NCBI GenBank assembly: GCA_021813445.1
Contig: JAKAKP010000047.1
Location: forward strand, 1-39,379
Length of the DNA stretch: 39,379 bases
Direction: 5' to 3'
DNA from: Deltaproteobacteria bacterium
GTDB lineage: Bacteria > Desulfobacterota > Desulfobaccia > Desulfobaccales > 0-14-0-80-60-11
In this document: one piece after another, positions 1-39,379 of the stretch
Position numbering within the stretch: position 1 is the first letter of the stretch
Layout of the letters: every line of letters begins with the position of its first letter
Translations under genes and position numbers: made by a program
The notes under the pieces: generated by a model
What the model saw: the letters and a program-made list of their open reading frames with translations, nothing else
What the model was told of the DNA's origin: nothing
Databases searched by the model: none

Positions 1-1
1 C

Positions 2-118
2 CATCGGCGTAACCCCCGGGGGGTCAAACGCAAGATGAGCAATTTCCCCTTGCGGCGCCGCGGCTCTAATCCCATGCCCAAAATCGACCTCCAAATGATG
101 ATTAAAATAGTTAAGTGA
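2..118 (+). CDS. Possible transposase C-terminal tail (partial)
   Basis: An open frame enters from the left edge and ends at TGA 116-118, giving 38 basic residues (HRRNPRGVKRKMSNF is part of it). The Arg/Lys-rich motif PRGVKRKMSN resembles the extreme C-terminus of some IS4-like transposases. That is recall, not a search result. The first in-window ATG is at 35, but the frame is open upstream of it, so the gene probably begins outside the window. It could also be a chance frame or a remnant. Confidence 0.35.
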   Translation, partial: HRRNPRGVKRKMSNFPLRRRGSNPMPKIDLQMMIKIVK

Positions 119-133
119 ACAGTATTGCCCCTA

Positions 134-162
134 AGTCCCCCTTTTTCAAAGGGGGACTTTAA
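134..162. repeat. Short palindromic intergenic repeat, CCCCCTTTTTCAAAGGGGG type, copy 1
   Basis: A near-perfect palindrome (CCCCCTTT / AAAGGGGG) is followed by ACTTTAA. The same unit with the same ACTTTAA tail recurs at 24091-24116. It lies between the possible transposase tail and the PfpI gene, and could act as a hairpin or weak terminator. Confidence 0.6.
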
Positions 163-203
163 AGGCCTTCTGATTTCATAAGCTGCCCTGAAAGGTTCCG
201 GGC

Positions 204-261
204 GGTAGCACAGGCTTTCCAGCTTGTGCGGATACCGGGCGGGCGAGACGCCCGCGCCTAC
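204..261. repeat. 58-bp composite dispersed repeat, copy 1
   Basis: This unit joins a CAGGCTTTCCAGC half-palindrome to an ACCGGGCGGGCGAGACG block and ends in CCTAC. An inverted copy of the same length lies at 23175-23232, with the same order of blocks. It sits just upstream of the PfpI gene. Confidence 0.65.
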
Positions 262-351
262 GATTCTAATCATAATTTATGGGCGGGCCGAGGGCTGGGG
301 GGAACTGTTTCCGGATGGGAACTGATTTGGCCCTCCAGAGAGTCCAAAGCC

Positions 352-927
352 ATGAGGTACCAGTCGATGCAAGCCGCGTTGATTATCTTTGAGGGCATGA
401 CCTCCCTGGACTTCATCGGTTTCTATGATCCGGTGACCCGCTTAAAGACCATGGGCTTCAGGCCGGATTTTCAGTGGCGCTTTTGCGCGCTGCAGCCCCG
501 GATTAGCGATGACCGGGGCCTGGGTCTCATCCCGGATTACGTGGCCGCGCCCCTGGACGGGTTCGATTTGCTCTTTATCCCGGGAGGTTTTGCCACCCGG
601 AGCCTGCAGCACAACCAGGAAATGTTGGCCTGGCTCAAGACCGCGGCCCCGGTCCCGTTGAAGACCTCGGTATGCACCGGCGCCCTGCTCCTGGGCGCCG
701 CGGGTTTTCTTGCGGGCAAGCGGGCCACGACCCACCCCAAGGCCCTGCAAGAGTTGGTGCCATACTGCCGCGTCGTCCCGGGGGTACGGGTGGTGGACGA
801 CGGCAAGGTAATCACCGCCGGAGGGGTGGCCGCGTCCCTGGATCTGGGACTCTACGTGGTGGAACGGCTGGCGGGCCCCGAGGCCCGGGCCAAAATCGCG
901 GCGCAGATGGATTACCCTTACCGATGA
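352..927 (+). CDS. DJ-1/PfpI family protein
   Basis: The 191-residue protein matches the DJ-1/ThiJ/PfpI fold. An N-terminal beta strand (QAALIIFEGM) is followed by LLFIPGG around residues 73-79 and the nucleophile elbow SVCTGALLLG, with the presumed catalytic Cys at about residue 108. The subfamily resembles isonitrile-hydratase-like and AraC-associated PfpI proteins, so a small-molecule hydratase or glyoxalase-like activity is possible but not established. The frame is open back to 226, but those upstream codons run through the 204-261 repeat and are unlikely to be coding, so I choose ATG 352. ATG 367 is an alternative. No obvious operon partner is present. Family is well supported; substrate is unknown. 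Confidence 0.85.
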   Translation: MRYQSMQAALIIFEGMTSLDFIGFYDPVTRLKTMGFRPDFQWRFCALQPRISDDRGLGLIPDYVAAPLDGFDLLFIPGGFATRSLQHNQEMLAWLKTAAPVPLKTSVCTGALLLGAAGFLAGKRATTHPKALQELVPYCRVVPGVRVVDDGKVITAGGVAASLDLGLYVVERLAGPEARAKIAAQMDYPYR

Positions 928-991
928 ATAGTTCCGGGTTCAAGGTTCAAAGTTCAAAGTTGCTGGCAGGGTACGTCTCAGAATCTTAAGA

Positions 992-1051
992 GGTAGCACG
1001 GGCTTTCCAGCCTGTGCCGAAAAACCCGCAGGCTGGAAAGCCTGCGCCACC
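992..1051. repeat. Inverted pair of GGCTTTCCAGCC / GGCTGGAAAGCC repeat units
   Basis: Two units of the window's commonest repeat face each other: GGTAGCACGGGCTTTCCAGCC, then GCAGGCTGGAAAGCCTGCGCC ending in ACC. They would fold into one long hairpin. Related units are at 204, 11583, 13712 and 23175. Confidence 0.7.
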
Positions 1052-1095
1052 AAAGCCTGCCCCGAAAAGTTGTTTCTGGTGGCCTAAGCTTTATA

Positions 1096-1219
1096 GAAGC
1101 CGTTGCAAAACCTCTTTTCTGTCATCCTGAACGTAGTGAAGGATCTCAACGCCTCGAAAATACGAGATTCGCTGCGCTCGGAATGACAATTTAGGGCAAA
1201 TTGTGGTTTTGGAATGGTA
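1096..1219. repeat. MITE-like element with imperfect terminal inverted repeats, copy 1
   Basis: The element starts GAAGCCGTTGCAAAAC and ends GTTTTGGAATGGTAT, which are imperfect inverted ends. It contains GTCATCCTGAACGTAGTGAA, GGATCTCAACGCCTCG and AAAATACG. The same interior and the same kind of ends occur at 23032-23161, with the small differences expected of an old repeat family. No coding capacity is seen. Confidence 0.6.
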
Positions 1220-1449
1220 TCGCCTGGGCGGATTACCGGAGAGGTCGAGAGACCCGTGCTACGACTTCCCATGGTTGACGGGTGAGCTTGGAGGAATCCC
1301 TAAAATTGCTGTAAAATCCCGCATAAATTCTGGGAAAAAGCTTGCTTCCCCGCCTCTGATCTTTTATAATTTACGGACATTGATTAGCTAAGAAGAACCA
1401 GCGGGAGGGTAGGCCGACCTCCCATAATTTTTGCTGAGGAAGAAGAAAA

Positions 1450-2121
1450 ATGGTTGTTGGGGAAAGAAAGAGACTTGCTGAGATCAAAGAAATGGTCCGT
1501 CCTTATGGCAAGGTGTTGGTGGCGGGCTGTGACACCTGCACTGCGGAATGTTTGGCCGGGGGACGCAAACAGGTGGCGGAGCTGGCTGCGGCCCTGGAAA
1601 TGACCTTCCGCCTGGAAGGCAAGGAGATGGAAGTCCAGGAGATCAGCGTCGACCGCCAGTGCATCCATCAGTTCCTCCTGGATGTCATTGAAAAATCCGA
1701 GGGTGCGGACGCGGTGGTTTCCATCGCCTGCGGCGCGGGCGTACAGAGCCTGGCGGAGCGGTTGCCGGGCAAACCCATATTCCCGGGGATCAACACCACC
1801 TTTATCGGCGAGACCGCGGACATGGGCCTGTGGCAGGAACGCTGCCGGGGCTGCGGCGATTGCATCCTGGGTTCCACCGCGGGTTTGTGCCCCATCACCC
1901 GCTGCGCCAAAACCCTGCTCAACGGTCCTTGCGGCGGCTCCCAGAACGGGCTGTGCGAGGTGTCCGCCACTCTCAAGTGCGACGTCCCCTGTGTCTGGGC
2001 CATGATCTACGAGCGGCTGCAACAGCTGGGGCAACTGGACCGCCTGACCGATTACTGTCCGCCCAAGGACTGGCGTCCCGGCGGCATGGTGGGACCGCGG
2101 CAGATGGTGCGGAAGAATTAA
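1450..2121 (+). CDS. metV: MetV-like methylenetetrahydrofolate reductase C-terminal-domain protein
   Basis: The 223-residue protein is cysteine-rich and matches the MTHFR C-terminal (MetV-type) family. CDTCTAEC occurs at residues 27-34, then DAVVSIACGAG, then a cluster CRGCGDC, CPITRC, GPCGG and CDVPC. In acetogens MetV partners MetF in the methyl branch of the Wood-Ljungdahl pathway and carries metal or Fe-S sites. That is family knowledge. Here no metF adjoins it, so this copy is an orphan or its partner lies elsewhere. GAGGAAGAAG stands upstream of ATG 1450 as a ribosome binding site. The gene ends against the hairpin at 2127-2251, which separates it from a convergent two-component system. 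Confidence 0.82.
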   Translation: MVVGERKRLAEIKEMVRPYGKVLVAGCDTCTAECLAGGRKQVAELAAALEMTFRLEGKEMEVQEISVDRQCIHQFLLDVIEKSEGADAVVSIACGAGVQSLAERLPGKPIFPGINTTFIGETADMGLWQERCRGCGDCILGSTAGLCPITRCAKTLLNGPCGGSQNGLCEVSATLKCDVPCVWAMIYERLQQLGQLDRLTDYCPPKDWRPGGMVGPRQMVRKN

Positions 2122-2126
2122 AGATT

Positions 2127-2251
2127 CACCACAGAGACGCAGAGGACACAGAGGTTCACAGAGAATAATTGAAAAGGAGGGCAGGCTTCGCCTGTCCTCC
2201 TTTTATTTTTTTCCCTCTGTGTAACTCTGTGCTCTCTTGGCCTCTGTGGTA
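2127..2251. repeat. Long palindrome with ACCACAGAGAC arms, copy 1
   Basis: The left arm begins CACCACAGAGACGCAGAGG and the right arm ends CTTGGCCTCTGTGGT, so the whole 125 bp can fold as one imperfect hairpin with a terminator core. A second element with the same arms but a different core is at 33937-34067. Confidence 0.7.
2171..2213. terminator. Bidirectional intrinsic terminator between convergent genes
   Basis: AAAAGGAGGGCAGGC pairs across a TTC loop with GCCTGTCCTCCTTTT and is followed by ATTTTTTT on the + strand. On the - strand the AAAA run supplies a shorter U tract. It lies between the end of metV (2121) and the end of the leftward response regulator (2264). Confidence 0.8.
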
Positions 2252-2263
2252 AAGCCTTTTTCC

Positions 2264-3688
2264 CTACTCTTCCTTCCGGAAACCTTCGGATTTGATCCCC
2301 AGGCGGCGCATGATCTTTTGCAGGGAGGCCCGGCCCAGGCCGCTCAGCTCCGCGGCCCGGGTGACGTTGCCACCGGTCTGGGCCAGGAGATCGGCGACAT
2401 AGTCATGGGTAAAGCGGCTGACGATCCGTTCTTTGGCCTGGCCATACAACTCGATCTGGCTAAGGGATCCTTCCCCCCAGGGATGGAGAGCGGGGGCGGC
2501 GGGATTGCCTGGGCCTTCCAGGGCCTGGAGTTCCAGGGAGCGGATGACGCTATGGGGAGAAAACATGACCACCCGGCGCACCAGATTCTGGAGTTCCCGG
2601 ACATTACCCGGCCAGGGACGCCGCCGCAACTCCTCCAGGGCTTCGGCGGTGAAGCGTTTGGGAGAAAGCCCCAATTCGGAACAGGCCATGCGGGAAAAGT
2701 GATTCGCCAGGAGCGGGATATCTTCGGAAATATCCTGAAGGGAAGGGGTCTTGATAGTCACCACATTCAGGCGGTAATAAAGGTCCTCCCGGAAAGTTTT
2801 ATCCTGGATTTTCTCCTCGATATTCTGATTGGTGGAAGCCAGGATGCGGACGTCCACCTTACTGGCTTTGGCGGCCCCCAGGGGCTTGATTTCCTGTTCC
2901 TGTAAGGCCCGAAGCAACTTGGTCTGGATGGAGACCGGGATATCGCCGATCTCGTCCAGGAAGAGGGAGCCGCCGTGGGCTTCCTCGAAGAGGCCGGTGT
3001 GATCCCGGTCGGCGCCGGTGAAGGCTCCCCGCTTGTGGCCGAAGAACTCGCTTTCCAACAGGTTTTCGGGAACCGCGGGGCAACTGACGGAGATCAGGGA
3101 ACGGTTGCCCCGTTTACTGAGGGCGTGGATGGCCCGGGCCACCAGTTCCTTGCCGGTGCCGCTCTCCCCCCGGATGAGCACGGTGTAGCCGGTGTGGGCA
3201 ATGGCCTGGATGCGCTCGTAAAGACGGCGCATGGGAGGCGACTGGCCCACCAGACCTTCAAAGCCGTTGCCCTCCCCCACCCGCAGGCGCAGGTGGCGGT
3301 TCTCCCGGATGAGGCGGTTGCGCTCCAGGGCCTTGCGCACCACCCGGATGAGGGGTTCCTTGTCAAAGGGCTTGGTGATGAAATCATAGGCCCCCAGTTT
3401 CATGGCCGCCACCGCCACTTCGATGCTGCCATACGCGGTCATCATGATGGCGGTGAGCCAAGGGTCTTCTTTCCGCAGGGCCTCCAGGAGTTCCAAACCG
3501 TCGATTTCCGGCATGCGGATATCCAGGAGGGCCAGGTCAATGGGGACCTGGCGCACCAGACGCAGGGCCTGCCGGGCCCGGGAGGCAGTGACCACCTCCA
3601 CCCCCTCCAGTTCCTGGTTAAGGATGCGCTGCAACCCTTCCAGCATGTCTTCTTCATCATCCACAATCAGGACGCGTTCAATGGGCAT
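2264..3688 (-). CDS. NtrC-family sigma-54 response regulator of the heme-c kinase
   Basis: The 474 residues form a receiver domain (acidic D10/D11, phospho-acceptor D56 in LLDIRMP, conserved K106 in TKPF), a sigma-54 AAA+ domain (Walker A GESGTGKE at 174-181, GAFTGA at 221-226, Walker B SLFLDEIGD) and a C-terminal Fis-type helix-turn-helix (NVTRAAELSGLGRASLQKIM). Such proteins oligomerise on upstream sites and drive sigma-54 polymerase through ATP hydrolysis. It starts 6 nt after the kinase stop codon, with an AGGGGTAAGAG ribosome site overlapping the kinase end, so the two are co-transcribed and probably translationally coupled. Its likely target is the sigma-54 promoter at 6474-6490. Confidence 0.95.
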   Translation of the reverse strand: MPIERVLIVDDEEDMLEGLQRILNQELEGVEVVTASRARQALRLVRQVPIDLALLDIRMPEIDGLELLEALRKEDPWLTAIMMTAYGSIEVAVAAMKLGAYDFITKPFDKEPLIRVVRKALERNRLIRENRHLRLRVGEGNGFEGLVGQSPPMRRLYERIQAIAHTGYTVLIRGESGTGKELVARAIHALSKRGNRSLISVSCPAVPENLLESEFFGHKRGAFTGADRDHTGLFEEAHGGSLFLDEIGDIPVSIQTKLLRALQEQEIKPLGAAKASKVDVRILASTNQNIEEKIQDKTFREDLYYRLNVVTIKTPSLQDISEDIPLLANHFSRMACSELGLSPKRFTAEALEELRRRPWPGNVRELQNLVRRVVMFSPHSVIRSLELQALEGPGNPAAPALHPWGEGSLSQIELYGQAKERIVSRFTHDYVADLLAQTGGNVTRAAELSGLGRASLQKIMRRLGIKSEGFRKEE

Positions 3689-3694
3689 GGTCTC

Positions 3695-6265
3695 TTACCC
3701 CTGGGTTTCGAGGGGGAGGACGATGGTGAACCTGGTCCATTGTCCGGGTTCACTCTCCACCTGAATATCCCCGCCGTGGTCTTTGATGATGCCATAACTG
3801 ACGGCCAGTCCCAAGCCGGTCCCTTCTCCGGTCTTTTTGGTGGTGAAGAAGGGGTCGAAAATACGGCCCATGATTTCCGGAGGAATGCCGACCCCGTTGT
3901 CGGCAAAGACGATCTGGGCCTGGCGGGTCTCCGGCCGGTGGCGGGTGCTGAGGCGGATTAATCCCTGCCTGTCTTTGCTGGCCTGGCTGGCGTTCATCAG
4001 CAGATTCAGGAAGACCTGCTTCATCTTATCCACGTCGAAGCGCCACTGGGGCAGTTGGGGGTCGAGGTCCAGTTCAATGCGGCACCGCTGGCGGCGAAAC
4101 TGGTGTTCCACCATCTGCACCACCTCTTCAATAGTGGCATTGAGCTGGGCCAGCAGGGGCTCCGTCTCCTGACCCCGGGAGAACTTAAGGAGATCGGCGA
4201 CGATGCGCTGGCAATTCCGGGCGTGTTTCTCAATGGTGCCCACGTCATGGAGACCTTGCGGAAAATCGGCCAACTGGCTTTTCAGCAGGTCGGTGTAACA
4301 GAGGATGACCCCCAGGGGATTGTTGATCTCATGGGCAATACCGCCGGCGAGTTGCCCCAGGGCCGCCATTTTTTCGGTCTGCTGGATTCTCTGCTCTACC
4401 CGCTTCTCGGCAGTGATGTTTTTGATATAGCTCACTATTCCGGCCACTTCCTCTTTCTCCCCGATGATGGGGTAGTAGTGGACCAGGAAAATCTCCCCCC
4501 TCCCGCCATTACCGGTCATTACCTCTTCCGTCCGGGGTTTTTGGGAATGAAAGATTTCTTTAATGCTCTCCGGGGATAAGGGACAGCCGGGAGCCACCGC
4601 CGTGGAGAGACAGGGTCGCTCCAGGACCTGTTCCAGGGTCATGCCGTAGTGCTGGAGATAGGCCTTGTTGACCATCCTGATGCGGAGATCCCGGTCCAGC
4701 AGCACCATCATATCGGTGATGCCGTCGAAGACCGACTGCAGGAGGTCTTTGCTGCTCACCAGCTGTTCCACGTTCTGCAGGCTTTCGATGGTGATGCCGA
4801 TCTGCTGGCCCACGCAGAGCAGCAACTCCCGCCTTTCCGGAGTGATCTCCTGGAAATCCACCTCCACGAAAGTCATGACGCCCATGACCTGGCCCCGGCA
4901 GATCAAGGGGACATTGAGGCAGTTGCGCTCTTCTTCGCAGGCGAAGAAGCTCATGCGGCCGCACGCGGCTTCCAGGAGGGAGGAGGTCAAATCCGTCACC
5001 TCATCTTCCCAGAGGGGCCGGTCTGCCTGGGCGTCAATGGGCATCCGGGGAATGAGCTGACCGGCGTTTTCCTGGCATTGGAGTTCGAGGCAGGGGGGAT
5101 TGCCCCGGAGCAGGTAGAGGGCGGCGCCCCGGGCGGGGATGAGCTTTAGGGTCTGAGAGAGCACCCGGGGCAGGATGTCTGTGAGATTCATGGCCTGGGT
5201 GATTAATTCGGCGATGGTGTTCAGGGTGTGGAGTTCCTGATTCCGGGCCGCCACCTTTTCCTCCAGGCGCTGCTGGGATTCCTTCAGGGCCTGGGTGCGG
5301 CGGCCCACCTTTTGTTCCAGATCGCCGGTGTATTCCTCCAATTGCTGGCGGGTCTCCCGGAGGTGGGCCACCATGACCTGGGCCCCGGCGGTCAGCTCCC
5401 GGATTTCGTCCTTGGCCTGGGCTTCGGTCAACAGTTGCAGTTCTTTTTCATCCCGGAGGCCATGGCGAAAGATGTCCAGGAGGCCCCGCAAGTTGAGAAC
5501 CACCACCTGGTTGAAGAAGAAGCAGATGCCCACGTAGAGCAGGGAAAGGCCAAAAAGACTGATGCCGAAAATGGCAAAGGCCCGGTCCTTGATCTTTAAC
5601 AGGGCCACGTCCACGGGGATGGACACCGCGGTGATGCCGGCGATGTCCCCGGGCTTATAGCCAAAGCCCCGGGTACGGCCGTAAAGGTCCAAAAGGGCCT
5701 TGGGGGCATCCTCGGGGCGGCCGTGGCAGTGCAGGCATTCCTGGGAGAAATAGACGGGCCGGGAATGCAGGAAGTTATACTGGCCGGCGATCTTGACGAT
5801 ACCCTTCCAGCTATGTTGCTCCGGGTGGGCGGCAAAGTATTTGATTAGATTGGTTTCCACGGGACGAGGTTCTGACGCAGGATTGCGGGCATGAAGAGCG
5901 ACCCGGCGAATCTGGTAGTCAGGCAAGGAATCCTTGAAGCGATCACCCACTGCCCGGCCCACGTAAGAAGTGGACATGGCTTCCAGGATGAAGGTGTCAT
6001 GACCCAACAGCTCATACATCTTGGGCCGCAACACCTCCTGGACGTAGCTGCGGCTCGCTTCCACCGCGGCAATCACCATCTCCGATTTTTCGTGGGCCGC
6101 TTCCTCCAAGAGGCGCTTCTCATAGGAATAGATCAGGAAGGCAATGATCAGGCTGAACCCCAGAAAAATGACGCCGACGCCGATGAGGAATTTTTGTTGC
6201 AGGCTGAAGGAGCCCAGAGACTGAACCGGGGGCGGCGATTGGCCAGAAGGCTGATTTTCGGTCAT
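3695..6265 (-). CDS. Sensor histidine kinase with periplasmic heme-c (DUF3365/Tll0287-like) domain
   Basis: In order the protein shows TM1 (about residues 26-47), a periplasmic domain with the c-heme motif CLHCH (about 177-181, preceded by PVYFSQE), TM2 (about 230-254), a HAMP/coiled linker, a GAF domain, a PAS domain (SVFDGITDMMVLLDRDLR), HisKA (QLAGGIAHEINNPLG) and HATPase (DNGVGIPPE, then GTGLGLAVSYG). DUF3365-type domains bind c-type heme and are thought to sense redox state or a small ligand; the ligand here is unknown. I choose ATG 6265 because GGGAG lies 8 nt upstream. The frame is open to 6331, but the upstream ATGs have weaker sites. It is divergent from the transporter operon and directly precedes its cognate regulator. 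Confidence 0.93.
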   Translation of the reverse strand: MTENQPSGQSPPPVQSLGSFSLQQKFLIGVGVIFLGFSLIIAFLIYSYEKRLLEEAAHEKSEMVIAAVEASRSYVQEVLRPKMYELLGHDTFILEAMSTSYVGRAVGDRFKDSLPDYQIRRVALHARNPASEPRPVETNLIKYFAAHPEQHSWKGIVKIAGQYNFLHSRPVYFSQECLHCHGRPEDAPKALLDLYGRTRGFGYKPGDIAGITAVSIPVDVALLKIKDRAFAIFGISLFGLSLLYVGICFFFNQVVVLNLRGLLDIFRHGLRDEKELQLLTEAQAKDEIRELTAGAQVMVAHLRETRQQLEEYTGDLEQKVGRRTQALKESQQRLEEKVAARNQELHTLNTIAELITQAMNLTDILPRVLSQTLKLIPARGAALYLLRGNPPCLELQCQENAGQLIPRMPIDAQADRPLWEDEVTDLTSSLLEAACGRMSFFACEEERNCLNVPLICRGQVMGVMTFVEVDFQEITPERRELLLCVGQQIGITIESLQNVEQLVSSKDLLQSVFDGITDMMVLLDRDLRIRMVNKAYLQHYGMTLEQVLERPCLSTAVAPGCPLSPESIKEIFHSQKPRTEEVMTGNGGRGEIFLVHYYPIIGEKEEVAGIVSYIKNITAEKRVEQRIQQTEKMAALGQLAGGIAHEINNPLGVILCYTDLLKSQLADFPQGLHDVGTIEKHARNCQRIVADLLKFSRGQETEPLLAQLNATIEEVVQMVEHQFRRQRCRIELDLDPQLPQWRFDVDKMKQVFLNLLMNASQASKDRQGLIRLSTRHRPETRQAQIVFADNGVGIPPEIMGRIFDPFFTTKKTGEGTGLGLAVSYGIIKDHGGDIQVESEPGQWTRFTIVLPLETQG

Positions 6266-6399
6266 GGCTGAAACTCCCAGGCCCATGAAGAAGGATGCCT
6301 CTATATTATAAGAAACCGGCCGTGATGCCAACTGAAAGAAGCACTACTGCTGCCCGCAGGACGCAGTATAGCCGGGGTCTCTTGCCGCAGGAGGAGGGA

Positions 6400-6412
6400 T
6401 AACTAATAGTTA
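6400..6412. promoter_or_regulatory. Candidate upstream activator site (TAACTA-A-TAGTTA)
   Basis: A perfect 6-bp inverted repeat around one central base sits about 60 bp upstream of the sigma-54 -24 element. Position and symmetry suit an enhancer site for the NtrC-type regulator, or an operator for autoregulation of the divergent kinase operon. Only one perfect copy was seen, so this is a candidate. Confidence 0.4.
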
Positions 6413-6473
6413 AGAAATTAATTTTACAGGCTATTTTATCCATACAGTTCTTTTCCCGGTCCCTCCCCAGGTA

Positions 6474-6490
6474 TGGCACTCTCCTTGCTT
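6474..6490 (+). promoter_or_regulatory. Sigma-54 promoter of the YeiH-like transporter operon
   Basis: TGGCAC, five bases (TCTCC), then TTGCTT match the -24/-12 consensus TGGCAC-N5-TTGCW completely. Transcription should start near 6500, about 75 nt before the leader peptide and 120 nt before the transporter. The divergent pair encodes a sigma-54 activator and its kinase, which fits direct control. Confidence 0.88.
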
Positions 6491-6574
6491 CAGTGCAAAT
6501 TCAGAACCGTTATTCCTTACGGCCTCTCCGGCAAAATATATTGCTGGACTAATCAAACCACAAGAGGAGGGTCT

Positions 6575-6616
6575 ATGAAACAAAACCGTCTGGATCAATG
6601 GAAATTCAGGAGGTGA
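6575..6616 (+). CDS. 13-residue leader peptide upstream of the transporter
   Basis: ATG 6575 follows the strong ribosome site AAGAGGAGGG and encodes MKQNRLDQWKFRR, ending at TGA 6614-6616. The last codons, AGG AGG TGA, are themselves a consensus Shine-Dalgarno sequence for the transporter ATG at 6623, only 6 nt after the stop. Translation of the leader would therefore cover or expose the transporter's ribosome site. The tandem AGG arginine codons may slow ribosomes. It is too short for homology to help. Function is inferred from layout only. Confidence 0.55.
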   Translation: MKQNRLDQWKFRR

Positions 6617-6622
6617 TGGAAC

Positions 6623-8062
6623 ATGGAAGGAAGGAAAGGCATTAGCGAAGATTGGCTATCCCTCTGGATCGGTTTGTTCATCTTTGTCCTCGGCCTGGGG
6701 ATGTTTATCGGCTTCGACCTCCTGGGCTGGGGAATTAAAACCAACATGTGGGTGGACCTTTCCAAGGCCCTGGGGTCGGTTTCTGGGGCCCTTAAAGGGA
6801 TGCCGGGGATTACGTCCTTATTCTTAACCTACCTATTTATGCTGATCATCACCGAGATCGCCGCGGTGGCCATGGGGGTCAACGCCGGCCGGTTCATCCT
6901 GGCTTTCACTATTGTTTTTTGGATAAGTTACGCTTGTTTCCTTCTGGGCAACAACGCCTATATCGCCGCCAATACCCCGGCGATGCTTAAAAGTTTCGGC
7001 ATCGGCTGGTCTTTGAAACTTACGGGGGAGGCGGGGTTTATCATCGCTCTCATCGCCGGTTTAATCGTCGGCAACTTTTTTCCGGGATTTGCCAAGATTT
7101 TGGAACCCGCCACGCGGCCGGAGTTATACATCAAAACCGCCATTGTCATCCTGGGGGCCTTTTTGGGTGTCAAGGCGGCGGGGGCCCTAGGATTGGCCGA
7201 GGCCGTCCTGTTCCGGGGACTGTGCGCCATTGTTGAAGCGTATCTGATCTATTGGGCCGTGGTTTATTTTGTTGCCAGGAAATACTTCAAGTTCAGCCGG
7301 GAATGGGCCGCGCCTTTGGCCTCCGGCATCTCCATCTGCGGCATTTCCGCGGCCATCGCCACCGGCGGCGCCATCCGGGCCCGGCCCGTGGTGCCCATCA
7401 TGGTCTCCTCACTGGTGGTCATCTTTGCGGTGGTGGAATTGTTGATCCTGCCCTTTCTGGCCCAGATATTTCTTTGGACTCAACCCCTGGTGGCCGGGGC
7501 CTGGATGGGGTTGGCGGTGAAGACCGACGGCGCGGCGGTGGCCTCCGGCGCGATCGTGGAAGGCCTGATTCGGGCCAAGGCCATGGCTATGCAGGGAATT
7601 AACTATAAAGAAGGTTGGATGGTCATGACCGCCACCACCGTCAAGGTCTTCATCGATGTCTTCATCGGGGTCTGGGCCTTTATCCTGGCGGTGATCTGGT
7701 GCGCCAAGATCGAATGTAAGGGCGGCCGCATCCAGGCTTCGGAGATCTGGGACCGGTTCCCCAAGTTCGTCATGGGCTATGCGATTACCTTTATCCTGAT
7801 GCTGCTTATTTGCCTGTCGTCGGCTAAGGCCCTCAAGACGGCCAACGACGCGGTGGCGGGCATGGACACCTTCAGGGTAATGTTCTTTGTCCTGACTTTC
7901 TTCACTATCGGGGTGGTGTCCAACTTCAAGAAGCTGTGGGAGGAGGGTATCGGCAGGCTGGCCGCGGTTTACGTCCTCTGTCTTTTCGGATTCATCATCT
8001 GGGTAGGGTTGCTGATCTCCTGGATCTTCTTCCATGGGGTCCATCCGCCGCTGGCCGGCTAA
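6623..8062 (+). CDS. Large YeiH/UPF0324-type membrane transporter (putative sulfate/anion exporter family)
   Basis: The 479-residue protein is almost entirely hydrophobic, with about a dozen membrane segments. The stretch PLASGISICGISAAIATGG is the signature region of the YeiH/UPF0324 family (Cons_hypoth698), followed by RARPVVPIMVSSLVVIFAVVE. Usual YeiH proteins have roughly 330-350 residues. This one has extra N- and C-terminal membrane segments. The family is annotated as a putative sulfate exporter on thin evidence, so substrate is open. The AGGAGGTGA ribosome site lies inside the end of the leader peptide. It is preceded by a sigma-54 promoter and followed 18 nt later by a one-TM protein, probably a partner subunit. 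Confidence 0.82.
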   Translation: MEGRKGISEDWLSLWIGLFIFVLGLGMFIGFDLLGWGIKTNMWVDLSKALGSVSGALKGMPGITSLFLTYLFMLIITEIAAVAMGVNAGRFILAFTIVFWISYACFLLGNNAYIAANTPAMLKSFGIGWSLKLTGEAGFIIALIAGLIVGNFFPGFAKILEPATRPELYIKTAIVILGAFLGVKAAGALGLAEAVLFRGLCAIVEAYLIYWAVVYFVARKYFKFSREWAAPLASGISICGISAAIATGGAIRARPVVPIMVSSLVVIFAVVELLILPFLAQIFLWTQPLVAGAWMGLAVKTDGAAVASGAIVEGLIRAKAMAMQGINYKEGWMVMTATTVKVFIDVFIGVWAFILAVIWCAKIECKGGRIQASEIWDRFPKFVMGYAITFILMLLICLSSAKALKTANDAVAGMDTFRVMFFVLTFFTIGVVSNFKKLWEEGIGRLAAVYVLCLFGFIIWVGLLISWIFFHGVHPPLAG

Positions 8063-8080
8063 AAGATAAAGGAGGTAATT

Positions 8081-8290
8081 ATGGCTGAAGAACCGATTCT
8101 GCCGCCTGAAGAAGAACCGCTGGTGCCGCCGGCTGAAGAAGCCAAACTGATTGATGAACTCCAGAAGATGGAGTATGAACCGCTGCTGCCCGTGGAAAAG
8201 AAGCTCATAAGCTGGAGCATCATCATCGGGGTGGTGGCCCTGGGGTTTCTGGTGTGGATCAGCTACACCTTTTTCCCAGGGGGGCATTAA
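8081..8290 (+). CDS. Small one-TM protein, probable transporter partner
   Basis: The 69-residue protein has an acidic, proline-rich N-terminal half (PPEEEPLVPP) and one membrane helix (SWSIIIGVVALGFLVWISY, about residues 45-63). It begins 18 nt after the transporter stop, with the strong ribosome site AAAGGAGG, and is followed by the operon terminator. I do not recognise a family. Its close coupling suggests an accessory subunit of the YeiH-like transporter, with a cytoplasmic acidic tail if the N-terminus is inside. Confidence 0.75.
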   Translation: MAEEPILPPEEEPLVPPAEEAKLIDELQKMEYEPLLPVEKKLISWSIIIGVVALGFLVWISYTFFPGGH

Positions 8291-8364
8291 AGGAGGGGCC
8301 AGGGGCCAGGGTCCGGGGGCCAGAGCCCTGAGGACCCTACCCAAACCCTCCACCATCTGCATAC

Positions 8365-8412
8365 AAAACCGGGGAAGGCGGCGCTTTTCGCTTCGCGTTC
8401 CCCGGTTTTTTT
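8365..8412. terminator. Intrinsic terminator of the transporter operon (bidirectional)
   Basis: AAAACCGGGGAA pairs with TTCCCCGGTTTT around a GC-rich loop and continues into a run of seven T on the + strand. The AAAA start gives a weaker terminator for the convergent gene ending at 8442. Confidence 0.85.
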
Positions 8413-8441
8413 ATAATAGGTGGGAGATTTCCGTCCTGTCT

Positions 8442-8933
8442 CTAAGGGGATACGCACCCCGGCTTTGCTACGGCCCTCAAATTTATGGACATATAACCTT
8501 GCCTCGGCCCATTTATATCCCAGATCTTGAAATATCCCGACAATCTGCCGGCTTGCTTAAGGTATTCAAACTTATAATCCCGGGCTTTTGCCGGAAGGTG
8601 AATTAGATATTCACAACCTGTTGAATCAGTAGGTTTTTTCAAATAATCATCGCTCACCGTAAAGATGATGCGATTGTATTCATCCGGTTTGGCCAATCCT
8701 GCGGCAAAATCTCGACGCTGCTCTTCATCAAGAAAAACAAATAAATAAACAATCTTGCCGCGGTGCTTCAGCATGAATTTATTAAACTTATTGCCTTGAG
8801 TTGGGAGTTGTCGCGGTCCTGGTGCCCCAATACTGCCCTCAAAAGTTGGGACATCTGCAGCCATAACCGGTTTATTGGCAACACTACAGGAAATGATAAT
8901 TAGCAAAGAAAGTAATAAGTTAATCATCACCAT
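8442..8933 (-). CDS. Exported protein of unknown function
   Basis: The 163 residues begin with a signal sequence (INLLLSLLIIISC) that may be a lipobox ending at Cys16, or be cleaved after PVMAA. The mature part is mixed alpha/beta, with the motif GKIVYLFVFLDEEQRRDF and two later cysteines. No family is recognised. AAGGGAG lies 5 nt before ATG 8933. It is 30 bp downstream of the large flavoprotein gene and may be the last gene of that leftward run. Confidence 0.7.
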   Translation of the reverse strand: MVMINLLLSLLIIISCSVANKPVMAADVPTFEGSIGAPGPRQLPTQGNKFNKFMLKHRGKIVYLFVFLDEEQRRDFAAGLAKPDEYNRIIFTVSDDYLKKPTDSTGCEYLIHLPAKARDYKFEYLKQAGRLSGYFKIWDINGPRQGYMSINLRAVAKPGCVSP

Positions 8934-8962
8934 AGTACTCCCTTAGCTGATAATGATTCTTC

Positions 8963-11503
8963 CTACCTCAGTCCCTGAAACCAACGCTTCAGACGCCAGC
9001 GGCTCCACCAACGCTTGCTGGGACTGACGGGGGCGGCGGCCTTGGCTTGCCGCCAGCCGGGGTTGAAGAGGAGTTCCAGCAGGTGGAGCGATGCATGGCC
9101 GGCCCGGTGGAATTTGGCGCGGCAGGAGGCGCAATAGATCACCAAGTCCCGGGTAGCCTCGGAGAGGCGGAACGCGGTCATCTTTTGGGCCAGGGCATTG
9201 TCCACCGCGGGCACCAGGCCCCCGGCGCCGCAGCAGATGGTGCGCTCCCGATTATGGGGCATCTCTTCCAGTCGGTGCCCCCCGGCCGCGACCAGATCCC
9301 GCACCGCGTCCTGGACCACCGGCATATGCCGGGCGCCGCAGGGATCATGGACCTGGAAGACCGAGCCCGCCCCGTCCCGGGCGCTGGCCGGCAGGCCGTG
9401 CTCCAGCATCACTTCGTAAAGGGACCGGGTCTTGATCTGCGGCTGGAACCGGTTCAGGGTGTGCAGGCAGTGGGTGCAGGCGGCGATGAGTTCCTGGCCC
9501 CCCAGCTTCTCAAATTCCAGGGCCACCCGCGCGGCCACCTGCTCCTGGACCTCTTGCTCCCCCAGCATCAGGCTGGGCGCGCCGCAGCAGTTGAGAATGA
9601 CGCCGGTGTCCTGGAGCCTCTCCCGGAGGTAGCCATAAGCGGCCTTGACCAGGTGGGGGAAGTAGCCGGGCAGGGAGCACCCGGGGAAAAAGACCTGCCT
9701 GGCCTTACCCGTGGCCGGGTCCGGGCGGCTCAGGGTGAAGACGGGGTGGGTGCCCCATTTGACGTAGTCCTTAACCCCCTTGTGGCCGGGGAGAGGGCCT
9801 TGCCTCTGGGCCACCAACTGCCGCCGCACCTCCAGGCAGGCCAGGCCCGCGTGCAGGTCTTTAGGGCAGACCGCCTGGCACAGGCCGCAATAATGGCAGG
9901 AATAGGGGATGAGGGGCTCGGCCTCGCCCCGCTCCTGCACCAGGCGGACGATCTCTTTTTCCGTGTAGGGGAAGTGGTGCACGTATTGCTGCAGGAAGGT
10001 GCAGTCCTTGACGCATTGGGAGCAGACGCAGGCCAGGCAGCGGCCGGCCTCGGCCTGGGCGGCCGCCGGAGAAAACCCCGGTTCCACTTCCGCCCCAGGA
10101 TTTGCGAGCCTCTCAGCCACCGGCAGGCCGGGCCTGGCTTGCCGGGCCGCGGGCAGGACCCCGGTGGTGTCGACGATGAGCCGGGTGGTGCGGCTGGCCA
10201 GGGGAGGCAGGTCCGCTGGCAGGGGCTCCTGCTGCAGGTGGCTGTGAATGGCCAGGGCGGCCCGGCGGCCCGCGGCGAAGGCCGCCACCGCGGTGCGGGG
10301 GCCAGTGACCAGGTCCCCGCCGGCAAAGACGCCGGGAATCTGGGTGTGGAGGGTGACGGGGTCCGCTTCCAGGCGGTGGCTGGTGGCGGTGTCAAAGGCC
10401 AGGCCGGGGCCGAAAAAGCCGAAATCCGCGGTCTGACCCAGCGCCGGGATCACCGTGTCCACCTCCAGGGTGGACTGGGAGTCGGGCACGGGCACCGGGC
10501 AGAAGCGGCCCTGGGCGTCGGGCTCCCCTAACTCGGTTTGCTGGAGCAGCAGCCCTGCCAGCCGTTTATCTCCCAGGATGCGCACCGGCATGGTGAGGAA
10601 ATGAAACTGCACCCCTTCCCGGCCCGCCTCTGCCACCTCGGAGGCCAGGGCCGGCATGAGTTCCCGGCTGCGGCGATAGAGGAGATGGACCTCCCGGGCG
10701 CCCCGGCGCAAGGCGGTGCGGGCCGCGTCCAGCGCGGCGTTGCCGCCGCCGATGACCGCCACCCGGGGCCCCACCTCCGGATGCAGGCCGGAATTGGCGG
10801 CCCGGAGAAAATCCAGGACCGGCCACACCTGGGGCAGGTCCTCCCCGGGGATTTGCAGGGAGAGGCTCTTGTGCGCGCCCAGGGCCAGGAAGACCGCGGC
10901 AAAGTCCCGGCGCAGGTCCTCCAGGTGAATATCCCGGCCCAAGCGGGTGCGGAGACGGACCTCCGCGCCCATTTGCACGACCAGGCCCGTTTCCCGGTCC
11001 AGGACCTCCCGGGGCAGGCGAAAGGCCGGGAGATAGAGGCGCAGGGCCCCACCCAGGGCGTCGGCGGCCTCGAACAGGGTGACCTGATATCCCAGCCGCC
11101 GGAGTTCATACGCGGCCATTAGCCCCGCGGGGCCGCTGCCGACTATGGCTATCTTCTCGGGACGGTCAGGGCCGGGGACCGCGGCCCGGGATACGGCTGC
11201 CGGGTCCAGGTCGGCCAAATATCGCTTCAGCCCGGCAATGGCAATAGGGGCCTCTATCTGGCCCCGGGTGCAGGCGGCTTCGCAGGGGCGGGAGCAGATG
11301 CGGCCCAGGATGCCGGGGAAGGGGCAGCGCGCCAGCACCACCTCCAGGGCCCCGGCCATATCCCCCGCCTGTATCCGGCGAAGCTTTTCCCGGACCCGGA
11401 TGTCCAACGGGCACGCGGCCTGGCAGGGGGGCCGCTCCTCGCCGATGCACTCGGAGAGGATTTTGTCAGACCAATTGGCTTCTGGAGGGTTCACAGCTTT
11501 CAT
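8963..11503 (-). CDS. GltD-like FAD/NAD(P) oxidoreductase fused to HdrD-like (CCG) Fe-S domains
   Basis: The 846-residue protein has, in order: a GltD-type N-terminal Fe-S domain (Cys 19, 27, 31, 70, 74, 78), an FAD motif GSGPAG (122-127), an NAD(P) motif VIGGGNAALD (about 250-259), a closing FAD motif GVFAGGD, two 4Fe-4S motifs (about 489-501 CLACVCSQCVKDC and 536-546 CHYCGLCQAVC) and two CCG domains (Cys609, CCG 639-641, CTHC; then DPCG, CCG 757-759, CASC). GltD-like halves pass electrons between NAD(P)H and Fe-S clusters; CCG domains in HdrB/D and GlpC bind clusters for disulfide or quinone chemistry. A soluble electron-confurcating or thiol-disulfide role is inferred. The substrate is unknown. 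Confidence 0.9.
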   Translation of the reverse strand: MKAVNPPEANWSDKILSECIGEERPPCQAACPLDIRVREKLRRIQAGDMAGALEVVLARCPFPGILGRICSRPCEAACTRGQIEAPIAIAGLKRYLADLDPAAVSRAAVPGPDRPEKIAIVGSGPAGLMAAYELRRLGYQVTLFEAADALGGALRLYLPAFRLPREVLDRETGLVVQMGAEVRLRTRLGRDIHLEDLRRDFAAVFLALGAHKSLSLQIPGEDLPQVWPVLDFLRAANSGLHPEVGPRVAVIGGGNAALDAARTALRRGAREVHLLYRRSRELMPALASEVAEAGREGVQFHFLTMPVRILGDKRLAGLLLQQTELGEPDAQGRFCPVPVPDSQSTLEVDTVIPALGQTADFGFFGPGLAFDTATSHRLEADPVTLHTQIPGVFAGGDLVTGPRTAVAAFAAGRRAALAIHSHLQQEPLPADLPPLASRTTRLIVDTTGVLPAARQARPGLPVAERLANPGAEVEPGFSPAAAQAEAGRCLACVCSQCVKDCTFLQQYVHHFPYTEKEIVRLVQERGEAEPLIPYSCHYCGLCQAVCPKDLHAGLACLEVRRQLVAQRQGPLPGHKGVKDYVKWGTHPVFTLSRPDPATGKARQVFFPGCSLPGYFPHLVKAAYGYLRERLQDTGVILNCCGAPSLMLGEQEVQEQVAARVALEFEKLGGQELIAACTHCLHTLNRFQPQIKTRSLYEVMLEHGLPASARDGAGSVFQVHDPCGARHMPVVQDAVRDLVAAGGHRLEEMPHNRERTICCGAGGLVPAVDNALAQKMTAFRLSEATRDLVIYCASCRAKFHRAGHASLHLLELLFNPGWRQAKAAAPVSPSKRWWSRWRLKRWFQGLR

Positions 11504-11582
11504 TCCTGATCTTGCCTATGCCTGCGCGGAGAAAAGGGCAGCCGCAGCTGCCCCAGAATATCTGGATTTTCCCGGGTGGCCG

Positions 11583-11608
11583 GCGCAGGCTGGAAAGCCT
11601 GCGCCACC
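11583..11608. repeat. Single GCGCAGGCTGGAAAGCCTGCGCC palindromic repeat
   Basis: A near-perfect palindrome, GCGCAGGCT / AGCCTGCGCC, lies between the leftward rhodanese and flavoprotein genes. It belongs to the same dispersed family as 992-1051. It is followed by tandem GGAAAACG units at about 11635-11661. Confidence 0.65.
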
Positions 11609-11672
11609 CTTTCATTCAAGCATTCGTTTTACGGAAAACGGGAAACGGAAAACGGAAAACGTAATTTTCGGT

Positions 11673-12701
11673 TCAGGGCTTGCCTCTCTTCTCCCTGGCT
11701 CCAGTTTTTGGGGGGTTGCCAGTAGGCTGCGGCCCCGCCGCGGCGGCGTTGCCCATCGCCGCGGCCTCCGGGCTGCGGCTCCATTCGATCCAGGAGCCGG
11801 CGTAGAGGTGCAGCTTCTCCAGGGGGTAGCCCGCCAGGTAGAGGCCCAGCAGACTGAGGGTGGCCGACAGGCCGTTATGGGAGTACAGATAAATGTCTTT
11901 ATCCGGGGTGGCTCCCTGGGCCCTGAAGATTTTCTTAAGCTCGACTGCAGGCTGGAAAAAGCTCTTGTAGGGCCCGGCAGCAACCACGGCCTCCTTCCAC
12001 ACCAGCCCTACGGCTCCGGGAATGTGGCCGGGCCGGGCCGCGCCTTCCTTCTCCTGTTGACCCAGGTATTGCCTGTGGGGGCGGACGTCCACAATTACCT
12101 TCCCGGGGGCTTGGGAGGCTATCTTGACCGCGGCCAAGTCGGCCACCAGCTTAGGGAACGGCGAGGCCCCGGGTAATTTCACCCGGGTGCGGCTGACCGG
12201 GGGCGCGGTCATCTGGGTGGGATAGCCCTTGGCCTTCCAGGCCTCCAGGCCGCCGTCCAGGAGCCGCAGCCGCTCCAAAGGAAAGCCGTAATAAGCCAGG
12301 ACCAGCCACAAACGGCTATGATCATAGTGATCGCCATAGAGGATCAGGGTGTCCTGGCCGCTGACCCCCAGGCGGCCCAGGAGGGCTTCCACCTGGGCCC
12401 GGGAGGGGATGAGCCCCTGGCTTTGGTGGTCATCCAGGTCCGGCCGCCAGACTTCCAGGGCGCCGGGGACATGCCCCAGGTAGTACTTGGCCTTATGGCG
12501 CACATCGATGATGCGGAGGCCAGGGGCCTGGCGGTCCACCAGGGCCTTGAGCTCTTCGGGTTGAATCAGCGTCTCCGGATGGGCATAGCCCCCCTGGGGC
12601 ACGGGGAAAGCGGGAGTCGCCAGCAGCAGAACCAATCCCAGGGCCAGGAAGAGGGGCAGCCCGGCCTGTCTGTGGGTCCATTTTCTGGTATCCGGCGTCA
12701 T
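11673..12701 (-). CDS. Exported tandem rhodanese-domain protein lacking all cysteines
   Basis: After a signal peptide (LFLALGLVLLLATPAFP), two rhodanese folds are clear: IIDVRHKAKYYLGHVPGAL and VIVDVRPHRQYLG ending in HIPGAV. In active TST-type enzymes the second domain has a Cys in a YCxxGxxA loop. Here the loop reads YSHNGLSA, so Cys is replaced by Ser. The first loop reads LYGDHYDHSR. I find no cysteine anywhere in the protein. Thiosulfate sulfurtransferase activity by the usual persulfide route is therefore not expected. A binding or scaffold role in the periplasm is more likely. ATG 12701 is chosen over 12731 because CGGGAG lies 8 nt upstream. Genes on both sides run the same way. Confidence 0.85.
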   Translation of the reverse strand: MTPDTRKWTHRQAGLPLFLALGLVLLLATPAFPVPQGGYAHPETLIQPEELKALVDRQAPGLRIIDVRHKAKYYLGHVPGALEVWRPDLDDHQSQGLIPSRAQVEALLGRLGVSGQDTLILYGDHYDHSRLWLVLAYYGFPLERLRLLDGGLEAWKAKGYPTQMTAPPVSRTRVKLPGASPFPKLVADLAAVKIASQAPGKVIVDVRPHRQYLGQQEKEGAARPGHIPGAVGLVWKEAVVAAGPYKSFFQPAVELKKIFRAQGATPDKDIYLYSHNGLSATLSLLGLYLAGYPLEKLHLYAGSWIEWSRSPEAAAMGNAAAAGPQPTGNPPKTGAREKRGKP

Positions 12702-12787
12702 CAGGAGTCTCCCGGGTGCGGTCAGGCTCATGGCTGGAGAATCAGGTTTTCCTGGATTGAATGCCCTAATATTTACAAAGCTTAGTC

Positions 12788-13483
12788 CTAGATATCCAAG
12801 GATTCCCCTTTCCTGGCTTTAATCTTCTTGTAGGCGAAGGGGATCAAGGAGACCAGAGCCAGCAGGAGGACGCCGATGAGCAGTTCCTTGGAGAACTTGC
12901 CCTGGAAGAGGTCCAGGACGTTGGCGGAGAAATAGACATAGGCCGCGGTCACCGGCAACATGCCGAAGAAGGTGGCCAGCACATAGTGCCACAGGCGTAT
13001 GCGGGTCAGCCCGAAGGCGTAGTTCACCAGAAAGAAAGGGAAGATGGGGACGAGCCGGGTGAAGGCCACAATCTCCCAGCCCTCCCGGGCCACTTTCTCA
13101 TCCAGGGTCGCTAATCTGGTGCCTCGCAGTTTGCTGGCTACCCAATCCCGGGCCAGATAGCGGGCCACCAGAAAGGCCAGCGTACCCCCGGAGGTGGCCC
13201 CGAAAATCACATAGACCACCCCCCAAACAGGACCGAAGAGCACGCCTCCGGCCAGGGTGATGGGCAGACCGGGGAGCAACAAGGGGGGGGCCAGGGTCCA
13301 GATGACCAGGTAGACGATGGGTCCCCAGACGCCATAACCGGCCACGAACTGGCGCAGGCGCTCCTTTTCCAGGTACTGGTCCAGGTGCCACAGCCGGACG
13401 CCGATGATCATGACCACCACCAGCAGGATAAATAACAGGGGTTTTAAGGTGGATGGTTTGGCGGTGGGAATGGCTTCCGGCAT
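12788..13483 (-). CDS. TVP38/TMEM64-family (VTT domain) membrane protein
   Basis: The 231-residue membrane protein shows the VTT/SNARE-associated signature: PPLLLPGLPITLAGGVLFGPVWG, then GATSGGTLAFLVARYLAR, then FTRLVPIFPFFLVNYAFGLT. About six hydrophobic segments are seen, with a basic C-terminus. DedA/TVP38 relatives are linked to lipid scrambling and membrane homeostasis. In bacteria they often sit beside redox flavoproteins or rhodaneses, as here. The ribosome site before ATG 13483 is weak. It is the first gene of the leftward run to 8442. Confidence 0.87.
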   Translation of the reverse strand: MPEAIPTAKPSTLKPLLFILLVVVMIIGVRLWHLDQYLEKERLRQFVAGYGVWGPIVYLVIWTLAPPLLLPGLPITLAGGVLFGPVWGVVYVIFGATSGGTLAFLVARYLARDWVASKLRGTRLATLDEKVAREGWEIVAFTRLVPIFPFFLVNYAFGLTRIRLWHYVLATFFGMLPVTAAYVYFSANVLDLFQGKFSKELLIGVLLLALVSLIPFAYKKIKARKGESLDI

Positions 13484-13928
13484 AATTTTCTAATGTAGCA
13501 GAATTTCCATGAATCTTAAAGATATATGAGGGAAAGGGAATCACCCCCTGAGGGGCTTATGCCAGGTTCGTTTCTTCGTGCAACAAATCCAGAAGAGCGG
13601 CGTTTATCGGCGTGCATCGGCGGCTAATATTTAACCGCCGATAAACGCAGATGAACGCGTTTGAATCTCTTGGTTTGTTGCAGGTCAATATGAATTTGGT
13701 ATTAGGGGCGGCGACAGGCTTTCCACCGGCGGTGCAGCCTTTCCAGGCTGCGCCTGCAACCCGTACAGGCTGGAAAGCCTGGGCCACCAAAGACTGCAAT
13801 AAATCAAATAATTCCTGACTTATGGGCAACGCCCGCCTTGAGGGAGGCGGAGGATAATGCCCGACCTCGTCAGGGCTGAGACGGCCACCCGACGCGGCGG
13901 CCGTCCCAACCCTTTCCCCATCTTTTTC
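13484..13928. other. Gene-free stretch with repeats
   Basis: The 445 bp hold a CATCGGCGG / CCGCCGATAAACGCAGATG hairpin (about 13600-13660), similar to common intergenic repeats, and a three-part CAGGCTTTCC repeat cluster (13712-13787). A 90-codon leftward frame (13557-13829) merely translates these repeats. Confidence 0.55.
13712..13787. repeat. Cluster of three GGCTTTCC / GGAAAGCC repeat units
   Basis: GACAGGCTTTCCACC, then GCAGCCTTTCCAGGCTGC, then ACAGGCTGGAAAGCCTGGGCC ending in ACC form a nested palindromic cluster. It is the same family as 204, 992, 11583 and 23175. Confidence 0.65.
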
Positions 13929-15746
13929 TCAGGAAGGCTTCCGGGGAAAAATGGCGTTCAGCTTCATCAGCAGCCCCAGGTCGCCTGCGACTTTGAACTT
14001 GCCGGTCATAAAGGCCTGGGCGCCATCAAATTCGCCCCGGCAGATGGCCAGCCAGACGTCCGCCGGGGTGCTGATGGTGACCTCCGGCTGCGCGGCCGGG
14101 CCTTCGTGGAAAACGGCCTGCTGGTTGGCGATGCGCAGATGGGCGGTGAAGTTTTCACTGCCGCTCACCTCGAACTGGTAGGTGACCGTCAAACCTGCGG
14201 CCGCGTCAGGGTTAAAGCCCTCGGGCATCATTTCTATCATCTCCCGCGCGGTTTGGCCCCGGGGCGCAGGGTCCGCGGGGGGTTGGGCCGCCGCGGCGCT
14301 CCGGTCCTTCTGGCGCTGCCGCAATTCTTGCAGCCAGGCTTGGCGCATCTCCTCGTTCCGGGGCGGCTGAGAGCGCTTTTGGCCTACGTAAGCTTCAAAG
14401 CTCTCCAGAATCCCCAATTTCTGCCAGTGTTCGTAGTCGGCCTTCATGAATTCCCGGTTCTCCTGCACCAGGCCTCCTATGAAGTGCCAGAAGTCCAGAT
14501 CCTGGTCGCTGGCAGGGAAACGGCGGCCCTCCCGCACCGCCCGGGCCAGGTCCCGGGCCAGGTCCGCGGCCCGGGCCGCCACCAACTCCCGGCCTATAAA
14601 GCCGCCCGGATGTGTGGCCATGGCGGTGAGGTGCCCCAGGGCGAAGGCTCCATAGACGCGCAGCGACTGGCCCAGGTATTGGACCACCATGGTTTCTCCC
14701 CAACCCGCGGAGACGCTGACGGCCAGGCCCGGCTTCCAGGTGCCCCGGGGGCGGTGGCCGTAGCCCAAAGAGCGGTCCAGAAAGGTTTTCATCTGGCCGG
14801 TGACGTTCCGGAAATAGACGGGTGAGGCCAGGATGACCGCATCGGCCTCCAGCAGTTTATGGACTATCGCCCGGTGGTCGTCCCTGATCCAGCACGCGCC
14901 TTTTTCGATGCAGAGGCCGCAGCCGGCGCAGTATTCGATGTGGTGCCGGGACAGAAAGACTTCCTCCAGGTCGAAGCCTTCCCGGGCCAGGGGCTCCTGG
15001 AGCATGGCCAGCATCTGGGAAGTGTTGCCGAAGCCTTCGTGGGGAGAGCCGTTAATGGCCACTACCTTGGGCGTTGCAGACATCTCAGATTTCTCCTTGG
15101 TAAATGCAGCAGTTTTTGGCAAACATGGGTTTGACTCTTCCGGAGCGGCCGGCCCCGGCGCCAGCCCCAATTGCCGTCGCCGCCGGGCCGGATACCAGCG
15201 GTTCACCCGGAAGCCCACCCCCAGCAACGCCAGGGGGAAGACCAGAGAAAAGAGCCAGGGCCGCCCCAGGCCCGGCCACAGTTGCGGCGCCAGGCTCACC
15301 AGGGCGCACAGGGCGAAGAGTCCGGCCCAGAACCCGGTGAGATGACGGTTGATTTCCTTAAACAGGGGCGTATCCCAGGCCGCGGCGGGCGCGGTCTGGC
15401 GGGCGAAGTAGGTGGTAAAGGGCGCGGCCCCCAGCAGCGGCGGCACCGCGGCCATCAGGAAGAGGAGCAGATAAATGACGGTGACCGCGTAGACAGTCAT
15501 GACCCGGCCCAAGGCGTCAGGGGAGAGCCAGAACCCCAGGGTCGCCAGGAAAAAATAGAGGGGGAGAGACAATTCCAGGTCGGAGGCCCGGCCCTGGCCG
15601 CGCCGGTAGAATATCAAAGGGGTCAGACCCAGAAACAGGGCCAGAGCCAGGGGCCGCATGACGGTGACGCGGAAGTGGATAACCCCCCCCAGGGTGTTGT
15701 AACAGAAGAGGGCCAGCCAACCGCTATATGCCAGAAAGCGCTGCAT
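13929..15746 (-). CDS. Fusion: membrane domain + NADPH-FMN reductase-like flavodoxin + SCP2 domain
   Basis: From ATG 15746 (AGGAG 5-6 nt upstream) the 605-residue frame encodes about five hydrophobic segments (residues 5-180), a linker, a flavodoxin-fold FMN reductase (VVAINGSPHEGFGNTSQML, then CAGCGLCIEKGACWIRDD, then ASPVYFRNVTGQMKTFLDR) and a C-terminal SCP2 sterol-carrier-like domain (last ~100 residues). The flavodoxin part is the iron-sulfur-flavoprotein-like reductase family. A membrane-anchored flavin electron carrier with a lipid-binding tail is inferred. An internal ATG at 15083 has a strong AAGGAG 9 nt upstream, so the soluble half may also be made alone. It follows the MerR regulator by about 47 bp and probably shares its promoter. 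Confidence 0.85.
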   Translation of the reverse strand: MQRFLAYSGWLALFCYNTLGGVIHFRVTVMRPLALALFLGLTPLIFYRRGQGRASDLELSLPLYFFLATLGFWLSPDALGRVMTVYAVTVIYLLLFLMAAVPPLLGAAPFTTYFARQTAPAAAWDTPLFKEINRHLTGFWAGLFALCALVSLAPQLWPGLGRPWLFSLVFPLALLGVGFRVNRWYPARRRRQLGLAPGPAAPEESNPCLPKTAAFTKEKSEMSATPKVVAINGSPHEGFGNTSQMLAMLQEPLAREGFDLEEVFLSRHHIEYCAGCGLCIEKGACWIRDDHRAIVHKLLEADAVILASPVYFRNVTGQMKTFLDRSLGYGHRPRGTWKPGLAVSVSAGWGETMVVQYLGQSLRVYGAFALGHLTAMATHPGGFIGRELVAARAADLARDLARAVREGRRFPASDQDLDFWHFIGGLVQENREFMKADYEHWQKLGILESFEAYVGQKRSQPPRNEEMRQAWLQELRQRQKDRSAAAAQPPADPAPRGQTAREMIEMMPEGFNPDAAAGLTVTYQFEVSGSENFTAHLRIANQQAVFHEGPAAQPEVTISTPADVWLAICRGEFDGAQAFMTGKFKVAGDLGLLMKLNAIFPRKPS

Positions 15747-15793
15747 TTTTCTCCTGCAACCCTGCTGCTCAGCGGTGGGAATCCCGATCAACC

Positions 15794-16513
15794 CTATTCG
15801 TCCCCATCAATGCTTTTCCGGGCCAGGACCCGGTGCTGGAAAATGCGGTCAATGATATAAGGCCTTAAGGCCCGGGCCCCCCGGGTCATCTCCAGGGTGC
15901 GGGTGGCGTTGTCTTCCAGGGAAAGGCCCTGGATCAGCCGGTCCCGGAGCTGCATCTCGTGGTCCACGATCTCCCGGCCCAGCCGGGAGTAAAAGGAAGC
16001 CTCTGCCGGCGTAATCCCCAACTCCCCGCATGCTTTGAGGATGCGGCCGATGGCCAGGTCTTCGGAGTCGAAGCGGTCGGGCTCCAGGGGGAGCAAGAGG
16101 CCGGCGCGCTGCCATTCCGCCACTTCCGGGACCGTGAGGCCGGTGGCCCGGCAGAAGGCCCCCAGGTCCAACAGCTCCCTGGCGTCCCCCTCTCCAAAGA
16201 TGAAGGACCGCAGTTGCAGCAGCGGCTCCAGCTCGGGGCCGCACACGCATGCCTCCAGGAACTTTTTGATCATGCCCAGGGACAGCCGGTATTTGCTTTG
16301 CATAATCTTGATAAAAGTGATGCGCTCCACGCACGCGGGGCTGTAATAGGCCATGTTCCGGGAAGTCTTCACCGGCGCAGGCAGCAGCCCCCCGTTGAGG
16401 TAATGGAGGATGGTGGACTTGGCCACACCGGTGGCCCGCACCAAGTCTTGCATCTTGAGCCCTGCCGGGCCGGAAGGCTTTCCGGGGGAGGGCGTCCCCT
16501 GCTTTATGGCCAT
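15794..16513 (-). CDS. MerR-family transcriptional regulator
   Basis: The N-terminal helix-turn-helix (LKMQDLVRATGVAKSTILHYLNGGLLP) and the following wing (YYSPACVERITFIKIMQ) match MerR-type DNA-binding domains. The 239-residue length, with a long helical second half (GLTVPEVAEWQRAGLL resembles a second helix-turn-helix), is longer than classical MerR. The frame opens at TTG 16534, but ATG 16513 has AGGGA just upstream and sits 24 nt after the predicted transcription start. The next gene is the flavodoxin-SCP2 fusion, so it likely controls that gene and itself. The effector is unknown. Confidence 0.85.
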   Translation of the reverse strand: MAIKQGTPSPGKPSGPAGLKMQDLVRATGVAKSTILHYLNGGLLPAPVKTSRNMAYYSPACVERITFIKIMQSKYRLSLGMIKKFLEACVCGPELEPLLQLRSFIFGEGDARELLDLGAFCRATGLTVPEVAEWQRAGLLLPLEPDRFDSEDLAIGRILKACGELGITPAEASFYSRLGREIVDHEMQLRDRLIQGLSLEDNATRTLEMTRGARALRPYIIDRIFQHRVLARKSIDGDE

Positions 16514-16543
16514 GCTGTCCCTGTGCCGGTTCAATTTCAGGCA

Positions 16544-16572
16544 AGCATAGCAGGGCGAATATCAAGTGTCAA
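16544..16572 (-). promoter_or_regulatory. Sigma-70 promoter of the merR-fusion operon
   Basis: Read leftward: TTGACA (16572-16567), 17 bp, TATGCT (16549-16544). The -35 is perfect and the spacing optimal. The predicted start is near 16537, just before ATG 16513. A palindromic CTTATAAG at 16587-16594 lies just upstream. Confidence 0.65.
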
Positions 16573-16622
16573 GTGAAACTATATACCTTATAAGTTTAAA
16601 TGGAGTTGGAATATAAACAGAT

Positions 16623-17291
16623 TTACAAGAAGGCTGCAAGTTGCTGGGCGCAAAGATAGGTTCGCCAGCCGGGAGCTCCGGGTAGGGGAGGCCGCTCCAG
16701 GAAGGCCTGGAGGTCGGCGATGGTGTCGATGTCCGGCCAGGGAGGCAGGAGGTGCGCAGTCAAGGGCAACTGCCGGGCTCGGGCCAGAGTGTCAGCCAAA
16801 ACGGAGGAAGTGGACCAGGGGATGCCTTCGAACAGTTGCGGCTGGGGAGTTTTGAGACCCACCAGGTAATAACCGCCGTCCGGACTGGGGCCTAAAACCA
16901 GATCGGCCTGTTTTGATTCCAGGACTTGGACCGCATCTGTAACCATCTTAGTAGGAAGGTCAGGGCTGTCACTGTTGCGGATCAGGATGGTCTTAAAACC
17001 CGCGGCCCAGCCCCGGTCGAAGGCGCGAATCAGGCGGCTGCCCAGGTCGGCCCCTTCCTGGGGGAAGATGAAAAACCCGGCCGGGGTCAATTCCTGAAAG
17101 AATGTACCGGCGCTATCCGGGGTAAAGGACAGAGCCGGGGTGAGGCCCGGCACCCGGGCCGTCTCCTCCAGGATGTCTTCCAAGAGGCAGCGGTAGAGCC
17201 GGGCCGCGGCTTCTCCGGACAGAGGCGGGCAGAGACGCGTTTTTACTTGCCCCGGAGAGGGTTCCCGGGCAAAGATGATGAGCAAGGTCAT
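16623..17291 (-). CDS. Arsenosugar-associated glycosyltransferase, DUF2064 (TIGR04282-like)
   Basis: The 222-residue protein begins LLIIFAREPSPGQVKTRL, the nucleotide-binding start of the DUF2064/CofC-like fold, and has RNSDSPDLP and GPSPDGGYYLVGL, the family's hallmark loops. Proteins of this type cluster with ArsS and the TIGR04283 glycosyltransferase in proposed arsenosugar biosynthesis loci. They probably activate or transfer a nucleotide sugar. Here it is leftward, 268 bp from the divergent TIGR04283-like gene, with a GGGGAGGG hairpin between them. ATG 17291 has a modest ribosome site. Confidence 0.85.
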   Translation of the reverse strand: MTLLIIFAREPSPGQVKTRLCPPLSGEAAARLYRCLLEDILEETARVPGLTPALSFTPDSAGTFFQELTPAGFFIFPQEGADLGSRLIRAFDRGWAAGFKTILIRNSDSPDLPTKMVTDAVQVLESKQADLVLGPSPDGGYYLVGLKTPQPQLFEGIPWSTSSVLADTLARARQLPLTAHLLPPWPDIDTIADLQAFLERPPLPGAPGWRTYLCAQQLAAFL

Positions 17292-17382
17292 GTAAAGGCC
17301 TGCTTTGGTTCTTTATTAAAAATTTAATCTTAATTAATCGCCAAACTCAAATAAGATACCCGGCATAGGTCATCATTTTCTC

Positions 17383-17480
17383 GCTCCCTTGCTGGGGGAG
17401 GGTTAGGGTGGGGACAATGGGTTCGTCATGTCCAGGCGCTTTCCCCCTCCCCCTAACCCCTCCCACCAGGGGAGGGGGAA
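17383..17480. repeat. GGGGGAGGGTTAGGGTGGGG long inverted repeat, copy 1
   Basis: CTCCCTTGCTGGGGGAGGG TTAGGGTGGGG faces a CCCCTCCCCCTAACCCC block ending in CACCAGGGGAGGGGG. The arms form a long hairpin upstream of the glycosyltransferase at 17560. A related hairpin lies after that gene (18334-18443). Confidence 0.6.
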
Positions 17481-17559
17481 CAATACTTCATTTTGCCGTC
17501 CCTAGAGGCTATATATCCTGGGTCGCAATCAAATCTGAACCGCTTTTAAAAGAAACATT

Positions 17560-18246
17560 ATGAATTACGCCAATTCCCTGAGTTCTCAAGTATTTTCCAT
17601 AATACTGCCAGTTTACAATGAAGCCGGAGTGATTGGGAAGACGTTGGAGGGTTTGCCCAAAGCTGAGGATGCAGAAATCATCGTCGTGGACGGGGGCAGC
17701 ACTGACGGCACCACGGAAGTGGCCTCTTGCTTCCCATTCGTCCGCCTGCTCCGGGCTCCCAGAGGCCGCGGCCGCCAGATGAACACCGGGGCCTGCGCGG
17801 CCCGGGGGCAGTATTTGGTCTTCCTCCACGCTGACACTTCTTTGGGGCCGGTGCACCTGGAGGCCCTGCGCCGGGCCGCGGCGGACCCGGGATTCTTGGC
17901 CGGGGCCTTTGAGCTGATGCTGATGCCGCCGCTGCCGGCCCTCCGCTTCATCGCCTGGGGGGCCAACCGCCGGGCACATCTGCTGGGCCTCCCTTACGGC
18001 GACCAGACGCTCATCCTGCGCCGGGACTTGTTTGAGAAATTGGGGGGCTTCTCCCAGCAGCGCCCGGAAGACCTGGACCTGGTCCTCCGCCTGCGGCGCC
18101 ACACCCGCATCCAGATTCTCACCCCGCCGGTGGCCAGCTCGGGCCGCAAGTGGCTGCAACAGGGCTATTTTGGCACTACCCTGAAAAACTGGCTTTTTTT
18201 TGCCTACCACCTAGCAGAGCGCATTTTCACCCAGCGCTGGCATTAA
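17560..18246 (+). CDS. Arsenosugar-associated family 2 glycosyltransferase (TIGR04283-like)
   Basis: This 228-residue GT-A enzyme has FSIILPVYNEAGVIGKTLEGL, VVDGGSTDGTTEVA, the acceptor-side motif RGRQMNTGA and FLHADTSLGP, followed by QTLILRRDLFEKLGGF. These match the small cytosolic glycosyltransferases found with ArsS. It would transfer a sugar in arsenosugar or related metabolite assembly. It is the only rightward gene of this cluster, and hairpin repeats flank it on both sides. Confidence 0.87.
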   Translation: MNYANSLSSQVFSIILPVYNEAGVIGKTLEGLPKAEDAEIIVVDGGSTDGTTEVASCFPFVRLLRAPRGRGRQMNTGACAARGQYLVFLHADTSLGPVHLEALRRAAADPGFLAGAFELMLMPPLPALRFIAWGANRRAHLLGLPYGDQTLILRRDLFEKLGGFSQQRPEDLDLVLRLRRHTRIQILTPPVASSGRKWLQQGYFGTTLKNWLFFAYHLAERIFTQRWH

Positions 18247-18333
18247 GCAGTGAGCACTAAATTTAAAAATGCTTATTGCCTTAGTTCCGAAAACCAATTG
18301 CGCCTTGTTTTGAGGAATTCTTAAGCAAAAAAA

Positions 18334-18443
18334 GCTCCCTCCCCCTGCGAGGGGGGAGGGGTGGGGTGGGGGTGGCGTCTTGTATCAGCGCCCCGAAAGT
18401 CGCCACCCTCCCCCTTAGCCCCCGCACCTCAAGGGAGGGGGGA
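18334..18443. repeat. GGGGGAGGG long inverted repeat, copy 2
   Basis: AGCTCCCTCCCCCTGCGAGG and GGGGAGGGGTGGGGTGGGGG on the left face CACCCTCCCCCTTAGCCCCC and CAAGGGAGGGGGGACT on the right. It lies between the convergent glycosyltransferase and arsS ends and could terminate transcription in both directions. Confidence 0.6.
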
Positions 18444-18445
18444 CT

Positions 18446-19414
18446 TTAAGGCTCACCGCTCACTATCCTGCCGCCGCAGGAGGAGCCGCTGCCCGCAGTA
18501 CAGCCGTAGCAGTGCTCTTCCAGGCGGATGGGCCGGGTGGCCAGAATCTCTGGATCGAATTCACCGATGGTTTGGGGCAGGCCCGGCAGCAGGGGCAGGT
18601 TCAGGGCCTGGTGGAAATCGCAGTCAAAGAGGCGGCCGTCCCAGGCGACGCTGATCAGCGACCGGCACATGAGGCCGGGCACGGTGGCCGGATTGAAGCT
18701 GGCCAGCAGCTTCCCCATGTAGCTGTCGTAATTGCTGGACCTTTGCAGATAGTCCTGGAAACGGCCTATGGGCATATTCAGCAGCGTATAGAGGCGGTGG
18801 AAGCGGATCCCGTGGCGCTGGGCCAGTTCCCGGCGGAACAGGTCTTCCAGGGGCTTCTGCATTGGCGGGAAAAACGCGCCCCCGGGATTATACATCAGGT
18901 GCAACTCCAGGTCCGAGCCTTCCTGGCCGAAGCCCAGGCGGTTGAGACGGCGCAGGGCCTCCAGGCTTTTTTGAAACGCGCCGGGGCCCCGGACCCGGTC
19001 CACCATTTCTTCCTGATAGTAAGGCAGGGAGCAGATCAGCTCCACCCGGTGCTGCCGGAAAAATTCAAAAAGATGTTCTTTGCCGGGCTCCAGGAGCACG
19101 GTGAGATTGGAGCGGCTGCGGACGTGGACGCCCAGGCCGCGGAGTTGCGCCACCAGATATTCAAAGTGCGGGTTTAATTCCGGCGCGCCGCCGGTGAGGT
19201 CCACCACCGGGATGCAGCAGGTCGCCGCCACCCGCAGGACCTCTTGCATGGTCGGGATGGCCATCTGCTCCGGGCGCTCCGGCCCGGCCTGGAGGTGGCA
19301 ATGTTTGCAGGCCTGGTTGCAGCGCCACCCCAGATTCACCTGGAGGGTGGACACCTCCACGGCCCTGAGATCAGGGTAACCCAGGCTTTCCAGTTGCCGG
19401 GCAAAGGGGACCAT
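18446..19414 (-). CDS. arsS: Arsenosugar biosynthesis radical SAM protein ArsS (Cys form)
   Basis: The 322-residue radical SAM protein has the cluster motif CNQACKHC (Cys 32, 36, 39), VVDLTGGAPELNPHF, and the C-terminal CYGCTAGSGSSCGG signature of the radical SAM/Cys-rich ArsS family. Many relatives carry selenocysteine near that C-terminal motif. Here the codon is TGC, so this is the cysteine form. ArsS is proposed to build the 5'-deoxyadenosyl-arsenic bond in arsenosugars. It begins about 10 nt after the peroxidase-like gene ends, so the two are one operon. No ArsM methyltransferase is in the window. Confidence 0.93.
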   Translation of the reverse strand: MVPFARQLESLGYPDLRAVEVSTLQVNLGWRCNQACKHCHLQAGPERPEQMAIPTMQEVLRVAATCCIPVVDLTGGAPELNPHFEYLVAQLRGLGVHVRSRSNLTVLLEPGKEHLFEFFRQHRVELICSLPYYQEEMVDRVRGPGAFQKSLEALRRLNRLGFGQEGSDLELHLMYNPGGAFFPPMQKPLEDLFRRELAQRHGIRFHRLYTLLNMPIGRFQDYLQRSSNYDSYMGKLLASFNPATVPGLMCRSLISVAWDGRLFDCDFHQALNLPLLPGLPQTIGEFDPEILATRPIRLEEHCYGCTAGSGSSCGGRIVSGEP

Positions 19415-19423
19415 GGCGCGTCT

Positions 19424-19756
19424 TTACATGCTGATCTTGGCGGCCACGTTGCGCATCTGCACTCCGTGGACCAGGGCTGCGCCTCCCCGGATGGCCGCGG
19501 CGACGTGGACGGCTTCGGTCATTTCCTCCAGGTTGGAGCCGTTTTCCAGGGAGGCCCGGGTGTAGGCGTCGATGCAATAGGGGCACTGCACCGTATGGGC
19601 CACGGCCAGGGCGATGAGGGCCTTCTCCCGCACGGTCAGGGCGCCCGCGGCCATCACCCCCTGGTAATAATTCATGAAATTATCAAAGAGATCGGGCCGG
19701 TTTTGGCCCACCTCCTGGAACCTCTCCAGGTCCTTTTCTTCATAATAGTGAGACAT
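19424..19756 (-). CDS. AhpD-like (carboxymuconolactone decarboxylase) partner of ArsS
   Basis: The 110-residue protein has the AhpD active-site motif CPYC (Cys58, Cys61) in HTVQCPYCIDAYTRASLE, then EMTEAVHVAAAIRGGAALVHG. It matches the alkylhydroperoxidase-domain proteins that accompany ArsS-type radical SAM proteins, some of which have selenocysteine in place of the first Cys. Both are cysteine here. AGGAGG lies upstream of ATG 19756. It probably acts as a thiol redox partner, but this is inferred from context. Confidence 0.9.
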   Translation of the reverse strand: MSHYYEEKDLERFQEVGQNRPDLFDNFMNYYQGVMAAGALTVREKALIALAVAHTVQCPYCIDAYTRASLENGSNLEEMTEAVHVAAAIRGGAALVHGVQMRNVAAKISM

Positions 19757-19778
19757 TGCGCCTCCTGAAAAATTTAAG

Positions 19779-19850
19779 CAGTGAGAGGTGAGCAGAGAGC
19801 AGCAGAAAATTGTCGGAACTGCTCACTGCTTACCGCTCACTGCTCACTTT
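19779..19850. repeat. GCAGTGAGxGGTGAGCAG inverted repeat
   Basis: GCAGTGAGAGGTGAGCAG is followed about 30 bp later by CTGCTCACTGCTTACCGCTCACTGCTCAC, forming a hairpin upstream of the ArsS operon. Short related pieces (GTGAGCAGTGAGCA) occur at about 18246 and 27330. Confidence 0.55.
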
Positions 19851-19874
19851 CTTGCGGCCTTCCTCCAAATTCTC

Positions 19875-20942
19875 CTATAAGCCCCTGGTAAAGCCGGTGA
19901 AACGGTAGAGGTCGCTCATCAGTTCTTCGTGTTCGCCTTTGAGTTTCTGGTACATGCGGGCGTTTTCCATGGCCATGGCGGCCTGCTGGGCCAGAGAGGA
20001 GATAAAGGTGATTTCGTCGTCGCTGAAATCCCGGTGTTCCGCGGTGTAGATGCGGAGCACGCCGATGACGTTGCCCTTGAGGGAAATGGGCACGGAGAGG
20101 ATGGACTTGATCCCTTCCTCCGCGGATTCCCGGGGGTAGGTGGCCCGGGGGTCCAGGGCCACGTCGTAAATGGACACGGCCTTGCCGGTCATGGCTTCGG
20201 TGAGGGATTTGTCCGCGCCCACCGGGCCTTTATTGATGTAGCGGTCGCTCAGGCCGTAGGAGGCCACCAGTTCCATCTGCTGGCGTTTCTCGTCCAAGAG
20301 GCGCACGGCCGAGGCCTTGATGTCCAGGGAGGTGGTGGCGGTTTTCACCAGGAGTTGCAGGACCTTTTTCACGTCCAGGGCCGAATTCACCGCTTTGGAG
20401 ACCTCCAGGAGGCCCTTGAGAAATTGGAGTTCCCGGGTGCGGGACTCATACATCTGGGCGTTGCTGATGGCCTGGGCTCCCATATCCGCCACCGCGCAGG
20501 CGAAGTCCACTTCGTCCATGGTGAACTCCCGGGGCTCCGCGGTCAGCAGGCGCAAAACCCCGATGACCTGGCCCTGGCTGACCATGGGCACGGCCACCAG
20601 GGTGGCGATGCCTTCATCCTTGGCCTGTTGGGGGTATTGCATGCGGGGATCGCTGGCCGCGTCATAGATGGCCACCGGCCGGCCGCTCAGGGCCTCGGTA
20701 ATGCTCTTGTCCATATCCACCGGCCCCTTGTGGAGATATTGTTCGCTGACGCCCACGGAGGCCACCAGCTCCAAGGTGTTGGTCTTGGGGTTGACCAAAC
20801 GGATGGTGGCACCCTTAAGGTTCATGGCCTTGGTGATCTGCCGGACTACATGGTCCAGCACCTCATCCACCGCCAGGGTGGAGCCCAAGAGATTGCTGAT
20901 TTCCTGGAAACTCTGGAGATACATTCTGTCCTTTGAAGACAT
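19875..20942 (-). CDS. Tandem GAF-domain sensory protein
   Basis: The 355 residues form two consecutive GAF domains: residues about 18-170 (VLDHVVRQITKAMNLKGATIRLVN to AISNAQMYESRTREL) and 185-335 (VLQLLVKTATTSLDIKASAVRLLD to AAMAMENARMYQKLKG). The two halves are clearly internal duplicates: both contain VASxG(L/V)S-x-(R/Q)-Y-(I/L)-x-KGPV. No output domain follows, only a short helical tail. It probably senses a ligand or redox state and passes it to a partner protein. AAGGGG precedes ATG 20942. Confidence 0.88.
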   Translation of the reverse strand: MSSKDRMYLQSFQEISNLLGSTLAVDEVLDHVVRQITKAMNLKGATIRLVNPKTNTLELVASVGVSEQYLHKGPVDMDKSITEALSGRPVAIYDAASDPRMQYPQQAKDEGIATLVAVPMVSQGQVIGVLRLLTAEPREFTMDEVDFACAVADMGAQAISNAQMYESRTRELQFLKGLLEVSKAVNSALDVKKVLQLLVKTATTSLDIKASAVRLLDEKRQQMELVASYGLSDRYINKGPVGADKSLTEAMTGKAVSIYDVALDPRATYPRESAEEGIKSILSVPISLKGNVIGVLRIYTAEHRDFSDDEITFISSLAQQAAMAMENARMYQKLKGEHEELMSDLYRFTGFTRGL

Positions 20943-21494
20943 CGGCTGACCCCTTATCTAAGGCTGATAATGTTGAGGCTGAAGGTTTGCCCCAGCCCTG
21001 GGTTGCAGGAACCGGACATTTCTTTCCTACCATCAGAGCGCGAGTTTATGCAACACTTTTCGGCGTCTTTCCGGGTAATTCAAAGATAAGGCTGACTCGG
21101 GGGAGTGGCAAGACAGGCGGCGGATTTCCTGCGGTGAGATCTTGGTAAAAGTGTTTCCGGGCGTAGGGGCGGAAGTAGTGGTCCAGGCGTCTCGCCTGGG
21201 CGCGGTTGGGTGCTTTCCACGCACCGTCGAGGCTTTGGCCAATCCGCAATGATGGTGCGTAGAACGCACACTACAGGATGACGCCCGCAGGGCGAACTAG
21301 TGGTCGCCCTGGAAAGCCTAGACGAAGCAAATTCGCTCCTGCATTTAATATCAGCTCGCCGTGGTCTGGGGGGGCCACGAAAAACGAAAAACCAAAAACG
21401 AAAAACGACGCCAGTCCCTGGTTCCCGCTCTTTGAACTGTTAGTATTCCCAGGAGTTCTTTGCCCTTAGGCCCGGTTTTTGGTATAGTCGACGG
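20943..21494. other. Gene-free stretch between divergent genes
   Basis: The 550 bp contain several short overlapping frames with no recognisable product, a GTAGGGGCGGAAG unit followed by a GGCGTCTCGCCTGGGC hairpin (about 21165-21210) and tandem CGAAAAACG / CCAAAAACG units (about 21378-21408). The promoter for the next gene is at its right end. Confidence 0.5.
21460..21488 (+). promoter_or_regulatory. Candidate promoter giving a near-leaderless mRNA
   Basis: TTGCCC, 17 bp, TATAGT. The -10 ends 6 nt before ATG 21495, so transcription would start at or next to the start codon. No Shine-Dalgarno sequence is visible between them. Confidence 0.4.
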
Positions 21495-22961
21495 ATGGAG
21501 TTCATTCCCCTCTATTTCGCGGACCGGCTGACGGTGATCAATCCCCATGGCACCATCGGGGTAGTGACCCTGTGGTCCAAGGTGGATTACGTCATTCAGC
21601 GCTTCCGGGAAGCGGGGGTGGACCTGGACCCCAAGACCAGCCCCATTGCTGTGTTCGGGACATTATATGGGAATGGGCTCAGGGAGATGTTGCGGAATTT
21701 GCTGTATAATCCGCAGATTCAGACGTTGTTGATTTGTGGAAATGATCGGTCGGGGTCACGGGAGGAATTGGAGAAGTTCTTTGCAATGGGCCTGGAACAG
21801 GTGGAAGGTGCCCTGGTGCGATATAAAAGCCCTGAACCCGGAATGGTGATCGCGTCTGCGCGCATTTACGGCACCAAGCGGTTGATTGACGACCTGGTGC
21901 GGCCCGAGAATTTCCATGTCTCTCCCCGGATAAAATGGCTGGGTGACCCCAAGGAAGATGGCACCCTGACGATCCTCAAGGAATTTTTTCAATCCCGGCC
22001 GCCGCAATTCTTTCAGGAAATTTCCCGGTTGCAGGTGCCTCTGCCCGAAGTTGAAGTGCAGTACTTTCCCAGCAACCCGCGCGCTCACGTGGTGGTCCGG
22101 GAGAGCATCCTCGAGGCCTGGAAGGAGGTGCTCTACCTTCTCACCCGCTTTGGCCGGCGGGTGACCTTGAAGAAAGGTGACCGCCTGGAATTGCAGCACG
22201 TCAAGGTGGTGGTGGAGAAACCCAGGTTCGAAGCGGACGACAAACTCCAGGCCGTCAATCTCGACCCCCGGAAACTGCGGCAGTACCAGAAGGACATCCT
22301 GAAAGGGGAGATACGGGCTGACGAGACTTATAATTACGGCCACCGCTTGCGGACGCACTTCGGTCTGGACACCTTGACCGCGTGCGTGGAACGGCTAAAG
22401 GAAGACCAGGAGGACCGCAAAAGCTATGTGGCTTTGTGGGATACGCGGCGGGACCTGACGGTCAAAGAGGGCCGCCCGTGCCTGGTTTCTTTGTTTTTCC
22501 GCAAGTTTGAAGGGAAGTTGACCTTAAGCGCCACCTTTCGCACCCACAATGCCATGGATGCTTATCCTCTGAATCTCTACGGCCTGATGGCCATCCAGGG
22601 CCGGGTGGCCGAGAGGGTGGGGCTGCCGCCGGGAGCTATCACTGTAATCAGCCACTCCCTGGGACTGGACCCCAAGGAACTGGACCGGGCCTTGATGGTC
22701 ATAGGTAAACGCCCGTTTAAAGTGCGCCTGGACCCCATGGGCTATTTCCGGATCACCCTGGACGGCCAGGAAATCCTGGTGGAGCACCGCTTTGAGGATG
22801 TGACACTGAAGGAATACCGGGGCAAGAAGGCGGAGCGGCTGCAGCACGAAATCGCCCGGGACGTGGCGCTCTCGGACATTAACCACGCCATTTATCTGGG
22901 CCGGCAGTTGGCCCGGGCGGAAATGGCCCTGAAGGAAGGCCGGGAGTTTGTGCAGGACTAG
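21495..22961 (+). CDS. DUF4346 (MtrA-like) domain fused to a thymidylate-synthase-like domain
   Basis: Residues about 15-165 (GTIGVVTLWSKVDYVI, NPQIQTLLICGNDRSGS) resemble the DUF4346 relatives of methanogen methyltransferase subunit MtrA. Residues about 275-465 resemble archaeal-type thymidylate synthase: TYNYGHRLR, then RPC with Cys329 at the nucleophile position, then GKLTLSATFRTHNAMDAYPLNLYGL (R-x-x-D-like loop and PxN) and VISHSLGLDPKEL. The usual Asp after RS/RT-x is Asn here. A pterin-linked methyl transfer reaction on a pyrimidine or related substrate is inferred, but dTMP synthesis is not proven. The protein is 488 residues against about 220-260 for ordinary ThyA. The start is fixed by its position at the promoter. 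Confidence 0.75.
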   Translation: MEFIPLYFADRLTVINPHGTIGVVTLWSKVDYVIQRFREAGVDLDPKTSPIAVFGTLYGNGLREMLRNLLYNPQIQTLLICGNDRSGSREELEKFFAMGLEQVEGALVRYKSPEPGMVIASARIYGTKRLIDDLVRPENFHVSPRIKWLGDPKEDGTLTILKEFFQSRPPQFFQEISRLQVPLPEVEVQYFPSNPRAHVVVRESILEAWKEVLYLLTRFGRRVTLKKGDRLELQHVKVVVEKPRFEADDKLQAVNLDPRKLRQYQKDILKGEIRADETYNYGHRLRTHFGLDTLTACVERLKEDQEDRKSYVALWDTRRDLTVKEGRPCLVSLFFRKFEGKLTLSATFRTHNAMDAYPLNLYGLMAIQGRVAERVGLPPGAITVISHSLGLDPKELDRALMVIGKRPFKVRLDPMGYFRITLDGQEILVEHRFEDVTLKEYRGKKAERLQHEIARDVALSDINHAIYLGRQLARAEMALKEGREFVQD

Positions 22962-23031
22962 GTAGCGGTCAGCTATCAGCTAACAGATTTCAGCTAAAAG
23001 AAGGGGGCGCCGCGGGAGCCTGCGAAGAGTA

Positions 23032-23161
23032 GAAACCCATTCAAAACTTCGAATAACCCCGAATTGTCATTCTGAGCGCAGCGAAGAATCCCGTATTTTC
23101 GAGGCGTTGAGATCCTTCACTGCGTTCAGGATGACAGAAAAATAAGTTTTGAAATGGCTTC
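23032..23161. repeat. MITE-like element with terminal inverted repeats, copy 2
   Basis: It begins GAAACCCATTCAAAACTT and ends AAGTTTTGAAATGGCTTC, a good inverted pair, and includes GTCATTCTGAGCGCAGCG and CGCTGCGTTCAGGATGAC-like blocks facing each other. The interior matches copy 1 (1096-1219) in reverse orientation. Confidence 0.7.
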
Positions 23162-23174
23162 TATCCAAAAAGAC

Positions 23175-23232
23175 GTAGGGGGGACGTCTCGCCCGCCCCG
23201 GTATTTCGCCCAGGCTGGAAGCCTGGGCCACC
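23175..23232. repeat. 58-bp composite dispersed repeat, copy 2 (inverted)
   Basis: Read leftward it has the same blocks as 204-261: GGTGGCCCAGGCTTCCAGCC, then TACCGGGGCGGGCGAGACG, ending in CCTAC. It directly abuts the MITE-like element at 23032-23161. Confidence 0.65.
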
Positions 23233-23239
23233 AAGGCCA

Positions 23240-24034
23240 ATGGTTGATTTGGGTGCTCAAATAGTAAAACATGGCAAAACCCATCCGGCGGCAAAAGAGG
23301 GAAGAGCAGCCGGGGGCGGTTGCTCCACTTTTCCGGAGCGCCCTGCCAGCAATCTGGTTCTCATCGGCACGGTGCATGGGGACCCCTGGGGGTATGACCG
23401 GGTTGGGCGGTTGCTTAGGTGGCTCCAGCCGGAGGTGGTGACCGTGGAGATCAGCCGCTTTTCGCTGCGTTACCGGGAGGCCTGGGAGGCCCGGTGGCGG
23501 CGGCGCCTGCAAAAAAGCCTGGCGGAGTTGCCGCGGGCAGCCGCGGTCCATCCGGCCATTCAGATGGTGGCCGCGCAGATCGCCCTGCCGTGCGAGTACC
23601 GGGCGGCCCGGGATTACTCCGGGAAATACGGGATAACCTGCCTGCCCCTGGATTTGGGGGCGGTGGCCCGGCGGCACCTGCCCCGGTATGACCGGGAGCT
23701 GCTCAGCCCCGCCAATCTCCGGGCCCTGGCCGGGGAGCCCCGGGAAGGCCTGGAAGATTGGGTCAGCCGGGAATTCCACCAGGCCCGCCTGGCCTTGGCA
23801 CATTCGCCCTGGAGGTTGGCTCTTGGTGCTCACGCCGAAACCATGCGGCGGGAATTTTTTGTCTGCCGGCGACTTAAGCGCCTGGCCATGAAAGGCAGCA
23901 GGATCGTGCACCTGGGCGGCTGGGAACACCTGGTTCCCTGGCGGCAGGGAGAGGGCCTGCGGGCCTGGCTGGCGGAGGCAGACCCTGGTGTCCTCCTGGC
24001 GGATGAGGCGGATGCTCTGCCTGGGGCTGGTTAG
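23240..24034 (+). CDS. TraB/Tiki-like family protein (putative)
   Basis: Around residues 38-60 the protein reads NLVLIGTVHGDPWGYDRV, with GTVH at 43-46, the N-terminal motif of the TraB/PrgY/GumN (Tiki-like) superfamily. Then EVVTVEISRFSLRYRE supplies the acidic/Arg region, and near the end RIVHLGGWEHL supplies the second conserved His region. Those motifs form a metal-dependent hydrolase-like site in relatives. The N-terminal 35 residues are not conserved-looking, and no ribosome site precedes ATG 23240, so the true start may lie downstream. Family assignment is moderate and the function is unknown. Confidence 0.65.
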   Translation: MVDLGAQIVKHGKTHPAAKEGRAAGGGCSTFPERPASNLVLIGTVHGDPWGYDRVGRLLRWLQPEVVTVEISRFSLRYREAWEARWRRRLQKSLAELPRAAAVHPAIQMVAAQIALPCEYRAARDYSGKYGITCLPLDLGAVARRHLPRYDRELLSPANLRALAGEPREGLEDWVSREFHQARLALAHSPWRLALGAHAETMRREFFVCRRLKRLAMKGSRIVHLGGWEHLVPWRQGEGLRAWLAEADPGVLLADEADALPGAG

Positions 24035-24090
24035 ACCGGTTCTTATCCTCCCCTGGAAAAAGGGGAGGGGAAATTTGGTAGGCATTGAAA

Positions 24091-24116
24091 TCCCCCTTTT
24101 TCAAAGGGGGACTTTA
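24091..24116. repeat. CCCCCTTTTTCAAAGGGGG palindrome, copy 2
   Basis: Same unit and same ACTTTAA tail as 134-162. A related GGAAAAAGGGGAGGGG stretch precedes it at about 24053-24070. It could terminate the TraB-like gene. Confidence 0.6.
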
Positions 24117-24283
24117 ACACCCTGGAGGCTAAATTTTCACCTGAGGCAATGCCTTACTATTTGCGAAGCGCCACCCTAGATTCGCGGCGCTCAGAATGAC
24201 TTATGGATCAGAATGACAAATGGATTTGCGGAGATTTGAGATAACTTAGCAGCGAGTAACCGAACCTTGATAAAGAGGGCTAT

Positions 24284-24952
24284 ATGGAAATTCGCCAGCT
24301 GACCATAAACCTGGGGCCGGACCGGAAACTGCGGCTGGTCCTGGGGGTGCCACGCACCGCCACCCTGGACGGCATCCTGGTCCTGGCCCACGGGGCCAAC
24401 AACAACATGGATAATCCCCTAATCAAAGGGGTGCACGAGCGTCTGGCCCGGGAAGGGCTGGTGACCGTACGCTTCAATTTCCCTTATATCGAGGAGGGCC
24501 GGAAACACCCTGACCCGGACCCGGCGCTGGAGGGCGTCTTCCGCCTGGTGGTGGAGTACGTGGGGGAGATGGAGGAATTTAAGGGTCTGGAGATGTTCCT
24601 GGGGGGCAAATCCATGGGCGCCAGGATTGCGGCCCAGATCGTGGCCCAGGACGTGGGGGCCAATGGCCTGATTTTCCTGGGTTATCCTCTGCACGCCCCC
24701 GGCAAGCCGGAAAAGCTCCGGGATCAACCTCTCTACCAACTTCCTTGTCCGGCCTTGTTTATCGAAGGAGGCAGGGACCCCTTCTGCCACCTGGACCGCC
24801 TGGGCACGGTGCTGAGCCAGATGCCGGTGAGTGCCTGCGTCCACGTGCTGCCGGGGGTGGGGCATTCCTATGAGCCGCCGGGGGGCCACATGACCGCGGA
24901 GACCCTGGAGGAGGTCAACAGGGTTATTTTGGGGTGGCTGAATAGCTTGTAA
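24284..24952 (+). CDS. Alpha/beta hydrolase of the KANL3/Tex30 type
   Basis: The 222-residue protein has LVLAHGANNNMDNP (oxyanion region), FNFPYIEEGRKHPD, the nucleophile elbow GGKSMGAR with the presumed catalytic Ser, LFIEGGRDPF with the acidic residue, and a late GVGHSY with the His. This pattern matches the dienelactone-hydrolase-like KANL3/Tex30 domain family. GAGGG lies just before ATG 24284. The substrate is unknown. It stands alone, 120 bp before a response regulator. Confidence 0.85.
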   Translation: MEIRQLTINLGPDRKLRLVLGVPRTATLDGILVLAHGANNNMDNPLIKGVHERLAREGLVTVRFNFPYIEEGRKHPDPDPALEGVFRLVVEYVGEMEEFKGLEMFLGGKSMGARIAAQIVAQDVGANGLIFLGYPLHAPGKPEKLRDQPLYQLPCPALFIEGGRDPFCHLDRLGTVLSQMPVSACVHVLPGVGHSYEPPGGHMTAETLEEVNRVILGWLNSL

Positions 24953-25072
24953 AGACGGTTTTTAGTTTTCAGTTTTTAGTTTTTAATAAACTGAATGGTT
25001 AGTTGCGAAGCTGAAAACTGGAAGCTGAAAGACTGAGAACCAAAAACCAAAAACCAAAAACCAAAGACTTTT

Positions 25073-26440
25073 ATGAGCGTTATCTTAGTAGTCGACGACG
25101 ACGCTCCCACCCGGGAGGCGTTAGAATCCGGCCTGAAAAAAATGGGCCATGAGCTGCACACCGCGGGCACCGGGGTGGCGGCCCTGGACGAGGTGCGGCG
25201 TCACTCCGTGGACCTGGCCATCATTGACCTGAAGCTGCCGGACATGGAAGGCACGGAACTCTTCGGGGCCTTGCGCATCTTGAGGCCGGAGGCCATCGCC
25301 ATCATGATTTCCGGCCACGCCACGGTGGACGAAGCGGTGTCCGCGCTGAAAAGGGGAATTTACGACTTCATCACCAAAGATTTCCGCATGCACGAACTGC
25401 GCAAGGTGGTGACCAAGGCCCTGGAGACCCAGCAGCTCATCGTGGAAAACCAGCGCCTGCGCCAGGCCCTCCAGGACCGGGGCCCCACGGGCCGCCTCAT
25501 CGGCCGGGGCTCGGCTCTCCTCAAGGTTTTGCACGTGGTGAACCAGGTGGCGCCGTTGAAGAGCACGGTGCTGCTGTCCGGGGAAAGCGGGGTGGGCAAG
25601 GAACTGGTGGCCGAAGCCATCCATTACCAGAGCAGCCGCCGGGACAAGCCCCTGGTGAAACTCAACTGCGGAGCCCTGCCGGAAGGGCTCATTGAATCCG
25701 AGCTCTTCGGTCACGAGAAAGGGGCCTTCACCGGGGCCACGCAGCAGCGCAAAGGCCGGTTTGAACTGGCGGACGGGGGCACCATCTTCCTGGACGAAAT
25801 CAGCGAGATGCCCCCGGCCACTCAGGTGAAATTCCTGCGGGTCCTCCAGGAAGGGGAGTTCGAGAGGGTAGGGGGGACCCAGACCCTGAAGGTGGACGTG
25901 CGGGTCATCGCCGCCACCAACGTGGACCTGGAGGCCGCGGTGGCCGCGGGCCGTTTCCGCAAGGACCTCTTCTACCGCCTGAACGTCATCCACCTGCCCA
26001 TACCCGCGCTGCGGGAGCGGATAGAGGACATCTCCCTGCTGGCGCTGCACTTTTTGGATAAGTTCTGCCTGGAGAACGACCGCCCCGCCATGGGCTTCAG
26101 CCAGGAGGCCCTGGCCGCCCTGAAGAACTACTCCTGGCCGGGGAACGTGCGGGAATTGCAAAACGTGGTGGAGCGGGCCGTGGCCTTGTGCGAAGGCAAC
26201 ATGGTGCAACTGGCGGACCTGCCGGATGAAATCCGGCGCCATTCCCCCGCGGATGACCAGATCACCATCCCCGTGGGCTCCTCCATGGAGGAAATCGAGC
26301 GCCTGGCCATTCTCCAGACCCTGAAAAAGACCGGCGGCGACAAGGAGCTGGCGGCCCGGCTGTTGGGCATCGGTCTCGCCACCCTGTACCGCCGCCTGAA
26401 GGAGATGGAAGTAAAAGAGCCGGAGCCGGAGGAGAAGTGA
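25073..26440 (+). CDS. Orphan sigma-54 response regulator preceding agmatinase
   Basis: The 455 residues comprise a receiver domain (D8/D9/D10, phospho-acceptor D52 in IIDLKLP), an AAA+ domain (Walker A GESGVGKE 170-177, GAFTGA 217-222, TIFLDEISEMP) and a Fis-type helix-turn-helix (GDKELAARLLGIGLATLYRRL). The usual receiver Lys-Pro pair reads K102-D103, an unusual but tolerated change. No kinase adjoins it. The agmatinase start lies 1 nt after its stop codon, so they are co-transcribed. I did not see a convincing sigma-54 promoter nearby. Confidence 0.93.
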   Translation: MSVILVVDDDAPTREALESGLKKMGHELHTAGTGVAALDEVRRHSVDLAIIDLKLPDMEGTELFGALRILRPEAIAIMISGHATVDEAVSALKRGIYDFITKDFRMHELRKVVTKALETQQLIVENQRLRQALQDRGPTGRLIGRGSALLKVLHVVNQVAPLKSTVLLSGESGVGKELVAEAIHYQSSRRDKPLVKLNCGALPEGLIESELFGHEKGAFTGATQQRKGRFELADGGTIFLDEISEMPPATQVKFLRVLQEGEFERVGGTQTLKVDVRVIAATNVDLEAAVAAGRFRKDLFYRLNVIHLPIPALRERIEDISLLALHFLDKFCLENDRPAMGFSQEALAALKNYSWPGNVRELQNVVERAVALCEGNMVQLADLPDEIRRHSPADDQITIPVGSSMEEIERLAILQTLKKTGGDKELAARLLGIGLATLYRRLKEMEVKEPEPEEK

Positions 26441-26441
26441 G

Positions 26442-27314
26442 ATGTCCCTGAATTTCCTGGACCTGAAGTATCTGCCGGTGTCGGAGGCGGAAGCCATAGT
26501 TTTGCCCATCCCCTATGAAGCCACCACCACCTATGGCGCGGGCACCCGGGAGGGGCCGGAGGCGATTCTCTCTGCGTCCCGGCAGGTGGAGCTGTGGGAT
26601 GAAGAGCATAATTGGGACCCCAGCCAGAAGATCAAGCTGACCACGGCCCTGCCCATGGGCCCGGAGGCCTCCGGCCCCCAGGCCATGCTGGACAAAATCC
26701 GCAGGCAGGTGCAGCCCTGGGCCTCCCAGGGGAAGCTGGTCGCCGCCCTGGGGGGCGAGCACACCGTCACCCTGGCCCTGGTGCAGGCGGTGCAGACCAA
26801 GTACCCGGATATGACGGTGGTGGCTCTGGACGCGCACGCCGACTTAAGAGAAGCCTACGAGGGGACAAAACTCTCCCACGCCTGCGTGCTGCGGCGGGTC
26901 TATGAATTGGGGCGGCCCCTCACCCTGCTGGGCACCCGCAGCTACTCCAAGGAAGAGGCCGATCTCCTGTGGGTGGCCCCCCGGATGAAGATGTTCAAGG
27001 CCGCGGAACTGCACACCCCTGAAGGCTGGGGACAGGCTATGGAACACTTGCAGCAAATTCCCGGGCCGGTGTATCTCAGCCTCGACCTGGACGTCCTGGA
27101 CCCGGGGGTCATGCCCGGGGTGGGCACGCCGGAGCCGGGGGGGCTCAGCTACCGGCAGGTCTTGACTATTATTTCCACCCTGGCCCAGCGAGGCCCCATC
27201 ATCGGCCTGGACCTGGTGGAACTGGCCCCCATTCCGGGGAACCGGGTGAGCGAATTTACCGCCGCCCGGATTTTGTATAAGGCGTTGGGGTATATTTATC
27301 GGTCGCGTCGGTAA
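26442..27314 (+). CDS. speB: Agmatinase (ureohydrolase family)
   Basis: The 290-residue enzyme has the ureohydrolase metal motifs GGEH (about 105-108), DAHADLR (about 129-135) and SLDLDVLDP (about 209-217), plus the C-terminal GLDLVELAP. Family members hydrolyse agmatine, arginine or related guanidines with two Mn ions. SpeB-like sequence and context favour agmatine to putrescine plus urea, although N1-aminopropylagmatine is also possible in bacteria that use that route. It is tightly linked to the upstream response regulator, and a deoxyhypusine-synthase-like gene follows at 27593. Confidence 0.87.
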   Translation: MSLNFLDLKYLPVSEAEAIVLPIPYEATTTYGAGTREGPEAILSASRQVELWDEEHNWDPSQKIKLTTALPMGPEASGPQAMLDKIRRQVQPWASQGKLVAALGGEHTVTLALVQAVQTKYPDMTVVALDAHADLREAYEGTKLSHACVLRRVYELGRPLTLLGTRSYSKEEADLLWVAPRMKMFKAAELHTPEGWGQAMEHLQQIPGPVYLSLDLDVLDPGVMPGVGTPEPGGLSYRQVLTIISTLAQRGPIIGLDLVELAPIPGNRVSEFTAARILYKALGYIYRSRR

Positions 27315-27457
27315 GCAGATTGAATAATGTGAGCAGTGAGCAGGAAAAGAGCCATTCCGTTTTCTGGTGACACTCAAAATCAGGGAAAATCTATACGGTT
27401 GGGCGTATTGCGCATCATTTTTGGCTAAAACCACGGTACGCTTAAAAGATGTTTAAT

Positions 27458-27517
27458 GTAGGGGCGAACCTTGTGTTCGCCCCAGACGTCAAGGGCGAAC
27501 ACAAGGTCCGCCCCTAC
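27458..27517. repeat. 25-bp-arm GTAGGGGCGAACC palindrome
   Basis: GTAGGGGCGAACCTTGTG TTCGCCC is mirrored, with one mismatch, by GGGCGAACACAAGG TCCGCCCCTAC across 10 bp. It lies between agmatinase and the DHS-like gene and would form a strong hairpin. The rest of the 278-bp gap shows only GAAAACGG units. Confidence 0.7.
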
Positions 27518-27592
27518 GGGAAAAATCCCTTCGATATGGGTAGGGTTTAAAACGATAAGGCCTTAAGCGAAAACGGAAAACGGGTATTTAAA

Positions 27593-28663
27593 ATGAGACG
27601 CAAATTTGAAGACTTTCATGATGGGGCCAAAGACGGGCTGGAGCCTTTGGCGCCTTTGGATTTGAATAGCATCCAGGATTTTGACGAGCTGCTCCGGGCC
27701 ATGGGCCGCACCGCGTTCGGGGGCCGGACCCTGGGGGAAGCCGCGGACGTACTCACGGCCATGGTGCAGGAGCGGGACTTGACCATCATCGGCACCTTTT
27801 CCGGGGCCATGAGTGTGGCCAAGATGGGGCTGATGATCTGCGAGATGATCGACCGGGGCTGGCTGCAGGCGGTCATCACCACCGGGGCGCTGGTGGCCCA
27901 CGGCCTGATCGAGACCCTGGGGCGGGCCCATTACAAGTGCCCCAAGGACCGGGATGACCGGGAGTTGTACCAGCAGGGCTACAACCGCATCTACGACACC
28001 CTGGAGATGGAGGCCAACCTGGACTACGCCGAGGAGGTCTTCCGGGAGGTCTTGCAGGCCCTGCCGCCGGACCAGGTCTGGTGCTCGTCCTCCCTGTGCC
28101 GGGAATTGGGCCGGTATCTGGCGGAGCATACGGACCAACCCGGGATTCTCCGGAACGCCTTTCTTAAAGACGTGCCGGTGTTTATCCCCGCGTTCACCGA
28201 CTCGGAACTGGGCCTGGACCTGGCGATCCAGATGACCAGAACCGCCTTGGCCGCAGATGCGCCCTTTCCCGCGGCCCTGACCCAATTGTCCCTGGCTTTC
28301 AATCCCTTCCTGGACCTCGGGGCCTATGCCCAGAAGGTGCTGGCCGCCAAAAAGCTGGGAATCTTTACGGTGGGGGGCGGCGTGCCCCGGAACTGGGCCC
28401 AGCAGGTAGGCCCTTACCTGGAGCTGCTGCATACCCGCCTCAACCTGGACCTGCCGGAACAGCGGTTCCAGTACGGCGTGCGCCTCTGCCCGGAGCCGGC
28501 CCAATGGGGGGGCCTGAGCGGCTGCACTTACAAGGAAGGGGTCTCCTGGGGGAAATTTTCCGCGCCGGAGGACGGGGGCCGCTTCGCGGAGGTCCTCTGC
28601 GACGCCACCATCGCCTGGCCGGTGTTGCTCAAGGCGGTGATGCAGCGGGTGGAGAAAAAGTAA
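27593..28663 (+). CDS. Deoxyhypusine-synthase-like protein
   Basis: The 356-residue protein matches the deoxyhypusine synthase fold: FSGAMSVAKMGLMICEMIDRGW, then ITTGALVAHGLIETLG, then GLSGCTYKEGVSWGKF near the C-terminus with the presumed catalytic Lys321 in the WGK motif. Bacterial DHS-like proteins cannot make hypusine on eIF5A. Several use spermidine or putrescine to make homospermidine or related polyamines. Placed 280 bp after agmatinase, a homospermidine-synthase-like or carboxyspermidine-type role is likely but unproven. No strong ribosome site precedes ATG 27593. Confidence 0.87.
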   Translation: MRRKFEDFHDGAKDGLEPLAPLDLNSIQDFDELLRAMGRTAFGGRTLGEAADVLTAMVQERDLTIIGTFSGAMSVAKMGLMICEMIDRGWLQAVITTGALVAHGLIETLGRAHYKCPKDRDDRELYQQGYNRIYDTLEMEANLDYAEEVFREVLQALPPDQVWCSSSLCRELGRYLAEHTDQPGILRNAFLKDVPVFIPAFTDSELGLDLAIQMTRTALAADAPFPAALTQLSLAFNPFLDLGAYAQKVLAAKKLGIFTVGGGVPRNWAQQVGPYLELLHTRLNLDLPEQRFQYGVRLCPEPAQWGGLSGCTYKEGVSWGKFSAPEDGGRFAEVLCDATIAWPVLLKAVMQRVEKK

Positions 28664-28684
28664 GTCTTTGGAGAAGAAAGAAAA

Positions 28685-28717
28685 ATATAGGGGGCGGGAA
28701 GGTTCCGCCCCCTATAT
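28685..28717. terminator. Strong hairpin after the DHS-like gene
   Basis: ATATAGGGGGCGG and CCGCCCCCTATAT are perfect 13-bp arms around 7 nt, just after the stop at 28663. No U tract follows on the + strand, but an AAAAA run precedes it. It would stop leftward transcription from 28953 better than rightward transcription. Confidence 0.65.
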
Positions 28718-28739
28718 CTGCTTTGGGGAAACCTGTTTC

Positions 28740-28939
28740 ATACCGAGTTGCAGGCAAACGGCAATTTTCTTGTAGGGGCGGACCCATGTGTCCGCCCTCA
28801 GCGAGCGTAAACACCTTTGCGTCCATAATTCTATAATCGGATTATTTCTAGGGACCGGGGGATTGTGTTTTTGCGAGCGCCTGGGGGCACACATGGGTGC
28901 CCCCCTACAAGTCCGCGCCGTTTGACTGCAACTCGGTAT
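28740..28939. repeat. 200-bp MITE-like palindrome with about 75-bp arms
   Basis: The left arm starts ATACCGAGTTGCAGGCAAAC and continues through TTGTAGGGGCGGACCCATGT to GAGCG and AAACAC. The right arm mirrors it, ending GTTTGACTGCAACTCGGTAT. The centre holds ATAATC-G-GATTAT. It has no open frame and lies between the DHS-like gene and a convergent phosphoesterase. It resembles a non-autonomous transposable element. Direct target duplications were not clearly seen. Confidence 0.7.
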
Positions 28940-28952
28940 CAATAGTTGCCAA

Positions 28953-30065
28953 TCACTCCAAGAGCAGCAGGGAGCTAGGAGAAGGCGTGCTATGGGGCGG
29001 AATGGTAAACTGGTCAATTAGTTGATAAGGGGCCGCGGTCCCGCCATAGCTCTTTACCGTCACGGTCCTGCCGTTGATATCGACGACACTGAAAAAATGT
29101 GTATCTTCAGCATTAAAGACATGCCAGGTATATCTGTTCACTGATGGGTCCCCGGTACTCGTGTGAGCCCCGCAGGTGCCGTTAAGCAGCTGAGTGACGT
29201 TGTTTTTCCATTGGATTGAGGGAGTAAGTTGAGGGTTGGGGGCGATGCTGCTGTTAATGTTCTTCCGGGAATAAAGATGGGTATGTCCGCACGCAAAAAA
29301 GTCTACGCGATATTTGTCCATGATGCTCCATAATTTTGTAAAGGTCGTATTTTGCTTTGATTGATCTCCAAATATCTGGTAATAGGGGGCATGCGCAAAG
29401 ACGAATTTATGGGTAGCCTTAGTCTTCTTCAGTTGATCCTCCAGCCAGGCTAACTGGGTGTCATCAAACCGGCCATGCAAGTCCGTGCTGGGTGCGTCCT
29501 TAGTGAGATAATAACAATCCAGGACCGCGAAGAAAGCGTCAGCTTTGGGCACTTCAAAGGAATAGACCAGTCTCTCATAACCGGACGGGCCGTTGCTGGG
29601 ATTGTCGGTATATTCCTTTTGGAATTCCTGTTGATTGTTGATATAAAAGTCTCCGACTTCTTCATTCTCGACATCGCTCGGGGCGTCGTCTCTATATAGT
29701 TCATGATTCCCCAGCACCGCGTATAATTTTATGCCGACGTCGGTTAGAGGCTTCATCACGTCCTTGAATTCCTTAAAAATATATTCTCCCCGGCCATGGG
29801 GGTGGGCATAGCCGCGACGGGCCTGGTCGCCGCCGTGGATCACCAATGCCGGCCGGGGAGATAGCGCCAGGATTTGAGCATTGATAGATTCTAAGACGGG
29901 TTTGTTGATGAGATCATCTTTATCATTGGTCCCCCGGGAGTCGGCCATAAAGATGAAACGTAAGGCCTCGCAATAGCCAGATGCTGGGGGGAGCGCGGCC
30001 GCGAGAATAGCGGCAGCTAACCAGAGAACCAAAATCGAGATGATTCTTTGGCCTTTAAGAATCAT
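28953..30065 (-). CDS. Secreted metallophosphoesterase, paralogue B
   Basis: After a signal peptide (about residues 1-30) the 370-residue protein shows the calcineurin-like metal motifs: FMADSRG, VIHGGDQAR, LGNHELY, FVFAHAPYY and ACGHTHLYS. It would hydrolyse phosphate esters or phosphodiesters outside the cytoplasm. The substrate is unknown. It is a close paralogue of the gene at 30079: both share QLAWL and DQLKKTKATHKFVFAHAPYY. GGAGGTAA precedes ATG 30065. Its last residues, PSSLLLLE, give an odd hydrophobic tail. Confidence 0.9.
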   Translation of the reverse strand: MILKGQRIISILVLWLAAAILAAALPPASGYCEALRFIFMADSRGTNDKDDLINKPVLESINAQILALSPRPALVIHGGDQARRGYAHPHGRGEYIFKEFKDVMKPLTDVGIKLYAVLGNHELYRDDAPSDVENEEVGDFYINNQQEFQKEYTDNPSNGPSGYERLVYSFEVPKADAFFAVLDCYYLTKDAPSTDLHGRFDDTQLAWLEDQLKKTKATHKFVFAHAPYYQIFGDQSKQNTTFTKLWSIMDKYRVDFFACGHTHLYSRKNINSSIAPNPQLTPSIQWKNNVTQLLNGTCGAHTSTGDPSVNRYTWHVFNAEDTHFFSVVDINGRTVTVKSYGGTAAPYQLIDQFTIPPHSTPSPSSLLLLE

Positions 30066-30078
30066 TGATTACCTCCGA

Positions 30079-31182
30079 TCAATCCAAGAGCAACAAGTAG
30101 TCAGGAGGGAGGGTGCCATGCGGAGGAATGGTAAACTGATCAATTAGTTGATAAGGTGCCGCGGTCCCGCCATAGCTCTTTACCTTCACGTTCCTGCCGT
30201 TAATATCAACCACACTGAAATAATACGTTTTGGCATCATTAAAGACATGCCAGGCACTTCTATCTACAGTGGGGGTGCCGGTATCCACCTCAGCGCCGCA
30301 AGTGCCGCTGAGGAGCTGCACCACTCTGTTTTTCCAGCTGACCGGCTTGGGAAGCTGCGGATCGGGGTTGATGCTGCTGTCGATGGTCTTGCGGGAATAA
30401 AGATGGATATGTCCGCAAGCAAAGAAGTCAACCCGATTTTCATCCAAGATTTTCCAAAGACTGGTAAAGGTGGTATTTTGCTTCGATTGCTCCCCGATTA
30501 TTTGGTAATAAGGCGCATGCGCAAAGACGAACTTGTGAGTGGCCTTGGTTTTCTTTAACTGGTCGCCCAGCCAGGCTAATTGGGTATCGTCAAAACGGCC
30601 GTGCAGGTCAGTGCCTGGTGCATCCTGGGCCAGATAATAACAATCCATAACCGCGAAGAAAGCGTCATTTTGGGGAGATTCAAAGGAATAGACGAGCCTC
30701 TCATAACCCGCCGGCCCGTTAGTGGGATTATCGGTAAATTCTTTCTGAAATTCCTGTTGATTCTCCAGGAAGAAGTCCCCGGTAATTTCCCCGTTTTCAG
30801 TGCCCCCTTCCCGATAGAGTTCGTGATTTCCGAGCACCGTATATAATTTTATCCCGGCATCCGTCAGGGGTTTCAGAGCGTCCTTAAATTTTTTAAAATT
30901 GTATTCTCCCCGACTATGGGGATGGGAATACCCATAGCGAGCCTGGTCGCCGCCGAAGATGACAAATGACGGTCGGGGAGACAACGCCAGGATTTGCTCG
31001 TCGATGGCCTTCAGAACGGTGGTGTCGATGAGATCGCTGGCAGAGTTCCCCCGGCAATCGGCCATAAAGACGAAGCGTAAGGTCTCGCAATGGCCGGAGA
31101 CGGTGGGGAGAGCGGCCGCGAGAACCGCGGCAACTGTCCATAGTATCCAAACCGCGATTATGCGTTTGCCTTTATAAATCAT
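30079..31182 (-). CDS. Secreted metallophosphoesterase, paralogue A
   Basis: The 367 residues have a signal peptide (IIAVWILWTVAAVLAAALP) and the same metal motifs as its neighbour: FMADCRG, VIFGGDQAR, LGNHELY, FVFAHAPYY and ACGHIHLYS. It lies only 13 bp before paralogue B in the same direction, so the pair is one operon and a tandem duplication. GGAGA precedes ATG 31182. The tail DYLLLLD parallels LLLLE in paralogue B. Substrate specificity may have diverged, because the acidic and polar loops differ. Confidence 0.9.
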   Translation of the reverse strand: MIYKGKRIIAVWILWTVAAVLAAALPTVSGHCETLRFVFMADCRGNSASDLIDTTVLKAIDEQILALSPRPSFVIFGGDQARYGYSHPHSRGEYNFKKFKDALKPLTDAGIKLYTVLGNHELYREGGTENGEITGDFFLENQQEFQKEFTDNPTNGPAGYERLVYSFESPQNDAFFAVMDCYYLAQDAPGTDLHGRFDDTQLAWLGDQLKKTKATHKFVFAHAPYYQIIGEQSKQNTTFTSLWKILDENRVDFFACGHIHLYSRKTIDSSINPDPQLPKPVSWKNRVVQLLSGTCGAEVDTGTPTVDRSAWHVFNDAKTYYFSVVDINGRNVKVKSYGGTAAPYQLIDQFTIPPHGTLPPDYLLLLD

Positions 31183-31328
31183 CGCTTTTCTCCAAGAATC
31201 GGGGTTTAGCTTCTTAAAGGCAATATGTATATGGCAGCAGGATACTGAAGGATGGTTTACAAAGCAATGATTATTCGCGGCCCAAGCTGCGCGTCCCTCT
31301 GCAACCAGTAGCCTTTATGGCAGAAAAA

Positions 31329-31973
31329 TTAATGATCCCCGTCTGACGCAGGCGGCAAACCGCAGGTGGCGCAGGTGCAAATCTTTCCTTCCTTGAGCTC
31401 GCCCCAGCCTTCCTTCAATAAGAACCCCACCACCACCAGGCCGATGAGGGGGTCCGCTTGCCAGAAGCCCCAGAAATAATTGAGGCCCAGGCCGACGAGG
31501 AGAGCCAGGGAGAGCCAGGCGCAGGCCAGGGTCTGCTTGGAGTCCGCCATCAGGCTGCGGCTGTGCAAAGCCTGGCCCGTGCGGTACTTGAGGAAATAGA
31601 GCCCCGGCATGACGATCAGGGAGGCGAGGGCCACGATGAGGCCCAGGAGGCTGGGGGCGGGGATGTCCCGGAAAAGCAGTTTTTTCAGGGATTCGTAAAG
31701 GACATAGGCCCCCAGGACCAGGAAGGTATAGCCCACGATATTGACGGCCCGGCGCTCGAGCCGTTCTTCCGCCGCCGGAGGCAATCCCGGGCGCTGGCGG
31801 AAACGCCAGATCATCACCCCCCCGGAGAGGGATTCCACCAGGCTGTCCAGGCCGAAGCCCACCAGGGCGATGGACCCGGCCAGGTAGCCGGCCAGGAGGG
31901 AGACCAGAGCTTCCAGGATATTGTAGCCCACCGAAAAAAATGATAAGAGGAGGGCTCTTTTTTGCAAATTCAT
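31329..31973 (-). CDS. CDF/TMEM163-type cation transporter, short form
   Basis: This 214-residue membrane protein has about five to six helices and the CDF-like regions SIALVGFGLDSLVESLSG and SRSLMADSKQTLACAW. Canonical CDF proteins use HxxxD pairs in TM2 and TM5. Here the TM5 motif is ADSKQT, typical of TMEM163-like relatives, and the cytoplasmic C-terminal domain is missing. The tail carries CTCATC, a possible metal site. It probably exports Zn or another divalent cation, but the substrate is uncertain. Confidence 0.78.
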   Translation of the reverse strand: MNLQKRALLLSFFSVGYNILEALVSLLAGYLAGSIALVGFGLDSLVESLSGGVMIWRFRQRPGLPPAAEERLERRAVNIVGYTFLVLGAYVLYESLKKLLFRDIPAPSLLGLIVALASLIVMPGLYFLKYRTGQALHSRSLMADSKQTLACAWLSLALLVGLGLNYFWGFWQADPLIGLVVVGFLLKEGWGELKEGKICTCATCGLPPASDGDH

Positions 31974-32178
31974 ACTTCATATTTTAACATTAATAAGCCC
32001 CTAAGTCTAACTTCCGCCGCATTTTCCCATCTAATTAGCAAAAGAGCCGGAATGATAGGCACTCTCTGCCAGGCATGGTTGCCCTGGTGGCTGGCGATAT
32101 CTACTTCGGATCTTTGCTTTGGTGGAGTAGAAGTATTAACCTTGACAAAATTTAAGGGAAAATCTTCTGGGAGGAAGC

Positions 32179-33075
32179 ATGAAAAAGATAGTTTTGGTCT
32201 TGGCGTTGGCCATTCTGATGGGGGGAGGTGCGGTTGCCGCCATGTCCGGGTCTGCTCAGGCGCAGGCGGTTTACCAGTATCCGCCTCCGCCCCCGAATAT
32301 TTACGCGACGCCGTGGGTGGGGCCGAATACGCCGTGGGTCTATTATAACGGCGACTGGTTCCTGAACGGCATTCTCTATTACTTTTTCGGTCCGAAATAC
32401 GGCTGGTGCCCGTATTACTCCTATGCACCCACTTATATCGTCAGACCTCCTGCCTGGTATGGGCCAAAGTGGAATTCCTGGTATCAGGGCCATCCCCATT
32501 ATTGGGATGGCTTTCATCGGGCGTACCCCTATTGGCGTAATCACCACCAAGGGTATCGTTATGACCGGCGGTTTTATGAACAACACCACCATGGCCAGGG
32601 AGCCGGGTGGCACAAAGGATTCCGCACGGGCGGGCCGCCGCCAGCCCGCCCCGGGGGGTGGGGACCGGCCCCTGGTCATATTACCCCGCCGCCGGGTCCT
32701 AAACCAGGTCCAGGTCACGGAGGTCAGGGGCCAGTGGGACCTAAACCAGGCTTGCCTTATGGGGGGCCTCCGGTTGGTCATATACAGGGCCCTGGTCATG
32801 GTGGGCCTCCTCCGGGGCAGGCTCCGGGTCACGGCCCAGGGGCTCCTGCTGGGGGACAGAGACCCGGTTCCGGCTTCGGAGCCCCGGCTTCAGGTCAGAG
32901 GACTGGCCCGGGGCGCGTGGCTCCGCCAGCGGGGGGACAGCCTGGTTCCGGCCATGGGGGGCCGCCTCCGGGCGGCAGACCCGCGGGGCCGGCCCCCAAG
33001 TCTGCGCCTCAGTCTAAACCCGCACAGACAGCGCCTGCTGGTCCCCAATCCGGGATGGGCGGTCCAATGAGGTAA
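32179..33075 (+). CDS. Exported Pro/Gly-rich, aromatic-rich low-complexity protein
   Basis: A clear signal peptide (MKKIVLVLALAILMGGG to AQA) is followed by a Tyr/Trp/His-rich segment (about residues 30-150, such as WFLNGILYYFFGPKYGW) and then a long Gly-Pro-His-rich tail of GPGHGGPPPG-like repeats. No enzyme domain is seen. It may be a matrix, surface or metal-binding protein. GGGAGGAAG precedes ATG 32179. Composition differs sharply from neighbouring genes. Confidence 0.8.
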   Translation: MKKIVLVLALAILMGGGAVAAMSGSAQAQAVYQYPPPPPNIYATPWVGPNTPWVYYNGDWFLNGILYYFFGPKYGWCPYYSYAPTYIVRPPAWYGPKWNSWYQGHPHYWDGFHRAYPYWRNHHQGYRYDRRFYEQHHHGQGAGWHKGFRTGGPPPARPGGWGPAPGHITPPPGPKPGPGHGGQGPVGPKPGLPYGGPPVGHIQGPGHGGPPPGQAPGHGPGAPAGGQRPGSGFGAPASGQRTGPGRVAPPAGGQPGSGHGGPPPGGRPAGPAPKSAPQSKPAQTAPAGPQSGMGGPMR

Positions 33076-33160
33076 GACCTTAGTTTCAGAGGCAGAGTTT
33101 CATCTCTGCGCCCTCAGCGCCTCTGCAGTGGAAAACGGTTCACCGGGGAGGCGCTGGGGG

Positions 33161-33919
33161 CTAATTTTTTTGGGGGAAGATAAAAGACTGCAGGCGCTGA
33201 AAATAATCCTGGCCGCCCATCAGGTAGGTGTCGTTGTGATGGGCCCGGGGGATGATATACAGCTCTTTGGGTGCGGGCGCAGCGGCGAAGACGCGGCGGC
33301 CCATGTCCACGGGGATGATTTCGTCGTCTTCCCCGTGGATGACGAGGAGCGGCACCGAGATTTGGCCGATTTTCCCCAGGTTGTCATAGGGCACCGAGGG
33401 CCGCCAGTCAAAGAGGAAGGGGGCGTAGAGCCGGGCCATGTCCTGGGAGTTGGTGAACGCGGACTCCAGGATCAGGGAGCGGCAGGGGACCTTGGCCGCC
33501 AGGTCGGTGGCCAGGGCCGTGCCCAGGGAGCGGCCGAAAAGGACGATATCCCGCCCCGGCACTTTCTTACATTCCGCCACATACAGATAGGCCGCGGTTG
33601 CGTCCAGATAGGTGCCTTCCCGGCTGATGCGGCCTTGGGATTTGCCGTATTCCCGGTAATCGAAAATGAAGACCGAGACCCCCACCAGGTCCAGGAGCAG
33701 CTTGATGTTTTCCAGGCGGTGGCTGATGTTCCCGGCATTGCCGTGAAACCAGAGAAATACCGGCGCGCCCTCTTTGGGCACCCACCAGCCGTGGAGTTTC
33801 ACGCCATCGGCCGCGGTCAGCCAGACTTCTTCGTAAGCCAGACCGTAATCTGCGGGGGTGCCCACCAACGTCGGGTCCGGGAAGAAGACGATGCCTTTTT
33901 CGGAAAATTCCAGGATCAT
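33161..33919 (-). CDS. Alpha/beta hydrolase (BEM46/ABHD13-like)
   Basis: From ATG 33919 (GAGGG 5-6 nt upstream; the frame also opens at TTG 33931) the 252 residues show LWFHGNAGNISHRL, FIFDYREYGKSQG, the nucleophile elbow FGRSLGTALA with Ser131, VIHGEDDEIIP with the Asp, and a late PRAHHND with the His. This pattern fits the BEM46/ABHD13 serine hydrolases. A lipid or ester substrate is likely but unknown. It stands alone beside a long palindromic repeat. Confidence 0.87.
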   Translation of the reverse strand: MILEFSEKGIVFFPDPTLVGTPADYGLAYEEVWLTAADGVKLHGWWVPKEGAPVFLWFHGNAGNISHRLENIKLLLDLVGVSVFIFDYREYGKSQGRISREGTYLDATAAYLYVAECKKVPGRDIVLFGRSLGTALATDLAAKVPCRSLILESAFTNSQDMARLYAPFLFDWRPSVPYDNLGKIGQISVPLLVIHGEDDEIIPVDMGRRVFAAAPAPKELYIIPRAHHNDTYLMGGQDYFQRLQSFIFPQKN

Positions 33920-33936
33920 AGAAACCCTCAAAGACT

Positions 33937-34067
33937 AAACCACAGAGACTTAGAGGACACAAAGGAACACAGAGAGAAGAACATAGAAAATTAGTTTTGG
34001 CAAAGCCAAAACTGATTTTCGTTCTTTTTCTCTGTGTTCCTTTGTGTCCTCCGTGTCTTTGTGGTGA
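33937..34067. repeat. Long palindrome with ACCACAGAGAC arms, copy 2
   Basis: The arms ACCACAGAGACTTAGAGG and AAAGGAACACAGAGAG are mirrored by CTCTGTGTTCCTTTG and CCGTGTCTTTGTGGT. The nested core TTAGTTTTGGC-AAA-GCCAAAACTGA extends the hairpin to one 131-bp palindrome. The arms match 2127-2251, but the core differs. It lies between two leftward genes. Confidence 0.75.
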
Positions 34068-34072
34068 ATTTT

Positions 34073-35014
34073 TTAGAAAAAATAGCCGACGATATAGCGC
34101 AGGGCCAGGGCGGAGATGATGATCCCCAGGCCGATGCGGATGACCTTGCCGGAGACGTATTTCTGGAGGCGGGCGCCGATGTACATGCCGATGAAGCCGC
34201 CGATACCGAAGAGCGCGCCCAGGGCCAGGTCCGGGTGGATGCCCATGGCGTAATAGATGCCCACTCCGGCCACGGAAGTGACCAGAGTGCCCAGGAGCGC
34301 GGCGCCGGCGATGGTGTACATGGGCAGTTTGAAAATGGCAGCCAGGAAGGGGGCGATGATGGCGCCGCCGCCGATGCCGTAGGTACCGCCGATGAGGCCC
34401 ACCACCAGGGCCAGGATAAATAGGGCCGGGGCGTTGAAGGTAAAAATCTCCCCCAAGAATTTGTAAGAAACCCGCTTCACACTCCAGGCCGCGGTCTTGA
34501 CCCGGGCCGCCAGGGGCAGGGCCTGGCCGGTAGTGACGCCGCTCTCCTTCAGGACCTTGGCCAGGCGTTCCTGGACCTGGGCCTCGAATTCCAGGATTTT
34601 GGCTTTCTTGCGTTTGGCCCCGGGGGTCTGGTCATAAAGGAGGCGCAGGCCGATATAGAGGAGCACGCAGCCCACAAAGAGCTTGAAATGCCTGGGGTCC
34701 GGCAGCCAATTGCAGCGGATCAATGCCCCGAACCAGAGGCCGGGCAGCGTTCCCAGGATGGTGACCCAGGCCACCGGCCAGTTCATGCGGCCTTCCCGGA
34801 GGTAGCGATAGACGCCGCTGGGGATGGCGACGATGTTGAAAATCAGGTTGGTGGGGCTCACCGCGGAAGTGCAGAAGCCGAGGGCACTGACTTGAAAAGG
34901 CAGGAGAAGAAAGGCGCCGGAGACTCCCCCCATGGAGGTGAAGGTGGAGACCACCAGGGCGACAAGGGGGGGAATGAGCGGGTTGACCTCTACGCCGGAC
35001 ACGGGAAAGAGCAT
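34073..35014 (-). CDS. TauE/SafE-family anion exporter
   Basis: The 313-residue membrane protein has about eight helices, the repeated family motifs VSPTNLIFNIVAIPSGVYRY and GTYGIGGGAIIAPFLAA, and a central charged loop (AKRKKAKILEFEAQVQERL). TauE/SafE proteins export sulfite, sulfoacetate or related sulfur anions, and are common in sulfur-metabolising anaerobes. ATG 35014 has no strong ribosome site. It is separate from the YeiH-like system at 6.6 kb. Confidence 0.9.
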   Translation of the reverse strand: MLFPVSGVEVNPLIPPLVALVVSTFTSMGGVSGAFLLLPFQVSALGFCTSAVSPTNLIFNIVAIPSGVYRYLREGRMNWPVAWVTILGTLPGLWFGALIRCNWLPDPRHFKLFVGCVLLYIGLRLLYDQTPGAKRKKAKILEFEAQVQERLAKVLKESGVTTGQALPLAARVKTAAWSVKRVSYKFLGEIFTFNAPALFILALVVGLIGGTYGIGGGAIIAPFLAAIFKLPMYTIAGAALLGTLVTSVAGVGIYYAMGIHPDLALGALFGIGGFIGMYIGARLQKYVSGKVIRIGLGIIISALALRYIVGYFF

Positions 35015-35115
35015 AACCGAGCCATTGTGATATTTTTCTCAAAATATTAGAGATTGAAGAGCGATTTGTCAATCATATCCACGAAATTTTGACTATGCAA
35101 CGGCAAAAATAGTCC

Positions 35116-35145
35116 TTGACTCCTTCACTGTTAATTGTGTATACA
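35116..35145 (+). promoter_or_regulatory. Candidate promoter giving a near-leaderless mRNA
   Basis: TTGACT, 18 bp, TATACA. The -10 ends 6 nt before ATG 35152, so the transcript would begin about at the start codon. It precedes the first of three small exported proteins. Confidence 0.5.
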
Positions 35146-35151
35146 GAATGT

Positions 35152-35484
35152 ATGCTAAAAGGCAGTAGTGGCCTGCTGGTCTGGATCGCGCTTTTCTGCT
35201 CCCTGCTATTGCCGCTGACGGCCATGGGGGAAGTACGCGGCCACCAATTGGAACCCCTGGGTTGTTGCCTGCCTGATTGCCATGGCGACTGTTGCCCCAT
35301 GACTACGGGACACTTCTCCGGCTGCCACGGGTGCAGCGGTTTCATGCCTTGCCTCGCCTCTGACGGGGTTATTATCTATCATCAGCAAGTCAGCAGTCAT
35401 CGCTTTGAAAGGATCACCCCCACATTTAAGGCATTTCCCAGCGATATTTTTCATCCCCCCAAGCTCGGCTCCTCTTTAGTCTAA
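35152..35484 (+). CDS. Small exported Cys/His-rich protein
   Basis: From ATG 35152 the 110 residues begin with a signal peptide (LLVWIALFCSLLLPLTAMG), followed by a compact Cys/His cluster (CCLPDCHGDCC, then CHGCSGFMPC) and a polar tail. The frame is open upstream to TTG 35116, but that triplet is the -35 hexamer. The cysteines suggest a metal-binding or disulfide-rich envelope protein. No family is recognised beyond a resemblance to small proteins beside copper genes. Confidence 0.65.
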   Translation: MLKGSSGLLVWIALFCSLLLPLTAMGEVRGHQLEPLGCCLPDCHGDCCPMTTGHFSGCHGCSGFMPCLASDGVIIYHQQVSSHRFERITPTFKAFPSDIFHPPKLGSSLV

Positions 35485-35665
35485 AATCATTTTAAAATCA
35501 GCAGTCAGGGCTGGTTTTGCGAACAGAAAGCCGGAAACCTTTGCCCTACCGCGCCTGAGAATGACTAACCATGCTCCGTATCTGCAAGCTGGAGCAAAGG
35601 GGAGGGGTCTGAACCCCTTTCCCCGGCGGCAGGGAAGATCCCCTGCGCCATAAGGAGGAAAAGCT

Positions 35666-35932
35666 ATGAAAAGCATGATGACTACCGTGATCCTGGCAGT
35701 GGTCCTGGCCTTCATTTTGGCTGGGGCCGGTTGGGCTGCAGATCCCACCGCGGTAGATAATTGCGGCAACCAGCAGATCGCCTGCCCGTTCCATAACGGC
35801 AAGGTGAACAAGGAGTACTCCAAAAATAACCAGGGAAAGCAGGTTTACTACTGTAATCCAACCTGCGTGGACTCCTTTAAAAAGGCTCCAGACCCTGTTC
35901 CCGCGCTGCCGGTATCTCCGGAAGTGAATTAG
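35666..35932 (+). CDS. Small exported TRASH/YHS-like metal-binding protein
   Basis: The 88 residues have a signal peptide (VILAVVLAFILAGAGWAA) and a short domain with CPFHNGKVNKEYSKNNQ, then YYCNPTCVDSFKKAP. This CxxH and YYCxxxC pattern resembles TRASH/YHS metal-sensing or metal-chaperone domains. AAGGAGG precedes ATG 35666. It follows the Cys-rich gene by 180 bp. A periplasmic role in copper or other soft-metal handling is inferred. Confidence 0.75.
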   Translation: MKSMMTTVILAVVLAFILAGAGWAADPTAVDNCGNQQIACPFHNGKVNKEYSKNNQGKQVYYCNPTCVDSFKKAPDPVPALPVSPEVN

Positions 35933-35943
35933 CCTGAAGGACC

Positions 35944-35967
35944 ATGGGGCAGCCTCGGCTGCCCCAT
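35944..35967. terminator. Perfect hairpin after the TRASH-like gene
   Basis: ATGGGGCAGCC and GGCTGCCCCAT are perfect 11-bp arms around TC, 12 nt after the stop. No U tract follows, so termination strength is uncertain. Confidence 0.5.
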
Positions 35968-36102
35968 CTCCTGATAGTACTGAAGCCCGGGTACCTGTCT
36001 TGGGAAACTGGGGTTGGAGTCTTCTAACCGGGTGGATGTTAATGGCTTCGGTCCAGTTCCTTCAGGAATCGGGCCGGGCTTAGGAATAATGAGGAAAAGA
36101 AA

Positions 36103-36462
36103 ATGACGAATATGCGTAAATGGCTCCCGGCCTTGCTGCTGGCGGCATGCCTAACCGTGAGTCTGCCCCTGGCGGCCCAGGCCCAGTGCGGGGGCGGCTC
36201 GGGGGGCGGCTATATGAATCATAATAATCACATGGGTTATTCCTCCGGCATGATGAGTTCGGGGAGCATGGGCATGGGGACTTCCGGACCTGGAGGTCAG
36301 GGAACGATGGGGCCGGGGATGATGGGCACCAACGGCGCGCCTGCGGGCACCTGGAGTCAGCCTGCGGCCCCCGGCAATAATATGGGCTCAGGCCAAATGG
36401 GCAATATGGGCCCCATGGACCACAGCCAAATGGGGCACGGAGGATCAGGAACCAGCCCGTAA
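36103..36462 (+). CDS. Exported Gly/Met/Ser-rich protein, possible copper binder
   Basis: The 119 residues have a signal peptide (LPALLLAACLTVSLPLAAQA) and then a low-complexity mature part rich in Met, Gly, Ser, Asn and His (GYSSGMMSSGSMGMG, MGPMDHSQMGHGG). Spaced Met and His are typical of Cu(I)/Cu(II)-binding envelope proteins, though no fold is recognised. GAGGAAAAG precedes ATG 36103. It is the last of three small exported genes and is followed by a strong terminator. Confidence 0.75.
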   Translation: MTNMRKWLPALLLAACLTVSLPLAAQAQCGGGSGGGYMNHNNHMGYSSGMMSSGSMGMGTSGPGGQGTMGPGMMGTNGAPAGTWSQPAAPGNNMGSGQMGNMGPMDHSQMGHGGSGTSP

Positions 36463-36779
36463 CTTTTGTCCGGCCTCGGCCCGGTGACATTGATCACCGC
36501 CCGAGGCCGAAGTGAAAATGGAGCGCCAAGGGCGGCCCCATGGGCCGCCTTTTTTATATTGAGGATAAGTCAGGCCTTTTTTCTGTATTAGGGTGATTAA
36601 TTTAGTTGACAAAAAGTATAATAATTTATACATAGCTGCCTGAAGGAATTCCCGATGAGTTTCCCAGGTCATCCTCCTGCACGGGGAAGGTGAGGTTCAG
36701 CAGGGTTAACATTCCTCCGGGCTTATTGGGAACCCGGGGCTCTCCAGAGGCGGGGTCAACCTAAGAATGGATACAGACA
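36463..36779. other. Intergenic region with terminator and promoter-like sequence
   Basis: It holds a GGCCTCGGCCCGG / CCGCCCGAGGCC inverted repeat (about 36473-36508), the terminator at 36531-36556, then an AT-rich block with TTGACA (36606-36611) and TATAAT (36617-36622) or TATACA (36627-36632). None of these pairs has ideal spacing. A 140-nt untranslated leader would precede the XRE gene. Confidence 0.5.
36531..36556 (+). terminator. Intrinsic terminator of the Met-rich gene
   Basis: GGCGGCCC pairs with GGGCCGCC around CAT, then TTTTTT. Perfect stem and clear U tract. Confidence 0.88.
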
Positions 36780-37010
36780 ATGCCTAAGTGGCCGCCACGG
36801 CTTAAAATTGTCAATCGCCTGCATGTCTGGCGGGCAGAACACCGCCTGACCCAGGAACAACTGGCCAAAGAGATCGGCGTCACCCGGGCCACCATCGTGG
36901 CCATCGAGGGGGGCGGCTACAATCCTTCGCTAGAGCTGGCGTTCCGGATCGCCCGTTTTTTTAATACGGATATAAATGCAATTTTTGCCATTGAGGAGGA
37001 AGCTCGATGA
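36780..37010 (+). CDS. XRE-family (YozG-type) transcriptional regulator
   Basis: The 76-residue protein is a single helix-turn-helix: RLTQEQLAKEIGVTRATIVAIEGGGYNPSLELAFRIARFF, ending DINAIFAIEEE. This is the YozG/Cro-like layout that usually represses its own operon. It overlaps the next gene by ATGA (37007-37010), so the two are translationally coupled. The start is uncertain, because no good ribosome site precedes ATG 36780. Confidence 0.85.
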   Translation: MPKWPPRLKIVNRLHVWRAEHRLTQEQLAKEIGVTRATIVAIEGGGYNPSLELAFRIARFFNTDINAIFAIEEEAR

Positions 37011-37630
37011 AAAGATTGGACTCGATATTTTTGAAGGTATTCTTGTATGGCCTGCCCCTGGTTATCATTTTGGCTATTTTCTCGTACCGTTACGGGTTGG
37101 GGAGGTTTCAGGGACTTGCCGGCAATTTCAAGCTTCTCTATAACTTTTCTGGACTTGTATTTGCTATCTGGATGCTGCTTTCCATTTATCTGAGCGTCAG
37201 GTTGATGGTTTCAGGTTCCTTTAGAAATCTGGTTTTGGCCCGGCTCACCTTCATCCGGGAAAGGGACGAACGGGAGGTGATGCTGACCGGCAGGGCCACC
37301 AGAAAGACATTCCTGACTTCTTTGGCCGTGTTGATTTTCCTCTTCTTCCTTTCCTGTTTTCAGGTCTCCATTTACCGGCTGCCGCCGGAAAAAGCCGTTG
37401 ATGGCAAAACCGGGATCATTTCCTTGGGTTTTGGTTTCAATCTCCTGGAGTATTCCCATAAGGTCCTCCCCCAGGAAACTCTGCAGAAAACGGACATATT
37501 CTCCTATGCCGGTTTGCCGGTCTCCAGCACCGCGGTCATCCTGCTGTTAATCATCTGGCAGATTACGTCTTATAATTTTTCGATGCAGCGATTGATGAGA
37601 AATGAACAGAGAGGAGACCAGGGGGAGTAA
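37007..37630 (+). CDS. Four-TM membrane protein coupled to XRE regulator
   Basis: The 207 residues show four hydrophobic segments (about 10-25, 45-67, 103-123, 173-191). Between the second and third lies RERDEREVMLTGRATRKTF, which resembles the conserved D-E-R-E region of DUF2178-like membrane proteins found beside small XRE repressors. The ATGA overlap with the regulator makes co-expression certain if the regulator is expressed. Function is unknown. Confidence 0.75.
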   Translation: MKRLDSIFLKVFLYGLPLVIILAIFSYRYGLGRFQGLAGNFKLLYNFSGLVFAIWMLLSIYLSVRLMVSGSFRNLVLARLTFIRERDEREVMLTGRATRKTFLTSLAVLIFLFFLSCFQVSIYRLPPEKAVDGKTGIISLGFGFNLLEYSHKVLPQETLQKTDIFSYAGLPVSSTAVILLLIIWQITSYNFSMQRLMRNEQRGDQGE

Positions 37631-37745
37631 GTCCTGAAGATGGGGGCACCTGGGTTCACTCCGCTAGATTCTTCGCTCCGCTCAGAATGACAAAATAAGG
37701 GGCTTTCGCAGAGGTCTCAACTTGGTATTAAAAAGCCTAAAAAAT

Positions 37746-37780
37746 AAAAGGACGGCCCCATCCCCATGGCCGCCCTTTTT
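37746..37780. terminator. Bidirectional terminator between convergent genes
   Basis: AAAAGGACGGCC pairs with GGCCGCCCTTTTT around about 10 nt. It lies between the four-TM gene end (37630) and the leftward GltB-like gene end (37803), and has T/A runs for both directions. Confidence 0.8.
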
Positions 37781-37802
37781 GCGTTTTGGCGTGAGGCTAT
37801 CC

Positions 37803-39379
37803 CTATTCCCAGTCTTCCTCCACCTGGGTGAGGACCGCGAGTTTCACAGCCTGGACCTTGCGGTAGACCTCCGCGGGCGGGCGGATCCGGCCGTCCACGG
37901 TGAGGAGATCCTGGTCGATGGAGATGCCGAAGAGCTTTTCGTTCTCCTGGAGATAGGGGAGGATCAGGTTCCAGTCGGCGTCGGTCAGGGGCACCAGCTC
38001 CCCGCCGTTCAGCTGCTCGTCCACCAACTGGTTAAAGGGGTCCCGGACATAGAGGGCGCCGCCAGAGGCCAGGGAGAAGAGGTTGGAGCCGGGATACGGC
38101 GTGGCCTGAGCGCGGATGCGGCCCCGGGCGTCGAACTCCAGGCCGTTGACGATGACAAAGCCGCCGCCGGCAAAGGGATCGCCGGCCATGAAGGATTCCG
38201 CCAGGAAGTCCAGGGCCGTGCCGTTGATCACCACCCGGGGGCGGCCCACCGCGTTGATCAGGGGCCGGCCCGCGGCGTTGCCCAGGACATAGACTTCCCC
38301 GCCCTTGGCGCCGTACATGAAGGTCTGGCCCACGTCACCGTGGATCACCAGTTTGCCCCGCTTCATGATCTGGCCCAGCTGATCCTGGGCGTTACCGTGG
38401 ACCTGAATGGTCATGCCGTCCAGGCCGGAGGCCAGGTAGTCCCCGGTGCTGCCGTAGGCGTCGATGCGCACGCCATCGGTGCCGGGGCCGAAGCCGCAGC
38501 CCAGGAAGCGCTGGCCTTTATAGCCGTAAGTGATGAATTGCCGCCAGCCCAGCTCGAAGGCCCGGCAGAGGAGACGGGCGTCGCAGTCATCCCCTTCCGG
38601 GGGGAAACCTGACGCGTCCAGCACCAGGACGTGGTCCCCCTTGGGCGGGGCCGCCAGCTTTTCCCGGGTCTCCCAGTTCAGCCAATGGTAGCGGCTGGTG
38701 CGGGATTTGCCGATTGGGGGAGTGTCCCGGAAGATGCCGGTCAGGGCGTCCAGGAGCAAGCGCAGCAGGTGGCTGCGTTTTTTATCCCCCGGATCGTAGC
38801 GCCGGTCCAGGAGCAGGGTGAGGCCGTTGATGGCCGCGGCCTTGAGAGTATCGCTTTTATGGGCTTGGGCCGCGGCCAGGCGCAAGACCTCCCGGAAGGT
38901 GACATAAGACCACTGGGACACCCCGGCTTTGGCCCATTGAAAGAATTCCTGGCCGCTGCCATCCTGGAGGAGCGCGGTCACCTGGCGCTGCAGCTCCTCG
39001 TCCGGCTCGCCGCCGATCTCCGGGACCACGCCGCTGGAGGGCCGCTGATACCAGGGGACCACCTTGGGGGTGCCAAATTTGTCCTTGCAGGTGAGGAGGC
39101 GCTGGCCGTTATGGGGCTCCAGGGAGAAGATGAAGGAGCCGCCGTCGGTGGCGCTGCCGCCCCGGGCGTTCCAGTAGAGGTCGGCCACCGGGCAGAAGCG
39201 GGGGTCCTCCGCGGCCAGGCTCTCCAGAGTGGCGTCGATGGCCTGTTTTTCCGAGCAGATGAGGCCGATTTGCACCTCGCCGTCCTGGAGGGCAAAGACC
39301 TGGGGCCGCAGCATGGAGGTGTCGGTGATGCCGATGAGCTCGAATTTCCGCTGATCCGGGTCGTTTCTGGCAATGATGA
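37803..39379 (-). CDS. GltB-like protein: amidotransferase end plus GXGXG domain (5' end outside window)
   Basis: The frame runs open through the right edge, beginning in-window with IIARNDPDQRKFELIGITDTSM, the end of a class II glutamine amidotransferase region. ATG 39314 is therefore internal, not the start. Later residues show YGYKGQRFLGCGFGPGTDG and a GXGXG beta-helix region (GNAQDQLGQIMKRGKLVIHGDVGQ). These are the GltB1-like and GltB3-like parts of glutamate synthase, without the central FMN synthase domain in this portion. Such split subunits supply ammonia or act as scaffolds. The GltD-like fusion at 8963 might be functionally related but is far away. Confidence 0.87.
   Translation of the reverse strand, partial: IIARNDPDQRKFELIGITDTSMLRPQVFALQDGEVQIGLICSEKQAIDATLESLAAEDPRFCPVADLYWNARGGSATDGGSFIFSLEPHNGQRLLTCKDKFGTPKVVPWYQRPSSGVVPEIGGEPDEELQRQVTALLQDGSGQEFFQWAKAGVSQWSYVTFREVLRLAAAQAHKSDTLKAAAINGLTLLLDRRYDPGDKKRSHLLRLLLDALTGIFRDTPPIGKSRTSRYHWLNWETREKLAAPPKGDHVLVLDASGFPPEGDDCDARLLCRAFELGWRQFITYGYKGQRFLGCGFGPGTDGVRIDAYGSTGDYLASGLDGMTIQVHGNAQDQLGQIMKRGKLVIHGDVGQTFMYGAKGGEVYVLGNAAGRPLINAVGRPRVVINGTALDFLAESFMAGDPFAGGGFVIVNGLEFDARGRIRAQATPYPGSNLFSLASGGALYVRDPFNQLVDEQLNGGELVPLTDADWNLILPYLQENEKLFGISIDQDLLTVDGRIRPPAEVYRKVQAVKLAVLTQVEEDWE

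Follow-up and report, generated by a model that had tools for sequence, protein, structure and literature searches.

A cysteine-free, probably exported tandem rhodanese encoded directly behind a VTT-domain gene in a Desulfobaccales bacterium

The tandem thiosulfate/3-mercaptopyruvate sulfurtransferases (e.g. 1uar, 3p3a, RhdA 1e0c and E. coli SseA 1urh) contain two rhodanese domains and a catalytic Cys. Replacement of Cys by Ser in TSTD1 (C79S) is reported to abolish activity (PMC7274447). The rhodanese fold may also be kept for binding without turnover, as described for the eukaryotic, single-domain examples TBC1D23 (PMC7274447) and USP8 (PMC12057046). Rhodaneses containing selenocysteine (Sec) have been divided into forms 1-5 (PMC13188914), and the rhodanese-related COG2897 (SseA) has an entry in a selenoproteome table (PMC9312934). 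Other described relatives include TsoB (NF045694), a rhodanese/DsbD selenoprotein with a UxxxxU motif and a single rhodanese domain, and ExtH (NF040901), a rhodanese of a selenite/tellurite operon. Fusions of DedA with rhodanese are also on record, with their purpose given as unknown (PMC10127716).

Here we describe P0001, a tandem rhodanese-like protein encoded in a window of 39,379 nucleotides (the whole stretch of DNA that was analysed; GCA_021813445.1, contig JAKAKP010000047.1) from a Desulfobaccales bacterium (Table 1). A reading made from the sequence alone had noted a tandem rhodanese without any Cys and with YSHNGLSA as its active-site loop, which lies in the C-terminal domain; this is confirmed by the open reading frame, with 0 Cys in 342 residues, and by two matches to PF00581 (89 bits, cut-off 22.2), which place the protein in the rhodanese superfamily. 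The start is the ATG at 12701, with GGGAG a few bases 5' of it, and a second in-frame ATG lies at 12731. The N-terminus carries a net charge of +2 ahead of its hydrophobic stretch, and signal-like hydropathy and charge are present in 13/13 orthologues; P0001 is thus likely to be exported.

Table 1. Features of the window around the rhodanese-like gene
Feature	Coordinates	Strand	Remarks
GltD-like pyridine nucleotide/dicluster oxidoreductase with CCG domains	8963..11503	minus	NF045663 'diclust_near_Sec' 525 bits, just under cut-off 530
Tandem rhodanese-like CDS P0001	11676..12701	minus	342 aa; stop TGA 11673-11675
C-terminal rhodanese domain PF00581; catalytic-loop domain in relatives	11775..12113	minus	profile match
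Codon TCC, Ser274 where relatives have catalytic Cys/Sec	11880..11882	minus	
N-terminal rhodanese domain PF00581, Asp-type loop YGDHYD	12228..12560	minus	profile match
Signal-like N-terminus, about residues 1-33	12603..12701	minus	basic start; hydrophobic stretch of 15 residues beginning at residue 14
VTT-domain (PF09335) membrane protein, directly upstream of P0001	12788..13483	minus	adjacent in 5/5 clade genomes
TIGR04282 arsenosugar-biosynthesis glycosyltransferase-like protein	16623..17291	minus	
TIGR04283 arsenosugar-biosynthesis glycosyltransferase	17560..18246	plus	opposite strand
ArsS, arsenosugar-biosynthesis radical SAM (seleno)protein TIGR04167	18446..19414	minus	uninterrupted ORF
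TIGR04169 arsenosugar-associated peroxidase-like protein	19424..19756	minus	

In the AlphaFold model (pLDDT 74.7) the tandem sulfurtransferase fold is intact, with residues 38-319 sharing the two domains and fold of the enzymes named above. The Thermus rhodanese 1uar, among the matches that Foldseek ranked high, superimposes with a Z score of 28.7 and an rmsd of 2.4 over 266 residues. Unlike these enzymes, P0001 has Ser274 in place of the catalytic Cys that characterizes an active sulfurtransferase, and has lost the loop and E/N/D residues. It scores 91.5 bits against the SseA equivalog profile NF008557 (cut-off 250), below which one Sec and one Cys orthologue also fall (106 and 121 bits), and 65.4 bits against ExtH over residues 43-309 (cut-off 200). 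P0001 is not orthologous to TsoB, and the TsoB profile gives no match to it at E 0.001. It differs from the TBC1D23 and USP8 scaffolds in being bacterial, tandem and probably exported. The sequence-only reading held that a serine-based or purely binding role in the periplasm would be new; inactive rhodanese domains in themselves are already known according to PMC7274447. What is new is the range of Cys, predicted Sec, Ser and Gly at one position within one orthologue group.

Orthologues were sought with a close-relative model in 395 genomes of the phylum, 10 of which score above 450 bits, with the next genome at 220 bits. Whole-family searches widen the set to 5/22 genomes in the family of the window (f1) and 8/17 in a second family (f8), and all 13 proteins were aligned; no orthologue was found in 7 further genomes of the window's class. 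Named counterparts are available for 7 of the 12 orthologues outside the window (L033 to L039) and include a Desulfobaccales MAG (L035) for the Ser clade. In f1, position 274 is Ser in the window's genome (G000), G006, G001 and G011, encoded by TCC in each, and Gly in G013. In f8, it is an in-frame UGA in six of the eight genes (G034, G163, G315, G135, G235 and G408) and Cys in the other two (G071 and G407). The outgroups G123, G376 and G151 keep Cys in the loop YCQSGVRS or YCQSGVRT. A shared Ser among orthologues, for which the sequence-only reading had suggested a survey, is found in 4/5 f1 members but not in G013, while the retention of Cys that would have told against it occurs in f8, as Cys or UGA, but in none of the five f1 proteins. 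The Ser replacement is thus real and clade-specific. The complete absence of Cys from P0001 is incidental, since only two of the five clade members lack it (Cys counts over the whole open frame are 0 in G000 and G011, 3 in G006 and G001, and 1 in G013).

The UGA codons in the f8 genes are well supported as Sec, although unproven. All six genes can form a 7-bp hairpin with the loop AGUUUG, 24 bases 3' of the UGA, satisfying the bSECIS rules given in PMC13188914 (loop of 3-9, stem of 4-16, G in the first two positions of the loop, distance of 16-37 bases to the UGA). In-frame UGA and candidate bSECIS thus occur together in 6/8 f8 orthologues, where the UxxG loop resembles that of forms 2 and 4 described in the same review; P0001 has Ser, encoded by TCC. 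At columns of invariant residues, identical codons are found at 5/6 positions in the hairpin and 29/168 elsewhere (Fisher one-sided p 0.0011), and the hairpin contains all of the gene's most conserved windows. Synonymous shuffles match the observed hairpin energy in 503 to 1463 of 5000 trials across the six genes, and a stem of equal length arises in about 9 to 12% of synonymous shuffles of a single gene. As the energy is reached so often, it is weak evidence alone, and the argument for a bSECIS is carried by codon conservation together with the model rules. The hairpin pairs at 7/7 positions in G407, which has TGT, at 2/7 in G071 and at 3/7 in P0001. SelB scores above its cut-off in 12/13 orthologue genomes (G408 misses), and tRNA-Sec scores more than 75 bits in 11/13, with only 47 bits in G011 and G315. 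G001 has two tRNA-Sec matches, both of 78.3 bits, on different contigs (L127 and G001:C134:25843-25936).

A tree of 25 rows recovers the Ser/Gly clade (100/99) and the f8 clade (96/92) as sisters. The earliest branch inside f8 is the Cys gene of G071 (84/80 for the remaining genes), and that of G407 is nested among the Sec genes. The simplest history suggested by these sequences starts from Cys and comprises the changes Cys to Ser, Ser to Gly, Cys to Sec and Sec to Cys. Because the Cys gene of G407 (L095) is nested among Sec genes and still forms the full hairpin, it likely represents a recent Sec-to-Cys change, a type of event that a 2026 review describes as rare, with most documented cases in FdhA and SelD (PMC13188914). 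A Sec ancestor of both families was also considered, by which the Ser/Gly clade would be a former selenoenzyme (Cys to Sec to Ser/Gly) whose hosts keep the Sec machinery, and which would now serve a VTT transporter beside arsenosugar synthesis as its binding subunit in the periplasm. This is not preferred and seems to us a long shot: it costs one extra parsimony step, and none of the five Ser/Gly genomes matches the codons of the Sec genes significantly more often in the hairpin than elsewhere (p 0.095 to 0.76).

The loss at position 274 is accompanied by others. R41, E163, E211, C/U274, V278, N299 and D301 occur in every one of the 8 Sec/Cys orthologues and of the 3 outgroups but in none of the five Ser/Gly-clade proteins; judged from their conservation, they look like a catalytic set. 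The loop residue R279 is gone in 4/5 clade proteins and retained in G011, which suggests a stepwise decay of the loop. The loop itself varies within the clade (SHNGLS, SHSGLP, SRAGLR and GHTDLS), with Pro in two proteins and its glycine replaced by Asp in G013. D205, R207, G225, I227, P228 and G229 remain invariant in 16/16 proteins. The view that classical sulfur transfer is impossible is supported, the nucleophile being gone together with residues conserved in every Cys/Sec relative. The Sec/Cys proteins have a second Cys in column 187, which was considered as a resolving residue since lost by the Ser clade; as the outgroups have Val there, it is instead a feature of f8.

The VTT gene precedes the rhodanese gene on the same strand in all five clade genomes, the two genes overlapping by 8 bases at one extreme and lying 86 bases apart at the other; in the DedA/VTT-rhodanese fusions the two form one polypeptide, while here they are separate adjacent genes. 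Of 20 VTT loci, 14 were checked: the rhodanese is present in 5 and absent in 8, and one (L142) is too short to judge. The VTT protein is thus not dependent on the rhodanese, being found without it at 8/13 judgeable loci, and inheritance, not function, may explain why the two genes are neighbours in five genomes from three genera. Further upstream of P0001 lie the arsenosugar genes (TIGR04282, TIGR04283, ArsS and TIGR04169). TIGR04283 runs opposite to its arsenosugar neighbours in the window's family but shares their strand in G163 and G034. The f8 Sec/Cys gene is located in a different operon at 6/6 loci examined (L078-L083), preceded by a ThiF/rhodanese E1 gene and followed by a JAB desampylase gene, with Rrf2, a threonine-synthase-like gene, a ThiS/SAMP-NIL carrier and a CysM-like gene nearby (families were assigned on L080 and by similarity at the other loci, L082 being too short for the full set). 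From its gene content, this operon looks like one for carrier-protein-dependent cysteine synthesis. In G163 and G034 the arsenosugar genes and a VTT gene adjoin the f8 operon.

Our preferred interpretation, to which we assign a probability of about 0.6, is that P0001 is a maintained, exported pseudo-sulfurtransferase, likely a non-catalytic periplasmic accessory that partners the VTT protein through docking or ligand binding. The ancestor would have been an ordinary Cys tandem rhodanese, in which the catalytic Cys was replaced by Ser (Gly in one species) in this Desulfobaccales-type family and the remainder of the active site was lost. The gene would have settled directly behind the VTT-domain gene, beside the arsenosugar cluster, and the protein, presumably no longer forming a persulfide or transferring sulfur, would act at the periplasmic face by docking to the VTT protein or holding a ligand. 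The conserved fold, the putative export signal and the fixed place behind the VTT gene suggest this accessory role.

Maintenance of the gene is indicated by its substitution pattern. The reading frame is open in all five clade genomes, and the dN/dS of the core (NG86) is 0.23-0.29 in the 3/10 pairs that are computable, the other seven being saturated or numerically failing. The flanking oxidoreductase gives 0.18-0.25 and VTT 0.14-0.20, so that the core comes close to the former and lies a little above the latter. Over the whole gene the ratio is 0.30-0.34; the gene is thus under purifying selection, weaker than that on its neighbours. These higher values, the presence of the gene in only 5 of the 22 family genomes and the coordinated loss of active-site residues would also suit a decaying relic, drifting after its function was lost in the lineage. 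We consider this unlikely, since the open frame and signal-like N-terminus are kept in every clade genome, the core values are low and P0001 shares at least 54% identity with each of its four clade relatives. It is likewise hardly credible that a sequencing or assembly error masks a Cys or Sec codon, a possibility raised for Cys by the sequence-only reading and ruled out by the occurrence of TCC in four separate genomes, in which the surrounding loop also differs consistently.

A nucleophilic Ser274 in a novel reaction, a serine-based role having been raised by the sequence-only reading, would be consistent with the TCC-encoded Ser in 4/5 clade members. This is very improbable: Ser274 itself appears dispensable from its replacement by Gly in G013, and together with the loss of E211, N299 and D301 (and of R279 in most members) this disfavours serine catalysis, as does the lack of sulfurtransferase activity in TSTD1 C79S. 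The reading preferred here is a possible periplasmic role in binding or as a scaffold. In a more specific form, the nucleophile-less rhodanese cradle could bind an anion, a thiol or a thiolated or organic arsenic compound of the neighbouring pathway and pass it to the VTT or another protein. The intact fold with its six invariant residues and the nearby arsenosugar genes are compatible with this, and a Ser rhodanese can still bind, as suggested by the entry for PDB 6ktz, a ligand complex of EanB C412S. The variable loop, with Pro in two of the proteins, speaks against a conserved anion cradle and the arsenosugar connection is positional, making this a tentative and rather doubtful proposal; the neighbourhood is only a hint as to the ligand.

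With Cys, Sec, Ser and Gly all represented at one catalytic position and a tree to order the changes, this orthologue group from Sec-decoding organisms offers a good natural experiment in the apparent passage from a chalcogen enzyme to a pseudoenzyme, and also in the gain of Sec with one likely reversal to Cys (G407). The gene adjacency further points to a possible link between exported rhodaneses and VTT proteins. Among the papers searched, nothing on point was found for a Ser rhodanese, a Sec-to-Ser change or an arsenosugar-rhodanese association, which does not itself prove absence in print. Elsewhere in the window, 6623-8062 encodes a YeiH/Cons_hypoth698-like putative transporter, far under the TIGR00698 cut-off. 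The genome of the window has 14 rhodanese-domain matches, among them two rhodaneses with two in-frame UGAs each in the motif FYUAGLAUVRS (C40:5018-5317, L006:1501-1800; and C82:10449-10760, L007:1501-1812 minus). Both domains match TsoB (NF045694) over part of its length, and the host thus seems to use Sec in other rhodaneses and none in P0001.
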